From NCBI GenBank assembly GCA_017468385.1, contig JAFUIQ010000014.1, forward strand, positions 1-43,229: DNA of 43,229 bases, given 5' to 3'. Shown one piece after another: positions 1-43,229 of this stretch. The position numbers were made by a program, and so were the translations under genes. The stretch is from Clostridia bacterium (GTDB lineage Bacteria > Bacillota > Clostridia > Oscillospirales > CAG-272). The notes under the pieces were generated by a model, which saw only the letters and a list, made by a program, of their open reading frames with translations, had not been told where the DNA came from and searched no databases. Each line of letters starts with the position of its first letter. Within the stretch, counting starts at the first letter, position 1.

Positions 1-345
1 CTTTTCCTCATTCACGAACTCCAGCACCGTGTCCTGGGACAGCTCCAGACAGCAGTTCGCCCGTACCACCAGCGTGTCCGAGAGCACGTATCGGCCGCCG
101 GGCACGTGTACGATGCGGTTCTCTGCCAGCGCCTGCCGGAATGCCTCCGTGTCATCCGTTGCGCCGTCGCCCGCCGCACCGTACATCTGAGGGGTAAAAT
201 GAAGTCTGTCAATTTTGTTCTCCACTTCAACGATGCCCTCTTCGATGTGGTTAAAATGCTTAGCACAGATTTTGGTGCCTATTTGCGTGATAACACCGCC
301 TATATCCTTCAGTTGATCCAGAAATGTCTGCTTTTTGTACCCCAA
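1..345 (-). CDS. Tail spike / pectate-lyase-fold protein (N-terminal part, cut by window start)
   Basis: Likely a receptor-binding or depolymerising tail spike. Reading from a TTG at 345 there are 115 open codons that run off the window edge. A GGAGG at about 353-357 sits 8 nt before the TTG, and no ATG or GTG fits it better. Residues about 55-75 give MYGAAGDGATDDTEAF, the hallmark opening of the pectate-lyase superfamily (Pectate_lyase_3) beta-helix in phage tail spikes, followed by VHVPGGRYVLSDTL, the first beta-helix turns. The first 50 residues are probably a baseplate-attachment region. It follows the tail-fibre gene by 18 bp in the late operon. The substrate cannot be read from this fragment. 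Confidence 0.8.
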   Translation of the reverse strand, partial: MGYKKQTFLDQLKDIGGVITQIGTKICAKHFNHIEEGIVEVENKIDRLHFTPQMYGAAGDGATDDTEAFRQALAENRIVHVPGGRYVLSDTLVVRANCCLELSQDTVLEFVNEEK

Positions 346-363
346 TTTTTCTCCCTCCTCGAT

Positions 364-1338
364 TTATATTTCTATATAACGAACCGTTACTGTTCTCCGT
401 TTTGCCTCATCGCTTACGGTTACTCGAACACCTTTTGCCGTTATTTCTGCAGTCACAATGTCCGATACATATCCGAGTTTCGTGAAATCAAAATGTACCT
501 CAGTCAAAGCACCTGCGGCGCCGTAGAGAACTCCATCCTCCACGGTGCTGTATACTGATTGACCGAGAATTCTTTTGTTTGCTTTCTCGTACACACCATG
601 AATGGCAGCGGATCCGATCCCAACCACCACATACGATATGTCGCATGGGATTTCAATCTCAACACTGTATGTTCCATCGCTGTTTTTCGCATATTGGCCG
701 ATTGTTGCGGTTATAGATCCCTTGTTTCTTTCAGGCATATATTCCCTCGGGATTCGTTTGTCGCCATTCAGTGGCGCTACACCGTCCACGCCTCCCTTTT
801 CCTTGACGGGGATATAGGAGAGCGCGGGAATCTGGCTCTTTGGTATGGTTCCATTATTATCCAAAGTAGCGATTCCGCCCGGCACACCCTTTTGAGATTC
901 GCGAATGTACAAAACGGATGCCACCTTTACCACCACATTATCCGCACTCGATATGGTGAACTGCAAGGTGTAGGATACGTCTCGCACCGAGCTTCCGCCG
1001 GGCTGGATGTATTCCGGATTTTCCGTTTCCCTCGCGGCGGCAAACAGTATCTCGCTTCCCTCTCCCAGTTTGGCAAACAGGCCGATTTCCCGAAGATAAT
1101 ACGCTTCGGGCATTTCTGTCTCCTTCACAACAATGATCGCAGATGTGGCCGATACGGTTACCGCTTCGATGGTGTACTCACCAACCTCGTCAGTGATGGC
1201 TGTCATGCTTTCTATGCTCCCGCCGCTCAGCCCAGATCCGACGGCACATCGGGTGAATGTGATTTTTCCTCCCTGCGCCAGGGCGGTCGCGATCAGGTTA
1301 TTCCCCAGTTCGGTTGGGGTAAGTGTATCAAGAATCAT
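364..1338 (-). CDS. Phage tail fibre / collar protein
   Basis: 324-residue tail fibre. The N-terminal 150 residues (starting MILDTLTPTELGNNLIA, with the YYLREIGLFAK pattern) match the phage tail-collar N-terminal domain (DUF3751-like) of P2/Mu-type fibres, which docks the fibre on the baseplate. A short IPKSQIPAL segment at about residue 165 resembles the link between shaft units, and the rest is beta-rich and of unknown fold. It starts at an ATG preceded by AAAGGA. It lies between the gpI-like baseplate gene and the tail spike, the usual place for fibres. The C-terminal region is the likely host-specificity part (inference). Confidence 0.85.
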   Translation of the reverse strand: MILDTLTPTELGNNLIATALAQGGKITFTRCAVGSGLSGGSIESMTAITDEVGEYTIEAVTVSATSAIIVVKETEMPEAYYLREIGLFAKLGEGSEILFAAARETENPEYIQPGGSSVRDVSYTLQFTISSADNVVVKVASVLYIRESQKGVPGGIATLDNNGTIPKSQIPALSYIPVKEKGGVDGVAPLNGDKRIPREYMPERNKGSITATIGQYAKNSDGTYSVEIEIPCDISYVVVGIGSAAIHGVYEKANKRILGQSVYSTVEDGVLYGAAGALTEVHFDFTKLGYVSDIVTAEITAKGVRVTVSDEAKRRTVTVRYIEI

Positions 1339-1369
1339 GCTTTTTTCCTTTCGTTGATATATTGTCGGA

Positions 1370-1966
1370 TTACGCGCCCAATATCATCTCGCCAAGCACA
1401 GCCTCCCCACACGCCGACGTTGCACTATGGGCCGCTTCTACCCTGCAGTTTCCGTACAGACGTTTTTCGATCAGTGATGCAGCGGCCACGTAAATGTATT
1501 CAGGCTCTCTCGGTTTCTGTGCGGTCAGAAGTTCCACATGTGCCGGCATGATTTTTTCCGCCTGCGTTATGAATCGCCGAATGGCATCGTCGGCCGCTTC
1601 ACCGAAATAGGACACTATCACCTGAAGGCCGTCAGCGCTCTCTGTGACGTCGCACCGGACGCCGAGTGTTGCCTCCGCCAGCATCCGCAATGCATCTTTG
1701 GTTGTAGTCTTTTTTGATCGCATAGCAGCTATCACTGCCGCGCGTCTGAGGTTGAGGGGGGCCAGCGTGGCGGTTAGACCATACTCTTTCTCCCAATCGC
1801 CTATGGTTTCCTCGGCGGTAGATGGTGAGAACTCCTGCTCGATCTGCACCATACGTACCTGAAGCCTGTCCAGCTCGGCACCGATGGCGTTTTGCAGATT
1901 CTGCATGACTTTGGATCTATCGTAGTAGCGCGGCAGTATCGATAGCATTCTCTCACTGGCTGACAC
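1370..1966 (-). CDS. Baseplate protein, XkdU/gpI-like (DUF2313)
   Basis: 198-residue protein of the DUF2313 family (PBSX XkdU; P2 gpI counterpart), a baseplate-wedge component to which fibres attach. The opening SERMLSILPRYYDRSKVMQNLQNAIGAEL and the later TIGDWEKEYGL pattern are typical of the family. The start is a GTG overlapping the end of the baseplate J gene by 14 nt, with GGTGAG 5 nt before it; an ATG six codons later is the alternative. Order J, XkdU, fibre is conserved in PBSX-like tails. Confidence 0.88.
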   Translation of the reverse strand: MSASERMLSILPRYYDRSKVMQNLQNAIGAELDRLQVRMVQIEQEFSPSTAEETIGDWEKEYGLTATLAPLNLRRAAVIAAMRSKKTTTKDALRMLAEATLGVRCDVTESADGLQVIVSYFGEAADDAIRRFITQAEKIMPAHVELLTAQKPREPEYIYVAAASLIEKRLYGNCRVEAAHSATSACGEAVLGEMILGA

Positions 1967-3005
1967 CGATGCTCACCGTCCCTTTCACTGCGATTTCCGT
2001 ATCCGCAACACTCACATTCTCCTCCGCACCGTTCACAGTCAAGGACGTATAATCCTCCACTCCCTCGATGCTCATAAGAATCTCACTGATTCTATTATAG
2101 CGGATGAGCGGTGTAGCAAAGGCGCCTGCTGCAAGATAGGTTTCCAACGCCTTCTCCATCGCCTCCTGTACGGCAGATGCGGTCTGTGCTCCCGTCAGCA
2201 GGATCGTGGATGAGATGTCGATCGGTTTTTCCACCGCGCTCTCTACAGTGACGATGGCACCTACGGGACGTTTACTTTCGATGTTTTCCGCGACATCGCC
2301 CACCAGTTTCTCCTCCGCGCTTTCATTGTTGGAGGAAACAATCACCACTTTTACCGTTCCGGGGCCGTTCCAGCGCGGAAGCACCTTTGCGCCACCCACG
2401 CCTGTTACCTCCATTGCCCATTGTCTGTAATGAGCCGGATTACCGGAAGTAGGAGGCTCGCGGATAAGATCGTAATACCGCTCTCGCAGATCATTGTCCG
2501 ATTCCTCATTATATCCGCCTGTGATCTTTTCCGGATTGTTCACGCTATACACACCGGTCTGTGTAACTGCCATCACTGTAACCACATTGGCAGCTGCATT
2601 CCCCTGTGCTCCCGATTCTACAGCGATCACGCCGCATTCAGCGAAACCATCCGTGCCGATCACCGCTGTTTCGGATGTACGGTACTCTGACCTCTCGGAA
2701 CGCACAATGGTTCCTATGGCAATTCTGGTCCCCGGTACTCCCGTGAACACGACGAGCCCCGCCGCTTTTGTTGCAGGCTTTCTCACCAACAGTTCCCTGT
2801 CATATACAAGTCGCTCCAGATCTGCGCCGGTCGCTGTTGCCACGAAAGCCTTCTGCAGTTTTTTGTCCGCCTCCTGCCACAATTTTTCCATTTCCACAGA
2901 AGCCGGTGCGGCTCCGTCATAGAAAAATGAGCCTTTGGACGTGTCGTACTCATCACCGATTCCTGCCAGTATTCTCGCAAGAATCTGATCTGCATTATTG
3001 GACAT
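1953..3005 (-). CDS. Baseplate J family protein (XkdT/gpJ-like)
   Basis: 350-residue baseplate wedge protein of the gpJ/XkdT family. In contractile tails it forms the outer wedge ring that triggers sheath contraction. Family signs are the N-terminal helix, the LVVFTGVPGTRIAIGTIVRSE segment, the conserved TGGYNEESDNDLRERY block, and GGAKVLPRWNGPGTVKVVIVS. The ATG at 3005 was chosen because GAGGGC lies about 9 nt upstream; a longer reading from 3029 would put that site inside the gene. It overlaps the DUF2634 gene end by 11 nt, consistent with translational coupling. Confidence 0.93.
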   Translation of the reverse strand: MSNNADQILARILAGIGDEYDTSKGSFFYDGAAPASVEMEKLWQEADKKLQKAFVATATGADLERLVYDRELLVRKPATKAAGLVVFTGVPGTRIAIGTIVRSERSEYRTSETAVIGTDGFAECGVIAVESGAQGNAAANVVTVMAVTQTGVYSVNNPEKITGGYNEESDNDLRERYYDLIREPPTSGNPAHYRQWAMEVTGVGGAKVLPRWNGPGTVKVVIVSSNNESAEEKLVGDVAENIESKRPVGAIVTVESAVEKPIDISSTILLTGAQTASAVQEAMEKALETYLAAGAFATPLIRYNRISEILMSIEGVEDYTSLTVNGAEENVSVADTEIAVKGTVSIGVSQ

Positions 3006-3438
3006 TGAAACTGCCCTCCGTTTCTCCATATATGGTTTGCACGGAATATGCCACCGTGCAGGCGTGGCGATCGACTGTCACCGTCAAATCGCGGACGTCC
3101 GTTATTTCGGGGCTCTCCAGCATCTTTTCCCGGATTTCCCGCGACAGCTCCGCACGGATATATTCCCGGTCTCGGGATCCGTAAAACCACTGAAGAAATT
3201 CCACACCGTACGTTCCCTCTCCAAGGTCATATACGGCGAATGCATCCGCTTCTGTACGGATCAATTTTTCTATCCATGCCTTGATGCGTTCGATGCCGCT
3301 CACCATCTTCGGACGGCGATCCTCCAGAACAAAATCCCCCGCGGCGAAATCAAACACACACGTTTTGGTATCTTTGCGTTCCGGCGCAGATGTTTCCTCG
3401 TATGCCCGATCCGTTATCGTCGGAAAAATCGATGTCAC
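2995..3438 (-). CDS. Baseplate wedge protein, XkdS/gp25-like (DUF2634)
   Basis: 147-residue DUF2634 protein, the PBSX XkdS counterpart and equivalent of the gp25-type wedge subunit that anchors the first sheath ring. The segment DFVLEDRRPKMVSGIERIKAWIEKLIRTE is typical. It begins with GTG, with the GTGA overlapping the TGA stop of the DUF2577 gene, so the two are coupled. Position between XkdR-like and baseplate J genes is the standard order. Confidence 0.88.
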   Translation of the reverse strand: MTSIFPTITDRAYEETSAPERKDTKTCVFDFAAGDFVLEDRRPKMVSGIERIKAWIEKLIRTEADAFAVYDLGEGTYGVEFLQWFYGSRDREYIRAELSREIREKMLESPEITDVRDLTVTVDRHACTVAYSVQTIYGETEGSFNVQ

Positions 3439-3758
3439 TGTCTCACCGCCTTATCTATTACGTAAAAGACCTGATTATTATCGCTGGCCATTACGATCAC
3501 GTCATCCCCGACCCGCAGGACATCTTCCTGCAGCACCTCGGTATATACGACCGTACCGTCCGCGGTGCGGAGGGCTATGCGTCGTTCATACCCCTTCAGC
3601 AGATGTGCGGCAATGACCAGATTTTTCCCCTCTGCGTGGATTCGATCCGCTTCGATCTTGAATGGTGATACAGCCACAACGTGCATGACCTGCACACCGA
3701 TCTTATGCGTATTTTTGTTTTTATTCAATTCTTTTGCCAGATCCGTTATTGCGCTCAT
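3435..3758 (-). CDS. DUF2577 baseplate-associated protein (XkdR-like)
   Basis: 107-residue DUF2577 protein. The N-terminus has the family's lysine/asparagine-rich helix, then VMHVVAVSPFKIEADRI and a small beta-barrel ending RVGDDVIVMASDNNQVFYVIDKAV, which resembles the OB-like domain of hub/spike adaptor proteins. It sits between the hub (XkdQ-like) and DUF2634 genes as in PBSX. It may be the spike or cap of the hub, but this is inferred from position and fold pattern. Confidence 0.85.
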   Translation of the reverse strand: MSAITDLAKELNKNKNTHKIGVQVMHVVAVSPFKIEADRIHAEGKNLVIAAHLLKGYERRIALRTADGTVVYTEVLQEDVLRVGDDVIVMASDNNQVFYVIDKAVRQ

Positions 3759-3776
3759 GCCGTACTCCGTTCTGAT

Positions 3777-4874
3777 TTATGTAGGTCCGAAAATGTTGAT
3801 ATAATCTCCAAACAGCTTTTGAGTGTATTCGCTGTTTACTCCTCCGCCCGATAGCCCACGCCCCTCACTGCTCTTGCGCTCCGATTCGGCCTGTATCTCT
3901 TCGGCAAGTATTTTCTCATAGGTTTGTGTGGCGCTGTGTGCGGATAGGCTCATTTTCATTCGATGCTCACCGTTGGCCATTGTGCGGCCGATGCTTTCCA
4001 GAATCCACTCTCCGCTGATTCCGGTGATCGGCTCCGCCAAGGTAATTCTCTGCCCGCACCGGGGCACCCAACTGCCCGCACATTCCAGCGACACCTTCGG
4101 TACAGGATTCTTTTTCTGCAAAAGCCGGTTGTTTACGATAGCGTTGGCATCCGTGTCCTCTTCCTCGGCCACGATCAGCTCCTGCATTACGCCGTATTTT
4201 GCGATACTGTCCCCATCTTCGGCGGATATACCGGTATCGTAGTACCCTGTGCTGTCCCCGGATACATATTTGATCCTGTTTCGCACGTCTTCGATGGATT
4301 CTTCCCTCTGCGGCGATGTTATCTCCGCAAGCACTGTTCCGGCGGAACGGGAGCCTACTTCCTCCACGTTCACCCGACGGAATCCTCCGTAGTATGCGTG
4401 GTAACGACGTCCGGTTATATCTCGGGCTCGTTCCAGGAGCTTGTCCATAATCTTCGCCGGCGTTTCCAGATAGCACGTCTCATCCACAGTAGCGGCGATA
4501 TCGGCAACCATGAACGGCTCGATGCCGCATTCGTCCATGAGGGATATGATCGCCTCACGGATGGTAACGCCCACAAACTGCATGGTGATCTGGGACTTAT
4601 TCAAATACCAGCACGGATCATAGCACGTATATGACCGTGCATTTTCAGTGTGAGATGTCTTTGTGATCATTCCTATAAAAGGAGAAAGACCATCCGCCCA
4701 CAGACGCACATCATCCCCAATCTGGAGCGGGGGAATATTGTATCGCGTCAAATCGCTGTACGGGATCTGAAAGGTGAATTTATCACCGAGGGTGTCCAGC
4801 GAGGAGGTGTGTGCGGCACTGATTACCGCGGGAGCGATATCCGTGCCGTTCACAACGATGCTGATATCGTTCAT
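3777..4874 (-). CDS. Baseplate hub protein, XkdQ/gp27-like
   Basis: 365-residue hub protein, counterpart of PBSX XkdQ and of the gpD/gp27 hub family. Visible signs are the N-terminal beta-domain (SLDTLGDKFTFQIPYSD), the MITKTSHTENARSYTCYDPCWYL segment, and the helical insert IREAIISLMDECGI typical of hub proteins. The last about 40 residues are charged and glycine-rich, likely a flexible tail. It overlaps the upstream XkdP-like gene by 4 nt (ATGA). Confidence 0.9.
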   Translation of the reverse strand: MNDISIVVNGTDIAPAVISAAHTSSLDTLGDKFTFQIPYSDLTRYNIPPLQIGDDVRLWADGLSPFIGMITKTSHTENARSYTCYDPCWYLNKSQITMQFVGVTIREAIISLMDECGIEPFMVADIAATVDETCYLETPAKIMDKLLERARDITGRRYHAYYGGFRRVNVEEVGSRSAGTVLAEITSPQREESIEDVRNRIKYVSGDSTGYYDTGISAEDGDSIAKYGVMQELIVAEEEDTDANAIVNNRLLQKKNPVPKVSLECAGSWVPRCGQRITLAEPITGISGEWILESIGRTMANGEHRMKMSLSAHSATQTYEKILAEEIQAESERKSSEGRGLSGGGVNSEYTQKLFGDYINIFGPT

Positions 4875-5269
4875 CCTTCCACCCCTCTGTATTGACTCAA
4901 TGTCATACTGTAGAATATATCCTTACCCCGTCTTTGCGACCAGGGGAAGGAAACGACCGCCGCTTGCATGGAAATTCCCAACTCGGGGATCGTCAACTGC
5001 AGGGGTTCGCGAGAGTCCCGCATCTTCTCGATGGCCCACACGTATTCCATGCCGTACATAGATGTGTTCAACACGTATGGTGCATAGAAAGCCGGGAAAA
5101 AGCATTCCCAGGATACTTCCTGTAATTTTCGTTTTCCGATATGGACAATCTCTCCGCCGTCAACAGTGTCGTAGGTGGTAATTTTGGCGTCGGATTTCAC
5201 ATGAATTTCCGGCGGTGTTACCGGGATCAGCAGGATGTTGGATTTGTGCCGTATGTAGATCTTCGTCAT
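4871..5269 (-). CDS. Tail protein, XkdP-like N-terminal domain, no LysM
   Basis: 132-residue protein corresponding to the N-terminal domain of XkdP-type tail proteins, which bind the tube end next to the hub. The blocks LLIPVTPPEIHVKSDAKI and GGEIVHIGKRKLQEVSWECFFPAF are typical. Most XkdP homologues are about 220 residues with a C-terminal LysM peptidoglycan-binding domain; here the protein stops after the core domain (YRGVEG). Both neighbours overlap by 4 nt, so the short form is intact in the operon and not a frameshift. Confidence 0.8.
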   Translation of the reverse strand: MTKIYIRHKSNILLIPVTPPEIHVKSDAKITTYDTVDGGEIVHIGKRKLQEVSWECFFPAFYAPYVLNTSMYGMEYVWAIEKMRDSREPLQLTIPELGISMQAAVVSFPWSQRRGKDIFYSMTLSQYRGVEG

Positions 5270-6873
5270 GTGTTTTCCACCGCCTCCAGTACACGTTCGG
5301 CCACAATCTCCGCCAGTTCTTCATCGGATCGCTGTGCACCGCTGATAAAGATCTGGATGGTGTGGCCGCCGCGCAGAATATTTCTTGTTTGCTGTGACGG
5401 GATCACGCGGGTACCGTTGGGAAGATCCACGATCTCGCCGCCACGCTCGTTGATGCGGGCAAGGCCGCCGGGATGACGGGATGTGCCGCCTGCATAGGAA
5501 GGGATGGGATCGCCGCCAAAATACTTATTCCAAGTATTCTTTACTCCGGACATGCTCCAATCCCCTTGAAACAGTCCCTTTCCTATGTCACCACCGCTGG
5601 CCGCGCCAATATCGTTAATAAACAGAATTATTTTAAGGATGCCATTCACAAGTTCGAGTAATGGTGCCAAAGCGTGCAGCAACTCTCCCGAAACATTCAC
5701 CAGTTTCTTTAACGATTCAGATTTGCCCAATATTGTTATCGTATCGATGAGTTTTTCGCCCGCATCAAGCATCCAGCCAAACACCTCGGATGCTCTGTCA
5801 GCGATCCGCTTCATGGTACCGTCCTGCTCCCACTGCTCCATTTTGGACATGACGCCCTGCACTTTTTCGCGGATACGATCCATAGCACCACCGATTTTGA
5901 TAGATCCGTCATTGGACACACCGATGATATTGGTTATCGTATTCGTGGCAATACCTTTCACAGTGGACCACATACCGGTAAGCGTACTCGCCTGCTTTTT
6001 CATACCGCCCGCATAGCGTGAATCCATAAATTCCGCCAGCGTATCGGCCAAAACGTCCTTGTCGAGGATCTTCGTGCCGCTGAACAGTTTGATTCCTTTG
6101 GATTGTGCGTACTGATTCAGCGTATCACGTGTGATGCCGATATCAGCCAGGCTGTCAAACTGCCCGCTGACGGCAGCCTTACCGAAGGCCTTGGCCATGT
6201 CCGCCACGTCGCGTTTGTTGATCGCGGCGGCATCACCGATGGAGCGCAGATACTTTTCCGTTTTCAATTCATAGGTTTCCAGCATAGCGGCCGACTCGAT
6301 CAATTCCGCATTGTCAAAGGCGGAGAAATTCGCCATATTTACGGCGTATTTCATTACCTCGGATGCCCTCTCGGCAGATTTGGTCACGGTTTCAATGTTG
6401 GCACGCAGTGTTTCCAGCTCCCCCCCGGCGGTAAATCCTGTTTTCACTCCGTCCACCACCATATTGACCGCATCTCGCAGCAGCAAAGCTTTCGCGGCGG
6501 CAGCCACATAACTTTTCGCCGTCTCCGATGCCTTCACACGCGCCATTCTCGATTTAGCAGCCTGCTGTTCCTGCAGTTTGTATTGCTTAGTCTGCACCCG
6601 CAGAGATTCTTCGCGTTCCCGCTTTAATTCCCTCTCGTTTGCGATCTGTTTCTTCAAACCGGCATTGGCAGCGCGAGCGGAAGCCTTTTCTTCCTTGGTG
6701 GCCAATTTGGCGATATCGGCTTTGGAAAGAATCTGCTGTTTCAGCTGTTTGATTTTCTCGGTGGAATCCTTTATGCTTTGGTTTGTTTCCTTGATCTGCT
6801 TCGCACTTTTTTTCAGCGGCGATGTGAAGCGGTCCACATAACCAAGAATAACGGATATAGTTTTGCTCGCCAC
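5266..6873 (-). CDS. Tail tape measure protein
   Basis: 535-residue tape measure protein. Residues 15-130 are a long charged coiled coil, followed by the TP901-type core (LETLRANIETVTKSAERASEVMKYAVNMANF and the AKAFGKAAVSGQFDSLADIGIT block) and a hydrophobic stretch near 395-435 that may insert in the host membrane. The start is GTG at 6873, overlapping the TAG of the -1 chaperone frame; the GGAGG for it encodes the end of that frame. Using the usual about 0.15 nm per residue, the tail would be about 80 nm, short for a myovirus. Confidence 0.9.
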   Translation of the reverse strand: MASKTISVILGYVDRFTSPLKKSAKQIKETNQSIKDSTEKIKQLKQQILSKADIAKLATKEEKASARAANAGLKKQIANERELKREREESLRVQTKQYKLQEQQAAKSRMARVKASETAKSYVAAAAKALLLRDAVNMVVDGVKTGFTAGGELETLRANIETVTKSAERASEVMKYAVNMANFSAFDNAELIESAAMLETYELKTEKYLRSIGDAAAINKRDVADMAKAFGKAAVSGQFDSLADIGITRDTLNQYAQSKGIKLFSGTKILDKDVLADTLAEFMDSRYAGGMKKQASTLTGMWSTVKGIATNTITNIIGVSNDGSIKIGGAMDRIREKVQGVMSKMEQWEQDGTMKRIADRASEVFGWMLDAGEKLIDTITILGKSESLKKLVNVSGELLHALAPLLELVNGILKIILFINDIGAASGGDIGKGLFQGDWSMSGVKNTWNKYFGGDPIPSYAGGTSRHPGGLARINERGGEIVDLPNGTRVIPSQQTRNILRGGHTIQIFISGAQRSDEELAEIVAERVLEAVENT

Positions 6874-7037
6874 TATTTACCGCCTCCAAACATTTCGTCA
6901 AGTTCTTTGTAAAAAAGGTCGCGGGATGCCCCAAGGAAGGCTTTTTCGATGGGCGTCAGGGCGGCAAGCTGCGCGGGGGTATACCCGCGCAGTGCCCAGA
7001 ACGCAAAGAGCCTCATATCAGCATCCCGCTCCGTCAG
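6873..7037 (-). CDS. Tail assembly chaperone, -1 frameshift extension
   Basis: A 54-codon frame with no start of its own. It is entered by -1 slippage at the heptamer 7037-7043 and ends in TAG at 6873-6875. The fused product would be the 126-residue upstream chaperone plus 54 residues, about 180 in total. The extension reads LTERDADMRLFAFWALRGYTPAQL and then LTPIEKAFLGASRDLFYKELDEMF; the GYTP..L..L.PIEKAFL pattern is what is usually seen in the second tail-chaperone frame of Xkd-like operons. Long and short chaperone forms set the assembly of tail tube around the tape measure, whose gene begins at the same point. The frame, the slip site and the position all agree; expression is inferred. Confidence 0.82.
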   Translation of the reverse strand: MTERDADMRLFAFWALRGYTPAQLAALTPIEKAFLGASRDLFYKELDEMFGGGK

Positions 7038-7414
7038 TTTTTTACATCTTCTCCGATGCGCTCCAGTCCGAGGAATTTGGACAAAGTTTCGCCCACCTGC
7101 ATCACGTCCGCAGGATCCATGATCTTGGGGACTACGTCCGTGGGGACGGTAACCTCGAATGCTTCCCGCACCTTATCGGAGTGCAAGAGCGGGCAGCACT
7201 TATAGATCATCTCCTTGTACATCTCGTACACGTCGGACACGTTGGAGGAACTATCCAAGCCGTTCAGAAAACCGATTGTTTCCGAATCGGCGGGGCGATG
7301 GAATGCCAGCGTTTTTCCCATCGAGGGTACGTGGATCTCCCGGAAGGCTTCCCTGTCCTTCTCTCGCTGCAGTTTTCGCGCAATGAGATCGTCAAACGTT
7401 GCTCTTTCCATCAT
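7034..7414 (-). CDS. Tail assembly chaperone, XkdN-like (short form)
   Basis: 126-residue XkdN-like chaperone made from the zero frame. It has the family's predominantly helical pattern (RATFDDLIARKLQREKDR, then IHVPSMGKTLAFHRPADSETIGFLNGL). Chaperones of this type lie between the tube and tape measure genes and are not part of the virion. It starts at one of two adjacent ATGs (7414 or 7411) after GGAGG and overlaps the tube gene stop. Its last codons, GTA AAA AAC TGA, form the slippery site for the extended product. Confidence 0.9.
   Translation of the reverse strand: MMERATFDDLIARKLQREKDREAFREIHVPSMGKTLAFHRPADSETIGFLNGLDSSSNVSDVYEMYKEMIYKCCPLLHSDKVREAFEVTVPTDVVPKIMDPADVMQVGETLSKFLGLERIGEDVKN
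7037..7043 (-). promoter_or_regulatory. Programmed -1 ribosomal frameshift site (A AAA AAC)
   Basis: On the minus strand the zero frame reads GTA AAA AAC TGA, giving the canonical heptamer X XXY YYZ = A AAA AAC directly before the stop. An SD-like GGAGAAG ends 4 nt upstream of the heptamer, similar to the stimulator of dnaX frameshifting. A perfect 9-bp hairpin (6969-6992) lies about 44 nt downstream, further than usual for a stimulator. Confidence 0.85.
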
Positions 7415-7842
7415 AATACCTCCAGATATTCCATCTTTGTACCGCTGAACGGGAATTCCTCATCCACAATGGACTTGGCATCGAACAGGGCTGCTACGAA
7501 CTCCGATACGACCACATCGCGTACCGCCACGCGCTCCGTTGCACCGGTGCTGGGGTTGTTCAATTTACTGGTCAGCGTAATATCTGGCATGATACCCGTG
7601 GTATATGCCTTCAGCATCTGCCGGCCGATCTTGCTGTCCACTTTGTGGATCTTGATGGTACCCGCCACTTTGTAGCCGTGATACTGCTGGTACGTCTCAT
7701 AGGCACCGCAGCAGTTCACATCGTCGAAACTGCCAGTGACTTTGCACTCGTATCCGGACAGCTCCGCCAGTTTCTCGCCGTTCCACCAAAGAACGCCGTT
7801 TGTACCGGAAAAGAATCCGTTCTGCTTAATTGTTTCTGCCAT
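7411..7842 (-). CDS. Phage tail tube protein (XkdM-like)
   Basis: 143-residue inner tail tube protein of the XkdM family. Typical features are the near N-terminal SGTNGVLWWNGEKLAEL (the family's 'G..G..W.dG..laev' pattern), YHGYKVAGTIKIHKVDS and LTSKLNNPSTGATERVAVRDVVV. It polymerises into the tube inside the sheath. It lies directly after the sheath gene and before the chaperone, the normal order in contractile tails. Confidence 0.93.
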   Translation of the reverse strand: MAETIKQNGFFSGTNGVLWWNGEKLAELSGYECKVTGSFDDVNCCGAYETYQQYHGYKVAGTIKIHKVDSKIGRQMLKAYTTGIMPDITLTSKLNNPSTGATERVAVRDVVVSEFVAALFDAKSIVDEEFPFSGTKMEYLEVL

Positions 7843-7855
7843 GATTTACCTCCTA

Positions 7856-8938
7856 TCAGTACATCTGCACGGCCACGTACAGTTTTTCCATACTGCCGTT
7901 GATCTTGATATCGAGCACCAGATACACGGTACGCTTGAACGGCGTTTTGCGCACCTGCGCATCCGTCCACTCCGCTGCATCGACTTTTCCGGATTCGATC
8001 CACGCAGCGCGCTGCGCATTCACGTCGATGTATGCGGTGTTCTCATAGTCGCGATCCAGGATGTTCTCCTGCTCCAAATCGCGGAGGTAACCGTTCACAG
8101 CACCGATAAACAGCATCTGATTATCGTAGGTGTTGCGGTAGTTTCCGAGATAATTATCGCGGAATTCTGCACGGATATCGTCGGCAATCATGTCCATGGC
8201 TTCGACCGTTTCGATGTACTGCATGTCCTCGGTCTTGGTCTCGCCGTCCGTTGTGGTCTGGCTGTTGCAGCCAGAAGCAATACGCACTGTATTTCCGGAG
8301 CGCTCCAGAATCAGTTTTCCATCCTTCACGTCCGCCGCGGCATCCACAGACTTGGCACAATCCACCAGATCCGTGCAGGCCATATATGTAACGCTGCGGG
8401 ACACGTTGGCTGCTGCCAGCATACCGAGCAGAGACGGGATATACGCGCTTCCGGCTTTCTGACCGCGATCGTCCGCATAGGTAACGGTCGCCGTGGTGAA
8501 ATTCTCGATGTGCATGCTGTCCGGTGCAGATGCATTATAGAGCAGTGCCTTGTAGGTTCTTCCCTCCTTCTCCATCGATTTGATCCAGGATGCGACGGTC
8601 GCGGTATCCTCTGCGGTACCGTCCGCCACGCCGATGCGGCACGTGTCCAGATTGTCAGCAATGGCTTTCAGCGCGCCCTCAATGCCCTTTCCATCGAGAA
8701 TACGCACCACAGCCAGCTTATACGGTGCGGAGATGAAAACATCCTTGATCGCCCGCAAATTGGCTTCTGTGTACTTTGCTTTGTCCGCCAAGGCTTCCGT
8801 GTTGTTCCGATACTCCTTGTATACCGTTGCATCGGTATCATCTCGGATGATCAGGGCCGCAATCCCTCTCTCGGATCGCTCCATGAAGGATACCGCCCGC
8901 TGGCGGAACGTGACTTCCATATAAGGCTTTTCTGCCAT
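7856..8938 (-). CDS. Phage tail sheath protein (XkdK-like)
   Basis: 360-residue contractile sheath protein. The opening MAEKPYMEVTFRQRAVSFMERSERGIAALI is the family's start pattern, and the C-terminal domain ends with the usual TAYIDVNAQRAAWIESGKVDAAEWTDAQVRK block and a beta-strand module that links neighbouring subunits. Its presence places the phage among contractile-tail phages. The length is in the usual range for XkdK-type sheaths, slightly short. Confidence 0.95.
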   Translation of the reverse strand: MAEKPYMEVTFRQRAVSFMERSERGIAALIIRDDTDATVYKEYRNNTEALADKAKYTEANLRAIKDVFISAPYKLAVVRILDGKGIEGALKAIADNLDTCRIGVADGTAEDTATVASWIKSMEKEGRTYKALLYNASAPDSMHIENFTTATVTYADDRGQKAGSAYIPSLLGMLAAANVSRSVTYMACTDLVDCAKSVDAAADVKDGKLILERSGNTVRIASGCNSQTTTDGETKTEDMQYIETVEAMDMIADDIRAEFRDNYLGNYRNTYDNQMLFIGAVNGYLRDLEQENILDRDYENTAYIDVNAQRAAWIESGKVDAAEWTDAQVRKTPFKRTVYLVLDIKINGSMEKLYVAVQMY

Positions 8939-9414
8939 TAGTAGTCCTCCTGTTCGTAGGTAGTATGTAAAAGTTCCATCGGCTCTTCGTCATCCTCGTC
9001 AAGGCGTGCCAAATCACCGATTTGTCCGATTTCTGACACGGAGAAGGACAAAAGCACCGCCGCCTCGATGATGCTGCCAGCAATCTCATCGACGCTCAGG
9101 ACCGTGCCGTCCTCCATACGGACACCGTTTGTGAGCAGATATTCTTCGATCACCTGCTGTGCACGCAGACAATCGATTTTGAATGTGTAGACGTTCGGAG
9201 CGTTCCACGCCACCACGATCTGGCAGGTTCTCTGCCACGTGCTTCCGCTGTAGCGGCTGATTTTCGTTTCACCGAAAATCACCTTGGCAGACGGGCGCGG
9301 GATATCCTCATACACGTCTTTGGCCAGCATGGTATCCACCATGGCGGCATTCTGTAAGGCTGTTTTCACCGCTAAGGTAACGGCGGCGTTGATTTCTTCC
9401 GGTGTGTGCATCAT
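8938..9414 (-). CDS. Tail terminator / tail-completion-like protein
   Basis: 158-residue protein located just before the sheath gene, where the tail terminator normally sits. It has the alpha-beta start (EEINAAVTLAVKTALQ), a central beta-sheet (TCQIVVAWNAPNVYTFKIDCLRA) and an acidic C-terminus (LDEDDEEPMELLHTTYEQEDY). It resembles DUF6838-type phage tail terminators. The family call rests on position plus this outline, so it is moderate. Overlap of 4 nt with the upstream gene and adjacency to the sheath start indicate the same operon. Confidence 0.65.
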   Translation of the reverse strand: MMHTPEEINAAVTLAVKTALQNAAMVDTMLAKDVYEDIPRPSAKVIFGETKISRYSGSTWQRTCQIVVAWNAPNVYTFKIDCLRAQQVIEEYLLTNGVRMEDGTVLSVDEIAGSIIEAAVLLSFSVSEIGQIGDLARLDEDDEEPMELLHTTYEQEDY

Positions 9415-9923
9415 TGAATCAGTTTCTCCATGGCTTCTGCGAATTTGTTTTCTATGGTGTCGGTGAACTCCGACTCAAACGACTTTCTGGCATCGGCAAA
9501 AACGTATTTACCGGCAACATTCAATTTGACGCTCTCCGCTGTACGTTTATTCACTTTCGCCGGTTTGTCGAGAGTCTGCCCCTTTTTACCTACACGGTGG
9601 CCATATTCTATCAAGTTCGCATGATAGGCAGGCCTCGCTGCATATACACGTATAGAGCGTGTGCCTTTGTAGTAATACGGATCTCCTATCGTCAGGCTAT
9701 TATGGTAGCACTGTTCCTTGTTCTTTTTACGCTTGGAGTGTCCGACTCTGGAATCTGCGTTGCTCTGTATAATCGTGAGCAGCTCACCTGCCTGCATAAA
9801 CAACTGCGAATCGGCCCACTTTTCTACTTGGCCTATCATCACCTGTCCATTTTCGGCAATTCGCTTCAGGGCTTTATGGACCTCCGACATTTCAAACCCG
9901 GATATACTAAATACCTGTGCCAT
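9411..9923 (-). CDS. Neck / head-tail joining protein, HK97 gp10-like
   Basis: 170-residue protein with the HK97 gp10-type pattern: N-terminal helix (SEVHKALKRIAENGQVMIGQV), a basic central part, and VYAARPAYHANLIEYGHRVGKKG, which matches the 'YA..vEyGt' core of this tail-completion family. It lies between the head-closure and terminator genes. It overlaps the preceding gene by 17 nt. Role: joining the tail to the head or completing the tail. Confidence 0.8.
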   Translation of the reverse strand: MAQVFSISGFEMSEVHKALKRIAENGQVMIGQVEKWADSQLFMQAGELLTIIQSNADSRVGHSKRKKNKEQCYHNSLTIGDPYYYKGTRSIRVYAARPAYHANLIEYGHRVGKKGQTLDKPAKVNKRTAESVKLNVAGKYVFADARKSFESEFTDTIENKFAEAMEKLIQ

Positions 9924-10260
9924 TGCGTCCTACCTGCTCCCTCGCAGTGATAATAATGCGATCCCGGTGCTTGTAGTGAGGATCCCACGATACCACGTCA
10001 TAACGCTTGCCGCGGTATTCTATGTACATGTCCGTGCTCAGCGCGCAGGGCGCTCGGACCGTGATCTTGTGGGTATACTCCACGTAACTCTCGTCTGCTT
10101 CCGTATCGCGCACGGATGCGGATGAGGGGACGATCTCCGCCCACATCTTCCGCTTCAATGCGTATTCATAGGTTGACTCGCCCAGGGCGTTTTCCGCCTC
10201 TGTATCCCGGGCGAACAGGCTTATCCGGCATCGGAGCCGGGAAGAAAGCGTTTCACTCAT
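9907..10260 (-). CDS. Head-tail adaptor / head closure protein (SPP1 gp16-like)
   Basis: 117-residue head-closure protein. The body WAEIVPSSASVRDTEADESYVEYTHKITVRA followed by DMYIEYRGKRYDVVSWDP is the standard beta-barrel pattern of SPP1 gp16 / HK97 adaptors (phage_head-tail_joining family), which seals the portal after packaging. The ATG at 10260 was chosen because the gene before it stops at 10257, giving an ATGA overlap; longer readings would run through that gene. Confidence 0.87.
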   Translation of the reverse strand: MSETLSSRLRCRISLFARDTEAENALGESTYEYALKRKMWAEIVPSSASVRDTEADESYVEYTHKITVRAPCALSTDMYIEYRGKRYDVVSWDPHYKHRDRIIITAREQVGRNGTGI

Positions 10261-10553
10261 AGCAAATTCCTCGAATGCATTCCGAGGATCGTGGACACCG
10301 TGGGGTTCACGGTGTCCTTGTCCACGGTATAGGATCGCACGTCGTACAGATCTGCCGCAATGATCATTGCCGCCATTGCCATATCGGGATATTGATCCGC
10401 TTCCTCCGCCGTGAGGCCGGTGTACGAAAGACAAAAGCTCTGCGCCGCGCAGATCATCCCCTGCAGGTGCATTGTTTCCTCTTCGTCCACTTCGTCCAGC
10501 CGCGTATGACGGATCACGTCATCGGGGGTTATGGTTGACAGCGTAAGGCTCAT
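10257..10553 (-). CDS. Head-tail connector protein (gp6-like)
   Basis: 98-residue all-helical connector of the gp6/gp15 type. The sequence TPDDVIRHTRLDEVDEEETMHLQGMICAAQSFCLSYTGL followed by PDMAMAAMIIAADLYDVRS is typical of the adaptor ring that binds under the portal. The ATG overlaps the TAA of the capsid gene (TAATG), so a start upstream within the capsid gene is unlikely. Confidence 0.9.
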   Translation of the reverse strand: MSLTLSTITPDDVIRHTRLDEVDEEETMHLQGMICAAQSFCLSYTGLTAEEADQYPDMAMAAMIIAADLYDVRSYTVDKDTVNPTVSTILGMHSRNLL

Positions 10554-11707
10554 TACGCACCCATCTGGAGCACGGCCAGCTTCTGATGATCCGTTACCTT
10601 GGAATCCATCTCCGCCCAACCGATGAGGCCAACAGCGTGCATGTCTGCGTATTTCTCAACGAGCAGCTGCAGGCTTACGCTCTCGCGTACATTGATGGAC
10701 AGACCGGACATATCACCGTACAGAACTGCCTTGGCGGATGCCTCTGCCTTCGGCATATTGTCGGACAGTGCCACAGGCTTGCCGAGCAGTCTGTAGGGGA
10801 ATTCGGACGTAAGGTCATGCTGCAGGATGTACTGACCGTTCAAGTCCTTCAGTTTCTTCACCAGAGCGAAGGTTTCGGGATGAATGGTCCAGTATGCATC
10901 CTTCTGATATGCGCTGGGAACTTTGCTCTGCAGGGTGATCAGTTCATCCGCAGTAATTGCCGCAGCGGCTTTTGCCTTTTCTACGGTAGTGGTGCTCAGT
11001 GCACCGGTCATCTTGCCGTCAGTACCTACAAGGCACTCCTTCTCGATGAATTCTGCAAACTTCTGCGCCATCTCGGACACGATGAATCCCACAATGTCGA
11101 ACGTAGCAGAGTTGATCAGACTGCGGCCAATCAGCGTCAGTGCGCCGAACAGATATCCGGTGAGATCCACAGAGGTGAACTGGCCGGAATCCGCAGTCAG
11201 AGCCTTGAACTCGTCGGAATACGCCACGGTGATTTCGTGGGTACCGTTGGCCTTGCCCCATACAGGAACCTTCAGAGTGCCCTTTTCGCTGTAGTGAGTG
11301 GCACGGGCGAAAATGGGGGAAATCTCCTTCACAGTTTTGATGATTCTGGATGCGATGGTGACGGGAACAATGGCACCGTTCTCGCCAATACCCAGATTCT
11401 GCTCGCCGGCACGATGCTCTACAGTTCCGCCAGCCTTCTCGACGATGTAGTTGCGGAATGCCCGCTCCTCATCCATAGCGCGCTGCTCTTCTTCAGTGTT
11501 CTTGCCGCTCTTGGGCATACGGATGCCGCGCTCTTCCTCGGCGGCGGCGATGGTGCGATCCAGTTTCTCGATCTCCGCCTTTGCGGAGTTGTACTCGTTT
11601 TCCTCGGATTCAGTCATGGCGCGGGTTTCGTTCACCGCTGCCTCCACGATACCGTTCATCTTCTGGATCAGGGCATTTCTTTTTTCATACATGGCTTTCA
11701 GGTTCAT
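10553..11707 (-). CDS. Major capsid protein, HK97 family
   Basis: 384-residue HK97-fold major capsid protein. Residues 1-100 form the coiled-coil delta (scaffold) domain (KRNALIQKMNGIVEAAVNETRA, ending with basic residues near a likely cleavage zone around 100). The capsid domain follows with the N-arm AGEQNLGIGENGAIVPVTIASRII and the A-domain signature SPIFARATHYSEKGTLKVPVWG. The upstream protease would remove the scaffold part. The start overlaps the protease stop by 4 nt. Confidence 0.95.
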   Translation of the reverse strand: MNLKAMYEKRNALIQKMNGIVEAAVNETRAMTESEENEYNSAKAEIEKLDRTIAAAEEERGIRMPKSGKNTEEEQRAMDEERAFRNYIVEKAGGTVEHRAGEQNLGIGENGAIVPVTIASRIIKTVKEISPIFARATHYSEKGTLKVPVWGKANGTHEITVAYSDEFKALTADSGQFTSVDLTGYLFGALTLIGRSLINSATFDIVGFIVSEMAQKFAEFIEKECLVGTDGKMTGALSTTTVEKAKAAAAITADELITLQSKVPSAYQKDAYWTIHPETFALVKKLKDLNGQYILQHDLTSEFPYRLLGKPVALSDNMPKAEASAKAVLYGDMSGLSINVRESVSLQLLVEKYADMHAVGLIGWAEMDSKVTDHQKLAVLQMGA

Positions 11708-12300
11708 TTTGCTCTTCCTTTCAGTTTCAAAATTTCAATTTCTGCCAGTCTGGCAGTATAATCGGGAACTTCGCTCACGTCCTCGCCTGCATCTTCTGCG
11801 CCGCGGACTTCTTTCACCGCGGTGGATTCGCCGCGCATCTCGATGGATGTGCCAATGTATGCGGGGCATTCGGTAAGGATCGATACTTCGCCCAGGTCGA
11901 TGTCGGACAGGGTGCGTCTCTGGATTCCCTCTCCCGCATCTTCCCAGTCGTCCGTGATTTTGGTGAATCCAAAGGACCACCCTCGCAATTTGCGGTTTCT
12001 GGCGCTTCGGATCACCTCGGGATCGTGCACCGTGGCTTCTGCATACAGACCGATGTTGTCTTCTTTCAGCAACAGCGATCCGTTTTCGGTGGTACCAAGT
12101 GTCCGTCCATGGTTGAAGCGGACCTCAATGGGATGACCGCGCGCTATGGCCTTGGCAAAGGTGCCTGCCTTGACGCGTTCCACAAAATCCCCCGTAGCAC
12201 CCGGGCACATCTGCCGCGGCAATACCCGGCTGTCCCGCTCCACGGCGTTCACGTAACCGGAGATCACCGCCTCCGTTGCACTTCGGATCTCAATCTTCAC
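11704..12300 (-). CDS. Prohead protease, HK97 family
   Basis: 198-residue prohead serine protease (herpesvirus-assemblin fold). His64 in RFNHG and Ser109 in LRGWSFGFT are the expected catalytic residues. It cleaves the capsid scaffold domain and itself during maturation. The C-terminal 40 residues are acidic and helical, likely a capsid-targeting tail. It lies between the portal and capsid genes as expected. Confidence 0.94.
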   Translation of the reverse strand: MKIEIRSATEAVISGYVNAVERDSRVLPRQMCPGATGDFVERVKAGTFAKAIARGHPIEVRFNHGRTLGTTENGSLLLKEDNIGLYAEATVHDPEVIRSARNRKLRGWSFGFTKITDDWEDAGEGIQRRTLSDIDLGEVSILTECPAYIGTSIEMRGESTAVKEVRGAEDAGEDVSEVPDYTARLAEIEILKLKGRAK

Positions 12301-12301
12301 G

Positions 12302-13513
12302 CTACTTTCCTCCTTTCCCTGCAGTTAAGTATACCGTTTGGTTGGTATTGGGTGTATATACCGTTCCCTTCACGGGATCATACAGCACATCATTCAAACC
12401 GAGTTTGATAAAGTTCATTCCCAGCGGTTTCATGTTCTCTTTGTAACGCACTTCGTCTGGCTGCAGGAAATTTGCATCCAGCGCCATCTTGTACGCCTGA
12501 TACCGTTTGAGAATATCGCCCTTTGTCAGCTCGGTAGAATCGATTTCAAAATACATCTCGCCTTTTTCATGCTCCAGAAGTAAGGCGTCGTTGATGGCAT
12601 CCTGCAATATGGTGATAACCGGCATCACCGCCGTCTGCACGGCATTGACGATGTCCGATTTGTCACCTTTACCCGCGATCACCTCCGGCGACAGAAGAAA
12701 CAGCTGCGCCACGCTGGCCGCATTGGTGATCTTGTTCTGGTTAATCTGCAGATCCACGGACGAAGAGGATGTTTCCTTGAACGTCAATCCCTGATTGAGA
12801 ATCAGCATATTGTTGCTGTCCTGGGAATACAGTTCTGCCCACGCCTTTCTCAGCTTCTCCATGGATTTGTCATCCAGTTTGCGTTCCGCCTGGATGACAC
12901 CCTTTTTGTTGCCGCCCGTTTTGGTGATCTGCATCTCATATTTGAGCGCGGAAAAAGCGGTCAGCAGTTGGATCGGCGCCTGCGCCGGCACGCTCTGCCC
13001 ATTGGCACCGTCCTTGGAATTGCGCAGAATGCGTATAAAATCGTATGGCGCGTACTTTTTACCACCCACCATGTAATCCGCGTCGTGATAGATCGGATCT
13101 GCCGTCGTTGTGGCGGACACATCCTTTGCACAGACGTAATGCAGCGCCTTCACAGTGTTGAAATTCTTCTCTATGTAGGCATATCCCGCGCCGTAATTGA
13201 AATAATCCCGGATCATGCTGCGCACCATCATGGTGGTGTTGAACAGTTCATCACCGGTATATCCGTTCAGCAGTCTGACACGATGATCATCGGTAACTTC
13301 CTCTGTGCTTGTACCGTTCTCCCGGTACAGCTTGATGGGAAGCCCCGCAATCATGCCCGCTATAAAGTCTACCGACGCGGCATATGTGGGAATTTGCATG
13401 GCTGTTTCCGCCGTTACGGTGCCATCTTTCAGGATCTGCCGCAAAAGCTCGTCTGCATCGACCATGCCCGCAGGCACAGATCGTCGCTCGAATATTCTTT
13501 TAAAAAGTCCCAT
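12302..13513 (-). CDS. Phage portal protein, HK97 family
   Basis: 403-residue portal protein forming the dodecameric vertex for DNA entry and tail attachment. The MGLFKRIFERR start, YAASVDFIAGMIAGLPIKLYRENG, the DYFNYGAGYAYIEK wing segment and the long C-terminal clip and barrel helices match the HK97/phage_portal family. Start ATG overlaps the terminase stop (TAATG); a start six codons earlier would lie inside the terminase end and lacks a ribosome site. Confidence 0.95.
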   Translation of the reverse strand: MGLFKRIFERRSVPAGMVDADELLRQILKDGTVTAETAMQIPTYAASVDFIAGMIAGLPIKLYRENGTSTEEVTDDHRVRLLNGYTGDELFNTTMMVRSMIRDYFNYGAGYAYIEKNFNTVKALHYVCAKDVSATTTADPIYHDADYMVGGKKYAPYDFIRILRNSKDGANGQSVPAQAPIQLLTAFSALKYEMQITKTGGNKKGVIQAERKLDDKSMEKLRKAWAELYSQDSNNMLILNQGLTFKETSSSSVDLQINQNKITNAASVAQLFLLSPEVIAGKGDKSDIVNAVQTAVMPVITILQDAINDALLLEHEKGEMYFEIDSTELTKGDILKRYQAYKMALDANFLQPDEVRYKENMKPLGMNFIKLGLNDVLYDPVKGTVYTPNTNQTVYLTAGKGGK

Positions 13514-15195
13514 TACGTTTGCACGGTCCATGCCGCATCGTCAAGCAGCATCTCGTCCATGGCGAGACGGATTGCATTGAGCGTTGCCATTACCATGTCC
13601 ACCTTTCCTCCGGATTTTTTCTTGTTCACGTATTTATTGCCGTTGGTATCCGATGTGCACCGGGCGTTCTGGAAGTTGATTTCCAGCATCCGATTGCGAT
13701 CGTACCGAAATTTCCCCTGCTCGATCTGCTCATACAGCAATTTGGTCGGCGGATGCAGTACGGAGGAATGCTGACGAATCTCCGTGCACGAGATCGGATT
13801 ATCTGCCGCCTCGATCTTTTGGACAGAGGACAGCGCATTCCATCGGTCGTATCCCAACTCCATCACATTCACGCCGTACCGCGCCGCAATGCTTAAAATG
13901 AATCGCTCCACGTATGCGTAGTCGATGATTCGATCACCACAGGCGAAGCAGCATCCCTCTCGGATGAGTGCCCTGTAGTCCACGCCTTCTTTCGCGCTCT
14001 TCAGCTCGATCTTATCCTCCGGGATAAAGCCCCAGGCTTTGGCGTGGATACATCCGTCCCGTATCGTAACCATGGCAACGGCCGTATTATCGTCCGTCGC
14101 GGATAAGTCCACACCAATCCACACATCGCGCCCACGCCAGAACGCGAGATCCTCCTCCGTCACACATTCCTTGACGTGGTTGATATCCACATATCCCTCC
14201 ACGCCGAGGCTCTTGTAGCGGATATTGCACACTTTGCAAAGGAAGTCCTGCCGCTGATTCTCGTACAGGATCGCCATGGCACGGCTTTTCTTCAATGCGG
14301 TCATCATGCGTTTGTTGCCTACCGCTATCGGATTTGCTTGGTACAGCACACGATCATCCGTCTGCCAATCCTTGATCAGTTCCGTGTCCGGCTCATATAG
14401 CAAGGCAAAGATATCGTCCCGATCCAAAAGCCCGTCAATGGACTTTTTGGCGGCGTCGATCTCGTCCAGCATGGCGTTGTTGTCGTTGGGGTACTGTGTC
14501 GATATAATGATCCCCAGCGGTTCGGGCAGATCCACTTGGGAATACCGCATCGCGGTCAGCGGATACGTGTCCAGCGCGCCTGCTTCATCTGCCAGCCAAA
14601 TGGCCGCCAGTTTACCGTCCATGCGGTCATTGGAATACGCAAGCGGCGTGTATTCCGCATCGTTGATCTTGCAGCGAATACAATCCCGCATGATGCGGAA
14701 GTGGTCCACCAGCTCCGGCGACGACTTTATGATTTTTGCTACCGCCAGCCGCAATTCCGAGGACAGCCGGAAATCCGGTGCCACGGAAAAGGATCTGGCA
14801 AACGGCACCTGCGTCAGCATATCTCGAATGAATATTCCGCCGGCATTGAACGTCTTGTGATTTTTTCGGCCGATTTCCAAAACGGCCGTCGTATACTGGC
14901 GCAGATTATCCTCGCGCCGCAATGTGGTGTATATGGCGGTCATCAGAAAACACGCATAGTCATCCATGGCTTCCGTCATCGGAGTGCGCGTGTCCGGATG
15001 CACCACCAGGGACATGAGCCGATCGTTCTGTGCCGCGATCTTGGTGCTCACATAGGACTTGTCGTCCTTCCCGTCCGCAATATCGATCCACTTTTCTGCC
15101 TGCCGTTTGACATATACTCCCACCTCGCCGCTCGTATCCTCGGCGCAATGATAGGCGTACCGATACGCCCGTGTGTCCTTAATATCAACCGGCAT
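13513..15195 (-). CDS. Terminase large subunit (Terminase_1 type)
   Basis: 560-residue packaging motor. The ATPase part has a Walker A variant GRKNHKT at residues 109-115 and Walker B LADE at 201-204. The nuclease domain begins near residue 355 with VWIGVDLSATDDNTAVAMV, containing the first catalytic Asp. These features match the HK97-like (YmfN/Terminase_1) group, which usually cuts at cos sites with an HNH partner; an HNH gene is indeed two genes upstream. It overlaps the small subunit by 11 nt. Confidence 0.95.
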   Translation of the reverse strand: MPVDIKDTRAYRYAYHCAEDTSGEVGVYVKRQAEKWIDIADGKDDKSYVSTKIAAQNDRLMSLVVHPDTRTPMTEAMDDYACFLMTAIYTTLRREDNLRQYTTAVLEIGRKNHKTFNAGGIFIRDMLTQVPFARSFSVAPDFRLSSELRLAVAKIIKSSPELVDHFRIMRDCIRCKINDAEYTPLAYSNDRMDGKLAAIWLADEAGALDTYPLTAMRYSQVDLPEPLGIIISTQYPNDNNAMLDEIDAAKKSIDGLLDRDDIFALLYEPDTELIKDWQTDDRVLYQANPIAVGNKRMMTALKKSRAMAILYENQRQDFLCKVCNIRYKSLGVEGYVDINHVKECVTEEDLAFWRGRDVWIGVDLSATDDNTAVAMVTIRDGCIHAKAWGFIPEDKIELKSAKEGVDYRALIREGCCFACGDRIIDYAYVERFILSIAARYGVNVMELGYDRWNALSSVQKIEAADNPISCTEIRQHSSVLHPPTKLLYEQIEQGKFRYDRNRMLEINFQNARCTSDTNGNKYVNKKKSGGKVDMVMATLNAIRLAMDEMLLDDAAWTVQT

Positions 15196-15643
15196 CGCTA
15201 TTCAGTGCCAGCATCAGCGCGGACGGTCCCTTGTCTGCTGCCATTTTTGCGGAGGAGTATTTTGCCCGGGACTGTGGTGACAAGCACAACTCAGTACAGC
15301 ACCGGTAGAAATCCTTGGTGTATTTGTCCTTGGCCTTCATCAGCCTGTCATTGGCAATCTTTTGCGGATCAGCATTGATTTCGGTTTCGATGTAGGTCAT
15401 GCGATCCACCGCAATGGCGAATGTGGCCAAGATATAGGCATCCAGACTGCCCAGCATATCGCTGGCTTTCAGTTCCCTCACCACCGATCGGAAGATCTTC
15501 TTCTGCTCTTTTGTTAAGTGCTGCGGAGGCACCGGGCCACTGCCCTCTCCTCGGATGGCGTTTTCGATTTCACGCCGTGAATTCGTCTCTTCTTTGGTCT
15601 CGTGCCTGGATCTCGCACCTGTGGCCTTTGCCGGTCTTGCCAT
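15185..15643 (-). CDS. Terminase small subunit, P27 family
   Basis: 152-residue DNA-recognition subunit of the packaging complex. The P27 pattern is visible: basic N-terminus (ARPAKATGARSRHETKEE), PPQHLTKEQKKIFRSVVRELKA, then the helical ALATFAIAVDRM-like core and the C-terminal LCLSPQSRAKYSSAK motif. It partners with the next gene. Confidence 0.93.
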   Translation of the reverse strand: MARPAKATGARSRHETKEETNSRREIENAIRGEGSGPVPPQHLTKEQKKIFRSVVRELKASDMLGSLDAYILATFAIAVDRMTYIETEINADPQKIANDRLMKAKDKYTKDFYRCCTELCLSPQSRAKYSSAKMAADKGPSALMLALNSDAG

Positions 15644-15738
15644 CCTCGTACCTCCATTTCGGGAATATTTTGTGTCTGTGGGTAGGCCGTACCGTGTGGC
15701 GTTGCCTAATCTGCCGCGGTGACCTCCCCGGGGGGGTC
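15644..15738. other. Candidate cos (packaging) site region
   Basis: In HK97-like phages the cohesive-end site lies between the HNH gene and the small terminase. Here the 62-nt gap between these genes and the adjoining G/C tract at about 15721-15738 (a near-palindrome, GACCTCCCC followed by GGGGGGGTC, within the HNH 3' end) are the natural candidates. This is inference from gene order and base composition; no cleavage position can be read. Confidence 0.35.
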
Positions 15739-16092
15739 GCGCGCGATCTTATGTAAAAGATTTCTGTCCACGCCTCCCCTGTCTGCGCGCTTGTGGCACC
15801 AGTAGCACAGTGTCACAAGGTTATCGTCATCGAGTCGCCTGTCAAATGCCTCAAAAAGCGGCTCAATATGATGAACTTCCAACTGTTTTGCACATAAAAT
15901 TCGATTATGCAGACACAATCTGCACAGGTGCAGATCTCTCTGCTTGATGACTCGCGTTTTATCCTTCCATGCCTGCGTGTTGCGGAATCGTTTGGCACGA
16001 CTATCCCGGTCAGACCGTTGCGCTTGTGGTCTTCTCCCACAGTTGAATCCTTTGTCATGCCGCCGGCCGCAGTACGGACAATATACCTTCAT
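15706..16092 (-). CDS. HNH endonuclease (packaging-associated)
   Basis: About 128-residue HNH nuclease. CPYCGRRH near the start and a second CRLCL...C..C pair bind zinc, and the core is EVHHIEPLFEAFDRRLDDDNLVTLCYWCHKRAD, holding the H-N-H catalytic residues. HNH proteins next to terminase genes assist the large subunit in cutting cos sites in HK97-like phages. The ATG at 16092 has GGGAG just upstream; an ATG three codons earlier is possible. Confidence 0.9.
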   Translation of the reverse strand: MKVYCPYCGRRHDKGFNCGRRPQAQRSDRDSRAKRFRNTQAWKDKTRVIKQRDLHLCRLCLHNRILCAKQLEVHHIEPLFEAFDRRLDDDNLVTLCYWCHKRADRGGVDRNLLHKIARDPPGEVTAAD

Positions 16093-16109
16093 GTCTCCCA
16101 TGCATATTC

Positions 16110-16131
16110 GGCGCGGCGTATGTGCCGCGCC
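16110..16131. repeat. Perfect 8-bp GC-rich inverted repeat before the late operon
   Basis: GGCGCGGC (16110-16117) and GCCGCGCC (16124-16131) with a 6-nt loop. It sits about 18 nt upstream of the HNH start on the minus strand, so it would lie in the 5' leader of the late transcript. There is no T-run on either side, so it is not a standard terminator; it could be a leader RNA structure or protein-binding site. Confidence 0.5.
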
Positions 16132-16261
16132 TATGCCCCTCCACTTACTACCGGCAGTGCGCTATGACTACCCTATCCTGTATTGTACAAGCAAAAACCC
16201 GCAACGAACTGCAAAGTATTCCCTTGCAGAAAATATTTTTTCACAAATTTTGAAAAAACTC
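16132..16261. other. Late-operon leader region, no gene seen
   Basis: No open frame of note between the HNH leader hairpin and the hicA promoter. It holds an imperfect inverted repeat CTGCAA-N9-TTGCAG (16209-16229) and an AT-rich stretch. The late promoter for the minus-strand structural operon should lie here, but I see no good sigma-A type -35/-10 pair, which would fit an activator-dependent promoter. Confidence 0.45.
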
Positions 16262-16290
16262 TTGACATACGTGTTAATACGTGTTATAAT
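16262..16290 (+). promoter_or_regulatory. hicAB promoter with tandem 10-bp operator-like repeat
   Basis: TTGACA (16262-16267), 17-nt spacer, TATAAT (16285-16290): full consensus. The spacer is almost wholly made of two exact tandem copies of ATACGTGTTA (16267-16276 and 16277-16286), one helical turn apart. HicB antitoxins bind their own promoter, so this is the likely autoregulatory site. Confidence 0.85.
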
Positions 16291-16309
16291 ATATACAGGA
16301 GGTGAGGAA

Positions 16310-16492
16310 GTGAACTACGGAGAACTAAAACGACTGCTTAAAAAGATCGGATGCCACAAAGACCACGAGGGCACACGCCACGAAATGTGGTACAGTCCGA
16401 TCACAGGCAAGATGTTTCCGGTAGGTCGCCACGACCGCCAAGAGGTTGCTTCCGGTACACTAAAAAACATCCGGAGAGATGCGGGGCTTTAA
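16310..16492 (+). CDS. hicA: HicA-type mRNA interferase toxin
   Basis: 60-residue HicA toxin (double-stranded RNA-binding-like fold), which cleaves mRNA and is held inactive by HicB. Features: YGELKRLLKKIGC at the N-terminus, the catalytic His24 in GTRHEMW, the SPITGKMFPVGRHD strand and the C-terminal GTLKNIRRDAGL helix. The start is GTG at 16310, 7 nt after AGGAGG. It stands alone on the plus strand between minus-strand early and late phage genes, with its own promoter, so it behaves as a moron. The partner hicB follows 36 nt downstream. Confidence 0.93.
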   Translation: MNYGELKRLLKKIGCHKDHEGTRHEMWYSPITGKMFPVGRHDRQEVASGTLKNIRRDAGL

Positions 16493-16528
16493 TAAAGCCC
16501 CACCATCTTCCCCGAAAGGAGATAGATT

Positions 16529-16927
16529 ATGGCAAAGTATGTTTACCCTGCAGTTTTTACCCCTGAGGAAACCGGGTACTCGGTTGTGTTCCCTGACATT
16601 GAGTGCTGCTACACCTGTGGAGATTCTATGGCCGACGCCTTGGATATGGCACGGGACGTTCTTGCGCTCCGTCTATGCGATATTGAAAATGCGCACGAAC
16701 CGATCCCGCGCCCTTCCGACATTCGTAATGTTTCCCACGATGATGGAGAAATCGTATCGCTTGTAGGCTGCGACACCATTGAGTATCGCCGGCAAAATGA
16801 CAATCGTGCGGTTAAAAAGACGTTGACCATCCCCTCGTGGCTGAATGCCATGGCAGAAGCGGAGGATCTGAATTTCTCCGGCATCCTGCAGGATGCGCTC
16901 AAAGATCGCCTGCACATTCGCCCCTAA
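16529..16927 (+). CDS. hicB: HicB-type antitoxin
   Basis: 132-residue antitoxin. The N-terminal half (YPAVFTPEETGYSVVFPDIECC and the SMADALDMARDVL helix) is the HicB partial-RNase-H fold that binds the toxin. The C-terminal VKKTLTIPSWLNAMAEAEDLNFSGILQDALKDRL fits a ribbon-helix-helix DNA-binding domain, expected to bind the hicA promoter repeats. It has a good AAAGGAG site 9 nt before the ATG. A bidirectional terminator follows immediately. Confidence 0.93.
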   Translation: MAKYVYPAVFTPEETGYSVVFPDIECCYTCGDSMADALDMARDVLALRLCDIENAHEPIPRPSDIRNVSHDDGEIVSLVGCDTIEYRRQNDNRAVKKTLTIPSWLNAMAEAEDLNFSGILQDALKDRLHIRP

Positions 16928-16931
16928 AGAC

Positions 16932-16960
16932 AAAAAGCGGAGGGTTAACCTCCGCTTTTT
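16932..16960. terminator. Bidirectional intrinsic terminator between hicB and late regulator
   Basis: A perfect 12-bp stem AAAAAGCGGAGG / CCTCCGCTTTTT with a 5-nt loop, with A-run and T-run on both sides. It ends hicAB on the plus strand and the early operon on the minus strand. The stop codon (TAA) and last codons of the minus-strand regulator gene lie within it. Confidence 0.92.
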
Positions 16961-17301
16961 TCTTTCAGCGCACTTTGTATCAAATACTCCACCGTCCGTT
17001 CAGCGATACCCATCACCATGGCCACCTTTACAATGCTGTATCCGTCCACGTACCGGAGACGGAGCGCCCGTCGCTGCTTCGGATTCCGTATGGCGGAGAT
17101 TTCTGTCTCGATCTGTGCCAGCCTGGCAATCTGGCGGTTGGCGCAGGCTTCGTATATGGCCTGCTCCGTCAACGCCCTCTCCCGATCAGATGGGCGATCG
17201 CTTCGGAATGCCGTCAGTTCCGCCGATCGCATCTTGGCACGCAGTTCTGCCACTTCCTTTTTCCCCGCGCGATAATTCTCCAGCATTTCCCTCGTCAGCA
17301 A
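16945..17301 (-). CDS. Sigma-region-4-like phage transcriptional regulator (ArpU/RinA-type)
   Basis: 118-residue helical protein. The last 50 residues (IRNPKQRRALRLRYVDGYSIVKVAMVMGIAERTVEYLIQSAL) form a sigma-70 region-4-like helix-turn-helix, as in ArpU/RinA-type phage late-gene activators. It is the last gene of the early operon, directly before the late region, where such activators normally sit. I chose the TTG at 17301: GGAGGT lies 6 nt upstream, and it overlaps the stop of the previous gene. A longer open frame upstream has no ribosome site and overlaps that gene heavily. Role as late activator is inferred. Confidence 0.75.
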   Translation of the reverse strand: MLTREMLENYRAGKKEVAELRAKMRSAELTAFRSDRPSDRERALTEQAIYEACANRQIARLAQIETEISAIRNPKQRRALRLRYVDGYSIVKVAMVMGIAERTVEYLIQSALKEKSGG

Positions 17302-17738
17302 TCCGTCACCTCCTGCACTTCGATCCCGTATTTCTCCCGCATCATCTTGAAGTTGTTGATGTACACCCTGGTGCGCGTGGCAGAGGATTTCACGTCCTCC
17401 ACGATCAGAACGCCGCCGCGCTTGTAGGAAAAGTCTGCCCGATATCGCCACGCCCGCACCCGCTCCCCCTCCGGCGTGGTGTATGCCTCGGTCAAGGTGA
17501 ACTCCGGCTGGATCTTCAGATCCGTGATCTCCCCGGCCGCAAGCAGCACCAAAAGCGCGTCATAACGGCGCGCTTCCTTTTTGCTGTCGAAACGGATATT
17601 TCCCCGATCCTCTTTTATGGCGCCGAACTTTCCGCGGCTCTCGCGGACGTCCGGCGATTTTGCCCTGCATTGCTGCCTGTACAATTCCAATGCCTTTTTG
17701 GCCGCACGATCGGAGAGATCGCTTGTCTTGATCGCCAT
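17295..17738 (-). CDS. DUF1064 family PDDEXK-like phage nuclease
   Basis: 147-residue DUF1064 protein. The family pattern is clear: NIRFDSKKEARRYDALLVLLAAGEI, LKIQPEFTL, YRADFSYKRGGVLIVEDVKSSATRTRVYINNFKMM. The D...E-x-x-K arrangement (RADFSY ... VEDVKS) is PDDEXK-like. Such proteins are thought to act in phage recombination or as resolvases. ATG at 17738 follows GGAGGT by 6 nt; a GTG two codons earlier would overlap the ribosome site. Confidence 0.85.
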   Translation of the reverse strand: MAIKTSDLSDRAAKKALELYRQQCRAKSPDVRESRGKFGAIKEDRGNIRFDSKKEARRYDALLVLLAAGEITDLKIQPEFTLTEAYTTPEGERVRAWRYRADFSYKRGGVLIVEDVKSSATRTRVYINNFKMMREKYGIEVQEVTDC

Positions 17739-17759
17739 ACCCACACCTCCCTTGTGGTA

Positions 17760-18533
17760 CTATAACTTTACGCATCTACGAGGATTCCTACGGCTGCCTG
17801 CGCAGCCGCCCTCCTCTTTTTGTTCCGGGTCTTTTATGTACTTATAATATAGGTAACCGAAGGACGTTGCCTTGGCTTCTACCAGTTTATATCCACGAGG
17901 AGCACGCGGCGGCTTGTCTACGGTGTACTCCCGCTTGACTTCCTGCGGCTCCTCTGCCTCCGGCTTTTTGTGATTGCGTGTTGCCATGTAGCGGTGGCCG
18001 CCCTGTTCCTCCGTCCAGTGATCGAAAAGATAATTGGCAAGGCCTGTATAGTCCTGGCCGTGATCCACACCGTTGTATCGGTTATGTTTGCGCAGGTGCT
18101 TACTTTCCACGATACTGCCCCACGTCCACGCTTTCCTGATGTCCTCCTCCGTCACGCCGAGGGAGATCATATGGAAGTGAATACGGCTGGTGCTCTTGCC
18201 CCGCCCCATAACGATAATGATCTTGGCGGACGGATTGATTCTCTGCAGGCGGCGGCGGTAGATGGCGCGGATGCGGCGTGCATCCTTGAAGCTGTACAGC
18301 TCGTTCTCATCGTCGAAGGTGAGCGTGCTGTACAGGGACGCGGGCGAATGGTTTTCATTGACCATACGCACGAAATTGGCGCGGGAGATTCGCTCCTTGT
18401 GCGCCAGCCGGTCCGCCTCGGTCTTAAAGCGGAGGCGCTTTTTGTAGGTTTTTATGTCCGCATTGTCCGGCACAGTGTATACAATCTGCTCGCATACACA
18501 TCCCGAATCCATACGCTTTTTTACTCGTCTCAT
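17760..18533 (-). CDS. HUH-type rolling-circle replication-associated protein
   Basis: 257-residue protein resembling the REP_ORF2-G2P group of HUH endonucleases. It has a motif-1-like SLYSTLTFD near residue 70, the metal-binding HxH motif IHFHMI with His119 and His121, and Tyr162/Tyr168 in DYTGLANYLFDH as candidate nicking residues. The rest is basic. Such proteins nick a hairpin origin and stay bound to the 5' end. ATG at 18533 directly follows GGAGGAAAG. In a tailed prophage with its own replication genes a HUH Rep is unexpected but has been annotated in other Firmicutes phages. The HUH motif is visible; the enzyme role is inferred. Confidence 0.65.
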   Translation of the reverse strand: MRRVKKRMDSGCVCEQIVYTVPDNADIKTYKKRLRFKTEADRLAHKERISRANFVRMVNENHSPASLYSTLTFDDENELYSFKDARRIRAIYRRRLQRINPSAKIIIVMGRGKSTSRIHFHMISLGVTEEDIRKAWTWGSIVESKHLRKHNRYNGVDHGQDYTGLANYLFDHWTEEQGGHRYMATRNHKKPEAEEPQEVKREYTVDKPPRAPRGYKLVEAKATSFGYLYYKYIKDPEQKEEGGCAGSRRNPRRCVKL

Positions 18534-18553
18534 CTTTCCTCCGCTTATGCTCC

Positions 18554-18584
18554 AAATCCGCACGGCTGTTTTCCGTGCGGATTT
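18554..18584. repeat. Perfect 12-bp inverted repeat before the HUH Rep gene
   Basis: AAATCCGCACGG (18554-18565) and CCGTGCGGATTT (18573-18584) with a 7-nt loop. It lies 20 nt upstream of the Rep-like start and after the stop of the preceding gene. No T-run follows on the minus strand. It could be a nicking origin for the neighbouring HUH protein or an mRNA leader structure. Confidence 0.7.
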
Positions 18585-18594
18585 CTGTGGTTAT

Positions 18595-19161
18595 TTATAC
18601 GTGTATTTGTTCCTGCTTCGGCGGCACTTCCCTCTCCACGGCGTTCAACTTCGACGCCACAGCGAGGATTGCATCCGCCAGATGTTCCGGTGTCACTGCG
18701 GTGGCGATCACCGCCTGGATGCTCATGCCCTCCACCACGGCCACGCAAGGCGTTCCGCTCTTCGCTCGGCGGAGAATGTACCCGGCAGCGGCCAGATCTG
18801 TGAGCGGTGCAAGAAACATCTCGTTGATCCAGTATACGGCGGGATCCTCGGCGACAGCAAGCGGGGTGAGCGTGCTTGATCCGTACACGAAGGACACCGG
18901 ACTTGCGTCGAGCTGGACATCGTCGGCGGTGATGTCGTCGTACACATCGTCCGTCGGATCCACGAAGAACACCTCAAAGGATTCCCTCTCGTCTGCCGGC
19001 ACGTCGATCATAGCCAGCAGCTCGTCCTTCGTGCGAACGGTGGGCATCCCGTACATCGGATAGGCCGCGGCGCCGGTGTCGATCCATTGCGTACCGTTGA
19101 CCGTGAACACAGTCAGCACCTTCCGCTTTTTACAGATCTGCCAGATCTTTGCGTATTTCAT
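18595..19161 (-). CDS. Phage protein of unknown function (188 aa)
   Basis: I do not recognise the family. The protein starts after GGAGGCTGCAT. The N-terminal 45 residues (VFTVNGTQWIDTGAAAYPMYGMP) look like a small beta domain, followed by an acidic stretch rich in Asp/Val (DPTDDVYDDITADDVQLD) and a helical second half (EHLADAILAVASKLNAV). It lies between a small membrane protein and the Rep-like gene in the early operon. Confidence 0.75.
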   Translation of the reverse strand: MKYAKIWQICKKRKVLTVFTVNGTQWIDTGAAAYPMYGMPTVRTKDELLAMIDVPADERESFEVFFVDPTDDVYDDITADDVQLDASPVSFVYGSSTLTPLAVAEDPAVYWINEMFLAPLTDLAAAGYILRRAKSGTPCVAVVEGMSIQAVIATAVTPEHLADAILAVASKLNAVEREVPPKQEQIHV

Positions 19162-19173
19162 ATGCAGCCTCCG

Positions 19174-19569
19174 TTACATTCCAAAATACATACCGCTGAC
19201 AAATCCACAGCCAACGGATTGCACCATCAGGGAGATCTGCGTGATTGGTGAAACATCGACAAACAGCGAAACACCCGCGGCTATCAGCGCCGCCACGCTT
19301 AAAGCCAGTTCCGCCCATTTGATCCAGTTGTGGCTTTTCATTTCCTTTTCCTCTGTCACTTCTTTGCAAGGTTCTTCCGGCTCGGCCGCAGCATTGCGCT
19401 CCTCGTGCTCAAACACCTGCACTCTGATGCGAAGATCGTCGGCACCTATCCCGACTTTCTGCAGTGCGGAGCGGGCGCCTCTTTCGTACACAACCCGGTA
19501 TGTTTCCGCATCTAAATCGATGTCGGTAATGTCTACGGCTTCGATGGTGGTGATGATGGTTTGTTTCAT
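19174..19569 (-). CDS. Small membrane-anchored phage protein
   Basis: 131 residues, no family recognised. Residues 1-75 are soluble and charged. The last 50 hold two hydrophobic segments (WAELALSVAALIAAGVSLFV and ITQISLMVQSVGCGFVSGMYF) that form a transmembrane hairpin. AAAGGACACATT precedes the ATG. It is in the early operon, not the lysis module, so a holin role is unlikely. Confidence 0.75.
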   Translation of the reverse strand: MKQTIITTIEAVDITDIDLDAETYRVVYERGARSALQKVGIGADDLRIRVQVFEHEERNAAAEPEEPCKEVTEEKEMKSHNWIKWAELALSVAALIAAGVSLFVDVSPITQISLMVQSVGCGFVSGMYFGM

Positions 19570-19597
19570 AATGTGTCCTTTCTTTTATGTATTTTTA

Positions 19598-19792
19598 TTA
19601 AAAATTGGGGTTGGTGAGGGTGTCGATCCGCTCCCGCAGGCGGTCGTTTTCTTCCTGCAGGAGTTTATTCTTTGCTTTCTGCTTCTGCAGTTTGGTGTGT
19701 AGGTTTACGAAAGTCTTTTCGAAATCGCAGGTTTCACACGTACCGGCACTGAGGCAATGGCGGCGGTACGGGCACAGTTTGCTTTTGCTCAT
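19598..19792 (-). CDS. Small Cys-rich coiled-coil phage protein
   Basis: 64 residues. The N-terminus has four Cys in KLCPYRRHCLSAGTCETCDF (possible zinc site), and the rest is a strongly charged coiled coil (KLQKQKAKNKLLQEENDRLRERI). The ATG overlaps the TGA stop of the ASCH gene (ATGA), so an upstream start is not needed. Function unknown. Confidence 0.75.
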   Translation of the reverse strand: MSKSKLCPYRRHCLSAGTCETCDFEKTFVNLHTKLQKQKAKNKLLQEENDRLRERIDTLTNPNF

Positions 19793-20370
19793 GGCTGGCT
19801 TACCTCCTCTACATAACACCATGACTGCGGGGGGCGTTTCAGCGGCTTGTATTCGTCCGTTGAAAATTTGGCGTTGCAATCATCTTCGACGTTGTAGCCG
19901 TTGCCCCGGTCAAGGTATACGCAACCGTTGCACTTGCCCTCATTCACACACCCTGTCTTGGAAGGCACGACAAACTCGTACCACTCTTTCGGCGTGTCGT
20001 ATATCACGAGGTCGGAGATATGCCAGCCGTATCCGTATCCTTCGCCTAAATACTCGAACATTTCATCAAATGTCAGTCCGGTCTGCTCGATATACGTCTG
20101 ATCTTCGCAGGTGTATTCACCGTGATTATACGGAGAAAAACCGATCTCTCGAATCTCATCACACACAAATTCGCCGATTACTGTGCCACCAACAGGCATA
20201 TTCCACCATTTTCCGTTGCATAGATGCCGTATAAATCCCTTCGTTCGATAGATATACACCTTGAACGGCGTCTCCAACTTCGGGCGTGTTTTTCGGACCT
20301 CTACGGTCTTTTGGCCTTTGGCGATCAGTTCGCACCATTTGGGCCGTATGCTTATCAGTACGGATCTCAT
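19789..20370 (-). CDS. ASCH-domain protein
   Basis: 193-residue protein. The N-terminal part SVLISIRPKWCELIAKGQKTVEVRKTRPK is a typical ASCH (PUA-like) RNA-binding domain start, with the conserved GxKxxEvR motif. Some ASCH proteins are ribonucleases or act on modified nucleosides. The C-terminal half carries Cys residues (CVNEGKCNGC, DDCNAKF). Start at 20370 is set by the ATGA overlap with the preceding gene, whose final codons contain the GGAGG site. Confidence 0.85.
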   Translation of the reverse strand: MRSVLISIRPKWCELIAKGQKTVEVRKTRPKLETPFKVYIYRTKGFIRHLCNGKWWNMPVGGTVIGEFVCDEIREIGFSPYNHGEYTCEDQTYIEQTGLTFDEMFEYLGEGYGYGWHISDLVIYDTPKEWYEFVVPSKTGCVNEGKCNGCVYLDRGNGYNVEDDCNAKFSTDEYKPLKRPPQSWCYVEEVSQP

Positions 20371-20567
20371 GGGTTCTCCTCCATTTCTTTGACGCCACAA
20401 AGGCGGGCTTGTAACTCTTTGTATACTTTGCAAGTACCTCTGTACTTAACGCCGGCCCGGCATTCGTGTGTTTTTGAATTCTCGTAGGAACAGATGGTGC
20501 AGGGGTAGCACTTAACATATCGGATCGCTTGGTTGACAGTTTCGCTCACATCAGTAACGCGGCTCAT
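20367..20567 (-). CDS. Small Cys-rich phage protein
   Basis: 66 residues. CYPCTIC, ECRAG and GTCKVY place about six Cys in a pattern suggesting one zinc-binding module. It ends in VKEMEENP, where the last codons hold the ribosome site for the ASCH gene. It starts with ATG overlapping the stop of the radical SAM gene. Function unknown; similar small Cys-rich proteins are common in gut Firmicutes phages. Confidence 0.75.
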   Translation of the reverse strand: MSRVTDVSETVNQAIRYVKCYPCTICSYENSKTHECRAGVKYRGTCKVYKELQARLCGVKEMEENP

Positions 20568-21301
20568 GGTTTGTCCTCCGTCATTTCCGCCCGCAGGCTT
20601 TCTTTGATGTAGTAGGATCTCCTCTTGCTCTGGAGTAATGATTCGGCGGCTTCACCAAATCGTTTCCAGTCGATGGTGGACGGGTGATAGTTCAGTTTAC
20701 CGATCTTCCACAGATCCACGTAATCGGCGGAATCGATGAAATCAAGCACATCCGCGTCGTTGAGTACCGGCTCGGCAGACACCCATGTTTTTATGCCTAT
20801 CTGGTGCGCTGTGGCGAGTGCGAGGAGACGGTCGTGCGGTGATCCTGAGTGGGGTTCTTCCTGCGGGATGTAGTTTCTATCAAACGTATGGCCGCTGTAT
20901 CCGGTATAGGTAATACCAAACCAGTCGCGGCTGTCCAGGAGGTCGAAATCACGTGCGGCATCCGCTCCGTTTTTGGTGAGGATCTGCACATGGTTTCCGC
21001 TGTCTTTGAGGATTTTGATGATATCCCGTGTGGGGGTGCTGTCATATCCCATCGGGTATGGATCGCACGTGAAGCATAGATGGATGAGCTTGCCTGTTAT
21101 GTCCTCTCGTTCGATCTGCTTTCGTGTTTCCTCCACGATATTCTCACGAGGGACGACGCATGAATGGAATTTCTCTTTTTCTCGGTGGAGTACGTTCGGG
21201 GCAAAGCAGTAGTAGCATTCGTGGGGGCAACCGGTGTAGATGTTTATGGCGTAATCGCCGTATTCTTTGGCTTTTCCTTTGGGGACGTAGATTGGTTTCA
21301 T
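20564..21301 (-). CDS. Radical SAM family protein (SplB-like)
   Basis: 245-residue radical SAM enzyme. Cys25, Cys29 and Cys32 in GCPHECYYCFAP form the CX3CX2C iron-sulfur site that binds S-adenosylmethionine. LCFTCDPYPMGYD and QILTKNG follow, as in the SPL (spore photoproduct lyase) branch of the superfamily. No extra C-terminal domain. In a phage such an enzyme could modify a nucleotide or repair DNA; the substrate cannot be read. ATG at 21301 follows GGAGG by 7 nt, and the gene overlaps both neighbours by 4 nt. Confidence 0.88.
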   Translation of the reverse strand: MKPIYVPKGKAKEYGDYAINIYTGCPHECYYCFAPNVLHREKEKFHSCVVPRENIVEETRKQIEREDITGKLIHLCFTCDPYPMGYDSTPTRDIIKILKDSGNHVQILTKNGADAARDFDLLDSRDWFGITYTGYSGHTFDRNYIPQEEPHSGSPHDRLLALATAHQIGIKTWVSAEPVLNDADVLDFIDSADYVDLWKIGKLNYHPSTIDWKRFGEAAESLLQSKRRSYYIKESLRAEMTEDKP

Positions 21302-21600
21302 GGCTTGTCCTCCGTCATTTCTTTTACAAGGTTGTCGATCTCAACGACAGCGACCGCTTCTGTGTAATGCTCACGTCCAAACCCGAAAGATACATCACAT
21401 TCAAAAGCGGACGCTTTCAACCTCTCCGCAAACTCTTTGATTGCTTCGGCTTTCAAATGCTTTATGCTTGCAATCATTACAACTTCCACCACATCATCAG
21501 CAGGCTGCCAATGTCTACACGTCACGATATGATCGTCATACTGATGTCTATATGCGCACACGCATCCGTGGGAGCACTTATCGCAATCTATGTATGCCAT
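21298..21600 (-). CDS. Phage protein with N-terminal Cys cluster
   Basis: 100 residues. The N-terminus (CDKCSHGCVCAYRH then VTCRHW) is a small Cys/His cluster common in gut-phage early proteins, followed by a helix and a beta-rich C-terminus. It ends in VKEMTEDKP with the same codons as the end of the radical SAM gene. Start overlaps the preceding TAA (TAATG). Function unknown. Confidence 0.75.
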   Translation of the reverse strand: MAYIDCDKCSHGCVCAYRHQYDDHIVTCRHWQPADDVVEVVMIASIKHLKAEAIKEFAERLKASAFECDVSFGFGREHYTEAVAVVEIDNLVKEMTEDKP

Positions 21601-21896
21601 TAACTATCACCTTCTTCCAATGCTTCGTAAGTCTGCTCGAAGATATCGGGTTTGCAAGGATAAAACTCTCCCTTAACTCCTTTTATGATGTAGTCACCGA
21701 CACTTACGTGCATATCTCCCTCCAGCGTTTTGATTTGCATACGGATGTATGGTCTTCCTTTTCCGACTTCCCAAGCAGAATCAAAAATTTCATATTTTAA
21801 CTGACTACCGACAAAACGCTCGATCTCCTCGAGATTTGAAGCAGTACCATTGAATTGGATAGCCTCAATCACAACGGGTTTCTTTCTGTATTTCAT
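21600..21896 (-). CDS. Conserved small phage protein ([12 protein letters not shown] type)
   Basis: 98 residues. It opens [20 protein letters not shown] and has [37 protein letters not shown], a widely seen beta-rich phage protein family of unknown role in Firmicutes prophages. Start overlaps the preceding stop (ATGA). Confidence 0.85.
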
Positions 21897-22249
21897 TCCT
21901 GCTCACCGCCTTTCAACGCACGTTCTGCTTCTTCTCTTGTGAGGAATACGGTTTTGCCGAATGACCGTTCGCCAATATGTGCGCTCATTTTCATACCTAA
22001 AGGCAATGACATTGTTATCCAAAAGCCGCCAATGTCATATCCAATAGCGGTTACTAATACATCTAACACATACGGCTCTGCGCCCTCGTCTCCATCATCT
22101 ATGATGTACACCGTATCCCCCACCTTACAAAGCGGTACAGTCACGCCGTTTGCAAGAAGATATTCGGCGAGCGTTCTTACGTTACGGTTGCCGGCGGGAT
22201 CGGCCGGGGCATTGTCCAGCAACGCGGTCAATCTTTCAAGGTCTGTCAT
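21893..22249 (-). CDS. Phage protein of unknown function (118 aa)
   Basis: 118 residues with a helical N-terminus ([12 protein letters not shown]), a beta core that contains [16 protein letters not shown], and a C-terminus [18 protein letters not shown]. This layout (VGDTVY ... [12 protein letters not shown]) recurs in gut-phage small proteins of unknown role. GAGGAATGAT precedes the ATG; 4-nt overlaps with both neighbours. Confidence 0.75.
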
Positions 22250-22782
22250 ATCATTCCTCTTTCCTGTGATCTTGCCAAGGCGGCTTCGAAAAAATCGTCC
22301 GTGTCGAAGCTGCCCATGGGCTGTGCCGGCTTCTTCTCTGCATGGCAGAACTGAGCATTCAAATACCCCTCGAATTTATTACCAAACAGCGTTTCCGGAC
22401 GCAGATACTGCGCCATTTTCGTCCCGCACCACTCGGCGCACATCTTGTCGATCACGCAAAAGAAATCCTCCGGTTTGAATCCGGCATCGATCCGTGCTTT
22501 GATACATCTCTGCGTGGCCTGTGACTGCCAGCGGTACTTTGTTCCGGCTTTTTGGTTCAGGTGCTCGATTATAGGGCGGTAGTACGAATCGGAATAATCT
22601 TCGTCGGCGGGGTTCTCATTCTGCTTCTTCTCCGCCACCTTAACCGTGATAGTCGGCGCGTCGGCAAGCCTGCCCAGCAAACGCTTGTATATTCTCTCCT
22701 CGGCAGGATCGGCACACAGCATCCATCCCAGGATATCTTTTATTACGGCGTCCCCGTCGATCAATCTCATTTCTCTTGCCAT
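22246..22782 (-). CDS. Replication-region protein with phg_2220_C domain
   Basis: 178 residues. The region 70-150 (YYRPIIEHLNQKAGTKYRW ... IKARIDAGFKPEDFFCVIDKMCAEW ... YLRPETLFGNKFEGYLN) is the conserved C-terminal domain of phage replisome-organiser proteins (phg_2220_C). Usually this follows a winged-helix DnaD-like part; here it is joined to a short N-terminus starting MRLIDGDAVIKDILG, a motif found at the start of unrelated small phage proteins. It lies next to ssb. It probably helps replication initiation; the missing DNA-binding half makes this uncertain. The start may be 22782 or 22770. Confidence 0.8.
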   Translation of the reverse strand: MAREMRLIDGDAVIKDILGWMLCADPAEERIYKRLLGRLADAPTITVKVAEKKQNENPADEDYSDSYYRPIIEHLNQKAGTKYRWQSQATQRCIKARIDAGFKPEDFFCVIDKMCAEWCGTKMAQYLRPETLFGNKFEGYLNAQFCHAEKKPAQPMGSFDTDDFFEAALARSQERGMI

Positions 22783-22785
22783 ATC

Positions 22786-23223
22786 TTAAAACGGCAGATC
22801 TTCGTCGCCGTCTCCTTCCTGTCGGAATCCGCCCGACGTATATTGCTCCGGCACGTACTGCGAGGACGGCTGTGCGGCGGCGGTACTCTCGTTCTTGCCG
22901 TCCACAAAGTACGCCTCATCCGCCACCACTTCGGTGGCGTAGCGTTTTTGTCCCTGCGGATCCGTCCAGGAGCGCGTCTGAATCGCACCCACCACGCAGA
23001 TGGAGGATCCTTTGCGGAAGAAGCGAGTGATGAATTCTGCGGTCTGTCTCCACGCGGTCACATTGATGAAATCCGCCTGGGTTTTGCCGTCCTTGCCCTT
23101 GCCTGGGCGGTTGACCGCCACGGTGAAGGATGTAACCGATACGCCCGACGGCGTGGTTTTCAGTTCCGGATCGGCGGTCAGGCGCCCGCCGAGGATGGTT
23201 TTATTAAAGTTGAAGTTGGACAT
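22786..23223 (-). CDS. ssb: Single-stranded DNA-binding protein
   Basis: 145-residue SSB. The OB fold covers residues 1-105 (TILGGRLTADPELKTTPSGVSVTSFTVAV, FINVTAWRQTAEFITRFFRKGSSICVVGAIQTRSW), then a disordered Gln/Ser linker and the acidic tip DEDLPF, which recruits replication and repair partners. AAAGGAACACAC precedes the ATG. It lies between the DNA methyltransferase and the replication gene. Confidence 0.97.
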   Translation of the reverse strand: MSNFNFNKTILGGRLTADPELKTTPSGVSVTSFTVAVNRPGKGKDGKTQADFINVTAWRQTAEFITRFFRKGSSICVVGAIQTRSWTDPQGQKRYATEVVADEAYFVDGKNESTAAAQPSSQYVPEQYTSGGFRQEGDGDEDLPF

Positions 23224-23241
23224 GTGTGTTCCTTTCTTTTC

Positions 23242-25053
23242 TCACGCCGCCAAGGCGCAATACTCGGGCAGATTGGCTCTCACGAGAGCGGTGGCCACGG
23301 GCGGTGTTACCGCATTGCCGCAGCGTGCCACTTGCTTGGATTTCGGATACGGGTTGCCGTTTGCGTCCGTTTCGATTATGTAATCACCCGGGAATCCCTG
23401 CGCATTGAACAGCTCACGCGGCTGAAGCATACGCATGCGGATGTCGGTGATGATGTACTCCTCGCCGTGGATGGTCACCAGGGCAAATCGGTCTTTGGTT
23501 GTGACGGTGTCCAGCGGGGCGTCAACGGATTTGGCGGCGCCGTTTGAGAAATACTTCACCAGGAACGCCTGCACTTCCGCGTGGTGTGCTCCGCTCGTGG
23601 ATATGGTGGTAAGCGGTTCGTCTGCCGGCTGACCGTCCATATTGTTGCGCATGGTGAGGATGTGTGCGGTCACGAGACTGTTGTGATCCTTGGCGGTTAC
23701 CGTGTCCAGCGGGGCATCCGCGGCACTTCCGGCGCCGTTGTATCCACCCGCGTAGTTTTTCATAATATGAGCCACAGAAAGGGCGTATCGGTTGGACGTG
23801 TCCTGCGTCATCAGCGGTTCGTCGAGTTCCTGCCCGCGCACCTCGTCCTTTGCGGTTTCGGAATGATACTGGATCAAGGTGGGAGCGACCACATAATGCT
23901 TGTTACTACTCACGATTGTTCCAAGCGGTTCTTCCACGCTGTTGACTCTCGGCAGCTGTCCCTCGCGCTCTCCATATCCCACAGGGACAATCGCCGGTGC
24001 AACGAGGTAATTCCTGTTTCCTGTCGTCACCGTTGGAAGAGGAGAATCTGCCCTCGCGCCTATGTTGTTCGTGTTGTTGCACATGATCGTCGGGGCTACC
24101 ACGCCATAGCCGTGCTTGGCTGTAACCGTATTCAGCGGATCGTGGATGCTTTGCCCGCGGAATCCTTCGCCCGAATGATTTACTTGCACAATGAACGGCT
24201 CGGGATTCTCGATCACGAATTTTTGTATACCTCGGGCGATGCGGCGCAGGGTGTTTTCCGCGAGAGGCTTGTCCCTCTCGAAAATGCTCTGTGCCGGGAT
24301 ACTCCAATCGATACATTCCGCCGCGGTGCGGTACGGGAGCAGTTTTCCGGAGCGCACTGCGTCTGCCTTTTTCGGTCCGTGTGTCGGCTTCGGCCAAACG
24401 ATGGCTTTTCCGTCGCATCGGCCGATGAGATAGAATCGGGTGCGCGTGGTCGGAGCTCCGTAATCGCAGGATTTCAATGTGCGGTAGTCGATGGTATAAC
24501 CGAGCCCCTGCTGCAGCGCGTATGCCATTTTGGAATCCGTTTTGATATCCAACGCACTGCACATCTCGTGGAATACGGGGTGATCTGCCGGAACACCTGT
24601 GGTCAGGGCAAGTATGAAGCCCTCGAAGGTTTCGCCGGATCGTTCCTTGATTGGTTTGCTATCCTCGCCCAGCGGTCCCCACGTCTGGATTTCGGGGACG
24701 TTCTCCATCATCAGCACACGCGGGCGGACGTGGTATGCCCACTTGACGGCTACCCACGCAAGGCCGCGGATATTCTTGTCCACGGGCTTTCCGCCTTTAG
24801 CACGGGAGAAATGTTTGCAATCGGGGGAGAACCAGGCCAGGGCGACGGGATGGCCGCCGCAGGCTTCCACGGGATCCACCTGCCACACGTCCTCGCAGTA
24901 GTGCTTTGTATTCGGGTGGTTTGCCTTGTGCATGGCGATGGCATCGAGATCGTGGTTTATGGCGATATCCACGCTGCGGCCGATGGCTATTTCTATACCT
25001 GTGGACGCTCCGCCGCCACCGGCGAAGTTATCGACGAATAACTCACGTTTCAT
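23242..25053 (-). CDS. C5-cytosine DNA methyltransferase with repeated target domain
   Basis: 603-residue cytosine-5 methyltransferase. Motif I FAGGGGASTG (10-19) binds AdoMet; catalytic Cys79 lies in SPDCK (PDC instead of the usual PPC); ENV is at 117-119; TTRTR at 202-206 is the QxRxR equivalent; motif X GNAVTPPVATAL at 579-590. Between motifs VIII and IX, residues 304-527 hold seven repeats of about 35 residues with the core PL-x-T-V/I-T. This takes the place of the target-recognition domain. Start ATG 25053 was chosen because motif I then begins at residue 10; the upstream 55 codons are the antisense of no known motif and overlap the preceding gene. Likely protects phage DNA from host restriction. 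Confidence 0.92.
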   Translation of the reverse strand: MKRELFVDNFAGGGGASTGIEIAIGRSVDIAINHDLDAIAMHKANHPNTKHYCEDVWQVDPVEACGGHPVALAWFSPDCKHFSRAKGGKPVDKNIRGLAWVAVKWAYHVRPRVLMMENVPEIQTWGPLGEDSKPIKERSGETFEGFILALTTGVPADHPVFHEMCSALDIKTDSKMAYALQQGLGYTIDYRTLKSCDYGAPTTRTRFYLIGRCDGKAIVWPKPTHGPKKADAVRSGKLLPYRTAAECIDWSIPAQSIFERDKPLAENTLRRIARGIQKFVIENPEPFIVQVNHSGEGFRGQSIHDPLNTVTAKHGYGVVAPTIMCNNTNNIGARADSPLPTVTTGNRNYLVAPAIVPVGYGEREGQLPRVNSVEEPLGTIVSSNKHYVVAPTLIQYHSETAKDEVRGQELDEPLMTQDTSNRYALSVAHIMKNYAGGYNGAGSAADAPLDTVTAKDHNSLVTAHILTMRNNMDGQPADEPLTTISTSGAHHAEVQAFLVKYFSNGAAKSVDAPLDTVTTKDRFALVTIHGEEYIITDIRMRMLQPRELFNAQGFPGDYIIETDANGNPYPKSKQVARCGNAVTPPVATALVRANLPEYCALAA

Positions 25054-25067
25054 TTCTCTTTTCCCCT

Positions 25068-25367
25068 TTATTCCATTTTCAACTGCACAGGCCGCTCGGG
25101 CGGTTCCTGGGATTCCGTTTTTTGTGGCTCCGGGCATTCCACCTGGCTTGCTTTCAGATGGAACATGCCGTGCGGGCGGATCGTCCAAAGGCGCATATTC
25201 CACGGAAACACCGTCCACACTCCCGTCTTTTGATCAAAACTCCCCTTATACACGGCAACGCGTCTATTCCCGTTATAGGCTTCTACTATGCATTCGCCAT
25301 GATTCGGATGTCCTTTGACAACTTTGTATCGTCGGATGGTAGGTCTATAACTATATCGGCTTATCAT
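25068..25367 (-). CDS. Small phage protein of unknown function (99 aa)
   Basis: 99 residues, basic N-terminus (ISRYSYRPTIRRYKVVKGH), beta-rich middle (CIVEAYNGNRRVAVYKGSF, TGVWTVFPWNM) and a Pro/Glu/Gln-rich tail. No family recognised. The ATG at 25367 overlaps the preceding TGA (ATGA) and is preceded by GAGGAG, so the long upstream extension of this frame is not used. Confidence 0.75.
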   Translation of the reverse strand: MISRYSYRPTIRRYKVVKGHPNHGECIVEAYNGNRRVAVYKGSFDQKTGVWTVFPWNMRLWTIRPHGMFHLKASQVECPEPQKTESQEPPERPVQLKME

Positions 25368-25645
25368 ACGGATCTCCTCAGTGATCTCACGATCACATGG
25401 GATGGGATCACGCCGAGGCGTTTCGGTTTTCTTGCCCAGATAATTGCCTTGGCAATCGCCTTGGCCGCGCAAGCCACACCGATGATCACCGGCGCGGACA
25501 AAACAATAGTAATCAGCATCCCGTACCATGCGGGTGTAGGCGATCCGCACAGGGCGATCGCTCCGGTGGCGTATGCGGCCATAAGCACCGCCAGGCAATA
25601 CAGAAGGGCGGCCGCTTCGGTGATGGTATGTATAAATCGTTTCAT
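25364..25645 (-). CDS. Small two-helix membrane protein
   Basis: 93 residues with two clear hydrophobic segments (EAAALLYCLAVLMAAYATGAIA and YGMLITIVLSAPVIIGVACA) and a basic C-terminus (KAIIWARKPKRLG ... RSLRRSV). ATG at 25645 has GAGGT 6 nt upstream. It lies in the early operon. The plus-strand promoter at 25657 starts within its leader, so it may be affected by the antisense RNA. Function unknown; a superinfection-exclusion role would be speculative. Confidence 0.75.
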   Translation of the reverse strand: MKRFIHTITEAAALLYCLAVLMAAYATGAIALCGSPTPAWYGMLITIVLSAPVIIGVACAAKAIAKAIIWARKPKRLGVIPSHVIVRSLRRSV

Positions 25646-25656
25646 ATCTGTACCTC

Positions 25657-25685
25657 TTGACATTTGAGTAAATCTCTGTTACAAT
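25657..25685 (+). promoter_or_regulatory. Antisense promoter in the early region
   Basis: TTGACA (25657-25662), 17-nt spacer, TACAAT (25680-25685) on the plus strand, against the direction of the early operon. No gene follows; instead an intrinsic terminator lies 22 bp downstream (25708). Confidence 0.75.
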
Positions 25686-25691
25686 GATAGT

Positions 25692-25746
25692 GGATTTCAT
25701 TTCTCTTGGCTCGTAACCGTTCCAGCGGTTGCGGGCCTTTTTCTTT
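25692..25746 (+). ncRNA. Predicted about 50-nt antisense RNA
   Basis: Transcription from the promoter at 25657-25685 would start near 25692. A perfect-to-wobble 12-bp stem GGCTCGTAACCG (25708-25719) / CGGTTGCGGGCC (25726-25737) with a 6-nt loop and TTTTTCTTT (25738-25746) follows, a classic intrinsic terminator. The RNA would be complementary to the 3' end of the early gene at 25697-25954 and to the leader of the two-helix membrane protein gene. Promoter and terminator are seen; existence of the RNA is inferred. Confidence 0.6.
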
Positions 25747-25954
25747 GCTCCGCTGATTCTTCGTGTTCGTCTTTCCATTCCTCCGAAAAATAGATTTCTT
25801 TTCCGTCCCACGACAGGCACATAGCAGCACCTTTCCACGAGGCATCAAATTTCAGTTTGGCGGGTCCTTCCGCCAGTTTGCCGATGGCTTCGCACGTCTT
25901 TGCGAATTCCTTCAGCTTGTCCATGGGAATCAGATTTTGCCTTCCCGTTTCCAT
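25697..25954 (-). CDS. Small early phage protein of unknown function (85 aa)
   Basis: 85 residues. Helical N-terminus (METGRQNLIPMDKLKEFAKTCEAIGKL), then a beta segment (LKFDASWKGAAMCLSWDGKEIYFSEEW) and a charged tail RPATAGTVTSQEK encoded opposite the antisense RNA terminator. AAAGGAG lies 8 nt before the ATG. No family recognised; the overlap with the upstream gene is 25 nt. Confidence 0.7.
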   Translation of the reverse strand: METGRQNLIPMDKLKEFAKTCEAIGKLAEGPAKLKFDASWKGAAMCLSWDGKEIYFSEEWKDEHEESAEQRKRPATAGTVTSQEK

Positions 25955-26286
25955 AAGCGTCTCCTTTCACATACAGATGAAGTGGCTCTTTTCAATTTCA
26001 CGCAGATTTCCTTGATGGTTTTTCCTTCCTTTGCCATACGAATCAGGGTCCGATCCTCTTCGGCAGTCCATTTACGGAATGTCCGTTTTTGCCCGTCCTT
26101 CGTCAGCTCGTCCCGGAACGGATCCGGCCGCCGTTTGATTTTGAATCCTGCGGCGATGAGGATGTCCTCCACTTTGGATCGCGGCATGAGATTCAACTGT
26201 GCGATAACACCGATCTGCCGCACCGGGCTTTTCGCCTGGCGGTATGAGGTGATGATCTCGCCGTCGGTCATGTACCTGCCAGCCAT
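25930..26286 (-). CDS. Small protein with helix-turn-helix/SANT-like segment
   Basis: 118 residues. Two helical DNA-binding-like segments are visible: IITSYRQAKSPVRQIGVIAQLNLMPRSKVEDILIAAG and FRKWTAEEDRTLIRMAKEGKTIKEICVKLKRATSSVCERRRLWKR, the latter like a Myb/SANT or GcrA-type helix-turn-helix. Probably an early regulator. Position second or third in the early operon fits. Confidence 0.7.
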   Translation of the reverse strand: MAGRYMTDGEIITSYRQAKSPVRQIGVIAQLNLMPRSKVEDILIAAGFKIKRRPDPFRDELTKDGQKRTFRKWTAEEDRTLIRMAKEGKTIKEICVKLKRATSSVCERRRLWKREGKI

Positions 26287-26288
26287 GC

Positions 26289-26597
26289 TTATGCCCCCTT
26301 TTCTTCACGGGCCCGCAATTTCTGCAGACGGGCGTGGCGCTTTTCCAGATCGTTGATATCCAGCCCCCACGCAAGGTATGCGCAGTGCGTAGGTACACGG
26401 GTGGGATTGGTCACAAAGGATCCCATCTCCCGCATCTTTCCCCAGGCGGCTTTTTTCAGTTTGGAGTATGTGTTCGGAGATCTCTTGCCGAACAGCATCT
26501 CCAATTCCCTGTTGGATAACTCCGGGTATTCCCAGAAGATGTGGATCGCTTCGGCTACGCCGGTGATCGGCGGAATACGTACATTCGGTCTTTCCAT
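26289..26597 (-). CDS. Early phage protein of unknown function (102 aa)
   Basis: 102 residues, helical and basic. The segment AEAIHIFWEYPELSNRELEMLFGKRSPNTYSKLKKAAW could be a helix-turn-helix like unit. ATG at 26597 has GGAGG 10 nt upstream; the ATG at 26606 is only 1 nt from it and less likely. It follows the Cro-like gene in the leftward operon. Confidence 0.68.
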   Translation of the reverse strand: MERPNVRIPPITGVAEAIHIFWEYPELSNRELEMLFGKRSPNTYSKLKKAAWGKMREMGSFVTNPTRVPTHCAYLAWGLDINDLEKRHARLQKLRAREEKGA

Positions 26598-26627
26598 AGA
26601 TTTCATTCCTCCCTTTCCCTCTCGCCA

Positions 26628-26837
26628 TCAGGCGGGTGTTTGTTTTTCTTCGGCCTGCGGGCGGAGCAGTTCGTCCACCGTACAGCCGAGTATGTCGGCC
26701 AGTTTCAGTAACACTGGTACCTTGGGGTTGGATTGTCCATTCTCCCATTTCGTAACAGTGCTTCGGTCTACCTTCATTCTTGCCGCAAGTTCTTCTTGCG
26801 TTATCCCTGCGGTAAGTCTTGCTTCTTTGATTCTCAT
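26628..26837 (-). CDS. Cro-like XRE-family regulator
   Basis: 69 residues comprising a single lambda-repressor-type helix-turn-helix (MRIKEARLTAGITQEELAARMKVDRSTVTKWENGQSNPKVP) and a short Glu/Gln tail. It is the first gene read leftward from the control region and has the Cro position. GAGGAG precedes the ATG. Expected to bind the same operators as the repressor and promote the lytic pathway. Confidence 0.92.
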   Translation of the reverse strand: MRIKEARLTAGITQEELAARMKVDRSTVTKWENGQSNPKVPVLLKLADILGCTVDELLRPQAEEKQTPA

Positions 26838-26857
26838 CTTTTCTCCTCTCTTGATTT

Positions 26858-26872
26858 GCGAAGATTCTTCAC
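26858..26872. promoter_or_regulatory. Operator copy 1 (near Cro-like gene)
   Basis: 15-bp near-palindrome gcgaagattcttcac. Half-sites are G[C/T]GAAG separated by 3 nt. It lies 21 bp upstream of the Cro-like ATG. Confidence 0.7.
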
Positions 26873-26882
26873 CTGTGTTCTC

Positions 26883-26911
26883 ATTATACGCGAAGTTTCT
26901 TCACTTGTCAA
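26883..26911 (-). promoter_or_regulatory. Leftward early promoter
   Basis: On the minus strand: TTGACA (26906-26911), 17-nt spacer, TATAAT (26883-26888), full consensus. Operator copy 2 fills the spacer, so bound repressor would block RNA polymerase. Confidence 0.9.
26890..26904. promoter_or_regulatory. Operator copy 2 (in leftward promoter spacer)
   Basis: 15-bp gcgaagtttcttcac, identical to copy 3. It lies exactly between the -35 and -10 of the leftward promoter. Confidence 0.75.
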
Positions 26912-26929
26912 GTGCTTTTTTGAAAATAT

Positions 26930-26944
26930 GCGAAGTTTCTTCAC
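26930..26944. promoter_or_regulatory. Operator copy 3
   Basis: 15-bp gcgaagtttcttcac, the same sequence as copy 2, just upstream of the repressor promoter -35 (26950). Bound repressor here could stabilise or limit both promoters. Confidence 0.7.
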
Positions 26945-26949
26945 CTCTA

Positions 26950-26978
26950 TTGAAATGTGAAGAATTTTCCCGTATAAT
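26950..26978 (+). promoter_or_regulatory. Repressor promoter
   Basis: TTGAAA (26950-26955), 17-nt spacer, TATAAT (26973-26978), followed by GAGGTG (26985-26990) and the repressor ATG at 26997. An imperfect operator copy lies in the spacer. Confidence 0.85.
26957..26971. promoter_or_regulatory. Operator copy 4, degenerate, in repressor promoter spacer
   Basis: gtgaagaattttccc: one half-site (GTGAAG) is intact and the other (TTTCCC) is degraded. Its place between -35 and -10 of the repressor promoter fits weak autorepression at high repressor levels. Confidence 0.6.
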
Positions 26979-26996
26979 GTTATTGAGGTGAAGAAT

Positions 26997-27602
26997 ATGA
27001 ACGTATTGAAAGAATTACGCACATCTAAGGGCGTAAAACAACGGGAAATGGCCGAGTTTCTCGGAATCGACAGAACCACTTACGGCAAGTATGAAACAGG
27101 TGCAAGTGAACCCGATTTTGATACTGTCTTAAAAATAGCAGACTATTTTGATGTTTCTGTTGACTTTTTACTGGGTCGTTCCGATTGTTTTGACTCTCCA
27201 TCTCACGACCCCACCTGGATCAATGTCCTCGGCCGCGTCGCCGCCGGCATACCGATCGAGGCTATCGAGGAAGTAATCGACCGCGAGCAGATCACAGAGT
27301 CCATGGCGAGATCTGGCTCGTATATCGGTCTCCAGATCCACGGTGCGTCTATGGAGCCGCGTATGCGTGAAGGTGACGTTGTCATCGTCCGCCTGCAGGA
27401 TGACTGCGATTCTGGTGATACCGTTATTGCCATGGTGAACGGAGACGAGGCCACCTGTAAGATCCTGCAAAAAACGCCGGACGGGATCTCTTTGCTATCC
27501 ACAAATCCGGCGTATAGTCCTATGTTCTATTCCAATCGCGAAATCGAAGAAAAACCCGTGCGCATCATTGGCAAGGTCGTCGAGCTGCGTGCAAAGTTTT
27601 AA
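26997..27602 (+). CDS. Self-cleaving phage repressor (XRE + S24 peptidase)
   Basis: 201-residue CI/LexA-like repressor. Residues 1-60 are a helix-turn-helix (LKELRTSKGVKQREMAEFLGIDRTTYGKYETG); 100-200 are an S24 peptidase with Ser118 in HGASMEP and Lys155 in EATCKIL. A cleavage-like Ala-Gly lies at 83-84 in RVAAGIP. So RecA-triggered self-cleavage and SOS induction of the prophage are expected. The ATG at 26997 is chosen over the GTG at 26988, since GAGGTG lies 6 nt before the ATG and overlaps the GTG. Confidence 0.95.
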   Translation: MNVLKELRTSKGVKQREMAEFLGIDRTTYGKYETGASEPDFDTVLKIADYFDVSVDFLLGRSDCFDSPSHDPTWINVLGRVAAGIPIEAIEEVIDREQITESMARSGSYIGLQIHGASMEPRMREGDVVIVRLQDDCDSGDTVIAMVNGDEATCKILQKTPDGISLLSTNPAYSPMFYSNREIEEKPVRIIGKVVELRAKF

Positions 27603-27663
27603 AATAGATACCCATTACCCCTACTGTTTTTAATCTTTAAAAATATTTTTTACGAGGTGTACT

Positions 27664-28761
27664 ATGGATTTTATTGATCTCCTTCGTCAATTCTCCGCTC
27701 GAACTTCTAAACTTTACCCTCAAATTCAAACCGAAGAAGCTACAAAAACTTCCCTCATTATGCCCTTCTTCCAGCAGATTCTTGGGTACGATGTTTTCAA
27801 TCCGGATGAATTTGTGCCGGAGTTTACCGCTGATGTAGGCATCAAAAAAGGTGAGAAGGTCGATTATGCAATCCTCATCGACGGCACACCCACGATCTTG
27901 GTCGAGGCAAAATGGTGCGGCGAACCACTGGATAAACATGATTCGCAGTTATTCCGCTACTATGGAACAACTACTGCCAAATTTGCTATCCTCACAAACG
28001 GTCTTCTGTATAAATTTTACACAGATCTTGATGAACCTAATAAAATGGATTCCAAGCCGTTTTTTGAGATTGACCTCTTGAATATTCGGGAGCTTGATGT
28101 TCCGGAGTTGAAGCGCTTCTGTCGTTCTAATTTTGATGCAACCGAAGTATTCGACAGAGCATCCGAACTCAAATACTCCAGCGCGATCCGTAATTACTTC
28201 ACACAACAGCTTCGTGAACCCAATGATGATTTTGTTAGATTCATGTGTGGTCAGGCTTATGAAGGCGTAAAGACACAGGCGGTAATCGACAGATTCCGCC
28301 CTATTGTCAAGGTAACGTTGAACAATTTGATTTCGGAAATGATGAACGACCGTATTTCCTCTGCCTTGAAGTCTGATGCCGATAAGGATGACGATACCGA
28401 AAAAAGCATTGCTTCCGATCAAGCGGAAGCATCCGAAGATGAGAACAAAGACACTCTTGCTCGCGGAGCAATAGTTACAACTGAGGAGGAAATGCAGTCA
28501 TTCCTCATCATAAAGGCGTGTTTGGCCGGTTCAGTCTCCCTGTCTAATATTTCCTACAAAGATACAGTCAACTATTTTTCCGTGGTTTACAATGGTCAGT
28601 CCACTAAATGGATTGTCCGTATGCGCTTAAGCGGCCGCAAAAAATATTTTAGCACCCGATCCGCAACCGGTGAGGAAATCCGGCACGATATTACATGCCC
28701 GGATGATATTTACCAATTCCGCGATGAGATTATTGTCGCCGCCAAACTTTACGAGCAGTAA
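27664..28761 (+). CDS. Restriction-endonuclease-like protein (HsdR N-terminal / COG4748 type)
   Basis: 365 residues. The N-terminal 110 residues form a PD-(D/E)XK nuclease-like core: Glu25 in TEEATKTSLIMPFF, Asp67 in VDYAIL, Glu81-Ala-Lys83 in VEAKW, and a QxxxY-like Q95LFRY. This matches the nuclease domain of type I HsdR subunits, but no helicase follows; the C-terminal half is a separate beta-rich domain (SLSNISYKDTVNYFSVVYNGQSTKWIVR). Such stand-alone genes are common beside prophage repressors. GAGGTG precedes the ATG. Possible role in superinfection exclusion; target unknown. Confidence 0.85.
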   Translation: MDFIDLLRQFSARTSKLYPQIQTEEATKTSLIMPFFQQILGYDVFNPDEFVPEFTADVGIKKGEKVDYAILIDGTPTILVEAKWCGEPLDKHDSQLFRYYGTTTAKFAILTNGLLYKFYTDLDEPNKMDSKPFFEIDLLNIRELDVPELKRFCRSNFDATEVFDRASELKYSSAIRNYFTQQLREPNDDFVRFMCGQAYEGVKTQAVIDRFRPIVKVTLNNLISEMMNDRISSALKSDADKDDDTEKSIASDQAEASEDENKDTLARGAIVTTEEEMQSFLIIKACLAGSVSLSNISYKDTVNYFSVVYNGQSTKWIVRMRLSGRKKYFSTRSATGEEIRHDITCPDDIYQFRDEIIVAAKLYEQ

Positions 28762-28772
28762 TCCTACATATG

Positions 28773-28804
28773 AAAAGCGTGAGAATTTTAACTCACGCTT
28801 TTTT
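28773..28804 (+). terminator. Intrinsic terminator after the restriction-like gene
   Basis: An 11-bp stem AAAAGCGTGAG / CTCACGCTTTT with an 8-nt loop and further T residues. It separates the moron from the integrase. Confidence 0.9.
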
Positions 28805-28806
28805 AG

Positions 28807-28881
28807 AAACCCCTCCTCGATTCCGGCGCGATCACACAGGAGGAATACGACGCAAAGAAAAAACAGCTTCTGGAGATATAA
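28807..28881 (+). pseudogene. Remnant of a SHOCT-domain gene
   Basis: The frame reads LLDSGAITQEEYDAKKKQLLEI and stops just before the integrase ribosome site. This is the C-terminal SHOCT motif (L-x-x-G-x-I-T-x-E-E-Y/F-x-x-K-K-x-x-L-L). A TAG lies directly upstream at 28804-28806, and no start is available, so only the gene's tail remains. Small SHOCT genes often precede Firmicutes prophage integrases; the moron plus terminator seems to have replaced the front part. Confidence 0.75.
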
Positions 28882-28893
28882 GGAGGTAACCAT

Positions 28894-30012
28894 ATGCCGA
28901 TCTACAAAATGGATGGCAGCAAGGACGGTCTGAAGCGATACCGCGTCCGCATCAATTATGTGGATCAGGACGGCAAGCCTCGCCAAATCGAGCGCGTCGC
29001 ATACGGGAACGCCGAGGCGAAAGAGCTGGAGCGGAAACTATACGAGCAAATAAAAAACGAGGCACCCACCGCTCGCGTCACTTTTGACTCGCTGTGCGAT
29101 GATTACCTCGTAGCAAAGAAAAATTCCGTCCGTGCTACCACATACGATAAAACACGTCGGAATCTGGATCTATATATTCGCCCTACCCTGGGGAACCTCA
29201 AACTGGATCGCCTTACCCCGCAGCGGCTCCAGACGTGGAAAAACACCATAGATGAAATGGACCTTGGACTGCAAACCAAGCGTAACATCTACAAAGAACT
29301 GAATATCGTCCTGAACTGGGCGGTCAAGTTGGAGCGCATCCCAAAGAACCCTCTCTCCCCCATTGGGACTTTCCAAGAGGTGTACTTTGAGAAACCGCAG
29401 GACAAGCTGCACTACTACACTTCGGAAGAGTTTCTGTCGTACATCGCCATTGCCTACGCCCGACAGGATTGGCCGTATTACGTTTTCTTCTCAATCGCAT
29501 TTTATACCGGCATGCGCAAGGGAGAGATCAATGCCCTGAAGTGGTCCGATATCGAAGGCACCACCATTCACGTGCGCCGGAGTATTTCCCAAAAGGTAAA
29601 AGGGGATGATCTGGAAACCCCTCCAAAGAACAAATCCTCGTACCGCGATCTGCAGATGCCTGCTCCTCTCATTGAGATCTTAAACGAGCACAAAAAGCGG
29701 CAGATGTCCGATCCACGCTTTACGGATGATTACCGCGTGTGCGGCGGATCATCTGTACTTCGTGACACGTCCATCGAGAACAAAAACAAGGCGTATTGCC
29801 AATCTGCTGGCCTCCCGCATATAAAAATACACGATTTCAGGCACACGCACGCCTCTCTTCTCGCCAATGAAGGAATCAGTATTCAGGAGATTGCACGCCG
29901 TCTGGGACATAGCAATGTGGTCATCACTTGGAACACTTACGCACACCTTTATCCACGTGAAGAAGAGCGTGCAATTTCGATCTTAAATCAAATTCAGCCA
30001 CAAAACGTGTAA
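28894..30012 (+). CDS. int: Tyrosine recombinase phage integrase
   Basis: 372-residue integrase. Residues 1-50 are an AP2-like arm-binding domain (YKMDGSKDGLKRYRVRINYVDQDG), 60-160 a core-binding SAM-like domain, and 175-365 the catalytic domain with Arg208 (YTGMRKGE), Lys247, His313-x-x-Arg316 (HDFRHTHASLL), His339 (LGHS) and nucleophile Tyr349. AAGGAGG precedes the ATG. It is the last prophage gene, next to the tRNA target. Confidence 0.97.
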   Translation: MPIYKMDGSKDGLKRYRVRINYVDQDGKPRQIERVAYGNAEAKELERKLYEQIKNEAPTARVTFDSLCDDYLVAKKNSVRATTYDKTRRNLDLYIRPTLGNLKLDRLTPQRLQTWKNTIDEMDLGLQTKRNIYKELNIVLNWAVKLERIPKNPLSPIGTFQEVYFEKPQDKLHYYTSEEFLSYIAIAYARQDWPYYVFFSIAFYTGMRKGEINALKWSDIEGTTIHVRRSISQKVKGDDLETPPKNKSSYRDLQMPAPLIEILNEHKKRQMSDPRFTDDYRVCGGSSVLRDTSIENKNKAYCQSAGLPHIKIHDFRHTHASLLANEGISIQEIARRLGHSNVVITWNTYAHLYPREEERAISILNQIQPQNV

Positions 30013-30028
30013 AAATCGTGGATGAACG

Positions 30029-30060
30029 AAAAAAGAGCCTGTAAATCCAGGCTCTTTTTG
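30029..30060. terminator. Bidirectional terminator between integrase and tRNA-Val
   Basis: A 12-bp stem AAAAAGAGCCTG / CAGGCTCTTTTT with a 6-nt loop, usable on both strands. It would end the integrase transcript and the tRNA transcript, which runs toward it. Confidence 0.9.
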
Positions 30061-30065
30061 TGTTT

Positions 30066-30142
30066 TGGTGGAGACAACTGGGATCGAACCAGTGACCCCT
30101 TGCATGTCAAGCAAGTACTCTAACCAGCTGAGCTATGCCTCC
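30066..30142 (-). tRNA. tRNA-Val (GAC)
   Basis: Minus-strand tRNA with a 7-bp acceptor stem (GGAGGCA / TGTCTCC, one G-U), D-arm, anticodon stem CTTGC/GCAAG around loop TTGACAT (anticodon GAC, Val), T-loop TTCGATC and an encoded CCA. The 3' end faces the prophage, so it is the likely integration target; the 3' half (about 30066-30110) is the expected attR core. The tRNA is complete. Confidence 0.97.
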
Positions 30143-30159
30143 GTGCCAAATACTTTATC

Positions 30160-30188
30160 ATTATACCATTGTACCTATGGTTTGTCAA
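30160..30188 (-). promoter_or_regulatory. tRNA-Val promoter
   Basis: Minus strand: TTGACA (30183-30188), 17-nt spacer, TATAAT (30160-30165), full consensus, 18 bp before the tRNA 5' end. Confidence 0.9.
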
Positions 30189-30243
30189 CAGTTATTTTGC
30201 TTTTCCCCCGCAAAAGTCAACCAGAATATTTGTTCGTTTTTCA

Positions 30244-30272
30244 TTGACAAAGAACGAGTGTTCGTGTATACT
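30244..30272 (+). promoter_or_regulatory. dinB promoter
   Basis: TTGACA (30244-30249), 17-nt spacer, TATACT (30267-30272). A LexA-type box occupies the spacer and a second lies over the start of transcription. Confidence 0.9.
30252..30263. promoter_or_regulatory. LexA (SOS) box 1
   Basis: GAACGAGTGTTC matches the Gram-positive LexA core GAAC-N4-GTTC and sits between the -35 and -10 of dinB. Confidence 0.85.
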
Positions 30273-30279
30273 ATATGCA

Positions 30280-30291
30280 GAACATTCGTTC
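30280..30291. promoter_or_regulatory. LexA (SOS) box 2
   Basis: GAACATTCGTTC, a second GAAC-N4-GTTC copy 28 bp further on, between the -10 and the ribosome site (AGGAGAG, 30292-30298). Confidence 0.8.
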
Positions 30292-30302
30292 AGGAGAGTG
30301 TC

Positions 30303-31604
30303 ATGAGTAGAAGTATTTTGCACTGCGATCTGAATAATTTTTTTGCGTCCGTAGAGTGTGTCCGTCACCCGGAATGGAAGGATCGCCCTGTGGCCGTTTG
30401 CGGCTCGGTAAAGGAGCGGCACGGCATCTGTCTGGCGAAAAATTATCCGGCCAAAAAATACGGCATTCGCACCGGAGATACCGTAATCGATGTGTTGAAA
30501 AAATGCCCGGATGCGATCCTGGCAGAGCCCCACTATGAGGAGTACGAAAAATATTCCCGTCTGACCCAGGCGATCTACGAGGAGTACACCGATCGAATCG
30601 AGCCCTTCGGATGCGATGAAAGCTGGCTGGATGTGACGGCCAGCACCCTGCTCTTCGGCGATGCCGGGCACATAGCGGACGTGATCCGCGAACGCACGAA
30701 GCGGGAGTTGGGGCTGACCATATCGGTGGGCGTATCATTCAACAAGATTTTCGCCAAGCTGGGCAGCGATATGAAGAAGCCGGATGCGGTAACCTGCATT
30801 ACAGAATCGGATTTCCGGGAGAAAATCTGGCATCTGCCCGCCAGTGAGATGTTGGGAGTGGGGCCATCCACTTATCGGGCGCTGGAGAAGCGGTGCATCC
30901 GCACCATCGGGCAGATTGCCCGGACGCCGCCCGGTTATCTGCGCACATGGCTGGGAAAGAACGGAGAAACCCTGTGGCGGTACGCCAACGGACTGGACAC
31001 CGCCGAGGTGATCCCCTGCGCCCGGGCCGCGCCGATGCAAAGCATTTCCCGGGGCATGACGCCTCTTCGGGATATGGAAAATGAGGCCGAGTGCGCGGCT
31101 TTTCTCACAGAGATGGCCCAGGAGGTAGGCCGCCGTCTGCGCGAAAACAGGCTGTACGCGGGAGGAGTGAAGATCTCGCTCCGGGATACGAAACTGTGCT
31201 CCCGGGAGTTTCAATGCACGCTGCACACGCCCACCATGCACACGGATGTGATTGCCAAGGCCGCGGTAGAACTGCTGCGCAAGCATTATCGGTGGCAGAA
31301 TCCCCTGCGATCCGCCTCGGTAACGGCCATTCAGCTGACGACGGAGCACACGCCGGCGCAGATGGACATTCTATATGATCCCACCGCGGAGGAGAAAAAA
31401 GATCATCTGGACCGCACCATCGACACGCTGCGGCAGAAATACGGATCGCACAGCATTTGCCCCGCCTCTTATTTCACGCTGACGGGCTGCCGCGGCAAAA
31501 CCATGCTGATTTCCCCCGATCGGAACTGGAGTCCTGCCTTTTCTTTGGGGGAAGGCTTGCGGGACCGACCGGTAGATGCGATTCCGTTCGGGACTTTGTT
31601 TTGA
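30303..31604 (+). CDS. dinB: DNA polymerase IV (Y-family translesion polymerase)
   Basis: 433-residue Y-family polymerase. DLNNFFASVE at residues 9-18 and CDESWLDVT near 105 carry the metal-binding acidic residues; the thumb has LGVGPSTYRALEKRCIRTIGQIA, and the C-terminal little-finger domain follows (VGRRLRENRLYAGGVKISLRD). It copies past damaged bases at the cost of errors. The start at 30303 follows AGGAGAG; a longer frame would run through its own promoter. Expression should rise in the SOS response. Confidence 0.94.
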   Translation: MSRSILHCDLNNFFASVECVRHPEWKDRPVAVCGSVKERHGICLAKNYPAKKYGIRTGDTVIDVLKKCPDAILAEPHYEEYEKYSRLTQAIYEEYTDRIEPFGCDESWLDVTASTLLFGDAGHIADVIRERTKRELGLTISVGVSFNKIFAKLGSDMKKPDAVTCITESDFREKIWHLPASEMLGVGPSTYRALEKRCIRTIGQIARTPPGYLRTWLGKNGETLWRYANGLDTAEVIPCARAAPMQSISRGMTPLRDMENEAECAAFLTEMAQEVGRRLRENRLYAGGVKISLRDTKLCSREFQCTLHTPTMHTDVIAKAAVELLRKHYRWQNPLRSASVTAIQLTTEHTPAQMDILYDPTAEEKKDHLDRTIDTLRQKYGSHSICPASYFTLTGCRGKTMLISPDRNWSPAFSLGEGLRDRPVDAIPFGTLF

Positions 31605-31605
31605 T

Positions 31606-31637
31606 AAAAAAACGGCGCACCGTGGTGCGCCGTTTTT
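31606..31637. terminator. Bidirectional terminator between dinB and the parvulin gene
   Basis: A 13-bp stem AAAAACGGCGCAC / GTGCGCCGTTTTT with loop CGTG, flanked by A and T runs, placed between two converging genes. Confidence 0.95.
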
Positions 31638-31644
31638 ATTTATT

Positions 31645-32391
31645 TCAGAACATCTCCACAGGATACAGAATCTTGAGCTGGTTGATCTTGCTCTGGTAGG
31701 CGGCCTGCTGTTTCTCGCCCGTCAGTTTGGCACGGATTTCCTCCCGCACCTCGTGCAGCTTCAGCTGGGATGCCTCATGAATCTTATTGAGGCGGATCAG
31801 GTGGTAGCCGAACTGGGTCTGGATCGGTCCGCGCAACTCGCCCTCCTCCATGGAGAAACAGGCCTGATCGAATTCGGGAACCATCTGTCCCTGACCGAAA
31901 TCGCCCAGATTACCGCCCTCCACGCCGGAAGGACAGGTGCTGTGCTTCTTGGCGGCTTCCTCAAAGGTGATCTCGCCGGCCTGGATCTTGGCCAGAATAT
32001 CCTTGGCTTCTGTCTCATCGGCAACCAGGATATGGCTGGCGTTCACGGCCTTCTCGCTGCGGAAATCGTCGGGATTCTCTGCGTAGTACTTCTGGATCTC
32101 CTCCTCGGTAACGCGCACGGAGGAAAGGGTCTTGCTGACCGCATAATTGACGAGAAGATCGTCCTTTACCTTCGCCAACTGGGCCTTGAACTCCGGCTCA
32201 CGCTCCAGCAGATTGCGGGTGGCATCCAAAAGAATCAGTTTCTGATTGATCAGCTGATCCAGAACGATGCGTCTTCCTTCGGGAGTGTTATAATTTTTGC
32301 CGCGCTGGCCCAGGGATGCGATCATGGCATCCACTTCCGCTTCGGTCACATTCAGATGTCCCATAGCGGCAAGAATTCTTGATTCATTCAT
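31645..32391 (-). CDS. Parvulin-type peptidyl-prolyl isomerase, cytosolic
   Basis: 248 residues. The region 117-205 (VNASHILVADETEAKDILAKIQAGEITFEEAAKKHSTCPSG ... GGNLGDFGQGQMVPEFDQACFSM ... FGYHLIRL) is a complete rotamase domain, with a SurA/PrsA-type N-terminal helical part. It has no signal peptide or lipobox, so it should act in the cytoplasm, unlike PrsA. An AAAGGATATATTACC leader precedes the ATG. The C-terminal helices may hold unfolded clients. Confidence 0.9.
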   Translation of the reverse strand: MNESRILAAMGHLNVTEAEVDAMIASLGQRGKNYNTPEGRRIVLDQLINQKLILLDATRNLLEREPEFKAQLAKVKDDLLVNYAVSKTLSSVRVTEEEIQKYYAENPDDFRSEKAVNASHILVADETEAKDILAKIQAGEITFEEAAKKHSTCPSGVEGGNLGDFGQGQMVPEFDQACFSMEEGELRGPIQTQFGYHLIRLNKIHEASQLKLHEVREEIRAKLTGEKQQAAYQSKINQLKILYPVEMF

Positions 32392-32422
32392 GGTAATATA
32401 TCCTTTCGATTATAAATTCCTA

Positions 32423-32869
32423 TTATGATTTTCGTCCGAAAAAACGGCACAGAGGGAGATACCCTTCCCCGTCGATCCACATAATCTCCGAAAGCGAAAT
32501 CCCCTTGGCTTCGCAGAACAAAGCGATGCGGCTGGCGCGGTCCAGATCCTCCCGATCCAGACCGGTGCGGCATCGTGCCATGGAAATCACCGCACAGGCG
32601 GCACGGTGAGTGCCCATGCCCTGCGCCAGATGCGCACAGCAATCCTCCACTGAAAGAACAACGCCGCTGTACAGAATTTCCTTCTCCAACAGCCGCTTTT
32701 TGCTATCCAGATAATAGATACAGCCGGCGGGGGCCGGGATATGTTCATGGATCAGACAGGCGTACTGCCCCAGGTGATCCGCCGTGGTAAGCGGGTGGTG
32801 TTCCAGATACGATCGCTTTGCATTCCGCAAAACGTCGATTCCCAACAGAGCAAGTGAATCTCCGTTCAT
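32423..32869 (-). CDS. RadC/MPN-like protein lacking the zinc motif
   Basis: 148 residues. The order of elements follows RadC: CIYYLDSKKRLLEKEILYSGVVLSVED, then the helix before the metal site, then DREDLDRASRIALFCEAKGISLSEIMWIDGEGYLPL. Where RadC has HNHPSGD the sequence is SMARCRTGLDRED, so the zinc-binding His residues are lost. It is probably a non-catalytic MPN-fold protein. It lies between the parvulin and UPF0210 genes, 7 nt from the latter. The family call rests on pattern only. Confidence 0.6.
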   Translation of the reverse strand: MNGDSLALLGIDVLRNAKRSYLEHHPLTTADHLGQYACLIHEHIPAPAGCIYYLDSKKRLLEKEILYSGVVLSVEDCCAHLAQGMGTHRAACAVISMARCRTGLDREDLDRASRIALFCEAKGISLSEIMWIDGEGYLPLCRFFGRKS

Positions 32870-32875
32870 AGGAGA

Positions 32876-34234
32876 TCAGTTCTTCAAGCTCTGCATGGGA
32901 GCAGGAATGCGGCCGCCGCGATGAATAAACTTGGCGGAAGAACGATCGTTATGCAATGCCATAACGGGGCCCTGACCCAGCAGTCCTCCGAAGGACAACT
33001 CCTCGCCGATCTGCTTGCCTATGGCGGGAATCACGCGGACCGCCGTGGTCTTGGAATTGACCATACCGATAGCAGCCTCGTCCGCGATGATGGCGGAGAT
33101 GGTTTCCGCGGTGGTATCGCCGGGAATGACGATCATATCCAGACCGACGGAGCAAACGGCGGTCATGGCTTCCAGCTTTTCAATGGAGAGATCCCCGGAA
33201 CGGGCGGCGGCAATCATGCCCGCATCCTCGGACACGGGAATAAATGCGCCGGACAGACCGCCCACATGGGAGGATGCCATAACGCCGCCCTTCTTGACAG
33301 CGTCATTGAGCAGTGCCAGCGCGGCGGTGGTGCCGTGGATACCGCAGATCTCCAGACCCATTTCCTCCAGGATGTGGGCCACGGAGTCGCCCACCGCGGG
33401 GGTGGGAGCCAGGGACAGATCCACGATGCCGAAGGGCACGCCGAGGCGCTTGGATGCCTCACTGCCCACCAGCTGTCCCATACGGGTAATCTTGAACGCG
33501 GTACGCTTGATGATATCCGCCACTTCGGTCAGATCGCCATCGGGGCACTTCTGCAGAGCGGCGCGGACCACACCGGGGCCGGACACACCCACATTGATTA
33601 CGCAATCCGGTTCGCCCACGCCGTGGAAAGCACCGGCCATAAAGGGATTATCCTCGGGCGCATTGCAGAACACCACCAATTTTGCGGGGCCGATGCAGTC
33701 CCGATCCTTGGTCAATTCCGCCGCTTCGCGGACTACGCGTCCCATCAGGGCCACCGCATCCATATTGATGCCGGCCTTGGTGGAACCGATATTGACGGAG
33801 GAGCAGATGTGCTCCGTGGAGGCCAATGCCTCGGGGATGGACTGAATCAGTGCCAGATCCCCGGCGGAAAAGCCCTTATGAACAAGAGCGGAATATCCGC
33901 CGATAAAGTTAACGCCTACCGTCTGGGCGGCACGCTCCAGCGTCAGCGCGTATTTCACGGGGTCGCCGCCGCTGACGGCTGCCAGCATGGCAATCGGCGT
34001 GACGGAAATGCGCTTATTGATGATCGGAATACCGTACATGTGCTCGATATCCTCACCGGTGGACACCAGTTTCTCCGCCAGGCGGGTAATCTTATCGTAT
34101 ACTTTGTTGCAGCTGCGATCGATATCGGAATCAGCGCAGTCCAAAAGGGACATACCCATGGTGATGGTACGGATGTCCAGATTTTCTTCCTGAATCATGG
34201 TGATGGTTTCCATGATATCGCGTATGTTCAGCAT
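32876..34234 (-). CDS. UPF0210 (PFL, DUF711) family protein
   Basis: 452-residue protein of the UPF0210 family (related to pyruvate-formate-lyase-like barrels). [33 protein letters not shown] and [20 protein letters not shown] are characteristic. Function is not firmly known. It is nearly always paired with the small ACT protein (UPF0237) as here, which suggests amino-acid-dependent regulation. Confidence 0.93.
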
Positions 34235-34260
34235 AATATCCTCCGAATGGTCTCCTGATC

Positions 34261-34530
34261 TCAGATGCGGTGCATGGAATTGAAAATATCCTCATGCATA
34301 ACATGGATGACCATGCCGATCTCCTCGCCCAAAGCGCTCATCTTCTTGGTCAGCGCGTCGAAATCCACACGGATGTCGGTGATATCCACAAGCATCACCA
34401 TGACAAACATATTCTGAAGAACGGACTGGGTAACGTCCACGATGTTGGCGTTGCACTCGGCGCACGCGCCGCTGACGCGGTTCAGAATACCCACACGGTC
34501 CTGGCCTACAACGGAAATAATAGCTCTCAT
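34261..34530 (-). CDS. UPF0237 family ACT-domain protein
   Basis: 89-residue single ACT domain: [50 protein letters not shown] is the standard fold start. ACT domains bind amino acids. It is located 26 bp before the UPF0210 gene in the same operon. The ribosome site is AAGGAG. Confidence 0.94.
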
Positions 34531-34557
34531 AATTTTTTACTCCTTGCTGATGATAAT

Positions 34558-34582
34558 AGAAAAACAATCCGAAAAAACGGAT
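34558..34582 (-). terminator. Weak terminator after the FKBP lipoprotein gene
   Basis: Short stem ATCCG / CGGAT with a T6 loop followed by TTGTTTTTC on the minus strand, 5 bp after the stop. The stem is only 5 bp, so strength is doubtful. Confidence 0.4.
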
Positions 34583-34586
34583 AGTA

Positions 34587-35678
34587 TTACGGATTTGTAC
34601 TCTTTACGACGGCATTGTCCACCAGGAAATCAAACAGTTTCTGGAAAGCCAGCGTCTGACGCAGATCCTCGGCGCTGGCCTGGTTATACTCCAGCAATTC
34701 CTCCACGGTATCAAAGCCGCGCTCTGCCGCAAATGCGGCCGCCAACTCTTCGTACTCCGCATCACTCAGAGTGATATTTTCCAGACGGCAGATCTGATGT
34801 CCCGCCAGCTCTTCTTTCACAGCATCCTTAACCATGGCTTCCAGCTCCGCATAGAACTCGCTCTCCGTCATATCCTCGGAAAGTTCCAGGAACTGGGCCA
34901 GCGTCATATTGGCGTTGGCCGCCGCGGTGGTATACGGCTCCAGATAGGTATTATAGATCTCGTTATACTCCTTCTCCGGGTACGAGATCACTTCCGTGGT
35001 CTCCATGACCTGTTTCCACACCTGGTCCAGGATGTAATACCACTTGTTGGAATCGTACTGCTCCTGAATGGAGGCGCACAGTGCGGCCTCGAATTCTGCA
35101 GTAGTCGCATAGCCGTAGTATTCCTTCACAAAGGTGTCGGTGTATTCCGGCAGAGTCTGGCCGTAAACCGAATTGATCTTTACCTCAAACTGTACCGGTT
35201 TGCCGGCCAAATCGGGATTCACGGAATAGGGGTCGGGAAACGCGATATCCAAGGTAACCGTATCGCCTTCCTTGGCACCGATCAGTCCTTCTTCAAAGCC
35301 GGGGATAAAGGAGCCGGAGCCAACACTCAAAGTGTACGCGGTGGCAGAGCCGCCCTCAAACGCTTGCCCGTCCATATAGCCGGTGAAATCGATATTTACC
35401 TGATCTCCGCTCTCGACGGCACCTGTCTTTTTCTCCACCTGGGCATAATTGGTCAGAGCCAGCTGGATCTGCTGCTGTACCACCTCTTCGGTGATTTCGT
35501 ACGCAAAGGGCTCCACTTCCACGCCCTTGTACTGCCCCAGGGTAATGTACTGAGTCAGATCGTAGTCGTACCGCTTTGCGGAGGGGGTCTCCTCGTTCTT
35601 TTTGCATCCGGTCATCAGCGTAGCAGCCGCCAGAGTCACTGCCAACACTGCGCTGAAAATTCTGCTTACTTGTTTCAT
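34587..35678 (-). CDS. FKBP-type peptidyl-prolyl isomerase lipoprotein (trigger-factor-like)
   Basis: 363 residues. Signal peptide with lipobox LMTGC (Cys25), so it is a membrane-anchored extracytoplasmic lipoprotein. Residues about 90-165 form an FKBP domain (SGDQVNIDFTGYMDGQAFEGGSATAYTLSVGSGSFIPGFEEGL, IGAKEGDTVTLDIAFPDPY), followed by a helical trigger-factor-like C-terminal part. The start was moved from 35711 to 35678 so that the signal peptide begins the protein; GAGG lies just upstream. Likely folds exported proteins. Confidence 0.93.
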   Translation of the reverse strand: MKQVSRIFSAVLAVTLAAATLMTGCKKNEETPSAKRYDYDLTQYITLGQYKGVEVEPFAYEITEEVVQQQIQLALTNYAQVEKKTGAVESGDQVNIDFTGYMDGQAFEGGSATAYTLSVGSGSFIPGFEEGLIGAKEGDTVTLDIAFPDPYSVNPDLAGKPVQFEVKINSVYGQTLPEYTDTFVKEYYGYATTAEFEAALCASIQEQYDSNKWYYILDQVWKQVMETTEVISYPEKEYNEIYNTYLEPYTTAAANANMTLAQFLELSEDMTESEFYAELEAMVKDAVKEELAGHQICRLENITLSDAEYEELAAAFAAERGFDTVEELLEYNQASAEDLRQTLAFQKLFDFLVDNAVVKSTNP

Positions 35679-35738
35679 ATGTATCCTCGTTATTTTATCG
35701 GTGCACTGCACCTTTTATTGATAATCCAATCGCTCAAG

Positions 35739-36407
35739 TCAGCGACGCACTTGTTTTTTGCCCCGAAACAGGCGAAGCAGCAACACGGCCACCAGCCATA
35801 CAGCGCCGCCCTGCCACAAAATGATTCCCAGATAGGTACCCAGGATTTCCACGCCTACCGATACGGAAAGAGAGAATCCAACCTCTCCCAAAAACTGAAT
35901 CAGATAGGCCGTTTCCATGATCAGGTATCCAAGCAAATGGACGCACACAGTCAGAAGGACCGATCTGGCCGGCGCAAGCTTTTGTACGCGGGAGATGGCA
36001 TACACAATCCATACAAACGCCGCTTCCACCAGGATAGTCAGTAGGTTGACGATCAACGCCATCCACAGCGCGAAATCCTGCACAGCACCGCTGCACACAT
36101 CGATCAGAAATGCCGATGCGGCGTCCGCGAAGATAACAAGGCAGAACCCCCACGCCATCCCTGCGGAGATCCGCTTGGGCGATTCCCTGTCCAAAGCGTT
36201 CAAGCCAGCAATGGCTGTGCCGGCGGCAGCCACCCGAAAAGCCTGACGAAGCATCGTCAGCGCCGAGGGAAGCCATCCATCCATATACAGAATATCCGTT
36301 GCCGCCATGGAATACGCCAGCGACGTGAGACGGGCCGCCACTCGGAGCGCAAGAAACAGCACGCAGGCAAGAATGACCGCACGGGCTCCCTTTGTTTGAT
36401 CCCGCAT
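35739..36407 (-). CDS. Multi-pass membrane protein of unknown function
   Basis: 222 residues with about six hydrophobic segments (AVILACVLFLALRVAA, AWGFCLVIFADAASAFLI, FALWMALIVNLLTILVEAAFVWIVYAI, LLTVCVHLLGYLIMETAYLIQF, YLGIILWQGGAVWLVAVLLLRLF). GGGAGGG precedes the ATG. No family recognised. A second frame on the same strand overlaps but is less membrane-like and has no good start. Confidence 0.8.
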   Translation of the reverse strand: MRDQTKGARAVILACVLFLALRVAARLTSLAYSMAATDILYMDGWLPSALTMLRQAFRVAAAGTAIAGLNALDRESPKRISAGMAWGFCLVIFADAASAFLIDVCSGAVQDFALWMALIVNLLTILVEAAFVWIVYAISRVQKLAPARSVLLTVCVHLLGYLIMETAYLIQFLGEVGFSLSVSVGVEILGTYLGIILWQGGAVWLVAVLLLRLFRGKKQVRR

Positions 36408-36581
36408 AGACGATCCCTCCCTTTGCCGCAGACATTTTTCACATACTTAATTATTATAGCACAAGATGAAGAAAAATGGTATAGTTTCTGCAAAATTATT
36501 CTGAACAAAGTGAAAACCGGTTGTATCCTATCCGCGCATCTCATATATATAGCCTGTACTGAAATACAAAGGAGGCAGATC
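36408..36581. other. Divergent intergenic region between membrane protein and M14 genes
   Basis: About 170 bp without a gene. On the minus strand it holds an extended -10, TGCTATAAT (36453-36461), for the membrane protein gene; no good -35 fits it. The M14 gene's ribosome site AAAGGAGG (36568-36575) ends the region; a clear plus-strand promoter is not seen. Confidence 0.55.
36453..36461 (-). promoter_or_regulatory. Extended -10 promoter for the membrane protein gene
   Basis: TGC-TATAAT on the minus strand, 46 bp before the ATG at 36407; the -35 is poor, so the TG extension would matter. Confidence 0.5.
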
Positions 36582-37538
36582 ATGCACGAAAACCATCACG
36601 AGATATTCCCCGACGAAAGCCGTTCCCTTCTGGATTTTCCCATTCCCATGGATCACGCCGCCATGATGCGGTGCCTGGATCTTTTCACGCGGCGGTACAA
36701 TTTTCTCTCCGTATATCCCATGGGCACTTCACTGCACGGACGGACGATCCCCATGGTGCGGATCGGAAACGAAAAGGCATACCGCACCGTATTGTATGTG
36801 GGTGCCCATCACGGTATGGAATGGATCACCACCGTCCTGCTTCTGCGATTCATCAACGAATACTGCGAATACTATAGGGGACATCGCCGCATCTTCAACA
36901 TCAATCCGGAATACCTGTTCCGCTCACGGCTGATATGCATTGTGCCCATGCTGAATCCCGACGGGGTGGAGCTGCAGATCCACGGCCCGGGCGACGCCCC
37001 CAACCGGGACAAACTTATGGAGATGAATCACGGAAGCGAGGATTTCACCCATTGGCAGGCCAACGGCCGTGGGGTGGATCTGAATCATAACTACAACGCG
37101 GGATTTGCGGAGTACAAGGAATTGGAGCGTGCCTCTGACATCCTCCGGGGAGCTCCCTCCCGCTTCAGCGGGGAGTATCCGGAATCCGAACCGGAGGTGG
37201 GAGCGCTGGTCAATTATCTGCGCTTTGATGACAGTGTAAAGATGCTGCTGACGCTGCACACGCAGGGGGAGGAAATTTACTACACATCCGGCGGGATCTG
37301 TCCGCCGAAGGCAAAAAACATCGCCCGGCTGCTGGCGGGGATGAGCGGATACGCCCTCTCCGAAGCCATGGGAATGGCCTCTTTCGGCGGACTGACGGAT
37401 TGGGCCATCCGGGAGCGGAATCTGCCGTCCTTTACCATAGAATGCGGCAAAGGCGTCAATCCACTGCCGCTGCACACCAATTTCAGCATATATACCACGA
37501 TCCGGGAAATGCTGTTTACCGCACCGATTCTTATATAG
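36582..37538 (+). CDS. M14 family zinc carboxypeptidase
   Basis: 318-residue M14 peptidase, similar to gamma-D-glutamyl-meso-diaminopimelate peptidases. Zinc ligands are His77 and Glu80 (HHGME) and His226 (LTLHTQG); Glu287 (FTIECGKG) is the general base; GRGVDLNHNYN is the substrate-binding motif. No signal peptide, so it may act in the cytoplasm on recycled muropeptides. ATG at 36582 has AAAGGAGG 6 nt upstream; a longer frame starts within the divergent promoter region. Confidence 0.92.
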   Translation: MHENHHEIFPDESRSLLDFPIPMDHAAMMRCLDLFTRRYNFLSVYPMGTSLHGRTIPMVRIGNEKAYRTVLYVGAHHGMEWITTVLLLRFINEYCEYYRGHRRIFNINPEYLFRSRLICIVPMLNPDGVELQIHGPGDAPNRDKLMEMNHGSEDFTHWQANGRGVDLNHNYNAGFAEYKELERASDILRGAPSRFSGEYPESEPEVGALVNYLRFDDSVKMLLTLHTQGEEIYYTSGGICPPKAKNIARLLAGMSGYALSEAMGMASFGGLTDWAIRERNLPSFTIECGKGVNPLPLHTNFSIYTTIREMLFTAPILI

Positions 37539-37550
37539 AATCAAAAAACT

Positions 37551-37580
37551 GGGGCAGTTGCATGGAAATGCAACTGCCCC
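37551..37580. terminator. Terminator shared by the M14 and first lyase genes
   Basis: A 13-bp stem GGGGCAGTTGCAT / ATGCAACTGCCCC with loop GGAA between converging genes. On the minus strand it is followed by AGTTTTTTG, a good T-run; on the plus strand only by TTTC. Confidence 0.85.
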
Positions 37581-37593
37581 TTTCAGAATAGGA

Positions 37594-40434
37594 TTATTTC
37601 TTCAGGCTGAACAGCACGGTCTGACCGTCAAGGCCGGTCATGTCGATGGTCACGGTGGTCTTGCCGCCGTCGGCTGTCACAGTTATCTTGTCATGTGCGC
37701 CGTCCAGCGTGTACGTGCCATCTATAACGATGGTGTGGCTGCCCTTCACCTTCATGGTGGGATCGCTGACACCGATCTGCAGGCCACCCTCTGTATCCTT
37801 CACCAACATGGTGCAGGCAAAGTCGGGAGTGATGCCATCGAATGTTACAGCCTCCCAGAACACGATGCCAGTCAGGCCCAGCTTATTTTCGCGGACTGCG
37901 TGAATCGTCTTCGAGTTGGAAAGAATCTCCACATCGGGATTCTCGTAGTAGGCTTTTCCGTCTTCCTGAGATGCCAGGGGCAGGATGATGTAGGAGTACG
38001 TTGCATCCGTGGGATTTACGCCGTGATTAAACATGATCTCCGTGAAGCTTGTGTTGGCATTTTGGGCCAGTTTCACCGTCAGATCCTGTTCCTTGGGGAA
38101 TACGATGGAGCCGTATCCCTTGATATGGGCATACTTGACGCCCTCCACAAGGGTATCTTCCGTATACTTTACAGTTTCCTGATCGTCATTCAGGTACATC
38201 TGGTTACCCTTCTGGTTCTCAACCGTGGTAACAACGCCTTCATCCAGCGTACTGTTAATATCGGAGCCAAGCATCACATACTCGTTATCGAAGAAGAAGT
38301 ACGACTTCTTTGCCACCAAATCGGAGACAAAGTCTCCGTTGTTGTTGTCATAATCGTACGCGGCAACCACATACTCATTCAGCTGCGCACCGCCCACAAA
38401 CGCGGACTTATTGTATACACCGATATTATTCTCGGGGACACGAGGTCTGGTATCGATGGTAGTACCCGGCAAACGATAGCGGTTCACATTATGATGATAT
38501 TCCTTGTCGTACTGATCCAGACGATCTGCATAGACATACAGCATGCCGGCGCCGGTATACCAGCCGGTGCAATTCTCCATATTGGTTTCGGACCAGACGA
38601 ATCCCTCATACAGCGATACTCTGGGATTGCTCATCGCCAGCATGGAGGCGAAATTGCCGCGGTGGGTGGTGATACGTGCCATGTTACCGAACACCTTGGC
38701 GGCTACTCTCGGCTCTGCCGGTACAATGCTGTCATCATAACGGATTTTGGCGATCAAATCACCCGTGCTGAGCGATCCGTTGTTCTCGTATCGTGTAGGA
38801 TTATTCACCAAATAGTATTTCAGCAGAGACTTCATCTGCGCTGCCTTTTCAGCAGGAGCATACTCTGCCACATGTGCCATACCGACGATCACACAGTTAG
38901 CACGTGCACTTTCGGTGGGGTTGGACCAAATGATACGTCCGCTCACTGCGCTCATCGCCGCACCGCGCCACATAACCGGCTCAAATGCGTTGAATACCCA
39001 GTCCACCTGCATATCGATATGTTCCTGCGAGAAGGAATACTCGGTTCCCGCCAACACATACATCACATACGAAAGGCCCTGCAGAAGGTCGCCGCCGTAA
39101 CCGGTGGTATACGGAACGGAGCCGTGGTAGATGTAGGAGCCGTCTTCATACATGCCGTCTCCTATTTTCGCATAGTGGAATACATCTTTGGCCAGCTTAT
39201 CAACGGCTTTTTCAATGCGCTCCCCCTGCTTCTGCAATGCAGCGGACATGACGACCCACTTAGTCATATTGATCAGATTGGGACCGCCCGAGCCGGTATA
39301 CGGAGAATGAGTAGCCAGAATATCCATCCAGTCCATATAATGATCCAGCTGTTCTTGTGTCAGATCATGCCGCAGGGCAAGGAGGATCGCTGACAGATGC
39401 AGAGGCGTAGTAACATAGGAGTCGTACCAGTTGGTTCCTGCCGGCATCTTGCCGCTATCTCCGCCGAAGAAATGCTCATACATGACATCCAAACAGTATA
39501 TGATGTCATCCCGCAGTTCCTCATTTTTATAATAGGCCGAACCGTATGTAGCATATCCACGGGCCATTGCCTCGATGCTCGCATACTGGCTATTCATGTT
39601 TGCACCGGTGATAGGATAGAATTTTGAATTATATCCGAAGGGATTATTGGCGTTTTCGTCGCGTTCTACTCGGTTCCACCACTCCCGGCAAGCGGAGTTA
39701 ATACCGTTTATAATGCTCTCATGAAGACTGTCGCCTTCTCTGTATCCGCCAAATTCCAGATACTCATACTGCTGCAGGATATAATCAAATACATCCTCAG
39801 CGTCTTCATATACCATAGGTTCATCTCCATCATAATAGTTCCGGGCAGAGATCGAACGTATATACAGTTGGCGCAGTGCCACACCCGTATCGTTTACGAT
39901 CAGTTCAATTCGTTCTGCGTTGGCCAGATTGGCGTTACCCTGGCTGATCAGGTTTGTCATAGGATACGAAATAGTAACCCAATCCTTTTTGGATGTGGAA
40001 AAGTCTTTATAGAAGTAGCACTCTTCCCCGTTCTCATCCACACCGCAGTATATGTACATGCGAAGACCGCTGGGCAGACCGGAGTTCAAAAACACTTCAA
40101 TGTCCATGTACACATAGGTTTCAAAATTCTCGGGAATATCGGTTATCACCAAACGATTTTGCTTTGGCTTCTTCCACAGACCCAACGTAGACGCATTCAC
40201 ATCGTACGTTTGATCGGGATCGCTTTCCATGCCCAACGGATCGTACGGCTTTTCCTCACTGCCATCCGCAAAAACGTATCGGATATTCCCATCCGACACC
40301 GCGGGATCGTCCGAGGTGGTATCACCGACATCCGGTGTGTCTGGTACATCCGGTGTGTCCGGCTTACAAGCACATAAAGTGGGCAACAGCATAACCGATA
40401 TCAAAACCCATGCTATGATTCTTTTTGCCGTCAT
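37594..40434 (-). CDS. Polysaccharide lyase family 8 lipoprotein with binding-domain-like N-terminus
   Basis: 946-residue PL8 lyase (hyaluronan/chondroitin/xanthan-lyase family). Residues 1-23 are a signal peptide with lipobox ending at Cys23, 24-60 a Pro/Asp-rich linker, 80-200 a beta-sandwich that looks like a carbohydrate-binding module, 205-560 the alpha-toroid, then three beta domains. The catalytic set is present: Asn386, His437, Tyr446 (ten residues apart in the H-x8-Y pattern) and Arg500, with NMENCTGWYTGAGMLYVYADRLDQYD following. It is anchored outside the cell, splitting uronic-acid polysaccharides by beta-elimination. Paralogous to the next lyase. Confidence 0.93.
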   Translation of the reverse strand: MTAKRIIAWVLISVMLLPTLCACKPDTPDVPDTPDVGDTTSDDPAVSDGNIRYVFADGSEEKPYDPLGMESDPDQTYDVNASTLGLWKKPKQNRLVITDIPENFETYVYMDIEVFLNSGLPSGLRMYIYCGVDENGEECYFYKDFSTSKKDWVTISYPMTNLISQGNANLANAERIELIVNDTGVALRQLYIRSISARNYYDGDEPMVYEDAEDVFDYILQQYEYLEFGGYREGDSLHESIINGINSACREWWNRVERDENANNPFGYNSKFYPITGANMNSQYASIEAMARGYATYGSAYYKNEELRDDIIYCLDVMYEHFFGGDSGKMPAGTNWYDSYVTTPLHLSAILLALRHDLTQEQLDHYMDWMDILATHSPYTGSGGPNLINMTKWVVMSAALQKQGERIEKAVDKLAKDVFHYAKIGDGMYEDGSYIYHGSVPYTTGYGGDLLQGLSYVMYVLAGTEYSFSQEHIDMQVDWVFNAFEPVMWRGAAMSAVSGRIIWSNPTESARANCVIVGMAHVAEYAPAEKAAQMKSLLKYYLVNNPTRYENNGSLSTGDLIAKIRYDDSIVPAEPRVAAKVFGNMARITTHRGNFASMLAMSNPRVSLYEGFVWSETNMENCTGWYTGAGMLYVYADRLDQYDKEYHHNVNRYRLPGTTIDTRPRVPENNIGVYNKSAFVGGAQLNEYVVAAYDYDNNNGDFVSDLVAKKSYFFFDNEYVMLGSDINSTLDEGVVTTVENQKGNQMYLNDDQETVKYTEDTLVEGVKYAHIKGYGSIVFPKEQDLTVKLAQNANTSFTEIMFNHGVNPTDATYSYIILPLASQEDGKAYYENPDVEILSNSKTIHAVRENKLGLTGIVFWEAVTFDGITPDFACTMLVKDTEGGLQIGVSDPTMKVKGSHTIVIDGTYTLDGAHDKITVTADGGKTTVTIDMTGLDGQTVLFSLKK

Positions 40435-40571
40435 TGTAAGTTTTCTCCTCTCATTTTCTCAATAATTGATTCGCACTATTCTCAAAGGGATGCCGGAATC
40501 TATTACAAAACCTGTATATTGTCTTGCGATATTTTGCAACAGACAACGCATCGTACTGTCTATACGTATTG

Positions 40572-40600
40572 ATTATATCACACGGTCTCTCCTGTTCCAA
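40572..40600 (-). promoter_or_regulatory. Promoter of the first lyase gene
   Basis: Minus strand: TTGGAA (40595-40600), 17-nt spacer, TATAAT (40572-40577), 138 bp before the ATG, leaving a long leader. Confidence 0.7.
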
Positions 40601-40654
40601 TTGCTGTTTTCACAGTAATTGTTGACATTATCACAAAACCTAAAATTTCATAGA

Positions 40655-40687
40655 GAAACGACGCTTACCGGAAGCAAGCGTCGTTTC
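40655..40687. repeat. 12-bp inverted repeat after the second lyase gene
   Basis: GAAACGACGCTT / AAGCGTCGTTTC with a 9-nt loop, 7 bp after the stop of the second lyase. T-run is poor, so it is a terminator-like hairpin or mRNA 3' stabiliser. Confidence 0.6.
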
Positions 40688-40694
40688 GTGGTTT

Positions 40695-43205
40695 TTACTT
40701 TTTAGCCAAGTGAAACAGCACGGTCTGACCGTCAAGGCCGGTCATGTCGATGGTCACGGTAGTCTTGGATCCACTGACCTGGACACTTACCTTGTCGTTG
40801 ATGCCGGAGAGCTTATAGACGCCATCCAGAGTGACGGTGTGCTTACCCGTTACCTTCATGGTGGGATCGCTGATAGCGATCTGCTTGCCATTCTCCGTAT
40901 CCTTCACCAGCATGGTGCAGGCGAAATCGGGAGTGATGCCATCGAATGTTACGACCTCCCAGAACACGATGCCGGTCATGCCCAGCTTATTCTCGCGGAC
41001 TGCCTGGATCTGTTTGGTGTTGGAGAGGATCTCCACGTCGGGATTCTCGTAGTAGGCCTTGCCGTCCTCCCGGGATGCCAGAGGCAGGATGATGTAGGAG
41101 TAGGTGTCGTCCGTGGGATTCACGCCGTGGTCGAAGAAGATCTCGGAGAAGCTGCCCTGATTGGTTTTGTTGATATTGTCCGTCAGATCCTGCTTCTCGG
41201 GGAACACGATGGAGCCGTAATCCGATATAAAGGCATATTTGACACCACGCACCAAAGTGTCTTTCTGCACGGTAACTGCGTCAGTCTCGTCATTCAAATA
41301 CAGCTGGTATTTCTTTCCGCGAATCTTCTGATTCTCCACGGTGGTGATAACGCCTTTATCCAATGTACTGTTGATATCAGAGCCAAGCATCACGTACTCA
41401 TTATCAAAGAAGAAGTAGGACTTCTTCGCCACCAGATCGGACTCAAAATCACGGTTTTTGTTATCATACTGGAAAGCGGCCACCGCAAACTCATCCATCT
41501 GTACGCCTCCGACAAAGTCGGATTCGTTGAAGGTATGGGCGTTGTTTTTCGGGTCGCGCTTTCTTGTGTCCACCGTCGTGCCGGCCAGGCGGTACCGGTT
41601 TCCGTACTGGTGGAACACATCGTCATACTGAACGCCAACATCCGTATACACATACAGCATGCCGGCGCCGGTATACCATGCGGTGCAGTTCTCCATATTA
41701 CTGGAGGACCACACGAATCCCTCATATGCCGCTACGGTAGGCGAGGTAAGGGCAAGCATGGAGGCAAATCCGCTGCGATGGGTGGTCACACGGGCCATGT
41801 GCGGGAACACCTTGGCCGCGATCGGCTCTTCTGCCGCCACACTGTCATTTTTCTCGATGGCCAACAGATGATCCGCTCCGCTGAGTTTGCCAAACTGGGT
41901 CAAAGAGAACCGGTAATGCGCAAGATAATACTTGAGCAGCGCATGAATCCGGGCGGCTTTCTCCGGCGGCGCATACTGGGCAGTCAACGCAAAGCCGGTC
42001 ATGAACCCAACCGATCGGGTGCTTTCATTCATCGTCCATACCTTGCGTCCCCACACCGCGCTCATGGCGGTGCCGCACCACATAACCGGTGCATAGGCAT
42101 CAAAAATCCAGTCCACCTGCCGATTTACAAGTTCATCGGAAAACGCATATTCCGATCCGTCCAGCACGTATATGATCTCCGACAGCTGGGTAACCAGGCT
42201 GGAACCATATCCTCCGGTATAGGCGATCGCATCGTGCATAATGTAGGATCCGTCCTTGTATATACCGTCTCCGGATGTCACATAATCAAACACGTTATCG
42301 GAGAGAATATCCACCGCATTTTTCAGACGCACGCCGTCCTTCTGCAGTGCCGCCGACAGAACTGTGCAATAGGCAATATCGATCATATTCCCCGATGTAT
42401 AGGTGGGCTCGTAGATCACTGTATCCATGTAGTCGGCGTAATGCTTGATCTCATCGTACTCCAGATCGTCCCGCAAAGCCAGCAGAACGCGGGTGAGATA
42501 CAAAGGAGATCCGATATAGCTGTCCCACCAATTGCTTCCGGAGGGGAGCTTTTTCTTCGTACCGCCGTAGTATTTTTCGTACATGAAATCCAGGCAGTAA
42601 ATAATATCGTCCCGCAATTCCTCGTTTTTATAATAATCCGAGCCGGGCGTGGCATATCCCCGTGCCATATAGAATATGTAGTGGTACAGATTGGTCATAT
42701 TACCACTGGAAAACGGCAAATTCTGACCGAAAGGATCGGTGGTACAATCGCGGTCAACCAGTGCCCACCAAGTCTTGCATTCGGAATTGATGGAATTCAA
42801 AAGCGTGCGGTGTCTCTTTTCCGTCAGATTGTCACCGTTTCCGAATTCCAGATACGCGTACCGATTCAAGATATATTCAAACACGTCAGCAACCTCCTCG
42901 TTGGGATATGGTGGTTCAGTCACCGGGGGCTCCGTCACCGGGGGCTCGGTCACCGGGGGCTCGGTCACCGGGGGTTCCGTCACAAGAGGTTCCGTTACAG
43001 GAGGCTCTGTCACAGGAGGTTCCGTTACAGGAGGCTCTGTTACAGGAGGCTCTGTTACAGGGGGGTCTGTTACAGGGGGGTCCGTCGCGGGAGGTTCTGT
43101 TACAGGGGGCTCTGTCACCGGCGGCATCACAGCCGGGCCACATCCGGCAAGCAGCATGGCCGCAAGCAGAAGACAGCTGATCACACGAAGAATTTGGTTT
43201 CTCAT
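40695..43205 (-). CDS. Polysaccharide lyase family 8 lipoprotein with PPVTE stalk
   Basis: 836-residue PL8 lyase. Lipobox LLAGC (Cys22) anchors it outside the membrane; residues 28-99 are a stalk of about fourteen PPVTE/D units; the toroid and beta domains follow. Catalytic residues Asn273, His324, Tyr333 and Arg387 match the neighbouring paralogue in spacing. The C-terminus (TTVTIDMTGLDGQTVLF) is the same in both. ATG at 43205 follows AGGAG by 8 nt; an upstream GTG lies in the ribosome site. The stalk replaces the binding-module-like part of the other lyase, so the two probably work at different distances from the cell. Confidence 0.93.
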   Translation of the reverse strand: MRNQILRVISCLLLAAMLLAGCGPAVMPPVTEPPVTEPPATDPPVTDPPVTEPPVTEPPVTEPPVTEPPVTEPLVTEPPVTEPPVTEPPVTEPPVTEPPYPNEEVADVFEYILNRYAYLEFGNGDNLTEKRHRTLLNSINSECKTWWALVDRDCTTDPFGQNLPFSSGNMTNLYHYIFYMARGYATPGSDYYKNEELRDDIIYCLDFMYEKYYGGTKKKLPSGSNWWDSYIGSPLYLTRVLLALRDDLEYDEIKHYADYMDTVIYEPTYTSGNMIDIAYCTVLSAALQKDGVRLKNAVDILSDNVFDYVTSGDGIYKDGSYIMHDAIAYTGGYGSSLVTQLSEIIYVLDGSEYAFSDELVNRQVDWIFDAYAPVMWCGTAMSAVWGRKVWTMNESTRSVGFMTGFALTAQYAPPEKAARIHALLKYYLAHYRFSLTQFGKLSGADHLLAIEKNDSVAAEEPIAAKVFPHMARVTTHRSGFASMLALTSPTVAAYEGFVWSSSNMENCTAWYTGAGMLYVYTDVGVQYDDVFHQYGNRYRLAGTTVDTRKRDPKNNAHTFNESDFVGGVQMDEFAVAAFQYDNKNRDFESDLVAKKSYFFFDNEYVMLGSDINSTLDKGVITTVENQKIRGKKYQLYLNDETDAVTVQKDTLVRGVKYAFISDYGSIVFPEKQDLTDNINKTNQGSFSEIFFDHGVNPTDDTYSYIILPLASREDGKAYYENPDVEILSNTKQIQAVRENKLGMTGIVFWEVVTFDGITPDFACTMLVKDTENGKQIAISDPTMKVTGKHTVTLDGVYKLSGINDKVSVQVSGSKTTVTIDMTGLDGQTVLFHLAKK
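42909..43124 (-). repeat. Tandem 15-bp repeat coding for the PPVTE stalk
   Basis: About fourteen copies of a 15-bp unit with variable third codon positions and one PLVTE unit. The unit length is prone to slippage, so stalk length likely varies between strains. Confidence 0.9.
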
Positions 43206-43229
43206 TACGCGCACTCCTTTATATTGATC

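Follow-up and report, generated by a model that had tools for sequence, protein, structure and literature searches.

Control of lysogeny by OOP-type RNA has been described from lambdoid phages. In the sections of the cited papers available to us, lambda OOP is a 77-nt RNA (PMC12197685) that overlaps the end of cII by 52 nt (PMC5869508) and lowers cII expression via RNase III (PMC3985674, PMC12197685), and its promoter pO lies beside the first codon of O, convergent with and interfering with pR (PMC3985674). From similar excerpts, the antisense RNA STnc6030 of prophage BTP1 is expressed in the lysogen, and its expression abolished BTP1 infection (PMC7067206), and C. difficile prophages carry type I toxin-antitoxin pairs (RCd11 and others) with toxins of 34–47 aa and an antisense RNA overlapping the toxin transcript (PMC7699646). 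No OOP-like RNA of a Clostridia or other Firmicutes phage stood among the matches listed from the open-licence PMC literature, and by a term search the main text of a 2025 review (PMC12197685) contains none of the terms Firmicutes, Clostridi, Bacillus or Gram-positive.

We analysed a 43,229-nt stretch of DNA (the window) from a Clostridia bacterium, which is one whole contig of a 62-contig, 2.2 Mb genome and carries a prophage. The features of the locus and of the surrounding early region are as follows.

25657–25685, plus strand: antisense promoter of the sigma-70/sigma-A type, TTGACA (25657–25662), 17-nt spacer, TACAAT (25680–25685)
25692–25746, plus strand: predicted small antisense RNA of ~55 nt, start placed 7 nt past the −10 element, ends predicted
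25692–25707, plus strand: unpaired 5′ tail of the predicted RNA, candidate pairing region, UUUCAUUUCUCUU
25708–25746, plus strand: intrinsic terminator, hairpin (25708–25737) and tail TTTTTCTTT
28894–30012: integrase gene, beside a tRNA gene
26988–27602, plus strand: phage repressor gene, helix-turn-helix and S24 peptidase
26858–26971, no strand assigned: putative repressor operators, GCGAAGTTTCTTCAC and variants, located where the early and repressor promoters diverge
26883–26911, minus strand: early promoter, TTGACA, 17-nt spacer, TATAAT, driving the operon toward the antisense promoter
25930–26286, minus strand: upstream early gene, 118-aa helix-turn-helix protein (PHROG 323, D5-like regulator)
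25697–25954, minus strand: 85-aa early gene with no family match, its last 50 nt beneath the predicted RNA
25364–25645, minus strand: gene for a 93-aa two-helix membrane protein, with a weak homologue in the closest relative found
25068–25367, minus strand: 99-aa early gene downstream of the membrane-protein gene, a neighbour relation kept in that relative
23242–25053, minus strand: DNA cytosine methyltransferase gene, start region (25048–25060) complementary to the RNA tail
22246–22782, minus strand: replication initiation protein gene (PHROG 428), codons 2–6 (22767–22778) complementary to the RNA tail

The early genes on the minus strand encode, in order, a 69-aa Cro-like protein, a 102–105-aa protein, the 118-aa helix-turn-helix protein, the 85-aa orphan and the 93-aa membrane protein, followed by the 99-aa protein, the methyltransferase, an SSB and the replication initiation protein. 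The 85-aa protein had no match in Pfam, PHROG or NCBIfam. Elsewhere in the prophage, between repressor and integrase, the plus strand carries an HSDR_N gene (27664–28761; N-terminal part of a type I restriction R subunit; endonuclease by PHROG 4225), and the phage with this gene also encodes a cytosine methyltransferase. A HicA (16310–16492) and HicB-like (16529–16927) type II toxin-antitoxin pair occupies the plus-strand region 16262–16927 behind a 12/12 extended promoter (16262), in opposite orientation to the late operon.

A preliminary description, made from the letters of this DNA, had proposed a small antisense RNA transcribed from a TTGACA-17-TACAAT promoter and ending in a 12-bp hairpin 22 bp further on. 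The sequence scan recovered the plus-strand promoter, which also carries an extended −10 TG at 25677–25678, and the hairpin at the predicted 22-nt distance from the −10 element; on recount, the stem has 13 pairs, including 3 G-U pairs, and a 4-nt loop, rather than 12 bp. The predicted RNA folds at −23.3 kcal/mol (z −6.15), and none of 200 shuffles was equally good. Folded as plus strand, the hairpin stretch gains 8.3 kcal/mol in stability over the minus strand (−22.1 versus −13.8 kcal/mol), whose version is weaker because of the 3 G-U pairs in the stem. Two frames run open across the RNA, for 17 and 18 codons, lacking a start codon and ribosome site, and in our reading neither is a convincing reading frame. 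Both the transcription start at 25692 and the 3′ end are predictions. As proposed, the RNA would be antisense to the junction between the 85-aa gene and the two-helix gene, covering the last 50 nt of the former, including its stop codon, and 5 bases of the gap, and it would leave the coding part of the membrane-protein gene uncovered. The ribosome site is uncovered too: the first ATG of that gene is at 25663, but the ribosome site GAGGT (25652–25656) suits the ATG at 25645, and the RNA would start 36 nt upstream of this site and be transcribed away from it. The −35 element, at 25657, adjoins the ribosome site, 12 nt upstream of the start codon. A short RNA antisense to this junction is well supported at the level of sequence.

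The promoter-terminator unit at 25657–25746 is far beyond chance. With a rule pairing a promoter of at least 11/12 matches with a stem of at least 8 within 100 nt, 40 dinucleotide shuffles of the window gave a mean of 0.05 pairs, and promoter-like sites of at least 11/12 numbered 6 in the window against 0.4 per shuffle. Two promoter-terminator pairs were found in the window with promoters of at least 9/12, the antisense unit being the sole one at 11/12 or better; a looser terminator rule added a second 11/12 pair at 30244 on the plus strand, beside the tRNA gene and outside the prophage.

Searches for relatives pointed to a single close one. No clear relative other than L063 and its genome, G003, was obtained by direct searches with the 85-aa and membrane proteins: neither protein had a homologue in viral contigs, nor the 85-aa protein in phages, and in 395 family genomes the 85-aa protein matched its own genome and one weak sequence (E 0.003, two internal stops). 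A two-row alignment of the membrane protein gave 10 matches, comprising its own genome, G003, which is itself a row of that alignment, and eight weak ones (E 3e-4 to 9e-3). The DNA of the locus matched no phage and, among 97 genomes, only the window itself; the exact hairpin sequence was absent from viral contigs, where the 118-aa protein also had no match.

L063, from the same host genus, is the closest relative found (repressor 72% and methyltransferase 83% identical), and L166, judged by its length and content, is the same contig. In single comparisons with the window, its helix-turn-helix gene aligned at E 3e-10, its membrane protein at E 4e-6 (27 residues aligned) and the next gene at E 2e-7; its 197-aa protein could not be read as the 118-aa protein fused to the 85-aa one, as the 85-aa portion did not hold up. 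A lack of conservation in related prophages had been named as refuting the prediction, and this one close relative found retains both promoter and hairpin at the syntenic junction: before the homologous membrane-protein gene, on the antisense strand, lies a 12/12 extended promoter (TTGACA-17-TATAAT with TG), followed by a predicted ~100-nt RNA (fold ~−41 kcal/mol) and the terminator GCGCTCTCG..CGAGGGCGC TTTTTCC. The loop of this terminator is too large for the pattern-scan rule, so it was recognised by eye and by folding, and the entry of L063 in the strict-rule scan described below rests on a different, weaker T run. The two RNA loci align with a score of 140, above all 2000 shuffles (mean 86, maximum 137), a score raised in part by the promoter hexamers common to both. 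The upstream gene and the RNA body differ between the two phages, the promoter being better conserved than the RNA body, and in L063 the RNA reaches over the ribosome site of the membrane-protein homologue, while the window RNA leaves that of its own gene uncovered. Position and architecture kept while sequence drifts is what would be expected of a cis-antisense RNA or of a convergent promoter. Between its 99-aa homologue and the methyltransferase, L063 also has an early gene built from repeats (SLYLGSLMSIPEGFNPTVGG and variants; 4800–5989, plus strand), and a second copy of the 99-aa homologue's coding end lies on the far side of that gene.

We then looked at wider sets, in which relatives' hairpins cannot be aligned to one another. 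Methyltransferase-anchored loci numbered 45 viral and 44 genomic; the repressor matched in 46 of 243 genomes, giving 35 stretches from 31 genomes, together with 59 viral loci. The strict rule was applied to 111 non-redundant loci (124 minus 13 duplicates; 1.26 Mb; short loci L001–L003 and L093–L132 left out), where we counted 126 strong promoters, the shuffle sets averaging 4.4, and 35 promoter-terminator units, the shuffle sets averaging 0.6 (5 shuffles); many of these 35 are ordinary sense or leader units. Read by eye, nine are antisense at a phage-gene junction: those of the window and L063 and, at other junctions in more distant phages, the following seven.

L142: antisense unit before a 121-aa gene
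L030: antisense unit before a gene that we take to be PAPS-reductase-like
L054 and L025: antisense units before a methyltransferase gene
L034: antisense unit before what is presumably an SSB gene
L010: antisense unit before a 114-aa gene
L077: antisense unit before an integrase gene

In several units the −35 element lies within ~20 nt of the downstream start codon, and the RNA falls entirely within the gap in L034 and L077 and nearly so in L010 (3 nt of overlap). L034 and L010 are viral contigs, and L010, with its many consensus promoters, is weaker evidence for recurrence. A wider set of 157 loci (183 minus 26; 1.70 Mb) gave 71 units, 29 of them called antisense at junctions by a crude gene caller, a rough count given that these calls misassign the window's own entry (a shadow ORF taken as a flanking gene) and others. 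L182 and L192 also fit by eye, with weak hairpins. Of 11 units from several phages, seven favoured the RNA strand by at least 5 kcal/mol and L063 by 0.9 kcal/mol, and the hairpins of L054, L192 and L182 were 0.3 to 2.8 kcal/mol better on the other strand, a comparison that is supporting only, the units having been selected on the RNA strand. Some antisense promoter with terminator was listed, under a loose rule, in 17 of the 35 repressor-anchored stretches (several of them short); 13 units of this set and part of the remainder were read by eye and the others judged on scores, and in our judgement only L166/L063 and L142 have a strong unit inside the early operon. Repressor-leader units in L140, L142 (at 1182) and L160 were set aside as probable repressor promoters, by position. 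A strong antisense unit is missing from most relatives examined.

Words resembling the repressor operators were absent near the antisense promoter, the only outlier beyond 26858–26971 being a 3-mismatch match at 32921, and no copy of GAACNNNNGTTC, which we take to be a LexA-type box, occurred with up to 1 mismatch between 22894 and 30224. With both absent nearby, we infer that the antisense promoter lies outside repressor and SOS control, and the lack of an operator there makes control of early mRNA by the RNA in the lysogen, as first suggested, plausible. Just past the tRNA gene, three LexA-type boxes (two exact; 30224–30291, plus strand) lie near the start of a Y-family DNA polymerase ORF (30135–31604), whose true start is probably after them.

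The layout, likened in the preliminary description to phage regulatory RNAs, has the geometry of lambda OOP, which is an analogue, not a homologue. As in OOP, a short terminator-ended RNA would arise from its own promoter and start between two early genes, antisense to the end of the upstream one (50 nt here versus 52 nt in lambda), and the promoter sits where the downstream gene begins, firing toward the early promoter. The comparison with OOP covered layout and gene content. The genes differ, an 85-aa orphan standing in place of cII and a membrane protein in place of the replication initiator O; no LexA-type site was found at the promoter, and the RNA would be shorter. Rfam returned no family at the gathering score. 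The P22 sar and sas RNAs are likewise short phage antisense RNAs, with different targets (ant and sieB); the only sub-threshold Rfam match was the sar hairpin, at 14.4 bits (gathering 43; E 4.6), which is chance level.

We favour, at a probability of roughly 0.55, a repressor-independent cis-antisense RNA acting like lambda OOP, which would cut or block leaky early mRNA in the lysogen; we favour it because the geometry is that of OOP, and OOP lowers cII via RNase III. Promoter, terminator, strand, overlap and the position conserved in one relative can all be read from the DNA. From a promoter apparently free of the phage repressor, a ~55-nt RNA against the early operon would be transcribed, presumably constitutively in the lysogen, and terminate within the 85-aa gene. 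With the early promoter off, it would exceed the leaky early transcripts and pair across the junction, from the 3′ end of the 85-aa gene into the gap ahead of the gene for the membrane protein, where the duplex would be cleaved by RNase III or the message blocked, with a presumed effect on early genes. Upon induction, the strong early promoter would outrun the antisense RNA. A CII-like target is not conserved, since the upstream gene differs between the window and L063, and the promoter rather than the RNA may be what matters.

The main rival to this cis-antisense reading is promoter interference, in which the RNA is a by-product and the convergent promoter itself holds down early transcription, either because polymerases collide or through promoter occupancy, an effect proposed for pO acting on pR in lambda. 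The section of PMC3985674 on pO reports that its activity lowers pR-driven transcription beyond pO and that OOP RNA leaves O-P mRNA unaltered, and the better conservation of the promoter than of the RNA body in L063 points the same way. Interference alone needs no strong terminator. Each of the nine units checked by hand nevertheless ends in one, although they had been picked with that feature as a criterion, and we consider interference rather unlikely.

A bolder and unproven proposal gives the RNA targets in trans, with its unpaired tail as a seed that would block translation initiation at the methyltransferase and replication genes, whether in the lysogen or in a superinfecting phage. The tail is exactly complementary over 13 nt to the former start and over 12 nt to the latter gene. 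Among 28000 plus-strand 16-nt windows, 29 (in four places) matched one of 37 start regions over at least 12 nt, two regions being matched solely by the four windows that begin at 25693–25696; composition shuffles of the 16-nt tail reached 13 nt in 9 of 20000 and 12 plus 11 nt at two starts in 1 of 20000, and the duplex with the replication start is computed at −23.4 kcal/mol. The complementarity was, however, noticed post hoc, with start positions partly chosen by the analyst and with purine-rich start regions that ease matching. Among 19961 dinucleotide shuffles of the low-complexity 18-nt tail (503 distinct), 430 reached 13 nt and 87 two matches of 12, the methyltransferase duplex (−17.4 kcal/mol) was no better than four other starts among the 37, and at no start did the L063 RNA match over as many as 11 nt. 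Silencing in trans is, on this evidence, distinctly doubtful. Its extension, that junction antisense RNAs with a −35 in or beside the downstream ribosome site recur, independently evolved, in Clostridia temperate phages, and that here the tail also silences the replication and methyltransferase starts in trans as an RNA immunity layer beside the repressor, we regard as unlikely. The window RNA might possibly block superinfection as STnc6030 does; according to the available part of its description, STnc6030 is likewise antisense to a junction between the 3′ end of one phage gene and the 5′ end of the next, but is ~786 nt long and lies in late genes.

Chance, or neutral antisense transcription without function, would sit well with the scarcity of strong units among the relatives, and antisense transcription is common in bacteria; the 0.05 pairs per shuffled window and the syntenic conservation in L063 oppose it, making it very unlikely. 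A type I toxin-antitoxin pair in which the two-helix protein would be the toxin, a likeness raised loosely in the preliminary description, recalls the C. difficile prophage pairs in that a small membrane protein adjoins an antisense RNA in a Clostridia prophage, and in L063 the ribosome site does lie under the RNA, but it is highly improbable here: the protein has 93 aa, against the 34–47 aa given for those toxins in the excerpts of PMC7699646, is encoded in a polycistronic operon with no promoter of its own listed just upstream by the promoter scan, and, unlike the toxin transcripts of those pairs, has neither start nor ribosome site covered by an RNA that runs away from it.

Antisense units of this kind are compact loci that are testable with reporters, and their presence in Clostridia prophages, with the geometry of OOP but not its genes, would suggest that phages repeatedly arrive at the same solution, a small antisense RNA placed where two early genes meet.
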